From Planctomycetota bacterium (GTDB lineage Bacteria > Planctomycetota > B15-G4), in contig QNBX01000003.1 of NCBI GenBank assembly GCA_003644265.1, positions 7,554 to 71,553 of the forward strand: a stretch of 64,000 nucleotides of DNA, in the 5' to 3' direction. Below the pieces are notes generated by a model that was not told the DNA's origin, did not search any database, and was given only the letters and a program-made list of their open reading frames with translations. A program made the position numbers and the translations under genes. Each line of letters opens with the position of its first letter. Position 1 is the first letter of the stretch. This document shows positions 1-64,000 of this stretch, piece after piece.

Positions 1-1641
1 CTGAGCGCGGCCACGCCCGATGGACGCGAGCTGGCGGTGGAGAAGACCGCCAAGGACAGCTGGCGCGTGGCCACGGACGGCGCGAGCGCGGTGACGGTGA
101 GCTACCTGCTCTACGCCAACGAGGTCAGCGTGCGCACCAGCCACGTGGACGCCGACCACGCCTACCTGCACCCGGCGGGCAGCTTCCTGCGCCACGGGCC
201 CTCGGCCGACGGCCCGCACCAGGTGCAGATCACGGCCCCCGACGGCTGGCGCGTGTTCAGCAGCCTGGACGGCGAGGGCGGGACGCTCACGGCCGGCGAC
301 TACGACGAGCTGATGGACAGCCCGATCGAGGTGGGCCCACACGACGAGCTGCGCTTCGAGCTGCGCGGCGTGCCGCACACGATCGTGCTGGCCGGGCGCT
401 CCGACGTGGACCACGACAGCATGCGCGACGATGTGGCCGCCATCTGCGAGCAGGTCGCCGACGTCTTCGGGCAGATGCCCTTCGAGCGCTACGTGTTCAT
501 CATGGCGCTGGTGGACTCAGGCGGCGGCGGGTTGGAGCACAAGGACTCCAGCGTCTGCATGTACAACCGCTGGAGCATCAGCTCCAAGAGCGGCTGGCGA
601 CGCTTCCTGGGGCTGGTGGGCCACGAGTACTTCCACGCCTGGAACGTGAAGCGCTTCCGGCCCGTGGCCTTGGGGCCCTTCGACTACGCGGTCGAGAACT
701 ACACGCCCGACCTGTGGGTGGCCGAGGGCATCACCAGCTACTACGACGACCTGTTCGTGCTGCGCGCCGGCTTCGACGAGTCCGTGGGTGCTTACCTCAA
801 GGCGCGCGCGCAGGCCTTCCAGAAGGAGGCCGACCGCCCGGGTGGCGAGCGCATGAGCCTGGAGCGCGCCTCGTTGGACGCCTGGATCAAGCACTACCGC
901 CCAGACGAGAACTCCAGCAACGTGGCCATCAGCTACTACACCAAGGGGGCCTTGGTGGCGCTCACGCTCGACCTGGCCATCCGGCGGCTGACGACGGGTG
1001 AGGCCTCCCTGGCCGACGCCCTGCGGCTGGGCTGGCGGCGCTACACCGAGCAGGGCGTGGGCTTCCCGCCCGGCGCCATGCAGGCGCTGGTCGAGGAGGT
1101 GACCGGCCACGACCTGAACCCCTACTTCGAGGACTACATCCGCGGCACCGCGGACGTCGACCCCAACCCCGACCTGGCCTGGGTCGGGCTCACGCTCGAG
1201 GTCTCGCCCCAGTCGACCGAGCGGACCCTGCCCGAGGACGACGACGGCTTCGCGCTCGAGCCCTGGCTGGGCATCAGCACCCGCCGCAGCGGCGAGCTCA
1301 CGCTGGTGGACCTGGTGCGCGAGGACGGGCCGGCCTTCGCGGCGGGGCTCAACCATGACGACGTGCTGCTGGCCGTGGACGATCTTCGCGTGTCCTCGAG
1401 CACGCTGCAGGAGCGCCTCGACCGACGCGCCGGCAAAGGACCGATCACGCTCACGTTCTTTCGCGGGCAGAGCCTGCGCACGCTGGAGCTGCAGCCTCAG
1501 GCGCGGCGGCTCGAGCGCTGGCGACTGGTGTCGGTGGAGCATCCGAGCGAGCAGCAGCTCGCCGCCTTCAAGCTCTGGACCGGGCACGAGCATCCCGAAG
1601 CCGATGAGGGCGCCGCGGACGAGGCACTCGACGGCGACTGA
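1..1641 (+). CDS. M61-family (glycyl aminopeptidase-like) metallopeptidase with C-terminal PDZ domain, 5' truncated
   Basis: The open frame runs from the first base of the window, so the true start lies upstream; the GTG at 37 is internal because the codons before it continue the family's N-terminal beta domain. The zinc motif HEYFH (H208 and H212 counted from base 1) sits in GHEYFHAWNVKRFRP, the signature of peptidase family M61, and WVAEGITSYYDD downstream supplies the third ligand Glu. A PDZ-like domain covers about 1260-1500 (GEL..LVREDGPAFAAGL). M61 enzymes release N-terminal residues, with preference for Gly/Ala in characterised members. The signal peptide, if any, is outside the window. 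It converges on gpsA, whose stop lies 17 bases beyond its own. Confidence 0.93.
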   Translation: MSAATPDGRELAVEKTAKDSWRVATDGASAVTVSYLLYANEVSVRTSHVDADHAYLHPAGSFLRHGPSADGPHQVQITAPDGWRVFSSLDGEGGTLTAGDYDELMDSPIEVGPHDELRFELRGVPHTIVLAGRSDVDHDSMRDDVAAICEQVADVFGQMPFERYVFIMALVDSGGGGLEHKDSSVCMYNRWSISSKSGWRRFLGLVGHEYFHAWNVKRFRPVALGPFDYAVENYTPDLWVAEGITSYYDDLFVLRAGFDESVGAYLKARAQAFQKEADRPGGERMSLERASLDAWIKHYRPDENSSNVAISYYTKGALVALTLDLAIRRLTTGEASLADALRLGWRRYTEQGVGFPPGAMQALVEEVTGHDLNPYFEDYIRGTADVDPNPDLAWVGLTLEVSPQSTERTLPEDDDGFALEPWLGISTRRSGELTLVDLVREDGPAFAAGLNHDDVLLAVDDLRVSSSTLQERLDRRAGKGPITLTFFRGQSLRTLELQPQARRLERWRLVSVEHPSEQQLAAFKLWTGHEHPEADEGAADEALDGD

Positions 1642-1657
1642 GCGCCCGCCGCCCGCC

Positions 1658-2659
1658 TCAACCCGCGCTGTTGATCTCGTCCTTCTGCTGACGCGTCATG
1701 AGATCGCGCACGGCCGTCAGCGCGTTCTTGCCCTGGTACAGCACGGCGTAGATCTGCTCGCAGATGGGCATGTCGATGGACTCCTCGCGCGCCAGCTCGA
1801 CCACCGCCTTGACGCTCTGCACGCCCTCGGGCACGCCGGGGATGGCCGTCAACACCTCGTCCAGCGAGCGGCCCTTGCCGATCAGCTCGCCGACCATGCG
1901 GTTGCGCCCGTGGGCCGACACGCACGAGACCACCAGATCGCCCATGCCGGAGAGGCCGTGCAGCGTCTCCGCGCGGCCGCCGAGGGCCGTACCGAGCCGT
2001 GACATCTCGGCCTGACCGCGGGTGAGCAGCGCGGCCTTGGTGTTATCGCCGAAGCCCAGGCCGTCCACCATGCCGCCGGCGATGGAGAGCACGTTCTTGA
2101 GCGCCCCGCCAAGCTCGACGCCCAGCAGATCGTCCGAGGTGTAGACCCGGAAGCGCTCGGTGCTGAAGAGGTCCTGCACGCGCAGGGCCAGCCCCGGGTC
2201 CTCGGAGGCGGCCACCACGGTGGTGGGCATGCGCGCCGCCACTTCTTCGGCGTGCGAGGGGCCGCTGAGCACGGCCATGGGCCGCTCGCCCAGCACCTCG
2301 GTGATGATCTGGGTGGCGCGCTTGCGGCTGGGGAACTCGAGGCCCTTGGTGGCGGAGATGAACGGGCGCCCGCGGGTGAAGGCGCCGCGCATGCCCTCCA
2401 GCACCTCGCGCAGGAAGCGGCTGGGGACGGCGCTCACGATCAGGTCGGCGTTGTCGAAGAACTCCACGCCGTCCGAGATGGTGACGCCCTCGGGGATGGG
2501 GTAGCCCGGCAGGTAGCGCCGGTTCTCGCGTGTGAGCGACATCTCCTGCGCCACGTCCGGCGAGTGGGCCCACTGGATGACGCTGGCGCCATGCTCCACC
2601 AGGACCATGGCCAGGGCCGTGCCCCAGGCGCCATCTCCGAGAACTGCGACCTTCTCCAT
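1658..2659 (-). CDS. gpsA: Glycerol-3-phosphate dehydrogenase [NAD(P)+]
   Basis: This 333-aa cytosolic enzyme reduces dihydroxyacetone phosphate to sn-glycerol-3-phosphate, the backbone of phospholipids. The N-terminal Rossmann motif is GDGAWGTALA, followed by SATKGLE, LSGPSHAEEV and the catalytic-lysine stretch GALKNVLSIAGG, all typical of GpsA; length is normal. The ATG shares one base with the stop of plsY (TGATG, 2657-2661), so the two genes are translationally coupled. The pairing makes metabolic sense, because GpsA makes the acceptor that PlsY acylates. Confidence 0.97.
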   Translation of the reverse strand: MEKVAVLGDGAWGTALAMVLVEHGASVIQWAHSPDVAQEMSLTRENRRYLPGYPIPEGVTISDGVEFFDNADLIVSAVPSRFLREVLEGMRGAFTRGRPFISATKGLEFPSRKRATQIITEVLGERPMAVLSGPSHAEEVAARMPTTVVAASEDPGLALRVQDLFSTERFRVYTSDDLLGVELGGALKNVLSIAGGMVDGLGFGDNTKAALLTRGQAEMSRLGTALGGRAETLHGLSGMGDLVVSCVSAHGRNRMVGELIGKGRSLDEVLTAIPGVPEGVQSVKAVVELAREESIDMPICEQIYAVLYQGKNALTAVRDLMTRQQKDEINSAG

Positions 2660-3306
2660 CAGGGCTTCCGATCCGGCTCGAGGTGGGGTGAGTCGTCATC
2701 GTACCGATCCTCGATGCCGGCGCGAACGCGGGCCAGATTGCCGCGGTGGCGCACGGTCACGACCGCCGCCAGCAAGGCCAGCACGGCCACGCCGTCGGCT
2801 GGCGCGCCGCCCGCAGCCGCCACCAACAGACGCAGCGCGGGCACGGCCCAGACCAGGATCAGGCTGGCCACGGACACAAAGCCCAGGGCGCGCTTCATCA
2901 ACAGATGCAGCAGCACGGCCCCAAGCGCCGAGAAGGGCTCCAGCGCCAGGCAGCCTCCCAGCATGGTGGCCACGCCCTTGCCTCCGGCAAAGCGCGCGCT
3001 GATGGGATACACGTGGCCCAGCGTGGCGGCCGCCAGCAGCAGCACCCCGCCCTCGGGATCGATCAGCGCCGCGGGCAGGCCGTCCATGGGCGCGCTCAGC
3101 AGCCACACCGGCAGGGCCCCCTTGGCCAGGTCGAGCAGCAGCACCAGCGCGCCCCAGCGCGGCCCCAGCACGCGGCCCACGTTGGTAGCGCCCGGGTTGC
3201 CGGAACCCAAGGCGCGCACGTCCACGCCCCGGCAGCGGCCCACGATCGAGGCAAACGAGACGCAGCCGGCGGCGTAAGCGATGGAGAGCGCGATCCAGGG
3301 ATTCAC
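2659..3306 (-). CDS. plsY: Acyl-phosphate:glycerol-3-phosphate acyltransferase
   Basis: The 215-aa inner-membrane protein transfers an acyl group from acyl-phosphate to glycerol-3-phosphate, the first step of phosphatidate synthesis in most bacteria. The diagnostic motif GSGNPGATNVGR (about residues 34-45) and the loop ARFAGGKGVAT are intact, and several hydrophobic helices surround them (one begins at residue 1, WIALSIAYAAGCVSF). It is the first gene of a plsY-gpsA pair with overlapping stop and start codons. The ATG at 3306 leaves about 120 bases to the next, divergent gene, enough for two promoters. Confidence 0.96.
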   Translation of the reverse strand: MNPWIALSIAYAAGCVSFASIVGRCRGVDVRALGSGNPGATNVGRVLGPRWGALVLLLDLAKGALPVWLLSAPMDGLPAALIDPEGGVLLLAAATLGHVYPISARFAGGKGVATMLGGCLALEPFSALGAVLLHLLMKRALGFVSVASLILVWAVPALRLLVAAAGGAPADGVAVLALLAAVVTVRHRGNLARVRAGIEDRYDDDSPHLEPDRKP

Positions 3307-3426
3307 GGCGCCATCTTGCCAGGGTGGTAGCCGGCCTGTCAGGTCTCGCTCGTCTTGAGCTATCCTTCGCTCCCCACGCGTTCAGCCTGCCCTTTGAACA
3401 CAGCCCCCCCCGCGAGCCATCGTCCC

Positions 3427-4221
3427 ATGCGCCCCTCGCTCGTCCTGGCCCTGCTGCTCCTCGCCCCTGCGGTGTCTGCGCTGCAGGAGACCTTCGTCGA
3501 CGAGGACTTCGGCTTCTCGATGCTCGTGCCCGAGGGCATGCTCCCGGTCCCGGATGAAGACATCCGCAGCGCCTTGAGCGTGCCCGACGACACGCCCTTC
3601 AACCTCCCCGCGGCCGAGATGCCCGACGGTAAGGCCATGCACGTCGCGTTCTGGTCCGATCCCACGGGCCGCAACCGGCAGATGCGCCTGGTCCTGCTCG
3701 ACGGGCCGCTGCCCTTCACCAAGGCCGAAGAACTGGCCGACGCCACGGTCACGGAGATGTCGCAACAGGGCCGGATCGACATCATCGATCAGACCAACCT
3801 CGAACCGCCGTCCTACAAGGGTGGGCTCATGATCGAGGTACGCATCACGGCCGACGACGGCGCCGAGTTCGGCAACATCGGGGCCTACTTCGTCATGGGT
3901 CCCGAGCGCTACGCGACGCTGTCGTACCGTGCTCCACGCGACAACTGGTCGGTCGAGCGGCCCGACATCATGAACAGCCTGCAGACGGTGGAGTTCACCA
4001 GCCAGCGCAACGCCCAGGGCCCCTCCGACGCGGGCGGCGCGCGCCAGAGCCCGACGGCTGGCCGCCCACAGGGCCCGGGGGCGCCCCCCGGTCAGGGCCG
4101 GCGCCAGGGTCAGCCCGCGTCACCAGCAGCGGAGACGTGGTCGTCGCTGGAGGTGACCGGCAGCCTGGTGCTGGCCGTTCTGCTGGTCATGGGCCTGTTC
4201 ATGGGTGGACGCGACGCTTGA
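3427..4221 (+). CDS. Secreted protein with C-terminal membrane anchor, function unknown
   Basis: I placed the start at ATG 3427, which gives a clean signal peptide (MRPSLVLALLLLAPAVSAL); an in-frame TTG further upstream would put 24 polar residues before it. The mature part, about residues 20-190, is a mixed alpha/beta domain I do not recognise. A Pro/Gly/Gln/Arg-rich linker (about 195-235) leads to a last hydrophobic helix (SLVLAVLLVMGLFMGG) and a short charged end. The layout suggests a periplasmic domain tethered to the membrane. A run of eight C (3404-3411) lies just upstream. The stop overlaps the probable TTG start of the sulfatase-like gene (TTGA, 4218-4221), so both are probably co-translated. 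Confidence 0.8.
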   Translation: MRPSLVLALLLLAPAVSALQETFVDEDFGFSMLVPEGMLPVPDEDIRSALSVPDDTPFNLPAAEMPDGKAMHVAFWSDPTGRNRQMRLVLLDGPLPFTKAEELADATVTEMSQQGRIDIIDQTNLEPPSYKGGLMIEVRITADDGAEFGNIGAYFVMGPERYATLSYRAPRDNWSVERPDIMNSLQTVEFTSQRNAQGPSDAGGARQSPTAGRPQGPGAPPGQGRRQGQPASPAAETWSSLEVTGSLVLAVLLVMGLFMGGRDA

Positions 4222-5753
4222 GGCGCGCCGCTCCGCTGGCCCTGCTGCTGCTCGCGTGCCTGGCCTGCGAAGGCGACCACAACCCGGCTTCGGATTGGGG
4301 CGACAGCCAGGCCCTCTCGTTCCGGGGCGCGCACCTGCTGCTGGTGTCGGTGGACACGCTGCGCGCTGATCGCCTGGGCTGCTACGGCTACGAGCGCGGC
4401 ACGACCCCTGTGCTCGACGCCCTGGCCGCCGAAGCGGTGCTCTTCGAGCAGGCCTACAGCCACTCGCCCAAGACGGCCAGCGCGCACATGAGCCTGTTCA
4501 CCTCGCTGCTGCCCACGGTGCACAAGGTGCGCAACTTCTCGGCGCGGCTGGGGCTGGAGCTCACGGCCCTGCCCCGGAACCGCCTGACCCTGCCCCAGGT
4601 GCTCAATCAGTCGGGCTACGAGAACGCGGCCGTCACCGGCGGCGGCAACCTGCGCTCCGACATGGGCTTTCAGCGCGGCTTCAAGCGGCGCTTCGAGTCC
4701 GTCATGGACGACGTGTCCTGGCATGTCTCGCGCACGCTTGAGCGCTGGGACGAGCTGATCGCCCTCGGCGCCCCCAGCTTCGTGTTCATGCACACGTATC
4801 AGGTGCACGGGCCCTACGTTCCGCCGGCGGAGTACATGGACCGGTTTGCGCCCGAGCCCAAGGGCGTGGTCGCCCCACGCGTCGCCGCGCTCAAGGGCCT
4901 GCCCTTCCGCGCTCAGTGGGGCGCGATGAACAAGCCCCAGGGCGGCATGCCCGCCTTCTGGGAGGGGGTCGAGGACTTCGGCGCCGACGAGGCCAGCTAC
5001 CTGTCCGATCTCTACGATGGCGAGGTGGCCTACACCGACGCCCAGCTGGGCCGGCTGCTGGACGGGCTGCGCGAGCGCGGCATCCTGGACCAGACCATCG
5101 TGGTCGTGCTGAGCGACCACGGTGAGGAGTTCTTCGAGCACGGGCGCTTCGAGCACGACCAGCTCTTCCGGGAGCACCTGCACGTGCCCCTGATCGTGCG
5201 GCTACCTGGCGGGCGCTTCGGCGGCACGCGCGTCAGCGGCCTGGCCGGCCTGATCGATGTCATGCCCACGCTGCTCGAGCTGCTGGACCTGCCGCCCTCC
5301 CCGACCATGACCGGCGAGTCGCTGGTGCCATCCATCCGCTCAGGGCGCAGCGCCAATCGCCCGGTGGTGGCTGAGCGCGTCATGTTCCTGCCGGCGGAAT
5401 ACGGCGCCACGCTGCGCTCGCCGCAGCAGACCGTGACCTTCCTGATCGACGGCCCCGAGGGCCCCGGGCGGCTGACGGCCCATGACCTGAGCCATGACCC
5501 CGGCGAGCTGGACGATGTGAGCGGCAGCGCGGCCTTCGCGCCCCCCGCCGCAGCCGCCCTGCGGCACGAGCTGGAGCGCGCCATCGCGGCGCGGGACGAC
5601 CTCGATCGGATCGACTCGGGCGAGGTCATCCGGCTCAGCGACCCGGCCGCGGTGGCCGAGCTCAAGAGCCTGGGCTACGTCGGCGGCGGCGAGCTGCCCG
5701 AGGGGACTGCGCTGCAGGGCACCCCGCTCGAGCGCTGGCCTCAGGGGCCGTAG
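4218..5753 (+). CDS. Sulfatase-like hydrolase/transferase, probable lipoprotein
   Basis: This is an alkaline-phosphatase-superfamily enzyme. The N-terminal metal site is SVDTLRADRLGCYGY and the second site is LSDHGEEFFEHG. The position of the usual CxPxR formylglycine nucleophile reads SPKTASAHMS, with no Cys, so a Ser/Thr nucleophile and phosphatase or phosphotransferase chemistry are as likely as sulfatase activity. I chose TTG 4218, which overlaps the preceding stop (TTGA), because it starts a lipoprotein signal (MRRAAPLALLLLAC) whose lipobox LLAC marks Cys14. A GTG at 4137 is also open but would bury that signal behind a Gly-rich, unlikely leader. The 3' end overlaps the convergent queD by 13 bases. 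The substrate cannot be read from sequence. Confidence 0.88.
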   Translation: MRRAAPLALLLLACLACEGDHNPASDWGDSQALSFRGAHLLLVSVDTLRADRLGCYGYERGTTPVLDALAAEAVLFEQAYSHSPKTASAHMSLFTSLLPTVHKVRNFSARLGLELTALPRNRLTLPQVLNQSGYENAAVTGGGNLRSDMGFQRGFKRRFESVMDDVSWHVSRTLERWDELIALGAPSFVFMHTYQVHGPYVPPAEYMDRFAPEPKGVVAPRVAALKGLPFRAQWGAMNKPQGGMPAFWEGVEDFGADEASYLSDLYDGEVAYTDAQLGRLLDGLRERGILDQTIVVVLSDHGEEFFEHGRFEHDQLFREHLHVPLIVRLPGGRFGGTRVSGLAGLIDVMPTLLELLDLPPSPTMTGESLVPSIRSGRSANRPVVAERVMFLPAEYGATLRSPQQTVTFLIDGPEGPGRLTAHDLSHDPGELDDVSGSAAFAPPAAAALRHELERAIAARDDLDRIDSGEVIRLSDPAAVAELKSLGYVGGGELPEGTALQGTPLERWPQGP

Positions 5754-6139
5754 TACTCCACGAAGTTGGAGGCCGACTCGAACAGGCGCACGCGCTGTAG
5801 CCGGCCCTCCAACTCGGGCGCCAAGCGCTCCCAGATCACGGCGGCCACGTTCTCGGCCGTGGTGATGGTGCCCGCCAGCCAGGGCACGTCCTGCTCCAGG
5901 TTGCGGTGATCCAGTTCGTCGAAGACGCGCGCCCGCATGAGCCCCGCCAGCACGTTCAGGTCCATGACCATGCCCGTGGTCGGGTCGATGGGTCCCCGGA
6001 CCGTGACATCCAGCACGTAGTTGTGGCCGTGGAGCCGGTTGCAGGGACCATAGAGCCGGGCGTTCTCTTCGTCGGAGAGCGACTCGGCGTGCAGCCGGTG
6101 GGCCGCGGAGAACTCCAATCGATGGGTCAACTCGAACAT
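5741..6139 (-). CDS. queD: 6-pyruvoyl-tetrahydropterin synthase / 6-carboxytetrahydropterin synthase (QueD) family
   Basis: The 132-aa protein carries the family zinc ligands H14 (FSAAHRLH) and H37/H39 with catalytic C33 in CNRLHGHNY, and ends with the conserved ESASNFVEY. QueD converts dihydroneopterin triphosphate to 6-carboxytetrahydropterin for queuosine and other 7-deazaguanines. No other queuosine gene is present here, so a true PTPS role cannot be ruled out. ATG 6139 was chosen because it follows a strong Shine-Dalgarno (GGAGGA) and starts the family's normal N-terminus MFEL; an upstream frame extension of 35 residues has no homologous character. Its 3' end overlaps the sulfatase-like gene on the other strand. 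Confidence 0.92.
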   Translation of the reverse strand: MFELTHRLEFSAAHRLHAESLSDEENARLYGPCNRLHGHNYVLDVTVRGPIDPTTGMVMDLNVLAGLMRARVFDELDHRNLEQDVPWLAGTITTAENVAAVIWERLAPELEGRLQRVRLFESASNFVEYYGP

Positions 6140-6532
6140 CCGATCCTCCTCGGTGCAAAGCGCGGGCGCCGCTTGAGGCCAGCCGACGCGCGTCTCAAGA
6201 CGGGGCGAGTCCCTTGGTGTCGCAGGGTGGCGCCGGGCGTGCAAGCCTGGCGCGCCGGCGGGGCCGGCGCATCAGCGCGTGTCGGAATTGAGCTGGCAGA
6301 ACGCCCGCTCCGCACATATGCAATTACGCCGTCCTATTCGTCGGTCCGAAGCCGCAACGGAGACCCGCATCGGATGCAAGCGACGGCGCAGCCGCTCCCA
6401 AAAAGTTCCCAGACTTCGGAAACCAAGCACGACTGGCAGGCTACCAAAGGGGTGGTATGCTCGCAGTCTTCGTCCCCAGGGCGAAGATTGTAAAGAGCGC
6501 GCAGCCCGCGCGCCTGCCAAATAGAGAAGGAC
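6140..6532. other. 393-base non-coding region between queD and a small gene
   Basis: No convincing gene is seen here. The stretch from about 6290 to 6490 is visibly less G+C-rich than its surroundings, as expected for a promoter region serving queD leftward and the small gene rightward. It contains the promoter-like pair listed separately and a 6-bp hairpin (TCTTCG 6467-6472 pairing with CGAAGA 6482-6487) that would lie at the very 5' end of the rightward transcript. Confidence 0.6.
6433..6461 (+). promoter_or_regulatory. Candidate sigma70-type promoter for the 69-aa gene and Fe-S carrier
   Basis: CTGGCA (6433-6438) and TATGCT (6456-6461) are separated by 17 bases, and a TG precedes the -10 (extended -10). 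Each hexamer matches consensus at four of six positions. Predicted transcription would start near 6468, leaving a leader of about 65 bases. This is pattern matching only. Confidence 0.3.
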
Positions 6533-6742
6533 ATGAGATCCATGACGACCCTCGAACTCTGCGCCAAGCTCGACAGCATCGACGCTGGAGACGTGGCCAC
6601 GCTGTTCTTCAAGGACGGTGAGATCATCCGCGGCGGGATGCTCTACAACTCCACCCAGCAGCGCGGCGTGATCATCAACCCCGATAGCGAGACCCAGAGG
6701 CGCTTCGAGGCCAATGAGGTCTCCAAAGTCTGGCGTCAATGA
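6533..6742 (+). CDS. Small conserved-looking protein, possible Sm-like/SH3-type small beta-barrel
   Basis: The 69-aa product starts at ATG 6533 behind a good Shine-Dalgarno (GAGAAGG); a second ATG three codons on is also possible. I do not recognise a named family. The pattern DVATLFFKDGEIIRGGMLYNS, then RGVIINPDS and RRFEANEVSKVWR, alternates short beta strands with tight turns in the way Sm-like (Hfq/LSm) barrels do, with a charged turn after the first strand. That fold assignment is inference from pattern, not homology. No signal peptide, so probably cytosolic. The Fe-S carrier gene begins 63 bases downstream on the same strand and may share the transcript. Confidence 0.75.
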   Translation: MRSMTTLELCAKLDSIDAGDVATLFFKDGEIIRGGMLYNSTQQRGVIINPDSETQRRFEANEVSKVWRQ

Positions 6743-6805
6743 GCCCCAGGGCCCCCAGCGGGCCCCTGCTCGCCGCGTCGACTCCCCCAGCGTGAGCCGC
6801 CAACG

Positions 6806-7129
6806 ATGTTCAGCCTGACTCCCTCAGCCGTGACCGAGGTCAAGCGCATCCTGTCCGAACAGGGCGTGGACGACATGTCCCTGCGCTTGGGCGTGTCCGG
6901 AGGCGGATGCAGCGGTTTCTCGTACGTGATGACGTTCGAGAAGGACGTCTCCGAGGACGACCAGACCGTCGGGTACGACGGGCTCCAGGTCGTCATGGCA
7001 CCCTCAGCGGTGCCCTACGTCGGCAACATCGTCCTGGATTTCCGGGACGAGGTGTCCAAGCGCGGGTTTGAGTTCCACAACCCGGACGCCACCGACAACT
7101 GCGGCTGCGGCAACTCGTTCTCGGTCTGA
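6806..7129 (+). CDS. erpA: A-type iron-sulfur cluster carrier (IscA/ErpA/HesB family)
   Basis: This 107-aa cytosolic protein delivers Fe-S clusters to apo-enzymes. The three cluster-binding cysteines are present at the family positions: C35 in GGGCSGFSY and C99/C101 in the C-terminal NCGCGNSF. Length and start (MFSLT) are normal. Radical SAM and lipoate enzymes elsewhere in the window would be typical clients. ErpA versus IscA cannot be separated safely by eye; the ErpA name is a best guess. It may be co-transcribed with the small gene upstream. A GC-rich hairpin lies 16 bases past its stop. Confidence 0.93.
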   Translation: MFSLTPSAVTEVKRILSEQGVDDMSLRLGVSGGGCSGFSYVMTFEKDVSEDDQTVGYDGLQVVMAPSAVPYVGNIVLDFRDEVSKRGFEFHNPDATDNCGCGNSFSV

Positions 7130-7145
7130 ACCGGTCGCTGCGCCG

Positions 7146-7163
7146 CGGCGGCTGAGGCCGCCG
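7146..7163 (+). terminator. GC-rich hairpin downstream of the Fe-S carrier gene
   Basis: CGGCGGC (7146-7152), loop TGAG, GCCGCCG (7157-7163): a perfect 7-bp stem. There is no T-run after it, so it may only stabilise the 3' end or pause polymerase. It sits between two convergent genes. Confidence 0.4.
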
Positions 7164-7411
7164 ACCCACCTCGCCCCGGGTCAGGGTCCGTCGCAGCTCC
7201 GCTCCGCCATGGCGTCCGCTCCGGACCCTGCCTGGCGCGCAGCGGGCAGCTGCCTGGCCGGCCAAACAGCCGTCCGCGGCGGATAGCGACCGATTCCCGC
7301 CGGAGGCGCGTTGCCGATCTGCAACGAAGCGCTGAATCGCCTGCAGATCGTCGCACGGCTCCCCATAGAATCGACGCACCACCGGCAGCGGTGCACTCCT
7401 GCCAGACGCTG

Positions 7412-9766
7412 CTAACGGGCCGGTGCATCCCCAGGGCGACGCGGGCCTTGGCGACCGGCACCCGCTCCAGCGCGCGCCCCGCCGGGGCCACCACGGCCGC
7501 CGCCGGGACCACCACGGCCGCCGCCGGGACCACCACGGCCGCCGCCGGGGCCACCACGGCCACCGCCAGGGCCACCACGGCCACCGCGATCTCCGCGGTC
7601 GCCGCGTCGGTGGCCGCCCAGCTTGTCGTGCAAGCTGAGCAGACCCGCGTCACGGGGAGCGGCCCGCAGGCCCTCCTCGACGGCGGACAGGGCCTCGCGC
7701 TTCTTGCCCAGGGACGACAGGCAGCGCGCCCGGTTGGCCTGCACCAGCGCGTTGTGGTCCTTCTCGTGCTGATCCTCGGGCCGGCGCCAGAGCGCCTGAC
7801 CGAACGCGGCCAGGGCCGGCTTCCAGCGCTGGAAGTCCGCCTCGGAGCGCCCGCGGTCGAACCAGAACAGCAGGTCGGTGCGAGCGGCGTGCTCGCCGGC
7901 CTCGAAGAACGAGCCCAGGGTCAGGGGCGGCAGCGGGCCGGTGCGCAAGGCGCGGATCAGCTCGCTCGGCGCGTGGAAGGCGGTGGTGTGCTCCGTCGTC
8001 GCACCTGAGAGAGTGCGCAGCAGTTCGATCGCCATGGCGTGGCGGTCGGCCTCCTCGGGCGCCAGGACATCCACCAGCGCCGCCGCCACCACCGGGTGAG
8101 GTGTACGCAACGCGCCCTCGCCCGCAGGCACCAGCATGGGAGCGCCGGCGTCCACCACCTGGGCCTGCAGAGCGTCCGCGCCCAGGCCCAGCAGCTTGGC
8201 CAGCTGGTCCAAGGCCAAGCTCATGCTGAACTGGTGCACGAAGGCCGTGGCCAGCAGGGCCCGCCGGACCACGTCCTGCTCCCCGAGGCCGGCCGCGAAT
8301 GCGGCGCAGGAATCACTCACGCTGACGCCGCGGGTGGCCCGGCTCACGCCGTCCAGCACGGTCTGCCCCTCCGCCGCCAGGGTGCTGACTGCGCTCTTTG
8401 CCGACTGCCCGTCGGCCAGACGGCCCTGCTCGGACAGCTTGGCCGACATCGAGCCGGCCTCGTCGCCATCCAGGCCCGCGAAGGACACCTCGGTCACCTC
8501 GGCGTGCTGCCGCACGCGGTGGCCGAGCCCTGAGCGTTCCCAGCGGTCGGCATCCGCCGCCACCGCCAGGCAGACCTTGCCTGCGCCGTCCTGCGCCAGC
8601 TGGTGCAGCAGGGCCGGAAGGCCCGCGAGCTGCTCGCCGTCATCCATGACGAAGACCGCCCGGGCCCCATCGGCCTCGGCCGGCAGGTACCGATCGGGAG
8701 CCGCCACACCCGGCTCGCGCCAGAAGACGCGCGGTCCGGTGCCGGCCAGATCCCAGGCCAGGCGCCGCAGGAACGTCGTCTTGCCCTCGCCACCCTTGCC
8801 CGTCATGAGCACCAGCGGCACGCGCCCCTCGGGGGCCTGCGCGACCACGGCAGCGGACACGACGCTCGCCGCGCTGCGGGCCGAGTCGAGGCCGTCCTTG
8901 ATGGGCGACCAGGAGCGACCGTAGCCGGCGGCAAAGCGCTGTCGCTCGGCGTCATCGCAGGCCGGGACAGAGGCCTGGAAGGCATCGTCGAGTTCGGTGT
9001 AGCCCCTGGGCGGGTTGCCCGTGGCCGGCTTGGGCACCTCGAGCTCATCCAGGATCCTGGAAAGCTGCGCCAGGGCCTCGGAGGGGGCCATGGCCTGGGG
9101 AAACTCGACCACAGTGGTGCCGTAGTACATCGAGGCCCGCAGCGCCGAGGCCGGATCCGCCGAGCCCTCGGGGATCAGGGCGATGTTGGGCGGCATGTGT
9201 CCGTTGAACACACGCCCCACGTCGTCCAACAGCTCCACCAGATCGGGATCGTCCAGCAGAAAGCCGCTGAACAGCACCGTGCGACCGAAGGTGGCGCGCA
9301 GGAACGACTGGTAGCGGCTGTCCGCCGCCGTCAGCTGCTTGCGGTTCTTGTTGGTCAGCACCAGCGTGTCGGGCTCGGCAGCCAGACCGCACAGATGCAT
9401 CACGAAGGGCTCCTTGCGAGCGTAGGCCGACACCAGGCCCTTGCCGTCCGGCCCGAACACGCGCGGCGTAGCGTCCAGATCGGCCGGGGCGGAGGCCTCG
9501 AGCGCGTCGCTCACCTGGGTCGTGATGAGACCCGGCTGACGCAGCATCCAGGTGGCGGCAAGGCCCTCGTCGGCGGCGCTCTTCAAACGCGCGTCGTCGG
9601 CCAGAGAGGCTCGATCGCCGTCACCGAGGGCGTCCTTCAACGCCGCACGAGTGGCGAGTTCCGCCGTCCCGTGTGCCGGTCCGAGAATCACCGAGAGGGT
9701 CCGCTTACGAGTGGCAGTACGGAGGGTGCGGAAGATCCCTCCGTCGATCCAGAGGGGCTTACTCAT
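7412..9766 (-). CDS. SIR2-like domain + STAND-type P-loop NTPase + TPR-like region with RGG-repeat tail; candidate defence/signalling protein
   Basis: The 784-aa protein has four parts. Residues about 20-235 resemble the SIR2-like (SIR2_2) fold of NAD-consuming effectors: ITTQVSDALEAS, then HLCGLAAEPDTLVLT, then VLFSGFLLDDPDL (164-176). Residues about 300-600 are a P-loop ATPase with Walker A GKGGEGKTT (323-331) and Walker B-like AVFVMDDGEQ, followed by a helical part, as in STAND proteins. Residues about 640-715 look like TPR helices. The tail (about 717-784) is a run of seven-residue GGPGGGR units. Established knowledge: SIR2-STAND proteins (for example Avs5-type) are antiphage systems that deplete NAD. 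Odd points: the glycine-rich loop is GPAHGT instead of GAGxS, and the catalytic Asn and His positions read Gln84 and Cys126, so NADase activity is doubtful. No defence neighbours or nuclease are present. Confidence 0.72.
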   Translation of the reverse strand: MSKPLWIDGGIFRTLRTATRKRTLSVILGPAHGTAELATRAALKDALGDGDRASLADDARLKSAADEGLAATWMLRQPGLITTQVSDALEASAPADLDATPRVFGPDGKGLVSAYARKEPFVMHLCGLAAEPDTLVLTNKNRKQLTAADSRYQSFLRATFGRTVLFSGFLLDDPDLVELLDDVGRVFNGHMPPNIALIPEGSADPASALRASMYYGTTVVEFPQAMAPSEALAQLSRILDELEVPKPATGNPPRGYTELDDAFQASVPACDDAERQRFAAGYGRSWSPIKDGLDSARSAASVVSAAVVAQAPEGRVPLVLMTGKGGEGKTTFLRRLAWDLAGTGPRVFWREPGVAAPDRYLPAEADGARAVFVMDDGEQLAGLPALLHQLAQDGAGKVCLAVAADADRWERSGLGHRVRQHAEVTEVSFAGLDGDEAGSMSAKLSEQGRLADGQSAKSAVSTLAAEGQTVLDGVSRATRGVSVSDSCAAFAAGLGEQDVVRRALLATAFVHQFSMSLALDQLAKLLGLGADALQAQVVDAGAPMLVPAGEGALRTPHPVVAAALVDVLAPEEADRHAMAIELLRTLSGATTEHTTAFHAPSELIRALRTGPLPPLTLGSFFEAGEHAARTDLLFWFDRGRSEADFQRWKPALAAFGQALWRRPEDQHEKDHNALVQANRARCLSSLGKKREALSAVEEGLRAAPRDAGLLSLHDKLGGHRRGDRGDRGGRGGPGGGRGGPGGGRGGPGGGRGGPGGGRGGPGGARAGAGAGRQGPRRPGDAPAR
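7488..7592 (-). repeat. 21-bp tandem repeats encoding GGPGGGR units
   Basis: Four near-identical 21-bp units (7488-7508, 7509-7529, 7530-7550, 7551-7571) and a partial fifth lie in frame inside the SIR2-like/STAND gene; the first two are identical apart from nothing I can see. Because 21 is a multiple of three, copy-number change would lengthen or shorten the RGG tail without breaking the frame. Units abut, so this is not a CRISPR array. Confidence 0.9.
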
Positions 9767-9942
9767 GTAAGGATGCTCGGGGAGACTGCCTCGAGGGCGT
9801 CTCCCATGCCGGCCCTGTTTTCGGGGTTTGGTGAAGTCATCCCAAGCTAAACATGGCGCGCCAAGCTGTCAAACCGCGTCGCCCACATTGCGGGCGGCGC
9901 TGGACTTGGAGGGGCGCCGCGCATATCACGTCCCGGACATTG

Positions 9943-9954
9943 CCCCCCCCCCCC
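9943..9954 (+). repeat. Homopolymer tract of 12 C in the pfp leader
   Basis: Twelve consecutive C (9943-9954) end 14 bases before the pfp ATG, just upstream of a possible Shine-Dalgarno (AAGGA, 9957-9961). It is the longest homopolymer I noticed in the window. Tracts of this length can slip during replication and change spacing in a leader. Confidence 0.9.
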
Positions 9955-9968
9955 GCAAGGACCGCCTC

Positions 9969-11255
9969 ATGGCCGCCAAGCCCAGCTCCAGCCGTCCCAC
10001 CCGCGGTTCCGGCAGCCCCAGCAGCGGCGCCGGTCGCCCTCGCCGGGGCCCCGCCAGCCGGGGCGGGCCCCAGGGATCGGCCATCATCGGTCAATCGGGC
10101 GGCCCCACGGCGGTCATCAACCAGTCGCTGGTGGGCCTGATCGAGGCGGCGCGGGACTGCCCGTCCATCGATCGCGTCTGGGGGGCCCGCCACGGCGTGG
10201 TGGGCATCCTGGCCGACGACCTGGTCCGGCTCGACAACCAGAGCCAGCGCACGCTCGAGCGGGTGGCCCTCACCCCGGCGGCCGCCCTGGGCTCGGTGCG
10301 CATGAAGCCCACGCGCGAGCAGTGCCTCGCCATGTTCGAGACCTTCCGCAAGCGCGACGTGCGCTACCTGTTCTACATCGGAGGCAACGACTCGGCCGAG
10401 ACCGCCCACATCGTGCTGGAGTGCGCGCGCGCGGAGCGCTATCCGATCCGCGTGTTCCACGTGCCCAAGACCATCGACAACGACCTCAAGGTCACTGATC
10501 ACTGCCCCGGCTTTGGCAGCGCCGCCAAGTTCGTGGCCCAGGCGTTCATGGGCGACAACCTGGACAACCGCTCGCTGAAGGGCGTCAAGATCAACGTGGT
10601 CATGGGACGCCACGCGGGGTTCCTCACCGCGGCGTCCGTGCTCGGCCGGCGCGCCGACGATGACGGGCCGCACCTGGTCTATGTGCCCGAGGTGTCCTTC
10701 AACCCGCGCCGCTTCGTGGCCGACGTCAAGCGCGTCATCGAGCGCCTGGGCCGCTGCGTCGTGGCCGTCAGCGAGGGCGTGCACGACGCCAGGGGCGTGA
10801 CCCTGGCGCAGAAGCTGGCGACCGACGCCGAGCGCGACAGCCACGGCAACGTGCAGCTGTCCGGCTCCGGAGTGCTGGGCGATCACCTGGCGGGGCTGGT
10901 GCGCGCAGCCCTGCCCGGCATGCGCGTGCGCGCCGATACGTTCGGCTACCTGCAGCGCTCATTCGCGGGCTGCTGGTCCGAGACCGACGCGGCGGAGGCC
11001 CGCGCCGTAGGCCGCGACGCGGTGGGCTTCGCCATGAAGTCCAAGGGCGGCACGGTGGTGCTCAAGCGGCGGCCGGGCAAGCGCTACGGTTGCAGCACCG
11101 CGCTGGCGCCGCTCAGCAAAGTGGCCCGGCACACCAAGGACATGAACCCGCGCTTCATCACGGCGGCCGGCAACGACATCACCCAGGCCTTCGTCGATTA
11201 CGCCGCGCCGTTGGCGGGGCCGCTGCACCCGCTCGGCCGCCTGCGCGGCATGTAA
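9969..11255 (+). CDS. pfp: Diphosphate-dependent 6-phosphofructokinase
   Basis: The 428-aa enzyme phosphorylates fructose 6-phosphate, the committing step of glycolysis. Two positions that set phosphoryl-donor choice point to PPi: the ATP-type GGDGS is GGNDS (138-142, Asp at the position of Gly104 in E. coli PfkA) and PGTIDND is PKTIDND (Lys167); D170 is the catalytic Asp. MGRHAGFLT is the substrate-binding motif. ATG 9969 has an AAGGA seven bases upstream; residues 1-35 are a Ser/Pro/Arg/Gly-rich low-complexity lead before the conserved AIIGQSGGPTAVIN. A PPi enzyme is reversible and saves ATP. The C12 tract in the leader may influence expression. The upstream neighbour is divergent. Confidence 0.93.
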   Translation: MAAKPSSSRPTRGSGSPSSGAGRPRRGPASRGGPQGSAIIGQSGGPTAVINQSLVGLIEAARDCPSIDRVWGARHGVVGILADDLVRLDNQSQRTLERVALTPAAALGSVRMKPTREQCLAMFETFRKRDVRYLFYIGGNDSAETAHIVLECARAERYPIRVFHVPKTIDNDLKVTDHCPGFGSAAKFVAQAFMGDNLDNRSLKGVKINVVMGRHAGFLTAASVLGRRADDDGPHLVYVPEVSFNPRRFVADVKRVIERLGRCVVAVSEGVHDARGVTLAQKLATDAERDSHGNVQLSGSGVLGDHLAGLVRAALPGMRVRADTFGYLQRSFAGCWSETDAAEARAVGRDAVGFAMKSKGGTVVLKRRPGKRYGCSTALAPLSKVARHTKDMNPRFITAAGNDITQAFVDYAAPLAGPLHPLGRLRGM

Positions 11256-11288
11256 CGGCGAGCGCCGCGGCGGCGCGCCCTGCTGGCG

Positions 11289-11711
11289 TCAGCGCAGGGT
11301 GTTGGCCGTGAACACCTGCGGGTTGAGCGGATAGCGCGCCGAGCGACCCGAGGCCGCCATGATGGTGGCCGCCAGCGTGGCCACGACGTGCAGCACGACC
11401 ACCAACAGCACAAGCGGCACGCCGATCAACAGCGGCACCAGCAGCAGGCTGCCCAGGTAGAGCGCCGCGCAGATCAGCTGGAAGTTGATGGCCAGGAGGC
11501 CCTGCCGCTGCTCGAAGGCGCTCTCGTCACGGCGCACCAGCCACAGCACCAAGGGCGCGACGATGCCGGCGCCAGGAACGGGCGCCAGGTAGCTCGCCAG
11601 CCCGGCCACATGCATCAGCGCGGACCAGCTGCGGGCCTCGGTCGATGGCTGCTCAGCGCTCGATGGCTGCGGAGCATCGGAGGCCTGCGGCGGCGAATGC
11701 CAGCTGAACAT
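11289..11711 (-). CDS. DUF4870-type small membrane protein
   Basis: The 140-aa protein starts at ATG 11711 (GGAG eight bases upstream). A Ser/Pro/Gln-rich cytosolic head of about 25 residues precedes MHVAGLASYLAPVPGAGIVAPLVLWLVRR, the first helix pair of DUF4870 proteins, then FEQRQGLLAINFQL and a long double hydrophobic stretch (LYLGSLLLVPLLIGVPLVLL). Function in this family is unknown. It is followed, toward higher coordinates, by the CBS-domain gene on the same strand, 71 bases away. Confidence 0.8.
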   Translation of the reverse strand: MFSWHSPPQASDAPQPSSAEQPSTEARSWSALMHVAGLASYLAPVPGAGIVAPLVLWLVRRDESAFEQRQGLLAINFQLICAALYLGSLLLVPLLIGVPLVLLVVVLHVVATLAATIMAASGRSARYPLNPQVFTANTLR

Positions 11712-11782
11712 GAAGAACTCCGATGGGGTGCTGAGACCCCCCTTGGTGGGAGAGCCGCCCAGCGCCTTGCAGGCCCGCCGCT

Positions 11783-12622
11783 TCAGGCCACGCTGGCGTA
11801 GTGCTCCAGGATGTCGGTGCGCGTCACGATACCCAGCAACATGTCGTCCAGACTGACGGGCAGGGCCGAGACGCGGTGTCCCAGCATGAGCGGCACGCAC
11901 TCGCTGAGCATGTCGGTGGGCTCAATGGTGATCACGTCCTTGGACATGATGTCGCCTACGGTGGTGGCCTCCACAAAGACGCTGCCTGCTTGCTGCGCCG
12001 AGGCGTCCGCCACCAGGGCTCGGCCCACGGCCAGACGCACGTCCCGATCGGAGACGATGCCAACCAGGTCCTCGCCCCGCAGCACGGGCACGTGGCGGAT
12101 GCGCCAGTCGTGGCATTGGGTCACGGCCTCGTCCAGGCCGTCCTCCGGCGTGAGCGTCACCACCAGCGAGTGCATGACCTCCTCGACCGTGGCGTCGAGG
12201 CGGTCGGACACGGCCGGATCGCGGCACAGATCGCGGAAAGCCGATACCAGGTTGGTCTCGGTCACGATGCCCGTGAGGCGCCCCCCGCTCAGCACCGGCA
12301 GGGCCCCCACGCGCTGCTCGATCATGCGCGCGGCGGCCAGGGGGCCGCGCTCGGCCGTCTCCACGCAGAGCACCGGGGCGCGCATGAGGTCGCGCACCAG
12401 ATGGGGCAGGTTCTCGTCGTCCCCCAGGCCCAGCTTGTCGAGCGACATGCCGCCCGTGCCAAGCTTGACGTCGCGGTCGGACAGGATGCCCACCAGTTCG
12501 CCCCCCCGCTCCACCGGCAGATGCCTGAAGCCGTGCTTCTCCATGAGCAGAATCGCCTCCTCCAGCGGTGCATCGGGAGAGACGGTGACGGGGTTCCTGG
12601 TCATGAACCGGGAGACCTGCAT
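11783..12622 (-). CDS. Protein of four CBS domains (two Bateman modules)
   Basis: The 279-aa product consists almost only of CBS domains: about 1-55 (SRFMTRNPVTVSPD..GILSDRDV), 67-125 (LMRAPVLCVET..GIVTETNL), 140-195 (VMHSLVVTLTPE..GIVSDRDV) and 215-275 (IMSKDVITIEPT..GIVTRTDIL). CBS pairs bind adenosyl nucleotides and gate partner proteins; here no enzymatic partner domain is fused, so it probably acts as a separate sensor subunit. ATG 12622 follows a strong AGGAGG. A long open frame upstream of it lacks CBS character and overlaps the divergent gene, so I left it out. The target protein is unknown. Confidence 0.92.
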   Translation of the reverse strand: MQVSRFMTRNPVTVSPDAPLEEAILLMEKHGFRHLPVERGGELVGILSDRDVKLGTGGMSLDKLGLGDDENLPHLVRDLMRAPVLCVETAERGPLAAARMIEQRVGALPVLSGGRLTGIVTETNLVSAFRDLCRDPAVSDRLDATVEEVMHSLVVTLTPEDGLDEAVTQCHDWRIRHVPVLRGEDLVGIVSDRDVRLAVGRALVADASAQQAGSVFVEATTVGDIMSKDVITIEPTDMLSECVPLMLGHRVSALPVSLDDMLLGIVTRTDILEHYASVA

Positions 12623-12782
12623 GGTGAGGTGCCTCCTGTGTACGAGAGGCCGCCCCTGAGGCGGCCACCCCATGGTACCCACCCGGCGCTTCTGGGGGCA
12701 GGTCGGCGTTGACGCGCCCGAGCCGCGGACCCTACTCTCCTCCGTTCGGTCCACGTCACACCCAGAACACCGGAGCAACCCG

Positions 12783-13733
12783 ATGCACCCGTTACTTCGC
12801 CTTCTCCTCTGCACCGCCCTCGCCCTGACGGCGCTTGCATCCGGCATCGCGGCCCAGGACCTGGACGCCGCGGGCGCGCTAGGCAGTGACGTCACGCTCA
12901 AGCTCACCAACGGCGACACGATCTCAGGCCGACTGATCTCCAACCAGGGCCTGGACATCGTGATCGAGCACGACCTGCTGGGCCGCATCGTCATCCCGCG
13001 CACCACCATCGTGCTGCAGGGACGCGAGCCCGAGCCCGAGGAGGAAGTGGTCGAACTCGTCTCGCCCTGGTCCGGCAGCTTCGATGTCCGTCTGAGCGGC
13101 TCCTCAGGCAACACCAGGGACAAGGACTACGGCGGTGAGCTGAACGTACGACACGAGACCGAGTCGGACATCGACACCGTTCTGATCACCTACACGAAGG
13201 AGACAGCCTCGCGCAAGCCGGGCAAGAACACCACGAAGAACGAGTCATTCAGCCGCTACCGGCACGAGTGGAAGATCGCGGAGTCACGCTGGCGGCCCTT
13301 TGCACAGACGGGCGTTGAGACCGACCAGTTCAAGAACTGGGACTACCGGGTCGAGGCTGCGGGTGGCTGGGGTTACCTCTTGGTGGATGAGGACAGCGAG
13401 CGCTTGCTGGGCCGGTTCGGTGGTGGCGCCAACAAGAGGATCGGCGCGACAGATGACAATGAGGACGTGAACTACGAGGCGCTCCTCGGCCTGGACTACT
13501 CCATCGACTTCTCGGCCAGCAAGCACTTCTTCGTCGAGGCGACGTACTTCCCCAGCGTCAGCAACAGCGGCGATTACCGCACGTTCAGCAAGGGCGAGTT
13601 GCGCTTCGATCTGGCTGACGACTCGAGCTGGTACTTCAAGGTGGGCGCCGACCACAAGTACGACAACACGCCAGACCCCGGCGACGACCAGAACGACTTC
13701 AACTACTACGCCGGCGTGGGCTCTCGCTTCTGA
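12783..13733 (+). CDS. DUF481 outer-membrane barrel protein, copy 1
   Basis: ATG 12783 gives a signal peptide (MHPLLRLLLCTALALTALASGIAAQ). Residues about 35-85 (VTLKLTNGDTISGRLISNQ, HDLLGRIVIPRTTI) form a small beta domain with Sm-like strand spacing. The rest is a DUF481 barrel of alternating residues (ESFSRYRHEWK, RLLGRFGGGANKR, EALLGLDYSID) ending in the aromatic C-terminus YYAGVGSRF, as BAM substrates do. DUF481 proteins have been called salt-induced outer-membrane proteins; the role is unclear. A second copy starts four bases after its stop, so this is a tandem duplication in one transcript. Confidence 0.87.
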   Translation: MHPLLRLLLCTALALTALASGIAAQDLDAAGALGSDVTLKLTNGDTISGRLISNQGLDIVIEHDLLGRIVIPRTTIVLQGREPEPEEEVVELVSPWSGSFDVRLSGSSGNTRDKDYGGELNVRHETESDIDTVLITYTKETASRKPGKNTTKNESFSRYRHEWKIAESRWRPFAQTGVETDQFKNWDYRVEAAGGWGYLLVDEDSERLLGRFGGGANKRIGATDDNEDVNYEALLGLDYSIDFSASKHFFVEATYFPSVSNSGDYRTFSKGELRFDLADDSSWYFKVGADHKYDNTPDPGDDQNDFNYYAGVGSRF

Positions 13734-13736
13734 CCT

Positions 13737-14792
13737 GTGCCTGCTCCCAGTGCCTGCGCCCGGAGGCTTGGCGTCGTGGCAGCACACCGTGCTGCACTCG
13801 ACGTGACCCCCGCTGACCGCGTCTCATCGCGCCGCAGCCCCGGCTGCTCGCTGCATCCGCCGGGCGCCTGCCTGATCGTGCTGCTGCTGATCTCGGCGCT
13901 GGGCGCCCGGGCAATCGGCCAGACCGTCCCGCGCGAGTTCAGCCGGGGCGAACAGGTCGTTGTGACCCTGCCCAACGGCGACGTGCTGCAGGGCGTGGTG
14001 CGCTCGGACAACGGCCTGGAATTGGTCCTGCAGCACGACCTGCTGGGGCTGTTGGTGCTGCCCTTGGCCTCGATCGAGATCACGCGGGACGACCCGCTCA
14101 CGATGCCCCGCGATGAATCGGTCACGTGGTCGGGGAACTTGGCGATGACGGCCGATGGCTCGCTGGGCAATACGGAGGACGCCAGGTTCTACACTCGCGC
14201 CGACATCGTGCGCCGAGCCCAGGACACGCGCGACACGTTCAGCGTCGATTACGCGCGCGAGAAGGAGTCCAACGACACGGGCAAGCGCGAGACCTCCAAG
14301 GACCAGCTCATGCTCCAGTGGCAGCGGGAGTTGATCACGCAGGGCTCTCCCTGGCTACCGACCCTGATCGTAAGCGAAGAGATCGACAAGCAGAAGAACT
14401 ACGACCACCGCGGCTCGGCGCGGGCTGGCCTGGGCTACGCACTGATCGACACCGAGACCGAGCGCCTGGTCCCGCGTTTCGGCGCCGGCCTCAGCAAGAA
14501 GTTCGGCGCCGAGGAGGAGGACGACATCCTGTACGAGGGCTTCGCCGGGGTCGATTACCAACTCGACATGACCTCGCATAGCCACTTCACGATCACCTCG
14601 TACTTCATTCCCGCGATCAGTGAGAGCCGCCAGTACCGCACCTTGAGCAGGGGTGAGCTGCGCTACGACCTGGACGACGAGTCGCGCTGGTACCTGCTGT
14701 TGGCCTTCGACCACGAGTACGACAACACGCCGGACACGGGCGATGACCGCAACGACTTCGACTACTGGGCGGGCCTCGGCCTGCGCTTCTGA
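13737..14792 (+). CDS. DUF481 outer-membrane barrel protein, copy 2
   Basis: A diverged paralogue of the preceding gene. Shared blocks include NGD(V/T)..G near the N-terminus, HDLLG.(L/I)V(L/I)P, and the C-terminal pattern DHEYDNTPDTGDD..DF.Y.AGLGLRF. The hydrophobic signal ACLIVLLLISALGARAIGQ is preceded by a long N-terminus if GTG 13737 is used; GTG 13803 would give a more ordinary signal peptide of about 38 residues, and neither has a good Shine-Dalgarno. It follows copy 1 by three bases, so translation is probably coupled. The barrel part is similar in length, so both copies should be functional. Confidence 0.84.
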   Translation: MPAPSACARRLGVVAAHRAALDVTPADRVSSRRSPGCSLHPPGACLIVLLLISALGARAIGQTVPREFSRGEQVVVTLPNGDVLQGVVRSDNGLELVLQHDLLGLLVLPLASIEITRDDPLTMPRDESVTWSGNLAMTADGSLGNTEDARFYTRADIVRRAQDTRDTFSVDYAREKESNDTGKRETSKDQLMLQWQRELITQGSPWLPTLIVSEEIDKQKNYDHRGSARAGLGYALIDTETERLVPRFGAGLSKKFGAEEEDDILYEGFAGVDYQLDMTSHSHFTITSYFIPAISESRQYRTLSRGELRYDLDDESRWYLLLAFDHEYDNTPDTGDDRNDFDYWAGLGLRF

Positions 14793-14825
14793 CGGGGCGG
14801 GCGGACACCACGCCGGACCCGGCGC

Positions 14826-15611
14826 CTACTCCCCGCGGAAGACGGGCGGCCGCTTCTCGCGGAACGCCGCCAGGGCCTCGAGGCGGTCAGCGCTAGGCAG
14901 CACGCGCTCCAGATACAGCTCGCGCTCCGCCACCAGGCCATCCTCCAGTGACGCCCCCGAGGCGGCCACGTCCAGCGCCGCCTTGGCGGCGGCCACCGCC
15001 AGCGGGCCGTTGGCGGCGATGGCGCCGGCCAACTGCTGAGCGGCGGTGCGCAGGCCCTCGCGCGGCGCCACCCTGTCCACCAGGCCCATGGCCAGGGCGT
15101 CGTCCGCGGCCACACGCCTGGCACTCAGGATCAGGTCCTTGGCGCGCGACAGCCCCACCACCCGAGGCAGCCGCTGCGTGCCGCCCGCGCCCGGGATGAT
15201 GGCCAGCGAGGTCTCGGTCAGACCCAGCTTCACGTCCGCGGCCGCCACGCGCAGATCGCACGCCAGGGCCAGCTCCAGCCCGCCGCCGTAGGCCACCCCG
15301 TTGAGCACCGCGATGGTCGGCTGGGGCAGGGCAGCCACAGCGCTGAACGTGTCGCCGATTCGCGCCACGAAGTCCCGCGTCTGCTGCTCGCTGAAGCCCT
15401 TGCGCTCCTTGAGGTCGGCGCCGGCACAGAAGGCCCGCTCACCGCGGCCGGTGATGAGCACCACGCGCGCCGAGCGATCGACCGAGAGCTGCTGCACCAG
15501 CTCGCCCAGCCGGGCCAGGGTCGGGTACGACAGCGCGTTCATCACGTCGGGCCGGTCGAGCACCAGCCAGGCCAGGGCGCCATCGCGCTCGAGGGTCACG
15601 AGATCCGTCAT
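14826..15611 (-). CDS. Enoyl-CoA hydratase/isomerase (crotonase) family
   Basis: The 261-aa protein begins at ATG 15611. The oxyanion-hole motifs are FCAGADLKER and NGVAYGGGLELALACDLR, and the catalytic Glu region is LGLTETSLAIIPGAGGTQRLPR, a layout common to AUH/methylglutaconyl-CoA hydratase-like crotonases and to general short-chain enoyl-CoA hydratases. It hydrates enoyl-CoA intermediates of fatty acid or amino acid breakdown. No beta-oxidation partner lies next to it, so the substrate is not set by context. It converges on the DUF481 pair. Confidence 0.92.
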   Translation of the reverse strand: MTDLVTLERDGALAWLVLDRPDVMNALSYPTLARLGELVQQLSVDRSARVVLITGRGERAFCAGADLKERKGFSEQQTRDFVARIGDTFSAVAALPQPTIAVLNGVAYGGGLELALACDLRVAAADVKLGLTETSLAIIPGAGGTQRLPRVVGLSRAKDLILSARRVAADDALAMGLVDRVAPREGLRTAAQQLAGAIAANGPLAVAAAKAALDVAASGASLEDGLVAERELYLERVLPSADRLEALAAFREKRPPVFRGE

Positions 15612-15744
15612 GTTCCGGGGCTCCGCACGGTGGGCGTGGGAGCGTACCAGGAGCGCCAGGCGCCCACGCGAGCCCACCGGGGTGGTGCAAGCGCAGGTAA
15701 CGAACGCACGCGCTGCCACGTTGATCGCACCGGATGGCGGGTCC

Positions 15745-16452
15745 ATGCTGACGTCGGCGCTGTCGCCACATCCCCGCCCGCCGCCGGAGGCCTTGGTGGA
15801 GTCCCTGCTCGACGCCGGAACCCTCGTGCGCTGGCTGCACCTCGTGTCAGCCGCCGCCTTCGTGGGCCTCGCCGCTGCGCTGGACTGGGTCCTGGGGCCG
15901 GCGCTGCTAGGCCCCCGCGGCCGCGGGTTGCTGGGCCGCGTGGGCCCCATGCTCATGCTGGCCCTGCGTTGGACGGGCGCCACGGCCTGGGTCACCGGCA
16001 TGGTCTACGGCCTGGGCTGGCTGGCCCGGCAGGACCCGGCGGGCCCGCTGAGCTGGCTCAGCAGCAATCAGCGTGGACAGTGGATCGCCCTGGCCGCAGG
16101 GCTGGCCAGCGTGGCGGTGTTCCTGAGCTGGTTCCTGGTGAGCCCGTGTTGGGAGCAGCTCGCCGCCGCGTCCGCTGCCGACGCACAGGGGGCGAGCCAG
16201 CGCGCGGGCCCAGATCCCCGTCGCTGGAGGCAGGGAGCGGCTCTCGGCGCGCGGCTCACCAGCGCGCTCAGCCTTCCGTTGCTGTTTGCCATGGGCGCCG
16301 CGCGCCACCTGGGCGAAACCGGCGCCGACCCGCCGGCCTCATTCGGTCCCGCGGCGACCCTGGTGGTCGTTGGGGGGCTGGCGGCCGGCTTGGTGCTCGG
16401 CTCAGCGGCCAACGCGCTGGCGCGCCGGAGCCTGGACGCCGGGCCGGGCTGA
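15745..16452 (+). CDS. Integral membrane protein, function unknown (CopD/urate-oxidase-N-like helix pattern)
   Basis: ATG 15745 is the first start before the hydrophobic part; the 235-aa product has about four to five transmembrane helices. The first, LVRWLHLVSAAAFVGLAAALDWVLGP, resembles the RWLH helix of heme-binding or CopD/PuuD-type membrane proteins, with a His at the helix start. Others are MLALRWTGATAWVTGMVYGL, WIALAAGLASVAVFLSWFLV, SLPLLFAMGAARHLG and a last one near residue 215. The family match is weak and I assign no function. The gap to the divergent crotonase gene is 133 bases. Confidence 0.65.
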   Translation: MLTSALSPHPRPPPEALVESLLDAGTLVRWLHLVSAAAFVGLAAALDWVLGPALLGPRGRGLLGRVGPMLMLALRWTGATAWVTGMVYGLGWLARQDPAGPLSWLSSNQRGQWIALAAGLASVAVFLSWFLVSPCWEQLAAASAADAQGASQRAGPDPRRWRQGAALGARLTSALSLPLLFAMGAARHLGETGADPPASFGPAATLVVVGGLAAGLVLGSAANALARRSLDAGPG

Positions 16453-16554
16453 CGCGGGGGCGTAGCAACGAACGCTGCGTTCGCCGGGCACCCTCGCAAG
16501 TCGGGCCGCCGGGCTCGCGGGCCCGGAGCGCACGAGCGTCGCGACGGGTGAGCC

Positions 16555-17397
16555 TCAGAGCGTCAGCGTGACGTCGCCGGTGTCCGTCTGCTCGCCCACG
16601 CTGACGTCCACGCTGAGCGCTCGCGTCCCGAGTCGCTCGTGCCAGACGCCGAGCTCGTAGCTCCCCGGCGGCAGGCCCTCGAGGGACCAGCGCCCCTCCT
16701 CATCGGTGACGCAGAAGAAGGGGTGCTCCACGACCCCGATCCAGCCCTTCATCCAGGCGTGGATGTCGCACGCCAGCTCGATCATGACCTCCTCGCGCTT
16801 GAACTGCAGCTCGCGCTGGAGCACCTCGCCGGGCATGGCCAGGTTTCGGGCGCGGTTGCGTTTGGGCTTGGTGTGCACGTTGTGCAGCACGCCGTCGCTG
16901 TTGAGCACGCGCAGGGTCTGGCCGGTGACCACACCCACCACACGCGGGCGGTACATGCAGCCGCGTTGGTCCAGCTCCACCACGCCTTTGGGCTCAGGCA
17001 GCTCCCAGCCGTCAAGCCCGCTCCGGACCCACACGAAGGCCCCGGCCAGCGCGCCGTCGCGCACGCGCAGCGACTCGTCAACGTAGCCGCCGGCCTCGCT
17101 CGCGGCGCCCACGCAATAGCTGTCACCGGTGATGAGCAGGGGCTCGGGCGCGGGGGCCGGACTGCCCAGCACGACACGCCCACGCAGCCCGCCGGTGTGC
17201 TCCGGGTCGATGGGCTTGTCCGGGTCAGGGACGACCGCGGACATGCCGCCGCGGCCACTGGCCGCCCCTGCCTCGCCGGGCTGTGCCGCGGGCGCCATCG
17301 ATCCCGCCTGCTCGCCTCCGCAGCTCGCACACCACAGCGCGCACAGCAAGGCCCATGCGACGCCGGCGCCGCGCGCCGATGCTATCGTGCTCGCCAT
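16555..17397 (-). CDS. Cupredoxin-like lipoprotein with carboxypeptidase-regulatory C-terminus
   Basis: ATG 17397 starts a lipoprotein signal (ARGAGVAWALLCALWCASC, lipidated Cys26). A Pro/Gly/Ala-rich linker leads to a domain with H172, H175 (VLHNVHTKP), C210, H213 and M216 (ACDIHAWMKGW), which is the ligand set of a type 1 copper site. Residues about 228-280 (VTDEEGRWSLEGLPPGSYELGVWHE) are a carboxypeptidase-regulatory-like beta sandwich. The role could be periplasmic electron transfer or copper binding; this is inferred from the residues. Its start codon overlaps that of the divergent AhpD-like gene in the palindrome CATG (17395-17398). Confidence 0.8.
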   Translation of the reverse strand: MASTIASARGAGVAWALLCALWCASCGGEQAGSMAPAAQPGEAGAASGRGGMSAVVPDPDKPIDPEHTGGLRGRVVLGSPAPAPEPLLITGDSYCVGAASEAGGYVDESLRVRDGALAGAFVWVRSGLDGWELPEPKGVVELDQRGCMYRPRVVGVVTGQTLRVLNSDGVLHNVHTKPKRNRARNLAMPGEVLQRELQFKREEVMIELACDIHAWMKGWIGVVEHPFFCVTDEEGRWSLEGLPPGSYELGVWHERLGTRALSVDVSVGEQTDTGDVTLTL

Positions 17398-17989
17398 GGC
17401 CTTCATCGACACGACTCCTCCCGCCCAGGCCGAGGGCCGGCTCAAATCGATCTACGATCAGGCCGTCACCCGCGCAGGCCGAGTCTACAAGATCGTCGAG
17501 ATCCAGGGCGCCAACCCGCCTGTGCTGGCCGCGTCCATGGGGCTCTACCGGGCGGTCATGCTCGGCGACTCGCCGCTCACGCGCATCGAGCGCGAGGCCA
17601 TCGCCGTCGTGGTGAGTCGCGCCAACGACTGCTACTACTGAGTTGCCGCGCACCAGGAGGACCTCCGTGCCGAGGTCCACAAACAGCTCAGCAGTGATGA
17701 CCTGCTCGCCGACGACGGCCAGCGCCGCCGGCGCGCCGACGCCTTCGCGACCGACATGGCCTCCCAGGGCAGCGACGCGGCGCCCGACGAGCGCCTGCGC
17801 GCGCTGCTGCGCTACGCCGAGCGCCTGGCCCTCTCCCCGGGTGACGTGAGCGCCGACCACGTGCAGCAGCTGCGCGAGGTGGGCTACGACGACCGGGCCA
17901 TCCACGACGCGGCCCAGACGGTGGCGTACTTCAGCTACATCAACCGCGTGGCGGACGGCCTGGGCGTCGATCCAGAACCCGGCGCCTGA
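17396..17989 (+). CDS. AhpD-like / peroxidase-related enzyme, probable selenoprotein (CxxU, in-frame TGA at 17639)
   Basis: Read through one in-frame TGA, the frame gives a 197-aa protein of the carboxymuconolactone decarboxylase/AhpD superfamily (peroxidase-related branch). The family's redox motif NxCxYCxxAH appears here as NDCYY-TGA-VAAH: C79 is kept and the second Cys codon is TGA (residue 82). Homology continues without shift after it (VAAHQEDLRAEV, ALLRYAERLAL, FSYINRVADGLGV), and a hairpin with GG opening its apical loop starts nine bases after the TGA. A stop codon exactly at a redox Cys position is the classic mark of selenocysteine. If TGA is a stop, the gene is a pseudogene with two fragments (17396-17641 and the rest). 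ATG 17396 shares CATG with the divergent lipoprotein gene. AhpD-type enzymes reduce peroxides or disulfide partners. Confidence 0.82.
17650..17670 (+). promoter_or_regulatory. Candidate bacterial SECIS element
   Basis: GCAC (17650-17653) pairs with GTGC (17667-17670), a CA bulge follows, GGA (17656-17658) pairs with TCC (17664-17666), and the loop is GGACC (17659-17663). The loop begins 17 bases after the TGA and has G at its first two positions, matching the described requirements for SelB recognition. The stem is short, and it is all within coding sequence, as in bacterial selenoprotein mRNAs. Confidence 0.6.
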
Positions 17990-18057
17990 GCGGCGGCCGC
18001 TGCGAGCGTTGGCGCCGCAGCAGCTCCGGGCGCAGCGACGCCACCGCCCCAGCGCGC

Positions 18058-18666
18058 CTACGGCGGCGGCCCCGAGTGCATGCGCGGCGCGAAGGGCAGG
18101 CCCGCGATGAGCCGCCCCTCCAGCGCCGCCAGCTCGTCCCAGCGTGCGGCCACGCAGCGCTCGTCGGTGGACTCGCGGGCCAGTTGCAGGAAGAGGGAGC
18201 CGTGACGGGCCTCGGCTTCGCACAGCGAGCGATAGAGCGGGGCCAGCGACGCCAGGGCCTCGCAGTCGGCCAGGGCCGCCATGCGCTCGTGGCTGCGCAG
18301 CTCGATCAGCGCGGACACCAGCAGCGAGTCCAGGAACACGACGTCCGGCGGCCCCCCCCTGCGCGCGGCCGAGAGCAACCCGCGGGCGTAGGGGCTGGGC
18401 AGGTCCTCGCCCAGGCCGGCGCCGCGGGCGTCCAGCTCGCGCAGCACGCGCTGCAGGTGCTCGGTCTCCTCGCGCACCAACGGCATCAGGCGCAGGGCCA
18501 GACCCGGCCGGTCCGAGCTGCGCTTGATCAGGGTCATGGCCGACGCGGCGGCCTTCAGCTCACAGTGGGCGTGGTCGGAGAGCAGGGCCAGGGGCTGGCG
18601 GGCCACCGCGTCCGCCCAGCCCGGCGGCGTGGCCCAGTCCAGTTCATACGAGACGGCGCACGTCAC
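18058..18666 (-). CDS. miaE: tRNA-(ms2io6A)-hydroxylase-like diiron protein (MiaE family)
   Basis: The 202-aa protein begins at GTG 18666, overlapping the Rieske stop as GTGA. The signature PLALLSDHAHCELKAAASAM, then LVREETEHLQRVLREL and LRSHERMAAL and EARHGSLFLQLA, supply the Glu and ExxH ligands of a ferritin-like diiron centre as in MiaE. MiaE hydroxylates the isopentenyl group of the modified adenosine at tRNA position 37 using O2 and electrons. The adjacent Rieske ferredoxin is a plausible electron donor. A run of eight C (18352-18359) lies in the gene. Confidence 0.88.
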   Translation of the reverse strand: MTCAVSYELDWATPPGWADAVARQPLALLSDHAHCELKAAASAMTLIKRSSDRPGLALRLMPLVREETEHLQRVLRELDARGAGLGEDLPSPYARGLLSAARRGGPPDVVFLDSLLVSALIELRSHERMAALADCEALASLAPLYRSLCEAEARHGSLFLQLARESTDERCVAARWDELAALEGRLIAGLPFAPRMHSGPPP

Positions 18667-18971
18667 GGCAGCATCAGCTCTAGCTGGCCATCGCGCTCGC
18701 GCACCTCGAACAGTTCGATGGCGTAGTCGGGCACCATGGTGCAGGCGCCGTTGCGCAAATCGAAGTGCCACAGGTGCTGCGGACAGTCCACGCCCCCATC
18801 GGCCAGCACGCCCTCGGTCAGGTCGGCGTGCACGTGGGGGCAGCGCGCGTCGAAGCCCACCAGCCGGCCCTCCAGGCGACACACGCCGTACAGGCGGCCG
18901 TCCAGCTCGAGCCTCAGCATGGCGCCCTCGACCAGCTCGTGGGCGGCGCCGACCGGGACCGCAGGTGTCAT
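18663..18971 (-). CDS. Rieske [2Fe-2S] ferredoxin-like protein
   Basis: This 102-aa soluble domain carries both halves of the Rieske cluster site, RCPHVHADL and DCPQHLWHFDLRNG (CxH and CxxH), and resembles NirD or dioxygenase ferredoxins. ATG 18971 overlaps the upstream sulfatase stop (ATGA) and its own stop overlaps the miaE start (GTGA), so three proteins are translationally coupled. The tight link to miaE suggests it passes electrons to the diiron hydroxylase; that is inference from the order. Confidence 0.92.
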   Translation of the reverse strand: MTPAVPVGAAHELVEGAMLRLELDGRLYGVCRLEGRLVGFDARCPHVHADLTEGVLADGGVDCPQHLWHFDLRNGACTMVPDYAIELFEVRERDGQLELMLP

Positions 18972-20998
18972 CGCTCGTCTCCGTCGGCGCCGATGTAGCC
19001 GTTGGCGCGCAGGGCCGCCTCGTTGTCCGTGAGCGGCTGCACGTCACCGGGGCGCGCTGCCGCAGAGCTCACGTACCAATCCAGGGCCGCGGCCTCCAGC
19101 GCACGATAGGCAGCGTGCTGCGCCGCGTCCATGTCGCCCGGCAGCAGCGACTCCTGCTCGCCCTGCGGCCGGGTGAGATCGTAGCGCAGCACCGACAGCG
19201 GCGCGGGCCGCTCCTGCCCGGGGCCGTCGCCGCCCAGCTCGAGCACGACCTTGCGGCGCTGCGGATCCTGCGCCGACACCAGGATGCGTTGCGGACCGAA
19301 GAGGTGCGTGCGCGTGAGCGAGAACACCGGCCGACCCTGCTCTGAGCGCGGCAGCAGCGCCCGCGCGCCGCCCGCCACCGGCGGCGCGCCTCCCAGGCGC
19401 AAGAGCGTGTTGGCGAGTGACGCGGACGTCACCGGCTGCGTCACCTCCCCCACTGGAACCCCAGGCCCCACCAGCACCAGCGGCACATGCAGCATGGGCT
19501 CGTTGAGCGCGTAGCCGTGACCGAGGTGGCCCAGCTCGAACAGCTCCTCGCCGTGGTCAGCGGTGATCACAACCAGCGTGCGGTCGTCGAGCCCGCGCAG
19601 CTCCAGGGCCTCGCGCAGGCGCTGCAGCTGGCCGTCGAGGTAGGCCACCTCGCCGTCATAGAGGTCGATCACATGGGCCTGCTCGGCGGGCGTGAGTGGC
19701 GGCTCGTCCTGGCTGTGCAGGCGCTGCGGCAGGTGCCCCGAGAGGTCGCGCGCGGGCACCGGCCCCCGGGCGAAGCGCAGGCGCGCGTCGCCCGGCGCGC
19801 CGTAGGGTGCGTGCGGGTCCATCAGATGCAGGTAGGCAAACCAGCGCGCGTCCGCGAGCTGTCCATCGACCCAGCCCAGCAGCTGATCCAGCATCTCGGA
19901 GGCGTCGGCGCCGCCGGGCTCCGTGGGTCCGTCCCGGTTGACCCAGGTCGAGAAGCCCTGATCGAAGTTGTTGGCCCGTGCCAGCAGCGGGTTGGCCACG
20001 AACGCGCCGCCCACCAGGCCCTGGGCGGTCAGGCCCTCGGCCCAGGTGTCGAGCGCATCCATGAGGTAGCTGCGCGCGTCACCCAGTACGCCGTGGGTGT
20101 TGGGCGGCAGCCCCGTGAAGAGCGAGGCCGTGGCAGGCAGGGTCCACGACGAGGGCGAGATGGCGCGGGTGAAGCGCAGTCCCTCTGCAGCCCAGGCGTC
20201 CAGCTGCGGCGAGGTGGGCCGCGGGTTGCCCCAGGCCGACAGGCGCCCGGCGGCCAGCGTGTCCACGCAGACCACCAACAGGTGCGGACGGGCGGACGAG
20301 GCGCGCTGCCGCGGGACCGCGCGCTGTTGCCGCAGGCTCAGGTGCCACCACACCGGCTCGGCCTGAGGCTCCCCCGGCGCAGGCCCCGTCGCGCCCGCGC
20401 GCGTGGTCTCCAGGCGCAGCGTCAGCGCGCGCCCCTGCTCCGCCGAGAGATCAACCTCGAGCGTGCGCATGAGCCGGTCGAAGGGATGCTCGCGGTCCAT
20501 CTCGCGCACGTACGCGCTGGACAGGGCGGCCCGCTCCTCACCGTCCACCAGCACCCGGAACGTGACCGGGAACGGATCGGCCCGGGACGGATCCTGACGA
20601 TCGACGGGATACACGAAGGTGCGCGCCAGCAGGCGCGCGCCCGGTCCCAGGATCGGTGTGTCCACCTCGAAGGCGCTCTCGGCCCGGGCGTGCAACACGC
20701 TGGAGGACGCGTCCGACGCCAGCTGCCCGAGGGCCTCCTGCTTGTCGAGCCAGGCCGCGGGGTAGCTGCGCAGCGGCCGCTCGGCGTCCTGCCTGAGCAC
20801 CCGGGCGCGCCCCGCGCTGAAGGCCTGCTCGAGATCGAGCAGCAGCTCATCGGAGATCACGGGTGGAAGTTCGCTGTGCGCGGGCCCTGACCCGGACGCC
20901 GGATCGGGCGCCGGATCGGGGCCGCAGCCCAGCGCGCACAGGACGCAGCCCAGCGAGCACAGCGTCAGGGCGAGCAGCCGGTGGCGAAACGGTCGGAT
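18968..20998 (-). CDS. Sulfatase-like hydrolase, probable lipoprotein with non-canonical start
   Basis: An alkaline-phosphatase-superfamily enzyme. Metal motifs are CVDTLAAGRLSAWGN and ITADHGEELFELGHLGH; the nucleophile region SSWTLPATASLFTG has Thr/Ser, with no formylglycine Cys, so phosphatase or phosphotransferase chemistry is possible. The N-terminal about 200 residues are an extra beta-rich domain. The only ordinary start is GTG 20860, yet the open frame continues upstream into a perfect lipoprotein signal (RPFRHRLLALTLCSLGC, then CALGC) and no ATG, GTG or TTG lies before it. I extended to ATC 20998, which has GGAGAG six bases upstream. Use 20860 if only standard starts are accepted. It heads the sulfatase-Rieske-miaE operon. 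Confidence 0.85.
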   Translation of the reverse strand: MRPFRHRLLALTLCSLGCVLCALGCGPDPAPDPASGSGPAHSELPPVISDELLLDLEQAFSAGRARVLRQDAERPLRSYPAAWLDKQEALGQLASDASSSVLHARAESAFEVDTPILGPGARLLARTFVYPVDRQDPSRADPFPVTFRVLVDGEERAALSSAYVREMDREHPFDRLMRTLEVDLSAEQGRALTLRLETTRAGATGPAPGEPQAEPVWWHLSLRQQRAVPRQRASSARPHLLVVCVDTLAAGRLSAWGNPRPTSPQLDAWAAEGLRFTRAISPSSWTLPATASLFTGLPPNTHGVLGDARSYLMDALDTWAEGLTAQGLVGGAFVANPLLARANNFDQGFSTWVNRDGPTEPGGADASEMLDQLLGWVDGQLADARWFAYLHLMDPHAPYGAPGDARLRFARGPVPARDLSGHLPQRLHSQDEPPLTPAEQAHVIDLYDGEVAYLDGQLQRLREALELRGLDDRTLVVITADHGEELFELGHLGHGYALNEPMLHVPLVLVGPGVPVGEVTQPVTSASLANTLLRLGGAPPVAGGARALLPRSEQGRPVFSLTRTHLFGPQRILVSAQDPQRRKVVLELGGDGPGQERPAPLSVLRYDLTRPQGEQESLLPGDMDAAQHAAYRALEAAALDWYVSSAAARPGDVQPLTDNEAALRANGYIGADGDER

Positions 20999-21180
20999 CG
21001 GGACTCTCCAGCGGTCAGGCGATGGCTGCGCGGCGCCCCCCGGCGAGCCCTGGCGGCGTTCAGACGGAATCGAGCGAGCCCCAGGTTAGCCCCCGCCCTC
21101 GCGCCCTGCCATGGCGGCCCGGTCGCCTGCTCCGGCCGGAGGACTCGGCCGCGACCCGGCTAGCAGGTACACTGCCCGCC

Positions 21181-21786
21181 ATGGTCCACTCCATGCCCAC
21201 CCCCGACGCCCCCGACCCCGCAGCCCTCGCCGACATGGCACGACGTCAGAGCTTCGCCGGCGAACGCCGGGTCTTCGTGTTCGGCGACATCAACAGCCGC
21301 GTGGCCGAGCGGGTCGTGAGGCAGCTGCTCGACTACTCCGCGTCCAACCCGGTCGAGCCCATCGACCTGCTGATCAACAGCACCGGCGGCGACGTGGAGG
21401 CGGCCTGCGCCATCATCAACGCCATGCACGGCGTCCCCTGCCGGGTCAACACGGTCTGCATGGGCTTTGCCCAGAGCGCGGCCTGCATCATCCTCATGGC
21501 CGGAACCGGCGTGCGCACCGCCTTCGAGAACTCCGTGCTGCTGATCCATCGCATGGTCTGGGACGACCCGGGCGAGGTCGAGGATGAGCACGGCAACTAC
21601 CTGCCTCCGCCGGATGAGAAGTACGTGGCCCTCTGCCGCCGGCTGGAGAACACCTACCTGGGGCGCTTCCTGAAGCACGACGCCCTGTGGGCCGAGAAGC
21701 AGATCCCCACGGCGATGGACCTGTCCACCGATGACGCTCTGCGCGCCGGGGTCATCGACGGCGTGATCTTCCTCGACCGCGGGTAG
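21181..21786 (+). CDS. ClpP-like serine protease
   Basis: The 201-aa protein follows the ClpP fold: RRVFVFGDINSRVAERVVRQLL, then INSTGGDVEAACAIINAM, the nucleophile Ser99 in GFAQSAACIILMAG and His123 in LLIHRM. The oxyanion strand and length are normal for the family, but the segment after His (WDDPGEVEDEHGNYLPPP) is acidic and unlike the usual ClpP, so it is probably a paralogue rather than the house-keeping subunit. ATG 21181 was chosen; ATG 21193 is also possible. No Clp ATPase is adjacent, but clpS lies about 4 kb away on the other strand. Confidence 0.87.
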   Translation: MVHSMPTPDAPDPAALADMARRQSFAGERRVFVFGDINSRVAERVVRQLLDYSASNPVEPIDLLINSTGGDVEAACAIINAMHGVPCRVNTVCMGFAQSAACIILMAGTGVRTAFENSVLLIHRMVWDDPGEVEDEHGNYLPPPDEKYVALCRRLENTYLGRFLKHDALWAEKQIPTAMDLSTDDALRAGVIDGVIFLDRG

Positions 21787-21977
21787 TCGGCCGCCGCAGC
21801 TCGCGACTTGGCCTCGCGCCCGCGCGGCCCCGCGGAGCGCCCGTCCCCAGCGAGACTCCAGCCACATCGGCTCGTTTCCGATCATGGGTTAGACTGCTCT
21901 GTTCGAGCTCCCCTCCAGACGCTCTCCCCCCGGGCGCCTCGCTTGAGACCTGACCACCACCCGGAACGCACATCGCC

Positions 21978-23066
21978 ATGATCCGCAAGGCCATCAAGCA
22001 GTTCATGCTGGGCGTGAAGAGCCCCGCCCAGGCCACCCGCATCCTGGCATCCGAAGCCAAGATGCGCGCCGGCATCCGGACCCTGCGCTCGCTCGAGCTG
22101 GCGGTCACCTGGGTCTGCAACCTCGACTGCGACTTCTGCTACGCCGAAGACCTCATGAAGGCGCAGAACAAGCCGCCGCACATGCCGGTGGACGAGGTGG
22201 CGCGCATCACCCGCGAGGCCCACGACCTGGGCCTGATCCACGTCAACGTCACCGGCGGCGAGCCGCTGGTGCGCAAGGACATCTTCGACGTGGTGGACGC
22301 CATCCCCAAGGACGTGGTGGTCTCGCTGGTGACCAACTCCACGCTGCTCACCAAGGAGAAGGTCGACGGCCTCAAGCGGGCCGGGCTGTCCACCATCCAG
22401 ATGTCGTACGGCAGCTACTATCACAAGAGCTTCAAGCGCGACCTGGCGCGCTACTGCGTCGAGCAAGGCATCAGCGTCACGCTCTCGGTGGTCAACATCC
22501 GCAGCGAACGCGAGAACATCGAGCAGGCCTTCAAGATGTCCGAGGAGGACAACTTCTCGGTGCTGTTCAACTACCCGATGATCTACAAGAACGTCGGGCT
22601 CGACAGCGAGTACTACTGGAAGATGCGCTACCACCCGCGCTGCCGCGAGGACAACCTCTTCTGGTCGGGCAAGGACCGCTGCCCCGCGGGCACGCACAAG
22701 CTCTACGTCACCAACGACGGCGACGTCATGACCTGCGACCGCATCCACGCCATCTACGGCAACGTGCACAAGGAGCCCCTCGCGGTCATCCACAAGCGCA
22801 TGTACGAGCAGTTCATCACGCACAAGAGCTTCTGCCTGCTGGAGACCTGCAAGGACCAGTGGCAGGAGAACAACCAGCGCGCCGCTCGCAACTACTCCCT
22901 CGATCTGCTGGGCACCACCGCCGATCCCTTCAACGTGTTCGAGGGCACGCCGCTGATGGACACCACGGTGGTGGGCTCCACCGTGGCGCAGGAGATGCAC
23001 GCCGCGCGCCGCTCCGCCCGCGACCAGGAGACGGCGGCGGACGAGAAGCAGCCCGCCTCGAGCTGA
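21978..23066 (+). CDS. Radical SAM protein with SPASM-like C-terminus
   Basis: The 362-aa protein has the cluster motif CNLDCDFC (C47, C51, C54) and the SAM-binding GGEP (VTGGEPLVRKD). After residue about 230 a second Cys group (CPAGTHKLYVTNDGDVMTC, then LLETCKDQ) looks like a SPASM auxiliary cluster, common in peptide or cofactor-maturing enzymes. No precursor peptide is evident next to it, so the substrate is unknown. ATG 21978 follows a 191-base gap containing a -10-like TAGACT at 21890. The C-terminal 35 residues are low-complexity and charged. Confidence 0.88.
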   Translation: MIRKAIKQFMLGVKSPAQATRILASEAKMRAGIRTLRSLELAVTWVCNLDCDFCYAEDLMKAQNKPPHMPVDEVARITREAHDLGLIHVNVTGGEPLVRKDIFDVVDAIPKDVVVSLVTNSTLLTKEKVDGLKRAGLSTIQMSYGSYYHKSFKRDLARYCVEQGISVTLSVVNIRSERENIEQAFKMSEEDNFSVLFNYPMIYKNVGLDSEYYWKMRYHPRCREDNLFWSGKDRCPAGTHKLYVTNDGDVMTCDRIHAIYGNVHKEPLAVIHKRMYEQFITHKSFCLLETCKDQWQENNQRAARNYSLDLLGTTADPFNVFEGTPLMDTTVVGSTVAQEMHAARRSARDQETAADEKQPASS

Positions 23067-23091
23067 GCGAGCCCCGCGCCCGCGGACGCGC

Positions 23092-23826
23092 TCAGTGTTC
23101 CGCGGGATCGCGCCCCACCCGGCGCAGCTCCCAGAGCAGGTCGTCGATGCGCGTCCGGAAGCGCTCCACGCGCTCGGGGTCGCTGGCCGTGCGCTCCCAC
23201 CAGCGGTGCCAGCTGTCGAGCACCTTCAAGCGGGTAGGCACCATGGCGCGCAGATCCTGGCTGCGCGACTCCGGCAGCACCACCTGCTTGAAGCGCAGCT
23301 GGCGCACGTACCAGTCCGAGGTCAGGGCGGCGGCCAGCTCGACGTCTGACGCCAGGGCCATGTCCAGCCCCACCGTGAGGTCGAGGTAGACGGGCGTCAG
23401 CTCGACGACGTGCACATCGGACAGCTCGCGCTCGATGCTCGCCAGCTGCGCCTCGTCGGGCTGGCCGTAGAAGCGCTCCGCCACCAGCGCCGCCCAGGCG
23501 TCGTAGTCGGCACGAGCCGTCCCGGGCGCGGGCCCGAGCAGCGCATAGGCCACCATCGACTCCGGTCGCAGCGAGGGCGGCGGCAGGCTGCGCCCCGAAG
23601 GCAGCAGCTGAGGGTCGGACGACGAGCCGGCCCCGATCGCCGCGCCGCCGACGGCGTCCACATCAGCAGCGCTGTCGCCCTGCGCCGCCGCGGCGTCTCG
23701 CGCCTCGCTCGCGCTGAGCGCCTCGGCGCCGCGCTCGGAGCCGCCGCGCGCTGCGTCCGCCTGTGCGGACGGCGAAGCACATGCGGGCAGCAGCAAGGCA
23801 ACGAACAACACACCGAGGCGGATCAT
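23092..23826 (-). CDS. Lipoprotein of unknown function
   Basis: ATG 23826 starts MIRLGVLFVALLLPAC, a lipoprotein signal with lipobox LPAC. Residues 18-85 are Ala/Ser/Gly/Asp-rich and unstructured. The C-terminal about 150 residues (SMVAYALLGPAPGT to RVGRDPAEH) are helical, rich in Trp and Arg near the end, and show no family I recognise. It converges on the radical SAM gene and lies downstream of the M16 peptidase gene, separated by about 85 bases. Confidence 0.78.
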   Translation of the reverse strand: MIRLGVLFVALLLPACASPSAQADAARGGSERGAEALSASEARDAAAAQGDSAADVDAVGGAAIGAGSSSDPQLLPSGRSLPPPSLRPESMVAYALLGPAPGTARADYDAWAALVAERFYGQPDEAQLASIERELSDVHVVELTPVYLDLTVGLDMALASDVELAAALTSDWYVRQLRFKQVVLPESRSQDLRAMVPTRLKVLDSWHRWWERTASDPERVERFRTRIDDLLWELRRVGRDPAEH

Positions 23827-23909
23827 GAGGCGCTCCGGAACGCAGAGGGGCGAACGATCCACGAACTTAGCACACGCGCGCGAGTCGGCCCGGCGCGGCG
23901 CGGAGCGGC

Positions 23910-25250
23910 TCAGCCGCCCGTCGTCAGCAGCAGCTCCGAGCGCCGAGCCGGCAGCATGTGCTCGCGGGCAAACGCCTGCAGGAACTCAGCGGACAAGCCC
24001 GAGTAGGCGCCGGGCAGTTCACTGTGGGAGAGCCCCATGTTGATCTGGGCGTAGAGCAGGAACAGCGTCTGCATGGCCTCGATCCACTCCACGCCCGGCT
24101 GACTCGCGAGCGACTCGCGCAGCAGACGGAAGTCAGGCCACTCGCCCAGTTGGCTGCTCATCTGGCCGACCACCAGCCCCGCCTCGGGCAGGGCGTCCAG
24201 GCCACCCACGATCTCGCCCAGCACGCGTCGCACCAGCGCCTCGTCCTCTGGCTTGGGCAGAGACGCGGTCAGCAGCATCCAGCGCCCCTCCGGCGTGATC
24301 AGGTCGGCCACCGCCGTGGCCTGCACGCCGGCCTGTGTCAGGCTGCCGCGCTGCGCGATGCGGTGGTTGATGATGGCCGACAGGGCGTCGGCCGCCACGC
24401 GATCGAGCGGCCCCTCGTCCGGCATGAGGTACCACTCCATGTAGTGGCCGAGGGGCAGATCCCAGGTGGCCTCGCGGGCGGAGACCTCGCGCACCTGCTC
24501 GGGCGACAGGCCCGAGACGGCGTGCCGGGGCGCCTTGGCGGGGAGCTTCCCCAGGCGCTCCTGCATGGCCTCCAGCACCTCGGCCTGCGGCACCGGCCCC
24601 ACCGACACGAAGAACACATCCGGACCGGGCACCACGCGCGCGGCCAGTTCGGACGCCAGCACCTCGCGCGACACGTCGTTGACCGCGCCCAGCACCTCCA
24701 CGTGGGTGGCGCCGTGACGCAGCACTTGATTCCAGGCCGCCAGCGCCCACTTGTGCGTGAAGCTGGAGCGCGTGGAGAGCTCGACCTCGGTGACGACCTG
24801 AGCGCGCTCCCGCGGCAAGCCCAGCCGCAGCGCCTCCTCCGAGAGCGCGCGCCCGGCCAGCCAGTCCGCGTGCCAGCCCAGCGCCTTGCGCCAGCGATCC
24901 GGAGGCGCGTAGGTCTCCAGCCGCAGGGTCAGCGCCATGGTCTCGCCCTGGACCATGATGCCGTCCACCATCAGGTCATCCATGGCGGGGTCCACCGAGC
25001 GCACCAGCACATGCTCGGCCAGGTGCGCGAGCTGCGTCTGGCCGGCGCCGTCATCCAGCAGCCCCCAGGGCAACAGGGTGAACAGCACCTGCTGGCTCAT
25101 GAGCGGGGCGTCCACCAGCACATACGACAGGCCATTGGACAAGCTGCCCTCCAACCAGGGACCGGGCTCGTCCTGCAGCGGGTCGGGGGCCGCGGCCGCC
25201 TGCAATCCAGGGGCCAGCAGAACGAGCAGCGCGACCAACAACGTGGGCAT
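23910..25250 (-). CDS. Secreted M16-family (insulinase-like) peptidase, short form
   Basis: The product is 446 aa, with a signal peptide (MPTLLVALLVLLAPGLQAAAA). The inverted zinc motif HLAEH is at 76-80 and a Glu is at 155, matching the HxxEHx74E spacing of family M16. Glu79 supplies the catalytic base. The protein has one N-terminal catalytic-type half and a second half without metal ligands, as in other M16 clan proteins of this size. It is probably a periplasmic or exported peptidase for short peptides; substrate unknown. Neighbours give no extra hint. Confidence 0.88.
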   Translation of the reverse strand: MPTLLVALLVLLAPGLQAAAAPDPLQDEPGPWLEGSLSNGLSYVLVDAPLMSQQVLFTLLPWGLLDDGAGQTQLAHLAEHVLVRSVDPAMDDLMVDGIMVQGETMALTLRLETYAPPDRWRKALGWHADWLAGRALSEEALRLGLPRERAQVVTEVELSTRSSFTHKWALAAWNQVLRHGATHVEVLGAVNDVSREVLASELAARVVPGPDVFFVSVGPVPQAEVLEAMQERLGKLPAKAPRHAVSGLSPEQVREVSAREATWDLPLGHYMEWYLMPDEGPLDRVAADALSAIINHRIAQRGSLTQAGVQATAVADLITPEGRWMLLTASLPKPEDEALVRRVLGEIVGGLDALPEAGLVVGQMSSQLGEWPDFRLLRESLASQPGVEWIEAMQTLFLLYAQINMGLSHSELPGAYSGLSAEFLQAFAREHMLPARRSELLLTTGG

Positions 25251-25343
25251 GGAGAGTCTCCGGACCGGCGAGCGGCAGATGCTAGCAGCCCGCGGGACGC
25301 GGCGGCCCCCCAGGATCTGCGGACCCGCCTCGACGCTCCGCGC

Positions 25344-25913
25344 TCACAGCTCGCGCGAGATGGCGTCCACCAGGATGGCCTCCAGGCCGCCCAGGTACTC
25401 CAACAGGGCCTGCTTGGGGGCGTCGGGATCTCCGGGGTCCAACGCGGCGGCCTGGCTCAGGTTGCCCTCGATGCCAAGATCGGTGGCCAGCACCAGGCGC
25501 ACGTCGTTCAGGAAACGCAGCAGCAGGTCGAGGGAGCCGGCCTCCAGGATCAGGTCCAGGCCGGGGGCCGCAGTGGACGCCCCGGCTGCGGCGTCGACGC
25601 CGGCCGCGCCCCCTGCCCCCCCCGCGGGGGTCGTGCCAGCCAGTAGGGATCGGACCTCCACCAGCATGTCGCGCCGCTCACCCAGCAGGCCGTCTCCCAG
25701 CAGCCGGCGATGCTCGCGCTCCTCGGTGGGGTCGGCGTAGCTGGGCGGGAAGAGCCGGTCGATCACCCGTCGGTTGCTGCCGGGGTCGGCCAGCAGGGCC
25801 TCGAGCTGCGCGGGCAGGCCCTTGAGGATGGCCCCCTCCAGCGGCAGCAGCACCAGCTTCCAGCGCGGACGGCCGGAGTCTGGGGCCGGCCCGAGCCGCT
25901 CCAGGTGCGTCAT
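25344..25913 (-). CDS. DUF2017-like protein paired with clpS
   Basis: ATG 25913 begins 17 bases downstream of the clpS stop, so both are one transcript. Its 189 residues match the DUF2017 pattern seen beside clpS in Actinobacteria: an early LLADPGSNRRVIDRLFPPSYAD block, EREHRRLLGDGLL, and a late LLRFLNDVRLVLATDLGI block. A Gly/Ala-rich insert (about residues 108-128) separates the two halves. Function is unknown; the link suggests a role in Clp-linked proteolysis. My match is by motif recall, so it should be checked by profile search. Confidence 0.75.
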   Translation of the reverse strand: MTHLERLGPAPDSGRPRWKLVLLPLEGAILKGLPAQLEALLADPGSNRRVIDRLFPPSYADPTEEREHRRLLGDGLLGERRDMLVEVRSLLAGTTPAGGAGGAAGVDAAAGASTAAPGLDLILEAGSLDLLLRFLNDVRLVLATDLGIEGNLSQAAALDPGDPDAPKQALLEYLGGLEAILVDAISREL

Positions 25914-25929
25914 GCCCGGCGCCCGCGGA

Positions 25930-26259
25930 TCACGACTCGACCTTCTCGAGCGTGGCCTGCAGCCCGTAGGCGTGCAGCCGCGACACGAAGAACTCCGCCC
26001 GCTCGCGCGCCTCGGTGGCCACGACCGAGCTGCCCTCCTCGTGCACCTCCCGCATCTTGCGGTTGGCCACCTCGGCGCTGAAACCGAACAGGCGCTGGAA
26101 GACATAGGCCACGTAGCTCATCAGGTTGATGGGGTCGTCCCAGACCACCACCTTCCAGGGCCGGTCGAGGCGCGTGCTGCCCTCGGCCTGGGGCGCCGGC
26201 AGAGTGCGCGTCTCCCCAGGCAGGTCGGCGGCGTGCGCGGGCGTGAGCGGGGCTGCCAT
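25930..26259 (-). CDS. clpS: ATP-dependent Clp protease adaptor ClpS
   Basis: ClpS delivers N-degron substrates to ClpA/ClpC. The 109-aa protein has a flexible 32-residue N-terminus, then the core WKVVVWDDPINLMSYVAYVFQ with the Asn/Asp pocket for the N-terminal residue, a helix with MREVHEEGSSVV and the ending GLQATLEKVE. It is followed on the same strand by the DUF2017-like gene. The ClpP-like gene at 21181 is nearby but not in the operon. Divergent from the next gene by about 220 bases. Confidence 0.95.
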   Translation of the reverse strand: MAAPLTPAHAADLPGETRTLPAPQAEGSTRLDRPWKVVVWDDPINLMSYVAYVFQRLFGFSAEVANRKMREVHEEGSSVVATEARERAEFFVSRLHAYGLQATLEKVES

Positions 26260-26414
26260 GGGCGTCTGGAGCGGGGTCCGGTCGGTGCCCGCCGTGCGGC
26301 GACGGGGCAGATCAGGGCGGTCGGAAGCTCGGACGGGGGGCGCTCAGGCTCAGCAGCTTCGCGCCCGGGTCGTCACTCGGCCAACACTGGTCCGCGATTG
26401 TATCGGTCAGGCGG

Positions 26415-26439
26415 GACGGGCGAGCCCCCCCTGCCCGTC
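26415..26439 (+). other. Hairpin between clpS and the next gene
   Basis: GACGGGC (26415-26421) and GCCCGTC (26433-26439) form a 7-bp stem with an 11-base loop holding seven C. A -10-like TATGAT follows at 26442-26447, 34 bases before the ATG 26482. The hairpin may be an operator-like palindrome or a structural accident; I see no clear function. Confidence 0.35.
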
Positions 26440-26481
26440 GGTATGATGGCGCCGACCCCACGAATCACCCACGGACTCGCC

Positions 26482-27894
26482 ATGCCCCAGCATCCTCCAC
26501 GCACGCTCAAGCCCTGGCTCGCCCTGGTTCTCGGCCTCGTCGCCGTGGCCGCCCTGCTATGGGGCCTCCAGATCTTTGATCAGGCCTCGGAGTTCGAGGG
26601 CGCCGGCGAACCCGTGCGCGTGGGCGAGACCACCGACGGTCGCACGCAGCTCCCCGGCCGCGGACCCGACGGCGACGCCCAGGCCGCAGCGCCGGTCGAG
26701 CGACTGAGCGCGCGCCCAGCGGCGCTCGAAGCCGTCGATCTGGGCTACGGCTCCGACACCGACCTGGCGGTCATCGTGGGCCGGGTCGTTGACAGCAGCG
26801 AGGCCCCCCTGCCCGACATCGAGGTCAACCTCTATGACGAGAGCGGCGAGTACCTTGACTCGGCGCTCTCCGAGGACGACGGCACCTTCCTGCTCGAGTG
26901 GGACGAGCCCCTGCTGGCCGGCTGGGCCCTGGGCACCGAGCCCGACGCCGCGGCGGACCCCGACGACCCCGCTTCGCTGGGCCCCGCCACCTACGTGCAC
27001 CCGGTGGACCTGCTGCCCGGCGCCAAGCCCGCCGAGTGCCTGCTGGTGCTGCTGACCGCGCCGCGCATCGAAGGTGTGGTGTTCGCGGCCGACACGCGCG
27101 AGCCGTGCGCCTGGGCAGACATCGAGCTGGTCTCGACGCACCCGGCCTGGATCGACGAGTTCCAGGACACGTTCACCGAGGAGGACGGCAGCTTCGGCCT
27201 CTCCGTGGTCGACCTGCCCAGCACGAAGCTGCTGCTGCGCGTGCTCGACGAGGACGACCGGGTGTCGTTGATCGGCCCGTTCGATCTCTCGCCGGGTGAG
27301 GTGCGCTGGCTGGAGATCCCGCTGCGCGATCCGCGCATCATCACCGGGCGCCTGCTGGACGCCCGCACCGGCGCCGGTCTCGAGAACGGCGAGGTGGTCG
27401 TGCTGCCCCTGCACGAGGCCTTCGAGACGGGCGACTCGTGGGACCTGAGCTTCGACGACGGCAGCTTCACGCTGGAGTCGATCGAGAGCCCGCCCGAGAT
27501 CACCTGGATCTACGCCGAAGCCGAGGACCACGGCCCCGCCCTGGTGCAGGTCCCGCGCGGGCGCAGCGAGGTGGACATCCGTCTCAGCCCCGTGGCCTCG
27601 CTGCTGGGCCGGGTGCTGGATGACGAGGACGCGCCGGTCGAGGGCGCCATGGTGCGGGCCCTGCTGGCCGGGCCCGACGGACGGCTCTACGAAGACTACG
27701 AGGACGTGGCCTTCACCGATGAGGACGGCAGCTTCGAGCTCGACCTGGAGCTGGTCCCGGTGGACGCGGCCGTGCTCATCATCGAAGGCGACGACCACGT
27801 GCGCCTGCGCCGCGCGCTCTCCGAGCTGACCCCGGTGGGCATGGGCGGCGAGACCCGCTTCGAGATCACCATCGAGCGCCTGCCCAGCTCTTGA
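26482..27894 (+). CDS. Membrane-anchored protein with four carboxypeptidase-regulatory-like repeats
   Basis: ATG 26482 starts with a signal anchor (LKPWLALVLGLVAVAALLWGL) and then an Ala/Gly/Asp-rich linker. Four beta-sandwich repeats follow, each with a G(R/V)V..., then D(D/E)DG(S/T)F strand pattern: about 98-138, 197-245, 270-330 and 370-440. The sequence is very acidic. Such repeats are widespread in planctomycetes and are usually exported, structural or adhesion-like. It has 470 aa and no catalytic motif. An in-frame ATG 26443 is an alternative start. The M1 peptidase gene begins 58 bases downstream. Confidence 0.85.
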   Translation: MPQHPPRTLKPWLALVLGLVAVAALLWGLQIFDQASEFEGAGEPVRVGETTDGRTQLPGRGPDGDAQAAAPVERLSARPAALEAVDLGYGSDTDLAVIVGRVVDSSEAPLPDIEVNLYDESGEYLDSALSEDDGTFLLEWDEPLLAGWALGTEPDAAADPDDPASLGPATYVHPVDLLPGAKPAECLLVLLTAPRIEGVVFAADTREPCAWADIELVSTHPAWIDEFQDTFTEEDGSFGLSVVDLPSTKLLLRVLDEDDRVSLIGPFDLSPGEVRWLEIPLRDPRIITGRLLDARTGAGLENGEVVVLPLHEAFETGDSWDLSFDDGSFTLESIESPPEITWIYAEAEDHGPALVQVPRGRSEVDIRLSPVASLLGRVLDDEDAPVEGAMVRALLAGPDGRLYEDYEDVAFTDEDGSFELDLELVPVDAAVLIIEGDDHVRLRRALSELTPVGMGGETRFEITIERLPSS

Positions 27895-27952
27895 GGCCGC
27901 GGCCCGCAGCCGAAAGCACCAGCCGCAGCGCACGCTCCAGAGGACAGCCCCC

Positions 27953-30388
27953 ATGTCACCGTCCGTCCCGCGCCTGGCCCTGCTGGCCGCCCTGCTCGCC
28001 TGCGCCTGCTCCACGCCGCTGCAGCGGCCCTGGTCCCCCGACGTGCGCCGGCCGAGGGACCTCGACGTCGAGCACGTGGAGCTGCGGCTCGCCATCGACC
28101 ACCTCGCGGGCCACGTGTCGGGCGAGGTCGAGCTCACGCTCAGCGCCGTGGACGCGCCCCTGCGCCAGGTGCTGCTCGATGCCGTCGAACTCGACGTGAG
28201 CGAAGTCAGCGACGCGGACGGCACGCCGCTGCCGTTTCACCTGGGCCCCGAGACCCTCGTGATCGATCTACCCGCGCCTTTGCCCCCCGGGCAGAGCGCC
28301 CGCGTGCAGGTGCGCTGGTCGGCCTTCCCGCGCAACGGCCTGTACTTCGAGGGGCCCTCCAGCAGCGACCCCAGCCGCCCCTGGCATGTGTGGAGCCAGG
28401 GCCAGAACCACGAGGCGCGGCACTGGATGCCCTGCTGGGATCAGCCCACCGACCGCGCCAGTGTGCGCCTGGAGCTCGAGGTCAACGAAGACCTGGACAC
28501 CCTCTGCGCCGGCGTGCTCGAGCACAGCGAGCTGCTGCCAGCCCTGGGGCGCCGGCGCGACACCTGGTCCCTCGACAACACCCACCCCACCTATCTGATC
28601 ACGATCGTGGTGGGAGACCTGGCCGAGGGCCGGCTGCCCGGTCCGCTGCCCCTGCCGGTGCACGCCCGCGCGCGCGACCTGGACGCGGCGCTCTACGCCA
28701 CACGCCACACCGCCAAGATGCTCGAGCTGTTCGCCGAGGTCACGGGCCGCGACTACCCCTTCCCCAAGTACGCCCAGGTCTTTGTCGACGACTTCACGGC
28801 CGGCGGCATGGAGAACATCTCCGCCACGACCATGTATGACGAGGGCCTGCACCACCCCACCGACGAGCCCCAGGTGGACATCAGCGGCCTGGTGGCGCAC
28901 GAGCTCGCGCACCAGTGGTTCGGTGACCTGATCACCTGCGATGGCTGGGGCGAGCTGTGGCTCAACGAGGGTTTCTCCGACTGGATGGAGCTGCTCTGGA
29001 CCGAGCAGCAGCTCGGGCGCGAAGAGGCCGAGCTGCAGGCGCGCGACTACCAACACGGCGGCATGCGCGCCGAGGATCGACACAGCCGCCCGCTGGTCTG
29101 GCCGCAGTACGACCAACCCGACGACATGTTCGACGGACACAGCTACGCGGGCGCCGCGGCCCGCATCCGCCTGCTGCGCAGCGAACTGGGCGCCGAGCTG
29201 TTTCAGCGCTGCCTGGCCAGCTACGTCGAGCGCCATGCCGAGACCATGGTCAGCACCCCCGAGCTCATGGCCGTGTTCAGCGAGGTCGCCGGCCGCGACC
29301 TCACGCGCTTCTTCGACGAGTGGTTCTACGGCACCGGCTATCCGACCCTGGAAGCCACCGTCGAGGCGGACGGGCGCACGCTCAAGCTGACCCAGACCCA
29401 GGCTGAGCGGGGCGGACGCGAGGTCTTCCACTTCGGCATCGACGTGGCCTGGTCCCGGGGCGGCGTGGAGTCGAGCGCCCGGGTGCTGTTCGACTCAGCC
29501 CAGCAGAGCCTGCCGCTGTCAGGGCAGGGCTCGCTCGACTGGGTCTACCTGGACGTGGGCTCGGTGCTGCCCGGCGCGCGCCAGCTGCTGCAGGACGAGG
29601 CGGCCTGGGCGCGCCAGCTCAGCGGTGCCGACGACGCCGTGGCGCGGCTGATCGCGGCGCGCTGGTTCGAGGGCGACCGCAGCGTGCGCAGCGACGGCGC
29701 GGGCGCCGCGAGCGAGGCCGGCACGCGCGCGCTGCACGCCGCCTGCACGGACAGCTTCCGGGCCGTGCGCGAGAGCGCCGCCCGGGCCCTGGCGCTCGAG
29801 CTGGACGAGGCCGCCGTCATGACCCTGCTGAACCTGAGCGAGGACGACGACCCGCGCGTGCGCGTCGCGGCCATCGAGGGGCTTGCCGAGGCCCTCGATG
29901 GCGACGCCTTGCGAGTGGTGCGCGCCGCCGCCGCCGACCCCAACGGCGCGGTGGCCGTGGCCGCCGTGCGCGCGCTGGTGGACGCCGATCGCCCGGAGGC
30001 CTGGTCGACGCTCACGCGCCTGCTGGCCGCCGAGCAGCGGGGCGCCGGCCGCATCCGCGTGGCCCGCGACCTGGTGCAGATGCTGCCGCGCATGGACGCG
30101 CCCGAGGCCCTGCCGCTGCTGGTGGCCACGGCCTCCAAGCACCCCGAGCGCTGGGTGCGCAGCGCCGCCGTGAGCGCCCTGGCCCAGATGGACGAGACCC
30201 GCGGACAGGTGGTCTTCCGCCAGCTCTGCCGCTCGCTGCGCGACGAGTCCCACAGCGTGCGTCAGGCCGCCGTGCGAGGTCTGGCCCTCGACGGCGTGGA
30301 CGCCCGCGAGCGAGCGCACCTGCGCGCCCTGTACGACCTGGAGGTGCACTCCGGCGTGATGGCCTCGCTCGAAGCGCTGCTGCCATGA
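27953..30388 (+). CDS. M1-family aminopeptidase lipoprotein fused to C-terminal HEAT-like repeats
   Basis: The 811-aa protein starts with a lipoprotein signal (RLALLAALLAC, Cys17). It has the exopeptidase motif GGMEN in place of GAMEN and the gluzincin site HELAHQW (H316, E317, H320) with third ligand E339 in LWLNEGFSDW, matching HExxH-x18-E. Residues about 580-811 are alpha-helical repeats (VRVAAIEGLAEAL, VAVAAVRALVDA, VRSAAVSALAQM, VRQAAVRGLAL) of HEAT type, absent from the short M1 enzymes. It should release N-terminal residues outside the cytoplasm. The stop overlaps the start of the next gene (ATGA). Confidence 0.93.
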   Translation: MSPSVPRLALLAALLACACSTPLQRPWSPDVRRPRDLDVEHVELRLAIDHLAGHVSGEVELTLSAVDAPLRQVLLDAVELDVSEVSDADGTPLPFHLGPETLVIDLPAPLPPGQSARVQVRWSAFPRNGLYFEGPSSSDPSRPWHVWSQGQNHEARHWMPCWDQPTDRASVRLELEVNEDLDTLCAGVLEHSELLPALGRRRDTWSLDNTHPTYLITIVVGDLAEGRLPGPLPLPVHARARDLDAALYATRHTAKMLELFAEVTGRDYPFPKYAQVFVDDFTAGGMENISATTMYDEGLHHPTDEPQVDISGLVAHELAHQWFGDLITCDGWGELWLNEGFSDWMELLWTEQQLGREEAELQARDYQHGGMRAEDRHSRPLVWPQYDQPDDMFDGHSYAGAAARIRLLRSELGAELFQRCLASYVERHAETMVSTPELMAVFSEVAGRDLTRFFDEWFYGTGYPTLEATVEADGRTLKLTQTQAERGGREVFHFGIDVAWSRGGVESSARVLFDSAQQSLPLSGQGSLDWVYLDVGSVLPGARQLLQDEAAWARQLSGADDAVARLIAARWFEGDRSVRSDGAGAASEAGTRALHAACTDSFRAVRESAARALALELDEAAVMTLLNLSEDDDPRVRVAAIEGLAEALDGDALRVVRAAAADPNGAVAVAAVRALVDADRPEAWSTLTRLLAAEQRGAGRIRVARDLVQMLPRMDAPEALPLLVATASKHPERWVRSAAVSALAQMDETRGQVVFRQLCRSLRDESHSVRQAAVRGLALDGVDARERAHLRALYDLEVHSGVMASLEALLP

Positions 30389-31197
30389 GGCGCCCCAGCG
30401 CGCCGGTTCCCGCCGCCGCCCGTCTGCGGCGCTACCTGTTCCCGGCCTTGGCGCTGGTCATCAGCCTGGTGCTGATGGAGCGCAAGCCCTGGCAGAGCGG
30501 CTTCGACGCCGGGGCGCTGCGGTCCCTGCTCAGCGCCGGCCGAGTGGACGCCGCGCTCTCGTCCCTGGCTCAGGCCCCTCAGGGCGCGCTGCTGCCCGAA
30601 CTGGCCGGCGTGAACTGGTGGCCGGCCGAGGCCCGCTCCCGACGGCTCGCCAGCCTGGAGGCCGACGTGGCGTCCCTGCCCAGCGCCCCCGGCCCCGAGC
30701 TGCTGCTGCCAGCCGGCCGACTGCGCGAGGCCCCGCGCGGCGCGCGGCTCTCGCGCCCCGCCGAGGGCCCCCTGCGCCTGGAGCTGCACGCCAGCGCCCT
30801 GGGCCTGGAGGCGGCCCAGGTCGAGATCGAGGCCGGCCAGCTCGACGTGCCCCTGGGCGCGCCGGTGCTGATAGGCACCAGCTACGACGTGGTCTTGACC
30901 CGGCCGGACGGCGCCCTGCTCTCGATCCTGCACTTCGAGGTGCTGCCCAGCGCCAGCGCACGCGACGTCGGCGTCGTCATGGCCAGCGCCCACGAGCTGG
31001 GCGGCGGCGGCGCCCCGGGCGAGCTGCTGGCCGCCATCGTCTGCCTGCACTTCGGCCTGTACCAGGAGGCCCTCACGCGGCTCGACACCCTGATGGACGA
31101 CCCCGCCCTGGGCCCCGTGGCGCGCGAGCTGTCCGCCGTGGCGCTCTCGCGCCTGAGTCGCCCAGCCGAAGCCATGGCCCTGCTGGGACCGGGCTGA
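30385..31197 (+). CDS. Membrane-anchored protein of unknown function
   Basis: Its ATG overlaps the M1 stop (ATGA, 30385-30388), so translation is coupled to the peptidase. The 270-aa product has one N-terminal hydrophobic helix (YLFPALALVISLVLMERKPW), probably a membrane anchor, then about 240 periplasmic residues. A beta-rich middle (LRLELHASALGLEAAQVEIEAG) and a helical end (AIVCLHFGLYQEALTRLDTLMDD), the latter TPR-like, are visible. I recognise no family. Co-translation suggests a partner of the aminopeptidase. Confidence 0.75.
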   Translation: MRRPSAPVPAAARLRRYLFPALALVISLVLMERKPWQSGFDAGALRSLLSAGRVDAALSSLAQAPQGALLPELAGVNWWPAEARSRRLASLEADVASLPSAPGPELLLPAGRLREAPRGARLSRPAEGPLRLELHASALGLEAAQVEIEAGQLDVPLGAPVLIGTSYDVVLTRPDGALLSILHFEVLPSASARDVGVVMASAHELGGGGAPGELLAAIVCLHFGLYQEALTRLDTLMDDPALGPVARELSAVALSRLSRPAEAMALLGPG

Positions 31198-31314
31198 CAC
31201 ACGCTCGAGGCCGCCCACTGGGCTCGCGGCCGGGCGCGCACGCCCGAGCGCCCGTACGCTGCCAGGCCTCAACACGCTCACAGCCGCGGACGCTCGCGAC
31301 CTCGCCTCAGCGAC

Positions 31315-33363
31315 TCAGCGACTCGGCAGGCTCTCCACCACGCCCAGGATGTCGCCCTGGGTCACGATGGCCGAGCGCACGTGCGGCGCCGACGGCTCGT
31401 CGCCCGGAAAGATCGCCAGGAACGGCACGGCCGAGCCACCCAGGCCCTGCATGAGCCGCTTGAGCATGGACGTGTATCCATCGTGGCGGGTGATGTCGGC
31501 CTTCATGCGCACCACGCTCTTGGCGGCCATGGCAGCGACCACCTCGTCCGCGTTGTAGACGGCGTTCTCGTTGTACTTGCAGTTGAAGCACCAGTCGGCC
31601 GTGAAGTCCACCAGTACGTTGTCGCCCGCCGCGAGGTGCGCCGCGAAGGCGTCGGGCTCGAAGGCCACCCAGTCGTGCTCCACGGCCGTGAACACGCCGC
31701 GGATCTCGACGAACGCGAGCCGCCCGGCGCCCGCGGCCATGAGCAGCGCCAGCGCCAGGTGCACCCGTCGCTTGCCGCGCGTCTTGTCAAAACCGGCGAA
31801 GCGTCCGTACCACCAGCACGCGAAGGCCACGCCCGTCAGGAACATGATCGTGTACAGCAGCAGCTCCTGGCTCAGGCTGATCATCAAGAACAGCACCGTG
31901 GCCAGCAGCACGAAGCCCATGGCGTGCTTGAAGGTGTCCATCCACGGCCCGGGCTTGGGCACGATCCTCAGCAGGGCCGGGTTGGCCGTGAGGATCACGT
32001 AGGGCAGCGCCATGCCCAGCCCCAGGCTCAGGAAGATGGCGAAGATCGTGACGGCCGGCTGGGACAGGGTCCAGGTCAGCGTGCTGCCCAGGAAGGGGCC
32101 GCTGCAGGGCGTGGCCAGCACGGTGGCCAGCATGCCCTTGAAGTAGGCGTCCACCAGCCCTTCACGGGCGGGCCCCGCCGCCAGACCGCCCACGCCCGCC
32201 GGCACGCCCAGCTCAAACACACCGAAGAGCGAGAGCGCGAACGCGAACACGACGCCGATCATGACGATCAGGAAGGCCGGGCTCTGGAACTGCTCACCCC
32301 AGGACAGACCGATGGTCGCGGCCAGCACCGCCAGCACCAGGAAGATGGTCACGATGCCCGCCGCGAACGACAGGCCCAAGGCCAGGATGCGCTTGCGATC
32401 CTCGCCCGCCTGCTGCACGAACGAGAGCACCTTGATGGAGATCACCGGCAGCACGCAGGGCATGACGTTGAGGATCATGCCGGCCAGAAAGGCCAGCAGT
32501 AGCCAGCCCATGAGCCCGCGTGTGTCCGCGCCTGTGTCCGTCTCGCGCGCCGAGAAGTCGGGAAAGCTGACCGCGTCCCACTCGGCCTCGCTGCGTGCGG
32601 CGGCGGGGTCGGCGACCGCTTCGGCGCGCGCGGCGGAACCAGAGCCGGCTGCTTGCACGGACGCCGGCGCGCCCGCGCTCCCGGTCTGCGCCGCGTCCGT
32701 CGTGAGGTCGCTGGGGAAGGCGGCGAAGAGCGCGTCGGACCCCGGGCCGTCGCTGCTGAGCTGCTCAAAATAAAGCACACACAGCCCCATGTCCTCGCAG
32801 GTGAGGCCCTCCAACTCGGCGCTCAGCTCGCCCAGGGTCGCGCCGTCCTCCAGCACGCCCAGGGCGTAGAGCAGCAGCTCGTGTTCGTGGCCCCAGATCC
32901 AGCTGTCGAGCCCAGGCTGATCCAGGGTCAGCGGCTCGGGAAAGCGCACCGGACCGAAGCGCGCGCCCTCGGCGCTGAGCGAGACCTTGGTCGGATTGCC
33001 GATGGGATCGTTGCCGTCGAGCTTGCCCAGCTTGTCGTGGTAGAGGTGCCAGCCGGCGTCGATCTCGACGGCGATGACGACCTGCACGCTCTGGCCGTCC
33101 AGGCGGTGATGCAGCGTGGCGTGGGCGTGCCCTGCATCCGAACCGGGCAGCCCGAAGCCCTGGGCTCGCAGCGGCGCCATGCAGGCCAGCAGCGCCAGCA
33201 GCGCCAGCCCGAGCGGACGCCCGAGAAGCCCCAGCGACACGCCGAGCGGCAGCCCGGACGACGGGCCGCGGCGTCGACACGGCGGAGCGACGGAGGACGA
33301 ACGCACGAGCGACGAGCGCGGCGTGGCAGGGTCGGGGGTGCCGAGCGAGCGAGGGGTGGTCAT
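31315..33363 (-). CDS. dsbD: Thiol:disulfide interchange protein DsbD-like (cytochrome c biogenesis/thioredoxin fusion)
   Basis: DsbD moves electrons from cytosolic thioredoxin across the membrane to periplasmic reductases. Domain order is signal peptide, DsbC-binding-type alpha domain (about 60-200, with LTCEDMGLC), eight-helix transmembrane domain carrying the conserved MPCVLPV and TPCSGPF Cys, and a C-terminal thioredoxin domain with WCFNC (C592, C595). I used ATG 33363; TTG 33378 is upstream. A Ser/Ala-rich linker separates the first two domains. It ends a series of minus-strand genes that includes mazG and the lipoate cluster but its promoter is not clear. Confidence 0.92.
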   Translation of the reverse strand: MTTPRSLGTPDPATPRSSLVRSSSVAPPCRRRGPSSGLPLGVSLGLLGRPLGLALLALLACMAPLRAQGFGLPGSDAGHAHATLHHRLDGQSVQVVIAVEIDAGWHLYHDKLGKLDGNDPIGNPTKVSLSAEGARFGPVRFPEPLTLDQPGLDSWIWGHEHELLLYALGVLEDGATLGELSAELEGLTCEDMGLCVLYFEQLSSDGPGSDALFAAFPSDLTTDAAQTGSAGAPASVQAAGSGSAARAEAVADPAAARSEAEWDAVSFPDFSARETDTGADTRGLMGWLLLAFLAGMILNVMPCVLPVISIKVLSFVQQAGEDRKRILALGLSFAAGIVTIFLVLAVLAATIGLSWGEQFQSPAFLIVMIGVVFAFALSLFGVFELGVPAGVGGLAAGPAREGLVDAYFKGMLATVLATPCSGPFLGSTLTWTLSQPAVTIFAIFLSLGLGMALPYVILTANPALLRIVPKPGPWMDTFKHAMGFVLLATVLFLMISLSQELLLYTIMFLTGVAFACWWYGRFAGFDKTRGKRRVHLALALLMAAGAGRLAFVEIRGVFTAVEHDWVAFEPDAFAAHLAAGDNVLVDFTADWCFNCKYNENAVYNADEVVAAMAAKSVVRMKADITRHDGYTSMLKRLMQGLGGSAVPFLAIFPGDEPSAPHVRSAIVTQGDILGVVESLPSR

Positions 33364-33400
33364 GGTCGGTGTACGCAACGGGACGGGGAGCGTGTGGGTT

Positions 33401-34246
33401 TCAGGCGCTGAGGCGGGGCAGAAACGCGTCCAGCAGCAGGGCGGCGCGTTCGAGTTGTGGAGTCCAGCCAGCCCAGGGATGGCGCGCGCCGAAGACGTGG
33501 TCGGCGCCCGCGACGATCTCGAGCCGGGACTCGGGCAGCCACTCGGCGAGCTTGCGGCCCTGCTCGGGATCGACGACGGTGTCCGCGCCGCCGACGATCA
33601 CCAGCGCGGGCGCGGAGACGCGCGCGGCGGCGGCGGGCAGGTCGAGCGCCTCCAGGTCAGCCAGCCAGTCGCGGCCCAGGGGCATCTGCTGGCCGGTGCG
33701 ACCGTTGTGCACGTGGTAGCGACCGTGCGCGGCCAACTCGGCGCGCTGCTCGGCGCTCACACGCACCGGCGAGGCCACGCCGTTGAGCGTCGCCAGGGCG
33801 CAGACGCGCGGGTCGTCCCCAGCCAGGGGCACGGCGGCCAGGGCGCCCATGGAGTGGGCCACCAGGGCCGCCCCGGCGGTCGTGTCCACGCCGTACTCCT
33901 CGGCAAAGGGAGCGCCCAGCAGCTCGTCCATGGCCTGGGCCAGGTCGGCGGCGTGGCGCGTCACGGTCTGGCGCTCAAACAGATCGAGGCGCGTGAACTC
34001 GTCCTCGCTGCCGGCGGCCGTGCCGTTGAGCGCGTAGTCGACGCTGGCCACGACGCGGCCGGAGGCGGCCAGACGCTCGGCCAGGAACGGAAACATGCCC
34101 CAGCGCCGGAAGCCCTTGAAGCCGTGGCCGATCAACGTCAGCGGCAGGGGACGCTCGCCGCCGGGGCGGTACACGTCGAGCCCCACCGACAGCCCGTCGC
34201 TGCACGCGAGCCGCAGCACGCGGCGCCTGACTCGAGCTGGACTCAT
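33401..34246 (-). CDS. Alpha/beta hydrolase
   Basis: The 281-aa protein has an oxyanion-loop HGFKGFRRWG, nucleophile motif VAHSMGAL (Ser in HSMGA, slightly unlike GxSxG), acid GGADTVVD and base GADHVFGARH. ATG 34246 overlaps the stop of the methyltransferase (ATGA), so they are coupled. The fold suggests esterase or peptidase-like activity; substrate cannot be given. No signal peptide, so cytosolic. Confidence 0.87.
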   Translation of the reverse strand: MSPARVRRRVLRLACSDGLSVGLDVYRPGGERPLPLTLIGHGFKGFRRWGMFPFLAERLAASGRVVASVDYALNGTAAGSEDEFTRLDLFERQTVTRHAADLAQAMDELLGAPFAEEYGVDTTAGAALVAHSMGALAAVPLAGDDPRVCALATLNGVASPVRVSAEQRAELAAHGRYHVHNGRTGQQMPLGRDWLADLEALDLPAAAARVSAPALVIVGGADTVVDPEQGRKLAEWLPESRLEIVAGADHVFGARHPWAGWTPQLERAALLLDAFLPRLSA

Positions 34247-34989
34247 CGCGGCTTCCTCAGCACCACCAGCCGGCGCGTCGTCCCGCGCACGTAGGCGCGC
34301 CCGTCGTAGTCGCCCAGCGTCTGCAACAGCTCGAGCTGCGCGCCGTCGATCAGCCGCTCCAACTCGGCGCCGCTGAACAGGCGCACGGACTCGATCCAGG
34401 ACTTCTCGCAACGATCACCGCGCACCAGCCGGATGGCCTTCTCCACCCGTCGGCCGTCGCTGGTCATGCTGCGCTCCACCTCCACCACCAAGTCGCCGAT
34501 CATGTCGACGCCCTGGGGCACCAGCGTGGTGGCGACCGTGTCGGGGTCCATCAGGTCGAGCAGCACGCGGCCGCCGGGGCTGAGCACCCGCGCGATCTCA
34601 CGCAGCGTGTCCGCGTGCTCGTGCTCGGCACGGAAGTAGCCGAAGGAGCTGAACAGGCAGGTCACGGCGTCGAAGCCCCAGTCGCGGAAGGGCAGCCGGC
34701 GCATGTCGCCGCGCACCGTGCTCAGGCCGGCCGCGCGAGCCCGGCGCGTGAGGTCCGACGAGAGGTCGAAGCAGGTGACGCGGCAGCGCTCCGCGGTGAA
34801 CGCCAGGGCGTGACGGCCGGCGCCCGAGGCCAGATCGAGCAGGCGCTCACGCTCACGCGAGAAGCGCAGCAGCGACAGGGCGCCCTTGGCCTCGCGCGCC
34901 GCCGCCGCCCCGTCGCGGTGGGCGTAGACGTCGAGGTAGTCCGCCGTGAAGGCGTCGACGTACCAGGGCTGGGTGGTCATGCAAGTCAT
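34243..34989 (-). CDS. Class I SAM-dependent methyltransferase
   Basis: The 248-aa protein carries motif I LLDLASGAGRHAL and the post-motifs CFDLSSDL, VRGDMRRLPF and FDAVTCLFSSFGYF, as in class I enzymes of the methyltransferase_25 type. The residues RLFSGAELERLIDGAQLELLQTLGDYDG continue the fold. ATG 34989 or ATG 34980 could start it. Its substrate is unknown. The stop overlaps the hydrolase start, and mazG lies 91 bases upstream. Confidence 0.9.
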   Translation of the reverse strand: MTCMTTQPWYVDAFTADYLDVYAHRDGAAAAREAKGALSLLRFSRERERLLDLASGAGRHALAFTAERCRVTCFDLSSDLTRRARAAGLSTVRGDMRRLPFRDWGFDAVTCLFSSFGYFRAEHEHADTLREIARVLSPGGRVLLDLMDPDTVATTLVPQGVDMIGDLVVEVERSMTSDGRRVEKAIRLVRGDRCEKSWIESVRLFSGAELERLIDGAQLELLQTLGDYDGRAYVRGTTRRLVVLRKPR

Positions 34990-35080
34990 CGTATCGCGGC
35001 GGGTCGGCGTGGCGCCTGGGCAGGCTGGAATGGTCTCGCGCGCGGCGGGCTGGAGACCGGCCTCCGTCCCGCCAGCAAGC

Positions 35081-36127
35081 TCATGTCGTGGGAGGGTCAG
35101 TCTGTTGCGCTGCCTGTGGCGGCGAGCCGCCCGCGGGGTCGGGGCCAGCGTCGGGGCCAGCGTCGGGACCCGGACCCGGACCCGGACCCGGACCCGGACC
35201 CGGACCAGAGCCAGGGCCGCGCGGCGTGCCCTCGTCGCAGGCGGGATCGCGGGCCTCGGAAGCGGCGGCGGAAGCGACCTCGGCCCGGGCGGCCTGGCGC
35301 CAGAGGCGCTCCATCTCGTCCAGCGGGGCGTGCTTCAGGCGCTCGCCGAGCGTCTGCTCCAGGTGAGCAAAGCGCCGGCGGAAGCGCTGCATGCAGCGAC
35401 CCAACGCCAGCTCAGGGTCGAGCCCCGTCTTGCGCGCGACGTTCACCGCCGAGAAGAGCACGTCGCCCAGCTCGTGCTGCATGGCGGCGGCGTCGCCATC
35501 GGCCACGGCCTCGTGCAGCTCATCGACCTCCTCGCGCAGCTTGTCGAGGGCGCCCGTGGCGTCGGGCCAGTCAAAGCCGGCGGCGGCGGCCTTGCGGCCC
35601 AGGGCGTCGCTGGCAGCCAGCGCCGGCAGACCGCTGGGCACGCCCTCCAGCGCGGACGAGCGACCGCCCTGCTGGGCACGCTCGGCGCGCTTGGAGGCGT
35701 CCCACGAGGCCAGAGCGGCGTCGGCGTCCTCGGCCGACACGTCCCCGAACACGTGCGGGTGACGACGCACCAGCTTGGTGGCGATGCCCGCGGCCACGTC
35801 GCTCAGCGAGAAGCGCCCCTGGTCCTGACCGATGCGCGCCATCAGCAGCACGTTCATGAGCACATCGCCCAGCTCCTCGGCCACGTGGGCGGCGTCCTGC
35901 TCGGCGATGGCCTCCAGCGTCTCGGCCGCCTCCTCCATCAGGTGGCGCGCCATGGAGTCCAGGGTCTGCTTGCGGTCCCAAGGGCAGCCGTTCTCGTCGC
36001 GCAGACGGAAGACCACGCCCAGCAGCTCGGCCAGGCGGGCTCGGGCCTCGGGCTCGGCGGCGACACGGACTGCTCCGAGCTGCCGCGCCATGGCGGCGTG
36101 ATCCTGCCGCTCCCAGGGATTGCTCAT
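35081..36127 (-). CDS. mazG: Nucleoside triphosphate pyrophosphohydrolase MazG with low-complexity Gly-Pro tail
   Basis: MazG hydrolyses (d)NTPs to NMPs and cleans damaged nucleotides. The first MazG domain shows CPWDRKQTLDSMARHLMEEAAE and EELGDVLMNVLL; the second shows LREEVDELHEA and HELGDVLFSAVN. The C-terminus (about 303-348) is an extension with a run of Gly-Pro pairs and Asp-Ala-Gly-Pro units, encoded by 6-bp and 12-bp repeats (35142-35206). This tail is not part of the family and is probably disordered. The start is ATG 36127, and lipB ends 34 bases upstream. Confidence 0.93.
   Translation of the reverse strand: MSNPWERQDHAAMARQLGAVRVAAEPEARARLAELLGVVFRLRDENGCPWDRKQTLDSMARHLMEEAAETLEAIAEQDAAHVAEELGDVLMNVLLMARIGQDQGRFSLSDVAAGIATKLVRRHPHVFGDVSAEDADAALASWDASKRAERAQQGGRSSALEGVPSGLPALAASDALGRKAAAAGFDWPDATGALDKLREEVDELHEAVADGDAAAMQHELGDVLFSAVNVARKTGLDPELALGRCMQRFRRRFAHLEQTLGERLKHAPLDEMERLWRQAARAEVASAAASEARDPACDEGTPRGPGSGPGPGPGPGPGPGPDAGPDAGPDPAGGSPPQAAQQTDPPTT
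35166..35206 (-). repeat. Hexanucleotide tandem repeat in the mazG 3' end
   Basis: Six full GGACCC units and a partial seventh (35166-35206, plus strand reading) encode Gly-Pro pairs. Two copies of the 12-base GGGGCCAGCGTC lie just before (about 35142-35165). Repeat number changes would keep the frame. Confidence 0.9.
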
Positions 36128-36161
36128 GTCGGGGTTCCTTTTGAGACGCAGGCCGGGTCGC

Positions 36162-36875
36162 TCATGCCCGCGTGCCTTCCGGCTGGTGCGGCAGCGCGCC
36201 GCCAGGTGCCGGCGCCCGCAGCGGCGCCAGGCGCGCGTTCAGGGCGCGGCCCAGCGCGTCCACCAGCGCGGCGCGCGTCGGGCAGGCGTGGCCCAGCTCC
36301 CGCCGCAGCGAGGTCATGATGGAGGCCTCGTAGCCGCAGGGAGCGATGGCTTCGAAGTGCGACAGGTCGGTCTCGTGGTTGAGGGCCAGGCCGTGCCAGG
36401 TGATCCAGCGTCGCGCGGCCACACCGATCGAGGCCAGCTTGCGCGCGCCATCGACCCAGAGCCCGGTGGCGCCGTCCAAGACGCCCGCGTCCAGGCCCAG
36501 GGGCCGCACCACGTCCACCAGCGCCAGCTCGAGCGCGCGCAGGTAGCGGCGCAGATCGCGCGCGCCGGGCGCCAGCGCCACGATGGGGTAGATCACGATC
36601 TGCCCGGGGCCGTGGTAGGTGGCCTCTCCGCCGCGCTCGACGGCCAGCACCTCGAAGCGCTGCTCGCGCAGGAAGTCGTCGGCCGTGCCGCGCCCGGTGG
36701 TGATCACGGGCTCGTGTTCGCACACCAGCGCCAGGTCGCCCACGCTGCCCGCCGCGCGCTGCTCCAGCAGCTGCTGCTGCAGCTCCCAGGCCTCGCGGTA
36801 GCCCACCCGCCCGAGGTCGCGCAGCGGCAACGCGTCGGCCGGGTCCGGCAGCAGGGTCTCGCCAGGCGCGCTCAT
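36162..36875 (-). CDS. lipB: Lipoyl(octanoyl) transferase
   Basis: LipB transfers octanoyl groups from ACP to lipoyl domains such as those of the E2 gene at 39636. The 237-aa protein has RGGEATYHGPGQIVIYPI, catalytic Lys146 in RKLASIGV and catalytic Cys180 in IAPCGYEAS. ATG 36875 gives a normal length; an open frame further upstream is Pro/Arg-rich and non-homologous. It lies 16 bases downstream of lpdA, in the dehydrogenase cluster. Confidence 0.95.
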   Translation of the reverse strand: MSAPGETLLPDPADALPLRDLGRVGYREAWELQQQLLEQRAAGSVGDLALVCEHEPVITTGRGTADDFLREQRFEVLAVERGGEATYHGPGQIVIYPIVALAPGARDLRRYLRALELALVDVVRPLGLDAGVLDGATGLWVDGARKLASIGVAARRWITWHGLALNHETDLSHFEAIAPCGYEASIMTSLRRELGHACPTRAALVDALGRALNARLAPLRAPAPGGALPHQPEGTRA

Positions 36876-36891
36876 GGCAGGCTCCCCCACC

Positions 36892-38352
36892 TCAGCGCGC
36901 GCGGGCCCGCGGCTTGGCGGCGGGCCCGGGCCCAGACCCGGCCTTGGCGCCCGCCTGGGGCGGCACGAAGATGTGGATGGCATGACCCTCCACCACGTGC
37001 GCGGCCTCCATCAGCGTCTCGCTCAGGGTCGGGTGCGGGTGGATGGTGAGCCCGATGTCGGAGACGGTGCCGCCCATCTCGATGCACAGGGCCGCCTCGG
37101 CGATCAGGTCGGAGGCCTCGTGGCCGCAGATGTGCACGCCCAGCAGGGTGTCGTCGCGCGCGTCGGCCACGAACTTGACCATGCCTTCGGGGTGCTTGGT
37201 GGAGAGCGCCCGGCCGTTGGCGGCGAAGGGGAAGCTGCCCGTCTTGACGTCGTGGCCGGCCGCCCTGGCTTGCTCCTCTGTCAGCCCCACCGTGGCGATC
37301 TCGGGATCGGTGAAGATGGCGGCGGGCATGGCCTTCACGTCCAACGTGACGTCCTTGCCGGCCATGACCTCGGCCGCCACCAGCCCCTCCTTGGAGGCCT
37401 TGTGCGCCAGGTAGGGCGGGCCGATCACGTCGCCGATGGCGAACACCGCCGGGTTGCTGCTGCACAGGCGGTCGTCCACCTTGATGTGCCCGCGGTCGTC
37501 CATTGCCACGCCGACCTTGTCGAGGCCCAGGCCCTTCGTGTTGGGCGAGAAGCCCACGGCCACCAGCACCTTGGCAGCGGGCGCGGTCTTGTTGCCCTTG
37601 GCGGTCTCGATGCTGGCCACGCCGTCCTGGACGGCGCTGACTCTGGCGCCCGTGAGCACCTTGATCTTGCGCTTCTTCATGCCGCGCTGAACGACCTTCA
37701 CCAGCTCGGGATCGGTGCCGGCCAGGATGGCGTCAGCCATCTCGACGATGGTCACGGCGCAGCCCAGCTTGGCCAGGTAGGTGCCGATCTCGCAGCCCAC
37801 CACGCCGCCCCCGATGACCACCAGGCTCTCTGGCACCTCGGTCAGGTCGAGGGCCTCGCGCGCGGACAGGTAGGTCTCGCCGTCGATGGCCATGCCCGGC
37901 AGCTGCACCACGCTGGCGCCGGTGGCTACCAGCACCTTGCCAGCCTTGATGGCGTGCTCGCCGTCCGCGTTCTTGACCGACAACGCGCCCTGGCCCGTGA
38001 AGCGCGCCTCGCCCATGAGCAGCTCGACGCCGTTGCGCTTGAACAGATCGGCGATGCCGCCCGTGAGGCGCGTGACGATGGAGTCCTTCCAGGTCTTCAT
38101 CTTGGCCATGTCGACGGCCAGGCCCGAGACCGAGATGCCCATGTCGTCGGCCTTCTGGATCGACTCCACCAGGGAGCTGGCGGCGATCATGGCCTTGGAC
38201 GGGATGCAGCCCCAGTTGAGGCACACGCCGCCCACGCGCTCGCGGTCGATGCAGAGCGTGGAGAGGCCCTGCTGCGCCAGGCGGATGGCGGCCACGTAGC
38301 CCCCGGGTCCCGCGCCGATGACGACGGCGTCGTAGCTCTTGGGCGAGGTCAT
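36892..38352 (-). CDS. lpdA: Dihydrolipoyl dehydrogenase (E3)
   Basis: This 486-aa flavoenzyme reoxidises dihydrolipoyl groups with NAD+. FAD motif GAGPGGYVAAIRLAQ, redox-disulfide CLNWGC (C44, C49), NAD motif VVIGGGVVGCEIG, the second FAD motif FAIGDVIG and the active-site HPHPTLSE are intact. A Lys/Pro/Gly/Ala-rich tail of about 20 residues follows the dimer domain. It closes the E1-E2 cluster before lipB. Eight G in a row (38504-38511) lie upstream in the gap. Confidence 0.97.
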   Translation of the reverse strand: MTSPKSYDAVVIGAGPGGYVAAIRLAQQGLSTLCIDRERVGGVCLNWGCIPSKAMIAASSLVESIQKADDMGISVSGLAVDMAKMKTWKDSIVTRLTGGIADLFKRNGVELLMGEARFTGQGALSVKNADGEHAIKAGKVLVATGASVVQLPGMAIDGETYLSAREALDLTEVPESLVVIGGGVVGCEIGTYLAKLGCAVTIVEMADAILAGTDPELVKVVQRGMKKRKIKVLTGARVSAVQDGVASIETAKGNKTAPAAKVLVAVGFSPNTKGLGLDKVGVAMDDRGHIKVDDRLCSSNPAVFAIGDVIGPPYLAHKASKEGLVAAEVMAGKDVTLDVKAMPAAIFTDPEIATVGLTEEQARAAGHDVKTGSFPFAANGRALSTKHPEGMVKFVADARDDTLLGVHICGHEASDLIAEAALCIEMGGTVSDIGLTIHPHPTLSETLMEAAHVVEGHAIHIFVPPQAGAKAGSGPGPAAKPRARAR

Positions 38353-38525
38353 GTCGGCGCTCCTGGAGTGCGGGTGGCTGGACCCGAGGGTGAGGATCGG
38401 ATGGGCCGGCGGAGGGCAGCGAGCAGCGCGCGCCCTGCCGCTTGTGGTCGGCGGTCTACGTCAGTGTCTGGTGAGATCGGTCGGCGGTCGGTCGCGATTG
38501 TCAGGGGGGGGCGTGCTGCGGCTGC

Positions 38526-39629
38526 TCAGAGCGGGAAGGCGCCCTCGGCGCTGCCGCCGGTGTCCGTGCCCAACACGGCGTCACGCTGCCACACGATGTG
38601 GGGCGGCGCCTCGGCGTACACGTCGCTGAACAGGGTCTCGACGGCAGGCGGCGGGCTGGCCTCGGCCACGGCGATGGCCTCGTTCACGGCATCCTTGGCC
38701 CAGGCGTCGATCTCGGCGTCGATCGACGGGTCGATCAGCTGCTCGAGCAACAGGTACTTGCGGAAGCGATCGATGGGGTCCTTGGCCATCCACTCGTCGT
38801 GGGCCGCCGCGTCGCGGTAGCGCGTGGGGTCATCGCTGGAGCTGTGTCCCTCCTGGCGGTAGGTGACCGCCTCCACCAGCGTGGGGCCGTCGCCCGCGCG
38901 GGCGCGCTGCACGGCCTCGCGGCAGACGCGGTACACCGCCAGCACGTCGTTGCCGTCCACGCGCACGCCCGGCATGCCATAGGCACGGGCCTTGATCGCG
39001 ATGCTCTCGCTGGCGGTCTGCTTGGCGAACGGGACGCTGATGGCGAACTGGTTGTTTTGACACACGAAGACGCAGGGCACCTTGTGCACGGCGGCGATGT
39101 TGAGCGCCGCGTGGAAGTCCGTGCTCGAGGTGGCGCCGTCGCCCATGTAGCCCATGCTGACCACGTCGTCGCCCTTGATGCGCGCGGCCCAGCCGGCGCC
39201 CATGGCGTGCAGGATCTGCGTACCGATGACCGAGCTCAGGCTCAGGTAGTTGTGCTCGTCGCTGGAGAAGTGGCACGGCATCTGGCGCCCGTGGGTCGGG
39301 TCCAGTGCGCAGCCCACCAGCTGGCCCATGTACTTCTCGAGCGAGTAGCCGCGCATGAGCAGCACCGCGCCCTCGCGCAGGGCCGGAAAGACCCAGTCGC
39401 GCGGCTCCAGCGCCGCGCCGCTGCCCACCGTGGACGCCTCCTGGCCGCGGCAGGTGCCGTAGAAGCCGATGCGTCCCTGACGCTGCAGCGCCAGCATGCG
39501 CGTGTCGATGGCGCGCGTGCGCACCATGTGCCGATACAGCGCCACCATCTGCTCGCCGTCAAGCTCCGGCATCAGCTCCGCGTGGACCTCGCCGCTGGGC
39601 GAGAGCACCTGAAACAGCTCCTTGGCCAT
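38526..39629 (-). CDS. 2-oxoacid dehydrogenase E1 alpha subunit, copy 1
   Basis: The 367-aa protein binds thiamine diphosphate through GDGATSSTDFHAALN and NNQFAIS, and has the conserved loops HSSSDDPTRYR and ERYR-like helices. Heterotetrameric E1 alpha chains of pyruvate or branched-chain 2-oxoacid dehydrogenase have this layout; substrate specificity is not readable. Unusually, a second E1 alpha copy lies at 42608 and only one E1 beta exists between them, so the two may alternate as partners. It starts at ATG 39629, seven bases after the stop of the E2 gene. Confidence 0.93.
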   Translation of the reverse strand: MAKELFQVLSPSGEVHAELMPELDGEQMVALYRHMVRTRAIDTRMLALQRQGRIGFYGTCRGQEASTVGSGAALEPRDWVFPALREGAVLLMRGYSLEKYMGQLVGCALDPTHGRQMPCHFSSDEHNYLSLSSVIGTQILHAMGAGWAARIKGDDVVSMGYMGDGATSSTDFHAALNIAAVHKVPCVFVCQNNQFAISVPFAKQTASESIAIKARAYGMPGVRVDGNDVLAVYRVCREAVQRARAGDGPTLVEAVTYRQEGHSSSDDPTRYRDAAAHDEWMAKDPIDRFRKYLLLEQLIDPSIDAEIDAWAKDAVNEAIAVAEASPPPAVETLFSDVYAEAPPHIVWQRDAVLGTDTGGSAEGAFPL

Positions 39630-39635
39630 GGCGTC

Positions 39636-41423
39636 TCAGGCCTCCAGCAGCATGAGCGCGGGGTTCTCGAGCAGCTGCTCGACCACGTTCATGGCGCGGG
39701 CGCCCACGGCGCCGTCCACCACGCGATGATCGAGGCTGAGCGACAGGTACATGATGTCGCGGATCACGATCTCGTCGTTGACCACCCACGGCTTCCTGCG
39801 GATGGCGTGCACACCCAGGATGGCCACCTCGGGCACGTTGATGATGGGCGTGGCCAGCAGCCCGCCGATGTTGCCGGCGTTGGTGATGGTGAAGGTGCCG
39901 CCGCCCACGTCGTCGGGGCGCGTCTTGCCCGCGCGCGCGCGGTCGGCCAGCTCCAGCATCTCGGTGCTGAGCGTGAGCATGGACTTGCTGTCGGCGTCGC
40001 GGATGACCGGCACGATCAGCCCGTTGTCGGAGTCGACCGCGATGCCCATGTTGATGGCGCCGTGGTAGACCAGCTCACTGGCCTGCTCGTCCAGCGAGGC
40101 GTTCATGATCGGGAACTCGCGCAGCGCCGCGCACATGGCCTTGATGATGAAGGGCATGTACGTGAGCTTGGCGCCCTTGGCGGCGGCCGCGGTCTTCAGG
40201 CTCGTGCGCAGCGTGACCAGCTCGGTGACATCGATCTCCTCGATGTACGCAAAGTGCGCCGCGGTCTGCTTGGCGACGCGCATCTGCTTGGCGATGCGCT
40301 TGCGCAGGCCACGCAGGGGCACGCGCTCGTCGCCTTGAATGGGCGCGGGACGCGGGGCCTGCACGAAGGCGGGGGTAGCGGCCGCAGCGGGCGCGGTGGC
40401 GCGTGTACTCGCGGGGGCGGGCGCGGCGCCGGGAGCCGCCGTGTGGGTGGCGGCGCGCACGTCAGCCATGGTCACGCGGCCGTGCTTGCCGCTGCCCTCG
40501 AGGCCCGAGATGTCGACCGAGAGTTCGCGGGCCAGGCGCCGCACGGCGGGCGCAGCGCGCACGCGGCGGGTGCCGTCTGCGCGGCTGGGCAGCCCCGTGT
40601 CGCTCAGGGTGCTGGCCCGGGGCGCGGAGGCCAGGGCCGCCCCAGCGTCACCGCCGGTTCCGGGCGCGGCGGCGGGCGTGGACGCGGCGGCGGGCGTCGC
40701 GGCCGGAGCGGGCGCAGGCTTTGCCGCCGGCGTGTGCCCGCCGTGGCTGCGGATACTGGGCGCACCCGAGCGCGTGCCGAGCACCAGCAACACCTCCCCC
40801 ACCGGCACCGTGGTGCCCTCGGGGTGCAGCAGCGAGAGCACTTCGCCGTCCACCGGCGAGCCGATCTCGACCGTGGCCTTGTCGGTCATGACCTCGAGCA
40901 TGGGCTGGTCTTCGGTGACGGGGTCGCCCTCGCCCACCAGCCACTTGGTGATCTCGCCCTCGGCCACGCCCTCGCCGATGTCGGGCAGCTTGAAGTCGAC
41001 CTCCTCGAGCTGCCCCGTGCCGCTCGCGGGGACGCTGGCCGCGGGGGCCTTCGCCGCGGAGGCGGGTGAGGGGGCGGCCGTCGCGGCGGCCGAAGCGCTG
41101 CCAGCCGACGCGTTGCTGGCCGGAGCCGTCGCCGCGCTCGAGCCGCCGCCGTGCCCGTGGAGCTGCTGCACGGGCGCGTCGTGTTCCGAGGACAGCACGA
41201 CGAGCACGTCACCGACCGGCACCGTGTCGCCCTCGGCCGCCCGGATCTCCACGATGTTGCCGGTGACGGGCGAGCCGATCTCGACCGTGGCCTTGTCGGT
41301 CATGACCTCGACCATGATCTGGTCTTCGGTCACGGCCTCGCCTGCCACGACCTTCCAGGACGTGATCTCACCTTCGGCGACGCCTTCGCCGATGTCGGGC
41401 AGCTTGAACTCGATGGTCGCCAT
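39636..41423 (-). CDS. 2-oxoacid dehydrogenase E2 (dihydrolipoyl acyltransferase), two lipoyl domains
   Basis: From ATG 41423 the 595-aa product has two lipoyl domains (about 1-75 and 130-205), each with the lipoyl-Lys motif TDKATVEIGSPV, Ala/Pro-rich linkers, a peripheral-subunit-binding domain (APAVRRLARELSVDISGLEGSG) and the C-terminal acyltransferase core with LDHRVVDGAVGA. It links E1 and E3 reactions as a multimeric core. The cofactor is made by LipB and LipA from the same cluster. An upstream open frame of 29 Arg/His-rich residues is excluded as a start. Confidence 0.95.
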   Translation of the reverse strand: MATIEFKLPDIGEGVAEGEITSWKVVAGEAVTEDQIMVEVMTDKATVEIGSPVTGNIVEIRAAEGDTVPVGDVLVVLSSEHDAPVQQLHGHGGGSSAATAPASNASAGSASAAATAAPSPASAAKAPAASVPASGTGQLEEVDFKLPDIGEGVAEGEITKWLVGEGDPVTEDQPMLEVMTDKATVEIGSPVDGEVLSLLHPEGTTVPVGEVLLVLGTRSGAPSIRSHGGHTPAAKPAPAPAATPAAASTPAAAPGTGGDAGAALASAPRASTLSDTGLPSRADGTRRVRAAPAVRRLARELSVDISGLEGSGKHGRVTMADVRAATHTAAPGAAPAPASTRATAPAAAATPAFVQAPRPAPIQGDERVPLRGLRKRIAKQMRVAKQTAAHFAYIEEIDVTELVTLRTSLKTAAAAKGAKLTYMPFIIKAMCAALREFPIMNASLDEQASELVYHGAINMGIAVDSDNGLIVPVIRDADSKSMLTLSTEMLELADRARAGKTRPDDVGGGTFTITNAGNIGGLLATPIINVPEVAILGVHAIRRKPWVVNDEIVIRDIMYLSLSLDHRVVDGAVGARAMNVVEQLLENPALMLLEA

Positions 41424-41540
41424 CTGGCTCGGTTCCGTGTTGTGACTGGGGCTGTGTCTGGGGTTGTGTCTGCGGTCGTGACGGGTGTTGCGTCTGCGTC
41501 GGGCGCCCATGCGGGGTCGAGCGCGCCGGGGCGGCGGGCC

Positions 41541-42518
41541 TCAGTAGGCCATGACGTCCTCGATGGCCTTGAGCACGCGCTCGGCGTGGGGCATGTACAC
41601 GTGCTCCAACGTGAACGGGAAGGGCGTGTCGAAGCCCGCCACTCGCCGCACCGGCGCCTCGAGCACGTCGATGGCCTTCTCCGCCACGATGGCCGAGAGT
41701 TCGCTGGAGAAGCCACAGAAGCGCGGCGCCTCTTGCAGCGTGACCATGCGGCCGGTCTTGGTGACCGACGCCAGCAGGGCCTCCTCGTCCAACGGCAGCA
41801 GGGTGCGCAGGTCGAGCACCTCGACGGACCAGCCGCGCTCGGCGGCCAGCTCCGCGGCCTGTTCGGCGATGCCCACCATGGAGCCGTAGCAGGTCAGGGT
41901 CACGTCGTCGCCCTCGCGCGCCACAGCGGCCTTGCCGAGCGGCACCAGGTAGTCATCGTCGTCGGGCACCTCCATCTTGGGCGCCCGGTAGATGCGCTTG
42001 GGCTCCAGGAAGATGACCGGGTCCGGGCTGCGGATGGCCGCCTTCAGCAGCCCCTTGCAGTCGTACGGGTTGCTGGGAATCACCACCACCAGGCCGGGCG
42101 TGTGGGTGAAGTAGGCCTCGGGGCTCTGGGAGTGATAGAGGCCGCCGCGGATGCCGCCGCCGTAGGGCGTGCGCACCACCATGGGGCAGGTGAACTGCGC
42201 CCCCGAGCGGTAGCGCATCTTGGCCATCTCGCTGGTGATCTGGTCGAAGGCCGGCCAGATGAAGTCGGAGAACTGGATCTCGGGCACGGGCTTGAGGCCG
42301 TACAGCGCCATGCCGATGGCCGAGCCGATGATGCCCGACTCAGAGAGCGGCGTGTCGATCACGCGCTCCTCGCCGTACTTCTGCACGAGGCCGTCGGTGC
42401 AACGGAACACGCCCCCGTTGATGCCCACGTCCTCGCCCAGCACGACCACGTCGTCGTCGGCGGCCATCTCCTCGTGCAGCGCGTCGTTGACGGCCTGCAC
42501 CATGGTGATATTGCTCAT
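41541..42518 (-). CDS. 2-oxoacid dehydrogenase E1 beta subunit
   Basis: The 325-aa protein from ATG 42518 matches the transketolase-like E1 beta chain: VVVLGEDVGINGGVFRCTDGL, TPLSESGIIGSAIGMAL, MRYRSGAQFTCPMVVRTPYGGG and the C-terminal DLRTLLPLDEEALLASV. It needs an alpha partner from one of the flanking copies. Its E2 neighbour begins 118 bases further along. Together they decarboxylate a 2-oxoacid such as pyruvate or a branched-chain acid. Confidence 0.95.
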   Translation of the reverse strand: MSNITMVQAVNDALHEEMAADDDVVVLGEDVGINGGVFRCTDGLVQKYGEERVIDTPLSESGIIGSAIGMALYGLKPVPEIQFSDFIWPAFDQITSEMAKMRYRSGAQFTCPMVVRTPYGGGIRGGLYHSQSPEAYFTHTPGLVVVIPSNPYDCKGLLKAAIRSPDPVIFLEPKRIYRAPKMEVPDDDDYLVPLGKAAVAREGDDVTLTCYGSMVGIAEQAAELAAERGWSVEVLDLRTLLPLDEEALLASVTKTGRMVTLQEAPRFCGFSSELSAIVAEKAIDVLEAPVRRVAGFDTPFPFTLEHVYMPHAERVLKAIEDVMAY

Positions 42519-42607
42519 CGTTCCTCGTCTTCTCTCGTCGTCACGGCGGGTTGTCCCGGTATGCGTCGCGGCGCGCGGGGAGCAGGATGGTGTTGCGCGG
42601 GGTCGCT

Positions 42608-43717
42608 CTAGAGCGGGAAGGCCGCGTCGGGGTCGGGCTCGTGGCCCTCGCCTTCGTCGGCCACGACCCGCTCGTACTGCTCGCGCAGGTGCGGCGGGAC
42701 CTGGGCCCACACGTCGGTGAACAGGCTGTCGGTACCGGGCATGGGCGCCTTCTCGGCGATCTTCACCGAGGCGTTGATGTCGTCCTTGGCCTGGCGCTGG
42801 AAGGCGTCCTCTTGCGCTTGGCTCCAGAGGTAGGCGCGCTCGAGGTAGGTGCGGAAGCGCACGATCGGGTCGCGGTCCATCCACTCGTCGGCCTGGTTGC
42901 CGCGGTAGCGCGTGGGGTCGTCGCTGCTGCTGTGAGGGCCGCGGCGATAGCTCAGCAGCTCGATCAGGGTGGGGCCGTCGCCGGCGCGCGCGCGGTCGTA
43001 GGCGTCCTTGCAGGCGCGGTACACGGCCAGCACGTCGTTGCCGTCCACGCGCACGCCGGGCATGCCGTAGGCCTGGGCCTTGACGGCCACGTTCTCGGAC
43101 GCGGTCTGCTTGTGGAACGGGACGCTGATGGCCCACTGGTTGTTGGTGCACAGGAACACGCAGGGCGCCTTCCAGACGCCGGCGAAGTTGAGGCCGGAGT
43201 GGAAGTCGTTGCTGCTGGTGCCGCCGTCGCCGAACATGGCCACGCTCACGCCGCCGTCGGCCTTCAGCTTCTGGGCGTAGGCGCAGCCCGCGGCCTGCAC
43301 CAGGTGCGTGCCGATGGGGCTGGAGATGGACACCAGGCGCAGGTCACCGAAGCCGTAGTGCACCGGCATCTGGCGGCCCTTGGCCAGGTCGGCCTCGTTG
43401 CCGAAGCAGTTGGCCACCATGTCCTCGACCCGCGCGCCGCGCACCAGGAACAGCCCGGGCACGCGGTAGCTGGGGAAGACCCAGTCGCCGTCGTCCAGCG
43501 CCATGGCCGCGCCCACCTGGCAGGCCTCCTCGCCCGTGGACGGGACGTAGAAGCCGATGCGCCCCTGGCGCTGCAGGTTGATCATGCGCTCGTCGAGCGC
43601 GCGCGTGCGCACCATGGCCCGATACATGTCGACCATGATCTCGGGCTCCAGTCCCGGATCGGCGTCGTCGGACTGCCCGCCCTCACCGATGATCTGGAGC
43701 AAGTCGCTGCTGGTCAT
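42608..43717 (-). CDS. 2-oxoacid dehydrogenase E1 alpha subunit, copy 2
   Basis: A 369-aa paralogue of the gene at 38526. TPP site GDGGTSSNDFHSGLN and NNQWAISVPF are intact, and most of the loops match copy 1 (HSSSDDPTRYRG). ATG 43717 overlaps the lipA stop (ATGA). The two copies differ clearly in their N- and C-termini, so the duplication is old or they serve different substrates. It sits next to the E1 beta gene, the usual alpha-beta order. Confidence 0.94.
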   Translation of the reverse strand: MTSSDLLQIIGEGGQSDDADPGLEPEIMVDMYRAMVRTRALDERMINLQRQGRIGFYVPSTGEEACQVGAAMALDDGDWVFPSYRVPGLFLVRGARVEDMVANCFGNEADLAKGRQMPVHYGFGDLRLVSISSPIGTHLVQAAGCAYAQKLKADGGVSVAMFGDGGTSSNDFHSGLNFAGVWKAPCVFLCTNNQWAISVPFHKQTASENVAVKAQAYGMPGVRVDGNDVLAVYRACKDAYDRARAGDGPTLIELLSYRRGPHSSSDDPTRYRGNQADEWMDRDPIVRFRTYLERAYLWSQAQEDAFQRQAKDDINASVKIAEKAPMPGTDSLFTDVWAQVPPHLREQYERVVADEGEGHEPDPDAAFPL

Positions 43718-44685
43718 GCGGTCCTCCGCGTGTGTGTCTGCTGGCGGCGCTGGTCGAACACGGCCCGGATGGCGAACTCGCCGGCGCGATAGCTGCTGCG
43801 CACGAGCGGTCCGCTGGCCACGTAGCGGAAGCCCATGGCCTCCCCTTCGTCTCGCCAGTCATCGAACTCATCCGGGCTCACGTAGCGCGTCACCGGGCGG
43901 TGACGACCGCTGGGCGCCAGGTACTGTCCCAAGGTCAGGAAGTCGACGCCGGCGCCGCGCAGGTCGGCCATGGCCGCGCGCAGCTCATCCGGCCGCTCGC
44001 CCAGCCCCAGCATGATCGACGACTTGGTCAGCGCGTCGGGCTGCAGCCGCTTGGCGCGCGCCAGCAGCTCCAGCGTGGTCTGGTAGCCGGCGCGCGGGTC
44101 GCGCACCGGGTGGGTCAGGCGCTCGACGGTCTCGAGGTTCTGGGCCAGCACGTCGGGGCGGCTGGCCATGAGCGTGGCCAGGGCCTGCTCGCTGCCGCCG
44201 AAGTCAGGGATCAGCACCTCGACCAACGTGTCGGGGTTGCGCTCGCGCACGGCGCGGACGGTGGCGGCAAAGTGCGCCGCGCCGCCGTCAGGCAGATCGT
44301 CGCGATCGACCGACGTGAGCACCACGTACTCGAGCTGCATCAGCGCCACGCTCTGTGCGGCGCGGCCGGGCTCCTCGGGCTCGAGGGCAGCAGGCAGGCG
44401 CGCCGTCTTGACCGCGCAGAAGCTGCAGCCCCGGGTGCAGGTGTCGCCCATGATCATCAGCGTGGCCGTGCCCCCCGACCAGCACTCCTCGACGTTGGGG
44501 CAGCGGGCCTGCTCGCAGACGGTGTGCAGACCGCGCTCCCGCAGCTGCGTCTTGAGCTCAGCGTAGCGCTCGCCCCCCGGCGGCCGGATCTTGAGCCACT
44601 CGGGCTTCTTGCCAGGGCCAGCGCGGGCAGCACGCGGCTTCCCCGACCGGTCGGGCTCAGCGATGGTGGGGTCTGGAGAGCTCAG
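43714..44685 (-). CDS. lipA: Lipoyl synthase, apparently with non-canonical start
   Basis: LipA inserts two sulfurs into octanoyl groups. The radical SAM motif CTRGCSFC (C83, C87, C90) and the auxiliary cluster C57-x4-C62-x5-C68 (CEQARCPNVEEC) are both present, as are KPEWLKIRPP and HTVCEQARCP. The only ATG before them in frame is at 44457, inside the gene after the auxiliary cluster, so the true start lies upstream. The frame stays open to a TGA at 44695-44697 and contains no ATG, GTG or TTG there. I took CTG 44685 (GAGG seven bases upstream) as the likeliest; CTG 44688 and ATC 44664 are also possible. It heads the dehydrogenase operon, with a TATAAC box upstream. Confidence 0.9.
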   Translation of the reverse strand: MSSPDPTIAEPDRSGKPRAARAGPGKKPEWLKIRPPGGERYAELKTQLRERGLHTVCEQARCPNVEECWSGGTATLMIMGDTCTRGCSFCAVKTARLPAALEPEEPGRAAQSVALMQLEYVVLTSVDRDDLPDGGAAHFAATVRAVRERNPDTLVEVLIPDFGGSEQALATLMASRPDVLAQNLETVERLTHPVRDPRAGYQTTLELLARAKRLQPDALTKSSIMLGLGERPDELRAAMADLRGAGVDFLTLGQYLAPSGRHRPVTRYVSPDEFDDWRDEGEAMGFRYVASGPLVRSSYRAGEFAIRAVFDQRRQQTHTRRTA

Positions 44686-44763
44686 CAGAGGGCCTCAACG
44701 GGGCGATCGCGGGCCCCGAGGGGCTCGGTGAGGGCCCTTCCGGCGGGCGCTCGACGGCCCCAC

Positions 44764-44769
44764 GTTATA
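44764..44769 (-). promoter_or_regulatory. Candidate -10 box upstream of lipA
   Basis: Reading on the minus strand, TATAAC (complement of 44764-44769) matches the -10 consensus in five of six positions, about 75 bases before the CTG start. No convincing -35 is seen at 17 bases. A GC-rich leader lies between. Confidence 0.35.
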
Positions 44770-44855
44770 CCCCAGCGGAGCCCCCGGGATCACCCGTGCA
44801 GGCCGCGGCATGAGGCCTCCGGCGAGGGCGCCATCCGACCGGAATCAGCTCCTGA

Positions 44856-45515
44856 TCAGCGGGTCAAGCGGGGCACGGACAGGCCGCGTACCAGGTCCTG
44901 CTCGTCGGGCGCGTACTGCGCCACGAGCGTGGCGGAGAAAGCGCCTAGCTCACCGCGGTCGGGAAACAGCAGCGGCTCGACGTCCGCGTCACCCAAGCGC
45001 GAGACGGGCAGACCAGCAGCTTGGGCACGGGCCAACTCGGCGGCGGCCATGCGCGCGTCGATCTGCTCGGGCAGTGCCGGCTGACCCAGAAAGGCCAGCC
45101 GCTCGCTGCCCGCGGCGGCGACGCCCCCATCCGCGCGCGTGACGCTGGGCAGCAGGGCCACCACGTGACCGCTGATGCGGCCGTCGTTGATGCGCTCGAC
45201 CGGCATGGCGCCCACGTACAGCACGGGCTCAGCCACCTGACGCCGCACCAGCAGCTCGCTGTCGTCAACGGCCAGCACCAGCAGCAACCCCGCGTCGTAC
45301 TGCAGCTGCTCGGCGGACCAGGCGTGAATGGCGGGCTGCTGCAAGCGGAAGGGCGTGGCGGAGACCACGCGCGCCGCGGCCAGCACGCCGCTGTCGGGCA
45401 GGACCGGCGGCGCGCTGTCGTCCTCGGCGGGCCGTGGAGAGGTGACGCCCAGGGCCACACCCGTGACCAGCAGACCGGCGGCGAGCAGCGACAGGATGGT
45501 GGTGCTTGAGTTCAT
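44856..45515 (-). CDS. Exported protein of unknown function
   Basis: The 219-aa protein has an N-terminal hydrophobic segment (TILSLLAAGLLVTGVALGV), then a soluble domain of beta and mixed character (VLYVGAMPVERINDGRISGHVVALLPSV) and a helical middle with Ala-rich pieces. I do not recognise the family. GGGAG lies seven bases before the ATG and overlaps the end of the lipase gene, from which it is separated by 14 bases; a joint transcript is likely. It may help or modify the secreted hydrolase, but that is speculation. Confidence 0.72.
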   Translation of the reverse strand: MNSSTTILSLLAAGLLVTGVALGVTSPRPAEDDSAPPVLPDSGVLAAARVVSATPFRLQQPAIHAWSAEQLQYDAGLLLVLAVDDSELLVRRQVAEPVLYVGAMPVERINDGRISGHVVALLPSVTRADGGVAAAGSERLAFLGQPALPEQIDARMAAAELARAQAAGLPVSRLGDADVEPLLFPDRGELGAFSATLVAQYAPDEQDLVRGLSVPRLTR

Positions 45516-45529
45516 CGTGGTGCTCCCGT

Positions 45530-47842
45530 TCAGCGCTGGACGAGCTGGAGGTCGTCGAGGCCCAGGCGGCCGAAGAGGCTGCCGGCGCCGGGACCGAAGG
45601 ACAAGCGGATGCTGGCGAGGTTGCCGAGGTCAAAGCCCGAGCCGTCCGCCTCGAAGGCATCCAGGCTCACCGAGATGGTCTCGAACTCGTTGCCCCAGCC
45701 CACGCCCGTGCCGCAGCTCGAGCGCTGATAGGGCTCCTCGACGCCGCCGCCGAGGGTCTCGATGGACACCGTGGCCGACTGCCCCATGTGGTCCGTGAGG
45801 GTCACGTCGAAGTGCAGGTCGGCCAGCTCGCCGGTGGTCAGCGGATGCCGCGTCGCCTGACAGGCTCGCAGGGAGAGCTCGTCCCAGATGCGGGCGTTGC
45901 GCGCCGCGGGCGCCACCTCCCAGGTGATGGACGCGGGCGCGTTGTCCCACTCGAACACCGCGCCGCGCTCGCTGTCGCTGGCGCGACAGTAGGTCATGCC
46001 GTTGAAGGGCTGGCTGGCATTGTGGGTGAAGTTGCTGTTCTCGTCATCCAGCAGCCCCTCCACCAGCGCGGTCACGCTGCTGGTCACGCTCTGCCCGGAG
46101 CTGGAGCTGCCCACGTCGCCGGCGCCGTCCTGATAGTCCTCGATCACGAAGCGGCCGTCGGCCTCGCCCTCACGCAGCTGCAGGTCGACCACCAGGCATG
46201 GATCGGCGATGGGTGCCCCGAGCGGGTGAAAACTCTCATACTGCCGCCAGAGGAAGTCCTCGGCCGGGATGTTGCCGCGCTGGTGATGCATGACCAGCGG
46301 CAGCAGATAGCCCCGCATGACCGCGTGCGTGTCGTTGCGACCCAGCTTGCAGGGGCCGGACGCCACGGACGACCCGCCGCCGTCGTGGAAGTCGCCGTGA
46401 CCCACGCCGTGCAGCGAGATGCCCAGGCGCCGCTGCTCGGCCCGGGCCAGCAGGTGGAAGCTGGCCGCGATATTGCTGCTGGCGCAGCCCGTGACGTCGG
46501 CGTCGGCGCCGCCCACCCACAGGTGATAGGGCTTGTCGTGCGGGTCGCTCTGGTTGGGGCCCAGGAAGTCGGTGGGCGCGATGCTCGAGATGAGCACGAT
46601 GTCCTCGGGCACAAAGTGCAACGCAGGATAGCCCTCGTCGACCAGGCGGTCGTAGGCCTTGGCCACGCCCTCGCCGCCCCGGCTGTGCCCGATCCAGGCG
46701 ATGTTGTCCTGGTCGACCTTGCCCAGCAGCGCGCCGCCCGCGATGGTGTGGAGGTTGCCCAACAGATAGTCGGTGTTGGTCAGCGTGGTCGTGCTCGCGC
46801 TCTGGATGCCCGGGCCGGTGTTATTGCTGTGGCTCATGACGATGAAGCCGTAGCTGGCCAGGTGCATGCCGATGTGGTCGTACCACTGGTAGTTGTGGCC
46901 GTTGCCGTGACTCACGATGACCAGCGGACGCTTGGTCATGGCAGCGATGTCAGCCGGGTAGTAGAGGTCCTGGTTGAGCCAGGAGCCGCCCGAGTAGAGC
47001 GTCTCCACCACGACGTGCGGTCCTCTGTTCACGATGTCGTGCACCACGTAGAGCCCCGCCTGCTTGCTGAAGCCGTCGATCAGATCGCCGGCGTCGAGCA
47101 AGCCGTCCTGGTTCAGGTCGACCACCACGTCGTACGGGTGGCCCATGCCGTCGCCCGCGCTGCCGGACAAGCTGCCGCCATCGACCTCGACGATGTTGTC
47201 GAGCAAGGCGCCGCCGAACGTGACCGTGTTGACGCCGTCGCCGCTGACGTCGGTCAGGCTCGGGTCGGCGTTCCACTCAGCGCCGGTCTTGCTCTCGACC
47301 ACGTAGATGTCGCCGGCCTGCCCCACCACCTGCGGATAACGGCCCGGGTCGACGGCCACGTCCAAGGCCTCGGTCATGTTGAAGGCCGAGACGTACTGAA
47401 AGAACGGGAAGGCGCTCAGGGGCTCGCCCGCCAGCGGCACCGAGCGCTCCACGAAGGTCAGGATGGCGTCGGAGAGCTGCATGTCCTGACCGGCGCCCAC
47501 CACCGCGGTGAGGTAGATGCTCAGGTCGGCCAGGTCCGGGTTGCCGTCCGGCGTCACGGACAGGTCGAGTTGGCCCAACGCCGGCATGGCGCCCAGGCTC
47601 ACCAGGGCCAGGCCGGCCGAGCCCCCCACTCCCAGCGTCTTGTTGCCCAGCTGCAGCGGCCCGGGGGCCACGTCCGCCAGCAAGATGACCGGCGCACCGG
47701 GCATGCCCGAGATGGAGACCACGATCGACTGTCCGGGCCGCGCGTAGGCGTGGGAGACGCCGTCGATGGTCAGCTCGGCGGCGGCCGCGCTGGTGCCGAG
47801 AGCAGCCAAGAACAGGATTGTGGAGAGCAGTCGCTGTGACAC
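45530..47842 (-). CDS. Secreted alpha/beta hydrolase (lipase/cutinase-like), multi-domain
   Basis: The 770-aa protein has a signal peptide (MSQRLLSTILFLAALGTSAAAA), an N-terminal beta domain, then a catalytic alpha/beta fold with oxyanion HGNGHNY, nucleophile GHSRGGEG and HGVGHGDFHD near the base. A calcium-loop-like stretch DLNQDGLLDAGD (about residues 242-253), as in dockerin or EF-hand loops, lies before it. The C-terminal about 230 residues are beta-rich (SVTALVEGLLDDENS, SIRLSFGPGAG) and look like a carbohydrate- or surface-binding module. It should act on an extracellular ester or amide; polymer substrate is a guess. The next gene, 14 bases on, is an unknown exported protein. Confidence 0.85.
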   Translation of the reverse strand: MSQRLLSTILFLAALGTSAAAAELTIDGVSHAYARPGQSIVVSISGMPGAPVILLADVAPGPLQLGNKTLGVGGSAGLALVSLGAMPALGQLDLSVTPDGNPDLADLSIYLTAVVGAGQDMQLSDAILTFVERSVPLAGEPLSAFPFFQYVSAFNMTEALDVAVDPGRYPQVVGQAGDIYVVESKTGAEWNADPSLTDVSGDGVNTVTFGGALLDNIVEVDGGSLSGSAGDGMGHPYDVVVDLNQDGLLDAGDLIDGFSKQAGLYVVHDIVNRGPHVVVETLYSGGSWLNQDLYYPADIAAMTKRPLVIVSHGNGHNYQWYDHIGMHLASYGFIVMSHSNNTGPGIQSASTTTLTNTDYLLGNLHTIAGGALLGKVDQDNIAWIGHSRGGEGVAKAYDRLVDEGYPALHFVPEDIVLISSIAPTDFLGPNQSDPHDKPYHLWVGGADADVTGCASSNIAASFHLLARAEQRRLGISLHGVGHGDFHDGGGSSVASGPCKLGRNDTHAVMRGYLLPLVMHHQRGNIPAEDFLWRQYESFHPLGAPIADPCLVVDLQLREGEADGRFVIEDYQDGAGDVGSSSSGQSVTSSVTALVEGLLDDENSNFTHNASQPFNGMTYCRASDSERGAVFEWDNAPASITWEVAPAARNARIWDELSLRACQATRHPLTTGELADLHFDVTLTDHMGQSATVSIETLGGGVEEPYQRSSCGTGVGWGNEFETISVSLDAFEADGSGFDLGNLASIRLSFGPGAGSLFGRLGLDDLQLVQR

Positions 47843-48047
47843 AGGGTGTTCTCCTCAAGGGGCGAGCCGTCCGAACACAGTACCTCGAAAACGGGCGCTC
47901 GTCTGCGGCTCGGTCGACCTCCGCCAGAGCCCGCGGCGCGCGCTGCGTCCCGGCCAACTGACGCCCGCGAGCCCGGCCGCCTGACGTCAGCGAGGCCCTG
48001 AGCCCGGCGCCCTTGGCCGGCCAGCTCCACGGTGGCACCATGCCCGC

Positions 48048-50540
48048 ATGGATGCTGCGCACCGCCTCGCCGAGGCACCTGAGCTCCCGGGCTTCACGAT
48101 CCTGCGCGAGCTGGGGCGGGGCGGCAGCTCGCAGGTGTGGTTGGCTGAGCCCGACGACGCGCACCTGCCGCGGCGTGTGGCGCTCAAGCAGCTGCGCGCG
48201 CGCGCGGCGGACGACGCCGAGCGCCTCTCGCGGCTGAAGCGCGAGGGCCAACTGGGCAGACGCCTGGTCCACGCGCACATCCTGCCGGTGCTGGACGTGC
48301 TCACGCTGGCGGGCAGCCCGCTGCTGGTGCTGCCATTTGTCGACGGCGGACCCATCGACCGCTGGCGGCCGCTGGACGACCACGGGCAGGCGCTCACGGG
48401 CCCCGACCTGCTGACGGCGCGCCTGCACACCCTGAGCGACGCGGCGCTTGCGCTGCACCACGCCCACAGCGCAGGCGTGGTGCACCGCGACGTCAAGCCG
48501 AGCAACCTGCTGGTCGACGGCGACGGCCACGCCTGGCTGATCGACTTTGGCCTGGCCACGGACCCCACGGCGGAGCAGCAGCTCACGGCCAGCGAGGCCA
48601 TCATGGGCACGCCCTCGGCCATGGCACCGGAGGTGGTGGCCGGGCACGCGCGCCAAGCCAGCCCCGCCACCGACGTCTACGCCCTGGGCGTGCTGGCCTA
48701 CAGCCTGGCCGCGGGTCGCCCGCCGTTCACAGGCGCCACGCGCGAGGAGCTCTGGCAGCGCATCCTGCACGCTGAGCCGCCGCGACTGTCCGGGCGCGTG
48801 GACGACCTGCCGCCGGGGCTGGAGGCGCTGGTGTTGCGGGCGCTCGACAAAGACCCGGCCCAACGCCCCGCCAGCGCCCTGCTGTTTGCCGAGGAGCTGC
48901 AGCGCGTGCTGGCAGGCCGCGCCGCGCGCGCCACGGCGGCCGGCCCCCTGGCCCGACGTGGCTGGCGCCAGCTGCTGGCCCGCCGCGCGCGCGTGCTGAG
49001 CCTGGCGGCGTTGGTGCTGGCGGCGGCCGTGATCTGGCTCACCCAGCGCACCGGCGAGCAGAGCGCCGAGCTCGACCTGCGCGCGCTGCTGACCCGCGGG
49101 AACACCACCCTGGCCAACGGCGACCTGATGGGAGCGCTCGCGCAGTACGAACTGGCGACCTCACGACACCCACAGGACCCACGCCCGCACCTGGCCAGCG
49201 CCCACGCCTACGCCAACTTCGAGCTGTCGGCGCGGGCCTCGCAGGCCGTGGACGCCGCCCGCGCGCTGGGCTGGGACGACGGCCTCACGGGCGCGCCGGG
49301 CGCTGCTCGGGCGCGCTCGCCCGAGCAGCTCTACTTCGACGGGCTGCGCTCCATGATCTCCGACGCACCGCGCGCCGTGGAGCAGCTGCAGGCGGCGCTG
49401 GCTGCTGACCCGACGCGCGAGGGTGGTCGCGGCGTGCTGTACGAGCTGCAGTCGGGGTTGGAGCGCCGCGACGAGGCCCGCGCCACGCTCGACGCCTGGG
49501 CGGCCGACCTCAAGCCGCGCGACCCGCGCTCGGTCCTGGTGCGCGCGCTGCAGCTCGAGGCCGACGGGCAGGTGCAGCCGGCCGTCGAGCTGCTGCTGGC
49601 CGTCCAGGACGGCGCACCCGACAGCGTGGCCCCCACCTTCTGGCGCCACCGCAACCTGGGCCGCATGCTGCTGAGGCTCGGACGCCTCGACGCGGCCGAG
49701 CAACAGCTCAAGCTGGCGCTGGGCGTGGTGCCCTCCGACGCCACCAGCCTGTGCAACCTGGGCGTCGTGGCCTGGCGGCGCGCCGACCTGGAAGGCGCCG
49801 AGCGCTACGCCAATCAGGCCCTCGCCAACGAGCCGGACATGGCGGCGGCGCTGCTGCTGCGGGCTCAGTGCGCCCTCGACCGGCAAGACCCGGAGCAGGC
49901 TCTGCGCCTGGCCACCGAGCATGAGGCCCGGGGGGTCGGCGCCGCGCGCCTGCAGCGCGTGGCCGGGGACGCCCTCTTTCGCATGGCGCTGTCGGCCGAC
50001 GCCAACCAGGATCACTCCGGCGCCACGGACCTGCTGGCACGCAGCGTCGCGCGCCACCCGCAACGCTTCGACGCCTGGTTCAGCCTGGCCTACCATCGCT
50101 GGGTGTGGACGGGCGAGATGAGCGCGGCGGCCGAGGCCTTCGAGCGGGCGCGGTCGCTGTGGCTGGACCCTCCTTCGCTCCAGCCCGGCAGCGCCCCGGA
50201 GCCCTGGCACGAGGCCTACGGCAACCCCGACGACATGACCGACGTGCTGGTGGGTCTGTTTGCCACGCGCGCCAGCAGCGGCGACGGCCCCGGCGCAGGC
50301 CAGGCCCTGACAGAGCTCGACCAGCACCTGGGGGGCGCGCCCCCCGCACGCGTAAGCACGTCACTCAACCTGGCCGAGGCCCTGGCCACCTGCCCCGTGC
50401 ACGACCTGCGCGACCTCGCCCGCGCTCAGGCGCTCTTGGAGCAGCCGGATGTGCTCGCCCTCGTGGCCGCCCACCAAGAAGCCGCCAAGGCGGAGGCGCT
50501 CATCCGAACAGCCATTGCAGCAGGCGAGCCAACAAACTGA
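48048..50540 (+). CDS. Serine/threonine protein kinase with transmembrane helix and C-terminal TPR
   Basis: The kinase domain (about 15-285) has the Gly loop LGRGGSSQVW, Lys in VALKQL, HRDVKPSN catalytic loop, DFGLA and an APE motif (MAPEVVAG). A single helix (VLSLAALVLAAAVIWLT) about residues 320-336 separates it from a TPR part running to the end: WRHRNLGRMLLRLGRLDAAEQQLKLAL, LCNLGVVAWRRADLEGAERYANQAL. This kinase-TM-TPR layout is common in planctomycetes. The 830-aa protein may sense envelope signals; its substrate is unknown. The convergent next gene overlaps its last 41 bases. Confidence 0.93.
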   Translation: MDAAHRLAEAPELPGFTILRELGRGGSSQVWLAEPDDAHLPRRVALKQLRARAADDAERLSRLKREGQLGRRLVHAHILPVLDVLTLAGSPLLVLPFVDGGPIDRWRPLDDHGQALTGPDLLTARLHTLSDAALALHHAHSAGVVHRDVKPSNLLVDGDGHAWLIDFGLATDPTAEQQLTASEAIMGTPSAMAPEVVAGHARQASPATDVYALGVLAYSLAAGRPPFTGATREELWQRILHAEPPRLSGRVDDLPPGLEALVLRALDKDPAQRPASALLFAEELQRVLAGRAARATAAGPLARRGWRQLLARRARVLSLAALVLAAAVIWLTQRTGEQSAELDLRALLTRGNTTLANGDLMGALAQYELATSRHPQDPRPHLASAHAYANFELSARASQAVDAARALGWDDGLTGAPGAARARSPEQLYFDGLRSMISDAPRAVEQLQAALAADPTREGGRGVLYELQSGLERRDEARATLDAWAADLKPRDPRSVLVRALQLEADGQVQPAVELLLAVQDGAPDSVAPTFWRHRNLGRMLLRLGRLDAAEQQLKLALGVVPSDATSLCNLGVVAWRRADLEGAERYANQALANEPDMAAALLLRAQCALDRQDPEQALRLATEHEARGVGAARLQRVAGDALFRMALSADANQDHSGATDLLARSVARHPQRFDAWFSLAYHRWVWTGEMSAAAEAFERARSLWLDPPSLQPGSAPEPWHEAYGNPDDMTDVLVGLFATRASSGDGPGAGQALTELDQHLGGAPPARVSTSLNLAEALATCPVHDLRDLARAQALLEQPDVLALVAAHQEAAKAEALIRTAIAAGEPTN

Positions 50541-51099
50541 GCGACCGGCGCTCGCAGGCCAGGTACATGGAGTGAGACGCCAGCGCGTCCGGCGGCAGCT
50601 GCCCCGGGCGACACAGGAAACCCGTGACGACCTGATCGCCCTCGCCCGGCACGCAGGCCAGATCGAACAGCGCGCTGCCCCACACCGCGGTGAGCGTGGA
50701 CCAGCTGGACGGGCTCAGTTCCACCTTGGAGAACGTCAGCCGCGTCAGGCCCGTGGCGGCGTCGCTGTCCAGGCTGGTGCCCGGCGGCTGGTTGACGAGC
50801 GTCAGGCCGCCAGTGGTCCAGACCAGATGCACGTCGGCAAACAGGCGCTGGTCCGCGTCGGCAAGCAGGTTGTCCTCGAAGAAGTCGTGGCTCGCCACCA
50901 CCGCCTGGCCGTCCTCGACGCTGACGGGCTCGCTGCCCTGCGGCGCCACGGGTTCGCGCCCCTCATCGCCGCCTCCGAGCTCGCGCTCCCCAGCGAGACC
51001 GCCCGCGATGCGCTCCGAGACGCCCGTCGCGATGACGATGTAGCTGGTCTGTACGCCGCCCTCGGCCGGGCTGCCCGAGCTCCTCACCATGATCGGCAT
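50500..51099 (-). CDS. Protein of unknown function
   Basis: ATG 51099 follows a strong GGAGGAG and gives a 199-aa product. It has an N-terminal part of about 25 residues, a Gly/Glu/Asp-rich piece (AGERELGGGDEG) and beta-rich blocks (ADVHLVWTTGGLTLVNQ, LTFSKVELSPSSWSTL), with a helix at the end (LSLLARLLQWLFG). I know no match. Its last 41 bases overlap the kinase gene on the other strand. Convergent position gives no functional hint. Confidence 0.7.
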   Translation of the reverse strand: MPIMVRSSGSPAEGGVQTSYIVIATGVSERIAGGLAGERELGGGDEGREPVAPQGSEPVSVEDGQAVVASHDFFEDNLLADADQRLFADVHLVWTTGGLTLVNQPPGTSLDSDAATGLTRLTFSKVELSPSSWSTLTAVWGSALFDLACVPGEGDQVVTGFLCRPGQLPPDALASHSMYLACERRSLSLLARLLQWLFG

Positions 51100-51213
51100 G
51101 CGTCTCCTCCCTGGATGGCCGGGGGCGCCCGCTGCCGCTGCCCCCCCGCGCGTGCCCCATGTTGGACTCGGGCCCGGCCGCAAGGCAAGCGCGGCCCGGG
51201 AGCGGAAGCCGAA

Positions 51214-51846
51214 TCAGTCCGCCGGGTCGAAGCGCAGGGCCGCTGAGTTGACGCAGTAGCGCAGGCCGGTGGGCTGTGGACCGTCGTTGAAGACGTGACC
51301 CAGGTGGCCGTCGCAGCGCGCGCAGAGCACCTCGGTGCGCCGTGAGAAGAACGACGAGTCGTCGCGCTCGGCCACGTGCCCCAGCGCCGCGGGCTGCCAG
51401 AAGCTGGGCCAGCCCGTGCCCGACTTGTACTTGGTCTCGCTGGCGAACAGCTCCAGGTCGCAGCCGGCGCAGTGGTAGCGACCCAGCGCCTTGTGGTCCC
51501 AATAGGCGCCACTGAACGAGCGCTCGGTGCCCGCCTCGCGCAACACCTCGAACTGCTGCTCGGTGAGCCGCGCGCGCCAGCCGGCCGCGTCCAGGAGGAA
51601 GCGCCCGACGCCGCCGTCGTCCCCGTCCCCGTCCCCGTCCCCGTCCCCGTCCCCGTCCTGGGCGAGCGCGGCGCGGCCGGCCTCGGCCGCCAACGCGGCC
51701 GCTACAGCGGGCGTCGCGGCGGCCCCCGGCCCGCGGCCGACCGCTCCGGCAGCGGCGGCGTTCGAGCTATCGGGCTCACCTGAGCTGCAGGCGGCCAGCG
51801 CGAGCAGAAGTGCCGGGATCAGTGGCTTCGGAAGAGCGCAGGTCAT
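51214..51846 (-). CDS. msrB: Peptide methionine-R-sulfoxide reductase MsrB, lipoprotein form
   Basis: The 210-aa protein starts at ATG 51846 with a lipoprotein signal (LIPALLLALAAC, Cys20) and carries an Asp-Gly repeat linker (51621-51656). The MsrB domain shows zinc Cys pairs in RYHCAGC and LCARCDGHLG, then SGTGWPSFW and the catalytic Cys198 in RYCVNSAALRF. It repairs oxidised methionine in envelope proteins; the anchor is unusual for MsrB, which is mostly cytosolic or fused to MsrA. A Trx-type donor could be fed by DsbD, seen at 31315. Confidence 0.93.
   Translation of the reverse strand: MTCALPKPLIPALLLALAACSSGEPDSSNAAAAGAVGRGPGAAATPAVAAALAAEAGRAALAQDGDGDGDGDGDGDDGGVGRFLLDAAGWRARLTEQQFEVLREAGTERSFSGAYWDHKALGRYHCAGCDLELFASETKYKSGTGWPSFWQPAALGHVAERDDSSFFSRRTEVLCARCDGHLGHVFNDGPQPTGLRYCVNSAALRFDPAD
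51621..51656 (-). repeat. CCCCGT tandem repeat in msrB encoding Gly-Asp pairs
   Basis: Six perfect 6-base units lie in frame between the lipoprotein signal and the MsrB domain. Length changes in multiples of six would only change the linker. Confidence 0.9.
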
Positions 51847-51960
51847 GCTGGGGCTCCGGCACGAGGGGACATCACTCGGCAAGGCAATGTACTCGGGGCG
51901 CCCGGATGTTGCGCCCAACCCAGCATGACGCGACCGGTGGCTCGCGGTCGACCCAGGCCC

Positions 51961-52037
51961 AGCCCGCAGTCAGCCCGCAGTCAGCCCGCAGTCAGCCCGC
52001 AGTCAGCCCGCAGTCAGCCCGCAGTCAGCCCGCGCTC
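51961..52037. repeat. 11-bp intergenic tandem repeat
   Basis: Six perfect AGCCCGCAGTC units (51961-52026) plus a seventh variant (AGCCCGCGCTC, 52027-52037) fill most of the gap between the PLP-enzyme gene and msrB. There are no spacers, so it is not a CRISPR array. Function unknown. Confidence 0.95.
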
Positions 52038-52068
52038 AGCACACGCGTGGCGCTCGCTCAGCACGCGC

Positions 52069-53058
52069 TCAGCCCCGGCGCGTCTCGCCCTCCGCCGCGA
52101 AGGGCAGCCGGTCCAGGTCGACGTTGCCGCCGCTCAGGATCAGGCCCACCCGCTCGCAGCCGGCCAGGCAGCGTGTCGGGTCGTTCAGGATGGCCGCCAG
52201 CACCGTGGCGGCGCTGGGCTCCACCAGCAGCTTGGCGCGTTCCCAGAGCGAGCGCATGGCCCCGATGATCTGGGCGTCGCTGACGGTGATGACGCGCTCT
52301 GCGTGGGCCGACAGGATGGGCCAGGTGAGCTCCCCGAGGCCCGTGAGCAGGCCATCGGCCAGGGTCCGCGGCGCGTCGGGAGCCAGCCTCCGCCCGGCGG
52401 CGAAGGAGCGCGCCGCGTCGTCGGCGCCGGCCGGCTCGGCCAGGATCACGCGCGTGCCGGGCGAGAGGCCCTGCACCGCCAGGCACGAGCCCGCGGCCAG
52501 CCCGCCGCCCCCCACCGGCACGACCAGGGCGTCGAGCGGACCGGCCTGGCTCAGCAGCTCGAGCGCCGCCGTGCCCTGCCCCGCGATGACGTGCGCGTCG
52601 TCGTAGGGGTGCACGAACGTCGCCCCCGTGCGGGCCTGCACGGCGGCCGCCGCCTGCTCGCGGGCTGCCAGGGTCGGCTCGCACAGGGTGATCTGAGCGC
52701 CGTACTCCTGCACCGCGCGCAGCTTCACGGGCGAGCTATTGGCGGGCATGACGATCTGGGCGCTCAGGCCCGCGTCGCGCGCCGCGCGCGCCAGGGCCTG
52801 GGCGTGGTTGCCCGAGCTGTGGGTCAGCACGCCCGCCGCGCGTTGCTCGGGCGAGAGCCTGCTCAGCGCGTGGCTGGCGCCGCGGAACTTGAAGGCGCCC
52901 ACGCGTTGCAGCTGCTCGCACTTGAAGAACAGCCGCGCGCCGGCGAGGGCGTCCAGGGCAGCGCAGGTGACCACCGGCGTGCGGTGCACCAGCCCCTCGA
53001 TGCGCGCCGCCGCCGCGCGCACGTCGTCGAACGACACGGCCAGCGGCACGCCGCCCAC
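52069..53058 (-). CDS. Serine/threonine dehydratase- or racemase-like PLP enzyme
   Basis: The 329-aa fold-type II enzyme has the PLP-Lys motif FKFRGASHAL (Lys57), SSGNHAQALA and a glycine-rich phosphate loop VPVGGGGLAAG. It resembles threonine dehydratase catalytic domains and serine racemases; no regulatory domain is present. GTG 53058 is used because it is the first start after pgm, which ends five bases before it. Serine or threonine should be the substrate, but which is not certain. The 3' end borders the 11-bp repeat array. Confidence 0.9.
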   Translation of the reverse strand: MGGVPLAVSFDDVRAAAARIEGLVHRTPVVTCAALDALAGARLFFKCEQLQRVGAFKFRGASHALSRLSPEQRAAGVLTHSSGNHAQALARAARDAGLSAQIVMPANSSPVKLRAVQEYGAQITLCEPTLAAREQAAAAVQARTGATFVHPYDDAHVIAGQGTAALELLSQAGPLDALVVPVGGGGLAAGSCLAVQGLSPGTRVILAEPAGADDAARSFAAGRRLAPDAPRTLADGLLTGLGELTWPILSAHAERVITVSDAQIIGAMRSLWERAKLLVEPSAATVLAAILNDPTRCLAGCERVGLILSGGNVDLDRLPFAAEGETRRG

Positions 53059-53063
53059 CGCGC

Positions 53064-54713
53064 TCAGCCGGACACGGCCACGGCCGCGGACACCAGGGCT
53101 TGGGCCTCGGCCTGCAACGCAGCCAGGTGCTCGGCCCCCAGGAAGCTCTCCGCGTAGATCTTGGACACGTCCTCGGTGCCCGACGGCCGCGCCGCGAACC
53201 AGCCGTTCTCGGTGCAGACCTTGAGCCCGCCGATGGGCGCGCCGTTGCCCGGCGCCTCGGTCAGGATGGCCGTGATGGGCTCCCCCGCCAGTTGGGTGGC
53301 GGTGACCTGATCGGCGCTGAGCCGACTGAGCGCGGCCTTCTGCGCGGGCGCGCAGGGCGCATCGAGGCGCTGATAGAGGGGCTCGCCGTGCTCGGCCACC
53401 AGCGCCTGGTAACGCGCGTGGGGGTCCTGGCCTGTGACGGCCGTGATCTCCGCCGCCAGCAGCGCCAGGATCAGGCCGTCCTTGTCGGTGGTCCAGCAGC
53501 GGCCGTCCTGGCGCAGGAACGACGCGCCCGCCGACTCCTCACCTCCGAAACCGAGGCCGCCGTCGGCCAGCCCCTGCACGAACCACTTGAAGCCCACCGG
53601 CACCTCGATCAGGCGACGCGCGAGGCGCGCGGCCACGCGGTCGATCAGCGAGGAGCTCACCAGGGTCTTGCCCACCGCGCACTGCGCCGACCAGCCGGGG
53701 CGATGAGTGAACAGGTAGTCGATGCACACCGCCAAGTAGTGGTTGGGGTTCATGAGCCCATGGGCGGGCGTCACGATGCCGTGGCGGTCGGCGTCGGCGT
53801 CGTTACCGAAGGCCAGGTCGAAGCGGTCGCCGAGCTGCACCAGCCCCGCCATGACGTAGGGCGAGCTGCAGTCCATGCGGATGCGCCCGTCCTTGTCGAG
53901 CGGCACCATCGAGAAGCTCGGGTCCAGCTCGCCGTTGACCAGCGTCAGGTCCAGGCCCCAGCGATCCGCGATGGCGGACCAGCAGGTCAGCGCCGTGCCG
54001 CCCAGCGGATCGGCGCCCAGGCGCAGCCCGGAGTCGCGCATGGCCGCCATGTCGAGCACGTCCCCCAGCTCGGCTACGTAGCTGCTGACGAAGTCGTAGC
54101 GGCGGGTGCCGGCGGCGGCGCGCGCGACCGTGGCGCTGACCCGGCGCGCCGCGCGGTTCTTGCCGACCAGCAGCTCGTTGGCGCGGGTCTCGATGGCGCC
54201 GGCTTCGGCCGAACCCGCGGGCCCGCCGTGGGGCGGGTTGTACTTGAAGCCGCCGTCCTCCGGCGGGTTGTGGCTGGGCGTGATGACGATGCCGTCGGCC
54301 GTGCCGCCCTCGCCGCGGGCGTTGTGCGCGCGGATGGCGTGGGACAGCAGCGGCGTGGGCACGGGCCGGTCGTGACTGTCCAGCATGAGCGTGACGTCGT
54401 TGGCGGCCAGCACCTCGATGGCCGTCTCCAACGCTGGCTCCGAGAGGGCGTGGGTGTCGTGGGCCACGAACAGCGGGCCGTCGATGCCCTGGGCGCCACG
54501 GTGCTCCGCCAGCGCCTGGCAGATGGCCACGATGTGGGCCTCGTTGAAGGCGCCCTTGAGCGACGAACCGCGATGGCCCGAGGTGCCGAAGGCCACGCGC
54601 TGGGTCGGGTCGCCCGGCTCCGGCACGCGCTCGGCATAGGCAGCGAGCAGCGCCGGGATGTCCGCCAGCAGCGAGTCAGGCGCCCGCTGGCCGGCCAGCG
54701 CGTGGGTGCTCAT
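53064..54713 (-). CDS. pgm: Phosphoglucomutase (alpha-D-glucose phosphate-specific)
   Basis: This 549-aa enzyme interconverts glucose 1- and 6-phosphate. Active phosphoserine motif [16 protein letters not shown], metal loop [10 protein letters not shown], sugar loop [10 protein letters not shown] and phosphate-binding [14 protein letters not shown] fit the alpha-PGM family. ATG 54713 overlaps the stop of the efflux gene (ATGA). Role: links glycolysis with UDP- or ADP-glucose and glycan supply. With the PLP enzyme it forms a coupled series. Confidence 0.96.
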
Positions 54714-56269
54714 GCGTCCTCGGGCGGCTGCTCGTTCGTCTCGCTCATGGACCCGTCGGCGTCGGCGGCCGCGCCCTCATCCCGGGGCTCAACCAGCAGC
54801 TCGTCGGACGCCTCGCCGTCGAGACGCTGCTCCTCGGGCAGGACCGGGTCGTCCGGATCCCAGCCGCCGCCCAGGGCGCGGTACAGGCTCACCATGTTGC
54901 GCACCACGAAGCCCTCGCTCTCCGCCAGCTGATCCTGCTGGTCCGTGAGGGCGCGCTCGGCGTCGAGCACGTTCTGGAAGTCGACCACGCCGTTGTCGTA
55001 GAGCGTCTTGACCAGGGTCACGGTGCGCTCGCTGGCGTCCACAGAGCGCTCCAGCGCGGCGCGCCGATCGCTCTCGAGGTGATAACTCACCAGCGAGTTC
55101 TCCACCTCTTCGAGCGCCTCCAGCACGGCCTGTTCGTAGCTCGCCATGGCCTGCAGCAGCCGCTCGTCGGCCACGTCGATGCTGCCCTGCACCTGCCCGC
55201 CGTCGAACAGGTTCCAGCTCATGTCCGGGCCGAAGAACCAGCTACGGCTCTCTGAGTCCGTCCAGGTGTCCGAGCTGTTGGACACGTGGCGGTAGCTGCC
55301 CGAGATGCTGAAGACCGGGTACTCGGCGGCGGTGGCCACGCCCACCCGGGCGCTCTGCGCGGCGAGCTGGCGCTCGGCGCGGCGCACGTCGGGGCGCTGG
55401 CGCAACAGGTCGGCGGGCAGGTTCACCGTCAGCACGTCGGGCGCCTCGGGGATGGGACCCAACGGCTCCAACAGCTCCTGCAACGCGGCGGGGTGCTCAC
55501 CCATCAGCACGCCCAGGCGGTGGATGGCGCGCTGCACCCCCTCCAGCAAAGGCGGGATGGAGGCCTCGGTGATGGCCAGGTTGCGCTCGGCCTGGGCCAC
55601 GTCGAGGCCCGGCACCAAGCCTGCGTTGAAGCGGTCGCGCGTCAACTTGAGCGTGGCCTTCTGGTCGCGCACGTTGCGCTCGGCGTAGCTGGCGCGCTGC
55701 TGCAGCGCCCGCATCTCGACGTAGATCTCCGCCACGTCGCCCAGCAGCACCACCAGCACGTCGCGGTAGTCCTCGACCGACGCCGCGAGGTCGGCGTCGG
55801 CGGCCTCGACGTTGCGCCGCACGCGACCGAACACGTCCACCTCCCAGGTGGCGTCGACGCCGCCCGAGCCACTGTCGTTGGTGCCGGTGTTGGTGCCCAG
55901 CTGGGTCTCACTGAACTTGCGGCGTTGCAGGTTCGCGCCCGCGTTCAGGTCGGGCGCACGATCACCCGCGGCGATGGAGTAGAAGGCCCGGCTCTCCAAC
56001 ACGCGGTGGTAGGCCACCTCCAGCGTCAGGCTGTTGGCCTGGGTGCGCGCGATGACCTGCTCCAGGATCGGATCGTTCAGCACCGTCCACCAGGTCTGCA
56101 AGGGAGCCTCGCCCGACGCGATGCCGTCCACCATCTCGGCGTGCCAGCTGCCCGGGAGCAGGGTCTCGGGGGCCTCATAGTCGGGCCCCACGGCGTTGCA
56201 GGCCGAGAGGGCCAGAAGCGCCAGGAGCGCCAGGGGCGGCCAGCACATGCGGGAAAGAAGTCGCTTCAT
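54710..56269 (-). CDS. RND-type efflux outer-membrane lipoprotein (NodT/OprM family)
   Basis: From ATG 56269 the 519-aa protein has a lipoprotein signal ([15 protein letters not shown], lipobox LSAC) and [11 protein letters not shown], the usual mature start of OprM-like channels. Two repeats of the TolC fold can be followed ([16 protein letters not shown], then LLDRFNAGL-like and [21 protein letters not shown]). A Glu/Asp-rich tail of about 60 residues is extra. No RND pump or adaptor gene is adjacent, so the partner is elsewhere. Its stop is coupled to pgm, an odd pairing. Confidence 0.93.
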
Positions 56270-56613
56270 CGTGGGCACTCCATCACATCGACGCAGGTGG
56301 AGCGGCCATCATCGACGCTGGCGGGCCTGGTTGCCAGCGCGAGGTCGGCGCAGCGGCTCTCAGCCGGCCCCAGACCGGGCCCTGCCGCAGCCCCCGAGCC
56401 CGCTTCAGCAGGAATCGCGGCGCGACAGCTCGGCGGCCAGATCCGTCCTCATGCAGCCGAGTCTACGTCCACGGGCTGCGCAGGGAGCGGCCGGGCGCGC
56501 GCAGGGCTGAACGGCGCCGGGCGCCTTTGCTAACTTGCGCAGGTCGCCTCGACAGGCGGCGGTGCGGGCGACCACCTCGGGCGTCGCCGTGGCCCGATCC
56601 AGCGGAAGCCAAG
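56270..56613. other. 344-base gap between divergent genes
   Basis: No gene supported. Expected to hold promoters for the efflux lipoprotein leftward and sixA rightward. A 5-bp hairpin (56513-56525) followed by TTT and the less GC-rich TTTGCTAACTT (56526-56536) are the only visible structure; I do not assign a function. Confidence 0.5.
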
Positions 56614-57141
56614 GTGAGCGAGCTGCTCGTGCTGCGCCACGCAAAGGCGGGCGACGGTCCGCAGCGTGACACGCCCGACCATGAGCGCCCCCTGGCACCC
56701 CGCGGGCTGCGCGACGCCGAACGCCTCGGTCATTGGCTGCTGGCCACAGACATCGCGCCCGACCGGGTCCTGGTCAGCACGGCCACGCGCGCCGTGCAGA
56801 CCGCTCGCCTCGTGCTCGAGGCCCTGGGCGCCGCCGCCCCCCCACTCATGACCGAGCGGCGTCTCTACCTGGCGGACCCGGCCTGCGTGGCCGAGACCGT
56901 GCTCGAGCACGCCGACGGCTGCGAGCGCCTGCTGGTCGTGGGACACAACCCGGGCCTGGCCCAGTTCGTGACACTGCTCAGCGGCCAGCCGCTGCCGGCC
57001 GACGAGCACACCGGAGCGAGCTTTGGCACCGCCAGCCTGGCGCGACTGGAGCTGTCGGGCGGCTGGCCCAGCCTGGCGCCTGGCGCGGCCCGACTGCTTG
57101 AGCTGGTGCGCGGCGCCGCGCTCCCGGACCCCAGCCGATGA
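56614..57141 (+). CDS. sixA: Phosphohistidine phosphatase SixA-like (histidine phosphatase family)
   Basis: From GTG 56614 the 175-aa protein starts with SELLVLRHAKAG, the RHG motif of histidine phosphatases, followed by LVSTATRAVQTARL and LLVVGHNPGLA with the second catalytic His. SixA removes phosphate from histidine phosphotransfer domains and PTS proteins. The preceding frame has no family character, so this GTG is preferred (GGAAG upstream). It overlaps the next gene (ATGA), a diguanylate cyclase, so both could act in one signalling path. Confidence 0.87.
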   Translation: MSELLVLRHAKAGDGPQRDTPDHERPLAPRGLRDAERLGHWLLATDIAPDRVLVSTATRAVQTARLVLEALGAAAPPLMTERRLYLADPACVAETVLEHADGCERLLVVGHNPGLAQFVTLLSGQPLPADEHTGASFGTASLARLELSGGWPSLAPGAARLLELVRGAALPDPSR

Positions 57142-59036
57142 GCCAGCCTTTCCCGATGCCGGAGCCGCCGTACGCCTCCGAGCCCGACACGTCCAAGGCC
57201 ACCCACCGAGCGCGAGTGGAGGCCGAACAGGAGCGCCAGGCCACCAGCCACCTGGGCGCCGAGGCCCTCGCCCTCGCTTGCCTGACGTTCATGGTGGCGC
57301 TGATCTGTTGGCCCAACGGCGTGGTGGTGCCCTGGGCCAGCGTGGCCATCGCGGCCGCGGCCGTCCGCAGCCTGCTGCCGCGGCGGGCGCCGGCCATCGC
57401 CCTGGGCGCGGCTCTAGTGGGCCTGGTCTGGGGCCTGGGCTACGTCAAGCTCGCCCCCGTCCAGGACCCCGCCGAGCAGACCTTTCTCACGGTGATCCTG
57501 GTGGGCATGTCGTTCGCCGGCCTGATCCGGCTGGCGGTGTTGCCGCTGGCGGGCTTCGCCTGGGTGCTCCCGCTGCTGACGCCGCCGGTGGCGTACCACC
57601 TGACCGAGCGCACCCGCGGTGACCTCGAGCTGGCCCTGCTCCTGGCGGCCTACGCGGGCATGCTGGCCTTCGCCCTGCGGCGCCTGAGCAAGACGCGCCG
57701 AGCCGCCATCGAGCTGGCGGTGGAGCACGATGAGCTGGTGGCCGCGTTGCACCGGGCGCGCGTGACCCGCACCGAAGCCGAGCACGGCCTGTCCGCCCTG
57801 ATCGAACAGGCCAGCGAGATGCTGACGGTGATCTCGCCCACGGGCGCGCCGCTGTTCATGAGCCCCAGCCTGCAGCGGCTGATGGAACAACGCGGCGTCA
57901 CGCGCCCGATCGAGCTGGTCCACCCCGACGATCGCGGCGGCGTGCTGGAGGCCCAAGCAAAGGTCTTCAAAGGGCGCCTGCTCGAGTCTCCGCTGCTGGC
58001 GTTCCGCATCTCGCAGCCCGACAGCGACGACTGGCAGGAGGTCGAGGGCAGCGTGCGCCTGCTGACCGAACGTCCCTTTGCCGGCGCCATCCTGGTGGCC
58101 AGCCACGACGTCACGCACCGCAACCGCATGGCCCGACAGCTGGCCCACAAGGAGGACCTGATCCGGGCCCTGTTCGAGGCCGCCCCCGACCCCATCTTCT
58201 ACAAGGACGCCGAGGGTCGCTACCTGGGTTGCAACGAGGCCTACGCCAAGGTGGTCGGCCGCTCTCCGGGGGCCGTCGCGGGCCTCACCGACCATGATCT
58301 GCACCCGGCCGACATCGCCTCACGTGCCGGCGCGCGCGACCGGGAGGTGCTGGAGACCGGCAACGTGCTGCGCGACGAGTACTGGGTGGAGCCACCCGAC
58401 GGCCGCCGGGTGCTGCTCGACACGGTCAAGTGCCCCTTCCGCGACGAGCAAGGCCAGCCCATCGGCGTGGTGGGCATCTGCCGCGACATCACCGAGTACC
58501 GCGAGCTCGAGGACAAGCTGCGGCAGGCGGCCACCACCGACGGGCTCACGGGCCTCATGAACCGCCGGCGCCTCGACGAGGTGCTGCTGGAGGAGTGGGC
58601 CCGCGCCCGCCGTCAGCGCGAGCCCGTCTCGGTCATCATGGCCGACGTCGATCACTTCGGGAACTACAACGACGCGATGGGACACAAGCAGGGCGACCTG
58701 GCCCTGGCCACGGTGGCCGACGTGATCCGGCGCTGCGTCGCGCGCCCTGGCGACGTGGTGGCGCGCTACGGCGGCGAGGAGTTCACGTTGATCCTGCCGC
58801 ACACCGGCGCCGGGGGCGCCATGGCCGTGGCCGGTCAGGTGCTGCAGGCCGTGCGCCGCGCGGCCCTGCCGCACCCGGCCAGTGACGCCGCCGAGGTGGT
58901 CACGATCTCACTGGGCGTGGCCACCGCCGTGCCCGAGCGCGAGCAGAACGTCTCGTCTCTGGTGGAGGCCGCCGACGCGGCGCTCTACGACGCCAAGCAC
59001 GCTGGTCGCAACACCGTCCGGGCCCGGGAGGCCTGA
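57138..59036 (+). CDS. Membrane PAS-PAS-GGDEF diguanylate cyclase
   Basis: The 632-aa protein has a charged N-terminus, four to five hydrophobic helices (about 45-210), then two PAS domains (about 235-340 and 345-455; the second has PDPIFYKDAEGRYLGCNEAYAKVVG and the PAC ending VGICRDITEYRELE) and a GGDEF domain. The catalytic motif is GGEEF (RYGGEEFTLILP), with VDHFGNYNDAMGH and SLGVATAVPE nearby, so it should make cyclic di-GMP. The GTG or ATG overlap with sixA (ATGA) couples them. Confidence 0.95.
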   Translation: MSQPFPMPEPPYASEPDTSKATHRARVEAEQERQATSHLGAEALALACLTFMVALICWPNGVVVPWASVAIAAAAVRSLLPRRAPAIALGAALVGLVWGLGYVKLAPVQDPAEQTFLTVILVGMSFAGLIRLAVLPLAGFAWVLPLLTPPVAYHLTERTRGDLELALLLAAYAGMLAFALRRLSKTRRAAIELAVEHDELVAALHRARVTRTEAEHGLSALIEQASEMLTVISPTGAPLFMSPSLQRLMEQRGVTRPIELVHPDDRGGVLEAQAKVFKGRLLESPLLAFRISQPDSDDWQEVEGSVRLLTERPFAGAILVASHDVTHRNRMARQLAHKEDLIRALFEAAPDPIFYKDAEGRYLGCNEAYAKVVGRSPGAVAGLTDHDLHPADIASRAGARDREVLETGNVLRDEYWVEPPDGRRVLLDTVKCPFRDEQGQPIGVVGICRDITEYRELEDKLRQAATTDGLTGLMNRRRLDEVLLEEWARARRQREPVSVIMADVDHFGNYNDAMGHKQGDLALATVADVIRRCVARPGDVVARYGGEEFTLILPHTGAGGAMAVAGQVLQAVRRAALPHPASDAAEVVTISLGVATAVPEREQNVSSLVEAADAALYDAKHAGRNTVRAREA

Positions 59037-59114
59037 GCGCCCGAGGCTGCCGTCAGCCGGCCCGGGTTGCCGACGGGCGCTGGCAGCCGCTCCCGTCACG
59101 CGCCTGCCTGCAGG

Positions 59115-61223
59115 TCACTCGCTCACCAGCGAGATCGGCGGCTCGACCACGCCGGCGCGCAGCTGGTGCGGAATCACCAGCACGCCGCGCCGCACCAGCC
59201 TCAGCAGCTCCTGCCGCAGCTCGTCGGCATCAGCCTGCATGGCCTGCACCAGCTCAGTGGCGCTGCGCTCTCCGTCGGCCAGGCTCAGCAGGCGCCGCTC
59301 GCGCTCGCTGAGCGGCCAGATCATCTTGCTGGGGCCATTGTAGACCGCGTGACTCGGCTGGGCCGGGAGCTGTCCCCCTGCCGGGCTGCCCGCCTGAGCG
59401 TCCGGGTCGGTGAAGATGTCGAAGTCGAAGCTGGCCAGTGAGTTGTGCCGCGGAAACGACGGCCGGGCGTCCGCCAGCTCGCTCCACGTCATGGGCAGGG
59501 CGCCGCCGCGCTCAAAGAACGTCGTCTGGCGCACGCGCTCCGGATGGTGTGTGAGATAGAGGAAGAAGCCCACCCGGTCCATGTTCTCCGCGTCTCCACG
59601 CGAGAGGTACGCGGCGTGCAACTCGGAGCGGTCGTAGTGGTCGCTGCCATCGCGGTGGCGATAGTCCCAGCGCCCGCAGTCGTGCTGAAACAGCTCGATC
59701 CCGTACTGCTCTCCGCCGTCGCGGTAGATGTCGTCATCGGGCGAGATCGAGAACATGCCCATGTACGAGGACAGCAGCACCGCGTCGCGATGGAAGTCGA
59801 GGTAGCGGAAGCTCAGCAGGTCCTCTTGCTCCGTGGCCCGGGGGAACCCGATGAACCACTGCACGCTCACCGCGATCTGAGAATCGCGCAGGGTGTCGAG
59901 CATGTCGTGCACGCGCTCGAGGTCATTGCCCTTGACCATCAAGTCAATCACACGCTGGCTACCCGACTCGTAGCCAAACTGCAAGAAGCGCGCGCCTCCC
60001 GCGTGAATCAGGTCGGTGAACTCTGGGTCGCAGAAGAGCTTCTCGAACTTGGTCTCCGCGCCCCAGAAGACGCGCTGCTGCTCAGGACGCTCGCAGTTCC
60101 ACTCCGCGATGGCGCGCATCAGCCGCGGCGGCGTGAGCGGGTCCCAGAGGATCGTGTGCCGGGCACCGGTCTGGGCCTGGATCTGCTCCAGATCCTGGGT
60201 CACCAGCCGCGGGCTACGCATGCGGAAGTTCTTCTTGATGGAGTCGGAACAGAAGGTGCACTTGCCGTAGTAGCAGCCCCGGCTGGTCTGCAAGTTGACC
60301 ACGATCTCGGGCAGGTAGTAGCGCTCGACCGGCACGGCCGCGAAGTCGGGTGCGGCGATCTTGTCGAGGTTGGGAAGCGGGCTCGGGCCTGGCGGGTGGA
60401 TCGTGCCGTCGGCGCCGCGGCAGTACAGGTTGGGCAGCCCCGCCAACTCAGCCCCCTGCTCGAGGGCGTCGACAAACACGGGGAAGCTCTCGTCCGCCTC
60501 GCTCACCATGGCGAAGTCGGCGTACGCGTAGAAGCGCGGATCCGTACACAGCGCCTGCTCATTCCAGGTGACGATCTGCCCTCCGACCATGGTCTTCAGG
60601 TCGGGCGCCCTGGCCTTGAGCGCCTTGAGGATCGCGAAGGCCTCTGCGGTCTGTTCGTTGAAGGGGATCGTGAGCGCCACCAGATCCGGCTCGCTGGCCA
60701 GGATCTTGTCGATGCAGACCGACTCGACCACGCGGTTGATCGGATTGTCGATGGGGCCTTCCAGGTAGTCGAAGAACCCATCAATCTCGTGACTTCGCAG
60801 CCCGTAGAAGACCGGATTGGTCGAGTACAGCACGCGCAACAAGTTGGCCAGCCGGTCGTAGGCCCAGGTCGCGAGCTCCGGCTGATAGAAGCGTGCCGGG
60901 TCACGCAGAATGTCTGCGGCCCGCTGCCCCTCGTCCAGCTGGTCCAGCGGGATGATCCCGAGCTTGGCGAGCGCCTGCAGCCGGCGGACTTCGTCTGGCG
61001 TAGGAGACGGCAGGGCCCGCAGATGATCCCAGGCGTGGTTGAAGTCGGCGACGGCCGACTCCAGGACGGCCGGCGTCACCAAGCCCTCGAACACCTCGAG
61101 GTTGACGTCCACCATGGCCACCTCGTGACCTGCGCGGATGAGCCCCCCCGCCAGCAGCGGAAGGCTGGCGTAGGGCGAGGCGGGCACGGCCCGATTGGGT
61201 GGAAAGACCAAGCTGACGCGCAT
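59115..61223 (-). CDS. B12-binding-domain radical SAM enzyme with C-terminal winged-helix/PqqD-like domain
   Basis: This 702-aa protein has an N-terminal B12-binding-type domain (VFPPNRAVPASPYASLPLLAGGL and VALTIPFN), the radical SAM motif SRGCYYGKCTFC (C317, C322, C325, spacing CX4CX2C) and a long barrel. The end (about 625-700; ERRLLSLADGERSATELVQAM) looks like a PqqD or winged-helix peptide-recognition unit. Such proteins are seen in RiPP maturation. No plain precursor is next to it; the Cys-rich peptide at 61913 is the only short gene near. A ferritin-like gene precedes it by 111 bases on the same strand. Confidence 0.85.
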   Translation of the reverse strand: MRVSLVFPPNRAVPASPYASLPLLAGGLIRAGHEVAMVDVNLEVFEGLVTPAVLESAVADFNHAWDHLRALPSPTPDEVRRLQALAKLGIIPLDQLDEGQRAADILRDPARFYQPELATWAYDRLANLLRVLYSTNPVFYGLRSHEIDGFFDYLEGPIDNPINRVVESVCIDKILASEPDLVALTIPFNEQTAEAFAILKALKARAPDLKTMVGGQIVTWNEQALCTDPRFYAYADFAMVSEADESFPVFVDALEQGAELAGLPNLYCRGADGTIHPPGPSPLPNLDKIAAPDFAAVPVERYYLPEIVVNLQTSRGCYYGKCTFCSDSIKKNFRMRSPRLVTQDLEQIQAQTGARHTILWDPLTPPRLMRAIAEWNCERPEQQRVFWGAETKFEKLFCDPEFTDLIHAGGARFLQFGYESGSQRVIDLMVKGNDLERVHDMLDTLRDSQIAVSVQWFIGFPRATEQEDLLSFRYLDFHRDAVLLSSYMGMFSISPDDDIYRDGGEQYGIELFQHDCGRWDYRHRDGSDHYDRSELHAAYLSRGDAENMDRVGFFLYLTHHPERVRQTTFFERGGALPMTWSELADARPSFPRHNSLASFDFDIFTDPDAQAGSPAGGQLPAQPSHAVYNGPSKMIWPLSERERRLLSLADGERSATELVQAMQADADELRQELLRLVRRGVLVIPHQLRAGVVEPPISLVSE

Positions 61224-61334
61224 CGGACGAACCCTGACTCAACGGAGGCCTGTAGGTGTCACACAGCTCAATCCTACGACAACAACGGGCCGCGGGCGAA
61301 CCGCTCCCGCGCCGCATCGCGAGCGAATCGCGAG

Positions 61335-61781
61335 CTACTCCAGGTCTCGCAGCATCTTGCGCAGCTCCATCAGGTGCGTCTCTTCGGCGCTGATCATCTC
61401 GCGCGCGAACTCCTCCAGCAGCAGCGAGCTATCGCCCACGGCGTCGAGCAGCTTGCGATAGGTCTCGATGGCCCGCGCCTCGTGAGCGAAGGACTCCTCG
61501 AGGATGTCGTGCACCGCGTGACGGTGGCTCTCGTCGAGGCCCGCCACGCGCATGCGCGGGTGACCGCCCAGGCCGGTCAGCAGCTCGCCCACGCGGCGGG
61601 CGTGGTCGAGCGACTCGCTGGCCTGGGTCTGCATGAAGTCGACCAGGGAGATGCGATTCACGCCGGTGACCATCAGGGCGTAGTGCGTGTAGCGCACCAC
61701 CCCGGCGAGCTCGAACTCGACCAGGTCCTTCAGGATCTCGACAACCTCTTCAGACGGCTCGTAGACGCTCATGCGGGCCAT
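61335..61781 (-). CDS. Ferritin-like (bacterioferritin-type) diiron protein
   Basis: The 148-aa four-helix protein has Glu/His ligands of a diiron site: E24 (EFELAGVVRY), E56 and H60 (ASESLDHARR), HEARAIETY and AEETHLMELR. Length is close to bacterioferritin but the heme Met is not obvious, so storage is uncertain; a demand-type or DPS-like function is possible. ATG 61781 or ATG 61772 may be used. It may share a promoter with the B12-type radical SAM gene downstream. Confidence 0.87.
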   Translation of the reverse strand: MARMSVYEPSEEVVEILKDLVEFELAGVVRYTHYALMVTGVNRISLVDFMQTQASESLDHARRVGELLTGLGGHPRMRVAGLDESHRHAVHDILEESFAHEARAIETYRKLLDAVGDSSLLLEEFAREMISAEETHLMELRKMLRDLE

Positions 61782-61847
61782 TGTGGGTTTGGAGCCCGGA
61801 GCCCACAAGTCGCCCGTCGTGAGGCCGCGGGCTCTGGATTATCGCGC

Positions 61848-61875
61848 TTGCGACCCAATCTCAACAGAGTAGACT
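61848..61875 (+). promoter_or_regulatory. Candidate promoter for the Cys-rich small protein
   Basis: TTGCGA (61848-61853), 16 bases, TAGACT (61870-61875), with four matches to consensus in each hexamer. The ATG lies 37 bases downstream of the -10. Confidence 0.35.
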
Positions 61876-61912
61876 GAAGCGACCGCCGCCCTGCTCCTCA
61901 TCCGGCTCCGAC

Positions 61913-62008
61913 ATGCACCTGCTCGCCAAGAAGCCCAAGTCGAGGTGTTGCAAGAAGCCCCGCCGCAAGCAGTGCAAGCGTTGCCCGCGGCTCGGCGCCC
62001 GCAGCTGA
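61913..62008 (+). CDS. 31-aa basic Cys-rich peptide
   Basis: The peptide MHLLAKKPKSRCCKKPR continues RKQCKRCPRLGARS. It has four Cys (CC, then C-x2-C), 12 Lys/Arg and almost no acidic residue. It is too short for usual gene callers but it has its own candidate promoter and a convincing Cys/basic pattern, reminiscent of short CC...CKRCP proteins I recall from other high-GC bacteria. It could bind zinc or nucleic acid. No strong Shine-Dalgarno is seen, so the call is tentative. Confidence 0.5.
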   Translation: MHLLAKKPKSRCCKKPRRKQCKRCPRLGARS

Positions 62009-62078
62009 CGCACGGCTCAGCAAAGGCTCAGCTCACGGCGCAGGAACCACGCGACTCACTCCCGGTCGCGGACCGACC

Positions 62079-63917
62079 TCAGAGGGCCGACTCCACGACG
62101 CGCAGGGTGGCGGCCTCCAGCTCGTGGGCCTCGCTGACCAGGGCGTCGAGCTGCGAGCGGCGCTCGGCCACCCAGTCGGCGTCGTCGATCGAGGCGAAGT
62201 TGATGCGCACGTTGAGCACCGCGCCCAGCACGCCGCTGCGCGCCAGCATGGCCCCCACGGCCGCGTCGGTGATGGAGGCGGGCATGCCCTGCTCCGCCGC
62301 CGTGCGACACAGGCGCAGCGCGGCCAGGCAGGCCTGGGCGCTGGCGAACGGCACGTCGGTGGCGTGCTTGTAGCCGGCCTGGATGGCGCCCAGGCGCGCG
62401 GCCTTCTGCTCGTCGGTGTCCTTGGGCAAGCGCATGGCCGCGAGCACCTGGCCGAAGGCGTCGGTGTCGGCGTCCACCGCCCGCAGCAGCTCGTCCTTGA
62501 GCCCCTGGGCCTCCATGGCCAGGCGCTCCATGTCGGCCTTGCGGTGCTCCAGGCCCTTCTTGGTGTAGGTCAGGTTGGCCACCATGGACGCCAGCGCCGC
62601 GCCCAGCGAGCCCGCCAGCGCCGCCAGCGAGCCGCCGCCCGGCGCGGGTGAGGCCCGGCTGACCTCGTCCGCCAGCGCGTTGGCCGGCATGGACGCCAGC
62701 GTGCCGTCCGTGCTCGGCAGGCCCAGCACGCGCTCCTTCGCGACGAAGGGCGCCACGTCCGCCAGGCCCATGGACTGCACCACCGTCTCCACCACGTCGG
62801 CCACGGGCACGCCGCGGCAGGCGCCCTGCTTGGACAGGTAGTGCTCGCCCGACTCACGCAGCGCCTCCCACGGCAGCATGCCCACCACCTCGCTGCCGGT
62901 GACGCGCAGCCCGCGCTCGGCCGCCAGCTCGCTGCAGGCGTCGAAGACCGCGTGCGCCGGCGTCTGGTGGCAGTCGGTCAGGTTGAAGCTCATCTGCGCC
63001 TTGCGGTACTCGGGGATGACCCAGCCCACGCCGCGGCAGTGCGCAAAGCGCCCGCGGCGCATGACGTTGACCCCCTGCAGTGACTGCTTGTCGCGCCCGA
63101 AGAAGGCGAGGTCGGCGTCGAGGTCGCGCCCGATGGAGCGGTAGTGCGTGGCCAGCTCGTCCAGCGTGGCGCTCACGAAGTCGTCGTAGGCGCTGGGGAA
63201 GCGCCCCCCCGCCGGGTCGTACTTCACCAGCTTGCCGCTGCTGTAGTACGGCGTGCCCTGGTCGCGCCGGGACGCGCGCCCGGTCTCGCGCAGCTCGCCG
63301 GCGATGTCGTCGGCGTGGGCCTTGCTCATGGAGTTGAGGTTGACGTTGTAGGCGATCAGGAACTCGCGCGCGCCGATGGTGACCACGCCCGTGCGCGGCA
63401 GGAACCTCGCCGGCCCGAAGTCGGGCGCCCACTCGGGCTGCCCCAGCTTGTCGGGCAGGGCCTCGTACTCGCCGGCGCGCACCTTCGCCAGGCTGCGGCG
63501 GTCCTCGCGCCGGGCGGCCTGGTCATAGAGGTAGACCGGGATGCCCAGCTCGTCGCCCACCCGCGCGCCGAGGCGCTCAGCCGCCGCGATGCAGTCGGCC
63601 ATGCTGGCCCCCGACACCGGCACGAACGGGCACACGTCGGTGGCGCCGTGGCGCGCGTGGGTGCCGGTCTGCTTCGACATGTCGATCAGCTCGGCGGCCC
63701 GGGCGATGAGCTGAAAGGCACCCTCCACCACGGCGTCGGGCGCGCCTACGAAGGTGATCACCGTGCGGTTGGTCTCGGCGCCCGGGTCGACGTCCAGCAC
63801 CGAGACGCCGTCCACCGCCGCGGCGGCCGCCACGATCCGGTCGATCACGGCCCTGTCGCGGCCCTCCGAGATGTTGGGCACGCATTCGATCAGTGCAGCG
63901 CTCGGGCAGGGGACCAT
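62079..63917 (-). CDS. ftcD: Glutamate formimidoyltransferase / formimidoyltetrahydrofolate cyclodeaminase fusion
   Basis: This 612-aa bifunctional enzyme transfers the formimino group from formiminoglutamate to tetrahydrofolate, then deaminates it (histidine breakdown). The transferase starts ECVPNISEGRD and has catalytic His87 in THARHGATDVCPF; the cyclodeaminase covers about 405-612 (SRASPAPGGGSLAALAGSLGAALASMVANLT and SITDAAVGAML). The vertebrate-like fusion is found in some bacteria. ATG 63917 was chosen. No other hut gene lies in the window. Confidence 0.95.
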   Translation of the reverse strand: MVPCPSAALIECVPNISEGRDRAVIDRIVAAAAAVDGVSVLDVDPGAETNRTVITFVGAPDAVVEGAFQLIARAAELIDMSKQTGTHARHGATDVCPFVPVSGASMADCIAAAERLGARVGDELGIPVYLYDQAARREDRRSLAKVRAGEYEALPDKLGQPEWAPDFGPARFLPRTGVVTIGAREFLIAYNVNLNSMSKAHADDIAGELRETGRASRRDQGTPYYSSGKLVKYDPAGGRFPSAYDDFVSATLDELATHYRSIGRDLDADLAFFGRDKQSLQGVNVMRRGRFAHCRGVGWVIPEYRKAQMSFNLTDCHQTPAHAVFDACSELAAERGLRVTGSEVVGMLPWEALRESGEHYLSKQGACRGVPVADVVETVVQSMGLADVAPFVAKERVLGLPSTDGTLASMPANALADEVSRASPAPGGGSLAALAGSLGAALASMVANLTYTKKGLEHRKADMERLAMEAQGLKDELLRAVDADTDAFGQVLAAMRLPKDTDEQKAARLGAIQAGYKHATDVPFASAQACLAALRLCRTAAEQGMPASITDAAVGAMLARSGVLGAVLNVRINFASIDDADWVAERRSQLDALVSEAHELEAATLRVVESAL

Positions 63918-64000
63918 GGGAGCTCTCGGGTGGGAGGTATGCTGACCGTCCAGGACGGCGCGACCGCGCATTGAAGCAAAGCCCGCACGGGCAGCGCGCC

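Follow-up and report, generated by a model that had tools for sequence, protein, structure and literature searches.

Gene, frame and neighbourhood

We analysed a 64-kb stretch of planctomycete DNA (the window). An ATG at 17396, a TGA at 17639-17641 and a terminal TGA at 17987-17989 were found to lie in one frame, and translation through the first TGA gives a protein containing NDC79-Y-Y-U82-VAAH86 (Table 1). With Cys as a stand-in at position 82, this protein scored 122.3 bits against the TIGR01926 profile ('peroxidase-related enzyme'; cut-off 81.8) and 38.6 against Pfam CMD (cut-off 23). The AhpD-like assignment and the CxxU motif given in a first-pass annotation of this DNA are borne out. 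Two NCBIfam entries describe related AhpD/CMD-type selenoprotein families; NF041238 (AhpD_rel_CFYUT) matched at 48.1 bits, below its curated cut-off of 175, and NF053654 (YciW-related (seleno)protein) gave no match to the window protein at E <= 0.001. In an alignment of 40 sequences (A3) E67, Y81 and H86 were invariant, and the spacing E-12-C-2-[CU]-3-H is present in the window protein as E67, C79, U82 and H86.

The probable starts of the AhpD-like gene and of its divergent neighbour on the reverse strand overlap in a CATG at 17395-17398. Inspection by eye revealed no obvious Shine-Dalgarno sequence upstream of 17396, and a GTG at 17387 is a possible alternative start.

Table 1. Features in and around the AhpD-like gene (positions in the window)
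Feature	Position	Strand	Remarks
Divergent neighbour, carboxypeptidase-regulatory-like domain	16555..17397	-	Start at 17397 is our choice; Pfam 30.3 bits, below the cut-off of 32.3
AhpD-like (TIGR01926) selenoprotein gene	17396..17989	+	197 residues including Sec82; stop TGA 17987-17989
Glu67, candidate proton relay	17594..17596	+	12 residues before Cys79; invariant in A3
Cys79, first residue of CxxU	17630..17632	+	Nearly invariant in A3 (40 sequences)
In-frame TGA, read as Sec82	17639..17641	+	Aligned codon is TGA in 80/80 loci (best 80 of 363)
His86, candidate catalytic His	17651..17653	+	Four residues after Sec82; invariant in A3
Bacterial SECIS hairpin	17659..17678	+	7-bp stem, 6-nt loop CGUGCC; -11.4 kcal/mol; conserved in near relatives
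Downstream block: MiaE, Rieske, sulfatase (-), ClpP (+)	18058..21786	mixed	Syntenic
Radical SAM/SPASM gene, syntenic marker	21978..23066	+	76-84% identity in five relatives

Five relatives (L001-L005) share a block with the window that comprises the carboxypeptidase-regulatory-like, AhpD-like, MiaE, Rieske, sulfatase, ClpP and radical SAM genes, with some genes missing in some loci. The carboxypeptidase-regulatory-like gene adjoins the AhpD-like gene in 4/5 of them; of the downstream genes, Rieske and ClpP were found in 5/5, MiaE in 4/5 and the sulfatase in 3/5. In a tree the window grouped with these five (SH-aLRT 100). Across phyla no conserved partner gene was detected among the window and 80 further loci, other clusters being present in at most 11/81. 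One cluster found in 62 loci was discarded, as judged by coordinates, as reverse-strand frames running across the AhpD-like gene itself.

Conservation of the in-frame TGA

Scanning genome contigs gave 363 confirmed relatives, from which the best 80 by score (a non-random choice) were taken for comparison. In all 80 of these the aligned codon was TGA, never TAA or TAG, and the frame was conserved on both sides of it at 41-66% identity. The reading frame past the TGA to 17989 is family-like, as the first-pass annotation had described it. By record title these best 80 loci come from ten phyla, a few rows remaining unplaced; such titles can be wrong for metagenome bins. An in-frame stop in the window letters alone would be compatible with a pseudogene, in which a nonsense mutation or a sequencing error has left the TGA as the end of a broken gene. 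The identical TGA in each of the best 80 of 363 loci and the conservation of both flanks argue against this, and we consider it vanishingly improbable.

We found a match in 94 of 246 sampled Planctomycetota genomes, and 90 of the 94 carried the in-frame TGA. At codon level 35/41 rows from this sample had TGA, while Cys was encoded in five and Leu in one; TGA-free matches were deliberately included when the second half of the rows was chosen. At one locus (L113, G097:C155) two TIGR01926-like genes adjoin, the site being TGA in one and TTG (Leu) in the other. In the phylum of the genome G021 (record titled Acidimicrobiia), 8/198 genomes had a match and the codon was TGA in 11/11 loci. We sought a Cys-form control there and found none among these 11 loci, so the Cys-form comparison consists of five sequences (L111, L112, L114, L115, L116). 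A scan of viral contigs found no relative of the AhpD-like gene.

We also compared the TGAs lying in read-through frames of the window with the five syntenic relatives, over 11-21 kb in each. Only the TGA at 17639 was matched by a stop in 5/5; three others were each stop-matched in a single relative. An all-frame read-through scan run without composition correction returned low-complexity noise, and the result given here comes from a stricter rerun.

A conserved hairpin downstream of the TGA

Rules for bacterial SECIS elements given in the Fig. 2 legend of PMC13188914 are a loop of 3-9 nt, a stem of 4-16 bp and a G in the first two loop positions; the same source adds a distance from UGA to loop of 16-37 nt and an energy of -7.5 kcal/mol or lower. 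The hairpin at 17659-17678 falls within all four of these ranges as that source states them (loop 6 nt, stem 7 bp, loop beginning 24 nt after the UGA, -11.4 kcal/mol), and the second position of its loop is G, followed by U. Such fits are not rare in this DNA: of 2500 codon positions tested in seven genes of the window, 356 (14.2%) had one, and at 103 (4.1%) it was equally strong. Among shuffled sequences 30/200 were as stable (z -1.0). Because such fits are common and shuffles fold as well, folding this one sequence gives weak evidence. No Rfam match was obtained in the window at the gathering score.

The conservation of the hairpin among near relatives is, by contrast with the single fold, strong evidence. 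For hairpin and codon counts we used 101 of the 116 TGA-form sequences, namely the window, the 80 loci and 20 of the 35 TGA rows from the Planctomycetota sample; 15 more distant TGA-form paralogues were left out. The 51 bases following the TGA aligned without gaps in these 101 sequences (93 distinct). The inner six pairs (columns 22-27 and 34-39, corresponding to window 17660-17677, with one further pair outside) were paired in 94.1% of cells, and sliding one arm of the hairpin gave at most 52.9%. With the 93 distinct sequences, the fraction of cells paired, the number of both-side changes and the covariation score were each reached by 0/500 shuffles; two of five covariation measures, those counting pairs or types, were reached by 27/500. 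All six pairs were kept in 81 of the 101 sequences and not all of them in the other 20. Compensatory changes were seen from CTC/GAG to TTC/GAA (L062, L091), replacing Leu by Phe, and from GAC..GTC to GAT..ATC (e.g. L041, L046, L050, L102), replacing Val by Ile.

Codon choice within the hairpin was similarly restricted. The Leu codon of the stem was CTC in 97/97 genes with Leu at this position (36.5 expected from the remaining Leu codons of these genes). At the loop, the Arg codon was CGG or CGT in 98/99 (37.4 expected from the same genes' other codons); in these codon counts, as in the pairing counts, the sequences are related and hence not independent. None of the five Cys-form sequences had CTC at the corresponding codon, which in L116 does not encode Leu.

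Outside the near relatives the picture was different. All six pairs were kept in 0/15 of the distant TGA-form rows, with CTC in 5/15, and in the phylum of G021 they were kept in 4/11 loci, with CTC in 7/11. If the distant TGA-bearing paralogues are selenoproteins, they must use other hairpins. The more distant paralogues L117-L130 and L136-L141 have TGA at the codon without the common hairpin, and often CTG in place of CTC.

The first-pass annotation had placed a SECIS element at 17650-17670. A hairpin of this kind does exist downstream of the TGA, and this part of the claim stood. Its position did not, the conserved hairpin being the next one downstream, at 17659-17678. The upstream candidate reached -5.6 kcal/mol as drawn and -7.3 kcal/mol as the best fold of the stretch. 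Across the 93 distinct sequences only 53.3% of its cells were paired, without covariation, and 495/500 shuffles paired at least as well, so it was rejected.

In six of the 101 sequences (L036, L058, L066, L092, L095, L096) the best hairpin lies in an upstream register, with its loop 17 nt after the UGA. This suggests two overlapping SECIS registers and a switch between them. The shifted 7-bp register, which is best in these 6/101 sequences, failed as a general structure.

Taken as a whole, a broader reading of the near clade can be offered only tentatively, and we lean against accepting all of its parts together. Sec would be the normal state of the enzyme in some ten phyla and a near-invariant SECIS core, GACCUC-CGKGNN-GAGGUC, would be kept across them. 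The RNA constraint would be strong enough to fix codons and would be accompanied by replacements in the protein, of Leu by Phe where GAG becomes GAA and of Val by Ile where GAC becomes GAU, and distant TGA-bearing paralogues would use other sequences.

Selenocysteine machinery in genomes with the TGA form

The genomes of the five syntenic relatives (L001-L005) contained selA, selB and selD in 5/5 and a tRNA-Sec gene (selC) of at least 70 bits in 5/5. In 30 of the 80 genomes, selB was over the cut-off in 28, as against 2/14 control genomes, and tRNA-Sec scored above 60 bits in 27; selB and/or tRNA-Sec was present in 30/30. Among the 246 Planctomycetota genomes selB was found in 85/90 with the TGA form versus 76/156 of the others (odds ratio 17.9, Fisher p 6.5e-15, a p value that is optimistic because of kinship and incomplete assemblies). 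Four of the five TGA-form Planctomycetota without selB had tRNA-Sec, and in one of the 90 TGA-form genomes (G088) neither selB nor tRNA-Sec was found. The 64-kb window gave no match to the selA, selB and selD proteins of two relatives and contained no tRNA gene. The first-pass annotation had called the gene a probable selenoprotein; the sel genes of all five syntenic relatives, the TGA in all of the best 80 of 363 loci and the hairpin conserved in near relatives uphold this call. We infer Sec insertion in the source organism.

In three of the relatives selA adjoins a selD gene that itself contains an in-frame TGA (G002:C23, G004:C72, G005:C15); the selD genes of G001 and G003 are without TGA. 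From the in-frame TGA in these three, SelD is likely to be a selenoprotein in the planctomycetes G002, G004 and G005.

Database proteins and gene calling

A search of protein databases found 124 relatives, of which 120 were listed. Among the 120 listed, 63 had a match to the window protein that started no more than three codons after the TGA and 33 one that started further on (96 in total after the TGA), and three ended at the TGA, one of them being the window's own entry. Twenty spanned the TGA and one was of another kind. Gene callers thus split the gene, as had been predicted.

The 63 starts close behind the TGA are what would be seen if the locus encoded two proteins, an N-terminal part that stops at the TGA and a C-terminal part that restarts just after it. 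The codon following the TGA is GTT in the window, however, and ATG, GTG or TTG in only 21/101 sequences, so that a restart is unlikely; moreover, neither TAA nor TAG takes the place of the TGA in any of the best 80 of 363 loci, and the active-site motif would be severed. We regard the probability of two separate proteins as negligible.

In the 20 full-length relatives the residue at the Sec position was Cys in seven, Trp in nine (P0008, P0017, P0018, P0019, P0025, P0033, P0036, P0057, P0067), Gly in one (P0007), Ser in one and a gap in two. The Trp and Gly entries could be taken to mean that the TGA is read as Trp, Gly or Cys, through a changed code or leaky decoding, rather than as Sec. To judge from the protein entries, they probably reflect TGA codons to which metagenome gene callers applied code 4 or 25. 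TGA serves as the terminator of 7/10 neighbouring gene models and of the AhpD-like gene itself in 45/80 loci, and the TGA at 17639 is the only one stop-matched in 5/5 syntenic relatives. The sel genes that accompany the TGA form, and the hairpin conserved in near relatives, also point to Sec, and insertion of another amino acid appears very improbable. Tests of the pseudogene, the split gene and the changed code led us to reject all three.

In the database, many C-terminal pieces of the AhpD-like family have an additional rubredoxin/rubrerythrin-like segment at their C-terminus (PF21349 or PF23458 in the precomputed annotation), among them P0070, P0071, P0074, P0080, P0084, P0085 and P0091-P0093; in P0080 the rubrerythrin match was weak and below the cut-off. 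This segment raises the possibility that an electron carrier is fused to some AhpD-like selenoproteins.

Predicted structure and catalysis

An AlphaFold2 model of the protein, with Cys at position 82, had a mean pLDDT of 97.2 and a pTM of 0.92. Its best matches in the PDB were AhpD-like, peroxidase-related proteins (3c1l, 2prr, 6k40, 2oyo and 2pfx), which share the fold with TM-scores of 0.76-0.82 (query length) at 26-30% identity. Where the window protein has CYYU, 3c1l has CYYC, and in the alignments of 3c1l and 2oyo the Sec position is occupied by Cys. The TGA at 17639-17641 stands exactly where the first-pass annotation had put it, in place of the CxxC motif's second Cys.

Mycobacterium tuberculosis AhpD (1gu9) is a distant match (17% identity, rank 49 among structural matches). 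We take its CxxC to have a Glu 12 residues before it and a His four residues after the pair, which equals the spacing in the window protein. The catalytic roles of Glu67, Cys79, Sec82 and His86 are assigned on the presumption that they follow the M. tuberculosis enzyme, in which Sec82 would align with what we take to be the Cys that attacks peroxide. We know of no measured activity for the AhpD-like TIGR01926 subfamily.

Sec82 together with Cys79, Glu67 and His86 most likely reduces peroxides. SelB carrying Sec-tRNA would bind the mRNA hairpin at 17659-17678 and deliver Sec at the UGA at 17639-17641, and the second UGA (17987), far from the hairpin, would end translation. Within the helical fold Sec82 would join Cys79 in a selenenyl-sulfide redox pair, and Glu67 and His86 would act as a putative proton relay; peroxide would be attacked by Sec82 and resolved by Cys79, and the pair would be re-reduced by a thiol donor. 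In this scheme the chemistry of the redox pair, the peroxide as substrate and the thiol as donor are all putative.

A genuine Sec enzyme might instead catalyse a reaction other than peroxide reduction, for instance a reductive dehalogenation or a different thiol redox step. The debrominase Bmp8 (6ohi, 6ohj) and Sestrin-2 also match this fold, so that other redox reactions are possible with it, and among the nearest solved relatives several bear the title uncharacterized peroxidase-related. Against this, the solved structures closest to the window protein belong to AhpD-like or 'antioxidant defense' proteins, and the E-12-C-2-U-3-H spacing is presumably that of AhpD. We judge a different reaction to be unlikely, though with an appreciable chance of being correct.

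We are nearly certain of the joint reading that the window gene encodes an AhpD-like enzyme with Sec82, its UGA decoded by SelB via the hairpin at 17659-17678 and its Sec in redox partnership with Cys79.

Relation to known selenoproteins

AhpD-like selenoproteins with a CxxU motif have been in print since 2005, when 27 such sequences (COG2128) were reported from the Sargasso Sea (PMC1088965), in keeping with the remark in the first-pass annotation that they were known from marine metagenomes. The Global Ocean Sampling study of 2008 counted 299 of 'AhpD-like 1', again COG2128 (PMC2398784), and AhpD-like CxxU selenoproteins are also described in some genomes (PMC1794560). A 2026 catalogue lists AhpD-like proteins under TIGR01926 with CxxU, giving MCB9421940.1 as an example (PMC13188914), and the use of Sec in planctomycetes is in print (PMC4807772). 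As far as these sources describe the catalogued AhpD-like selenoproteins, the window gene resembles them in family name and model (COG2128; TIGR01926), in the CxxU motif and in having a UGA with a downstream bacterial hairpin. It differs from them as a new instance in a planctomycete clade, the likeness being one of family name, model and motif. In the open-licence literature we found no paper dedicated to the AhpD-like selenoprotein family in Planctomycetota; the candidate table in the supplement of PMC4807772 may include it.

In view of this record, what is new here is the instance in a planctomycete clade and not the kind. The CxxU AhpD-like Sec enzyme is a kind already known, and the window gene is a well-supported new instance of it.

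For the locus itself, a gene that callers cut in two is corrected. More widely, the results point to a large group of Sec enzymes, frequently annotated wrongly, in Planctomycetota, Gemmatimonadota, Chloroflexota, Acidobacteriota and others. In the aligned sequences a bacterial SECIS element can be followed across phyla with unusual clarity, and the alignment could be used to train selenoprotein finders.
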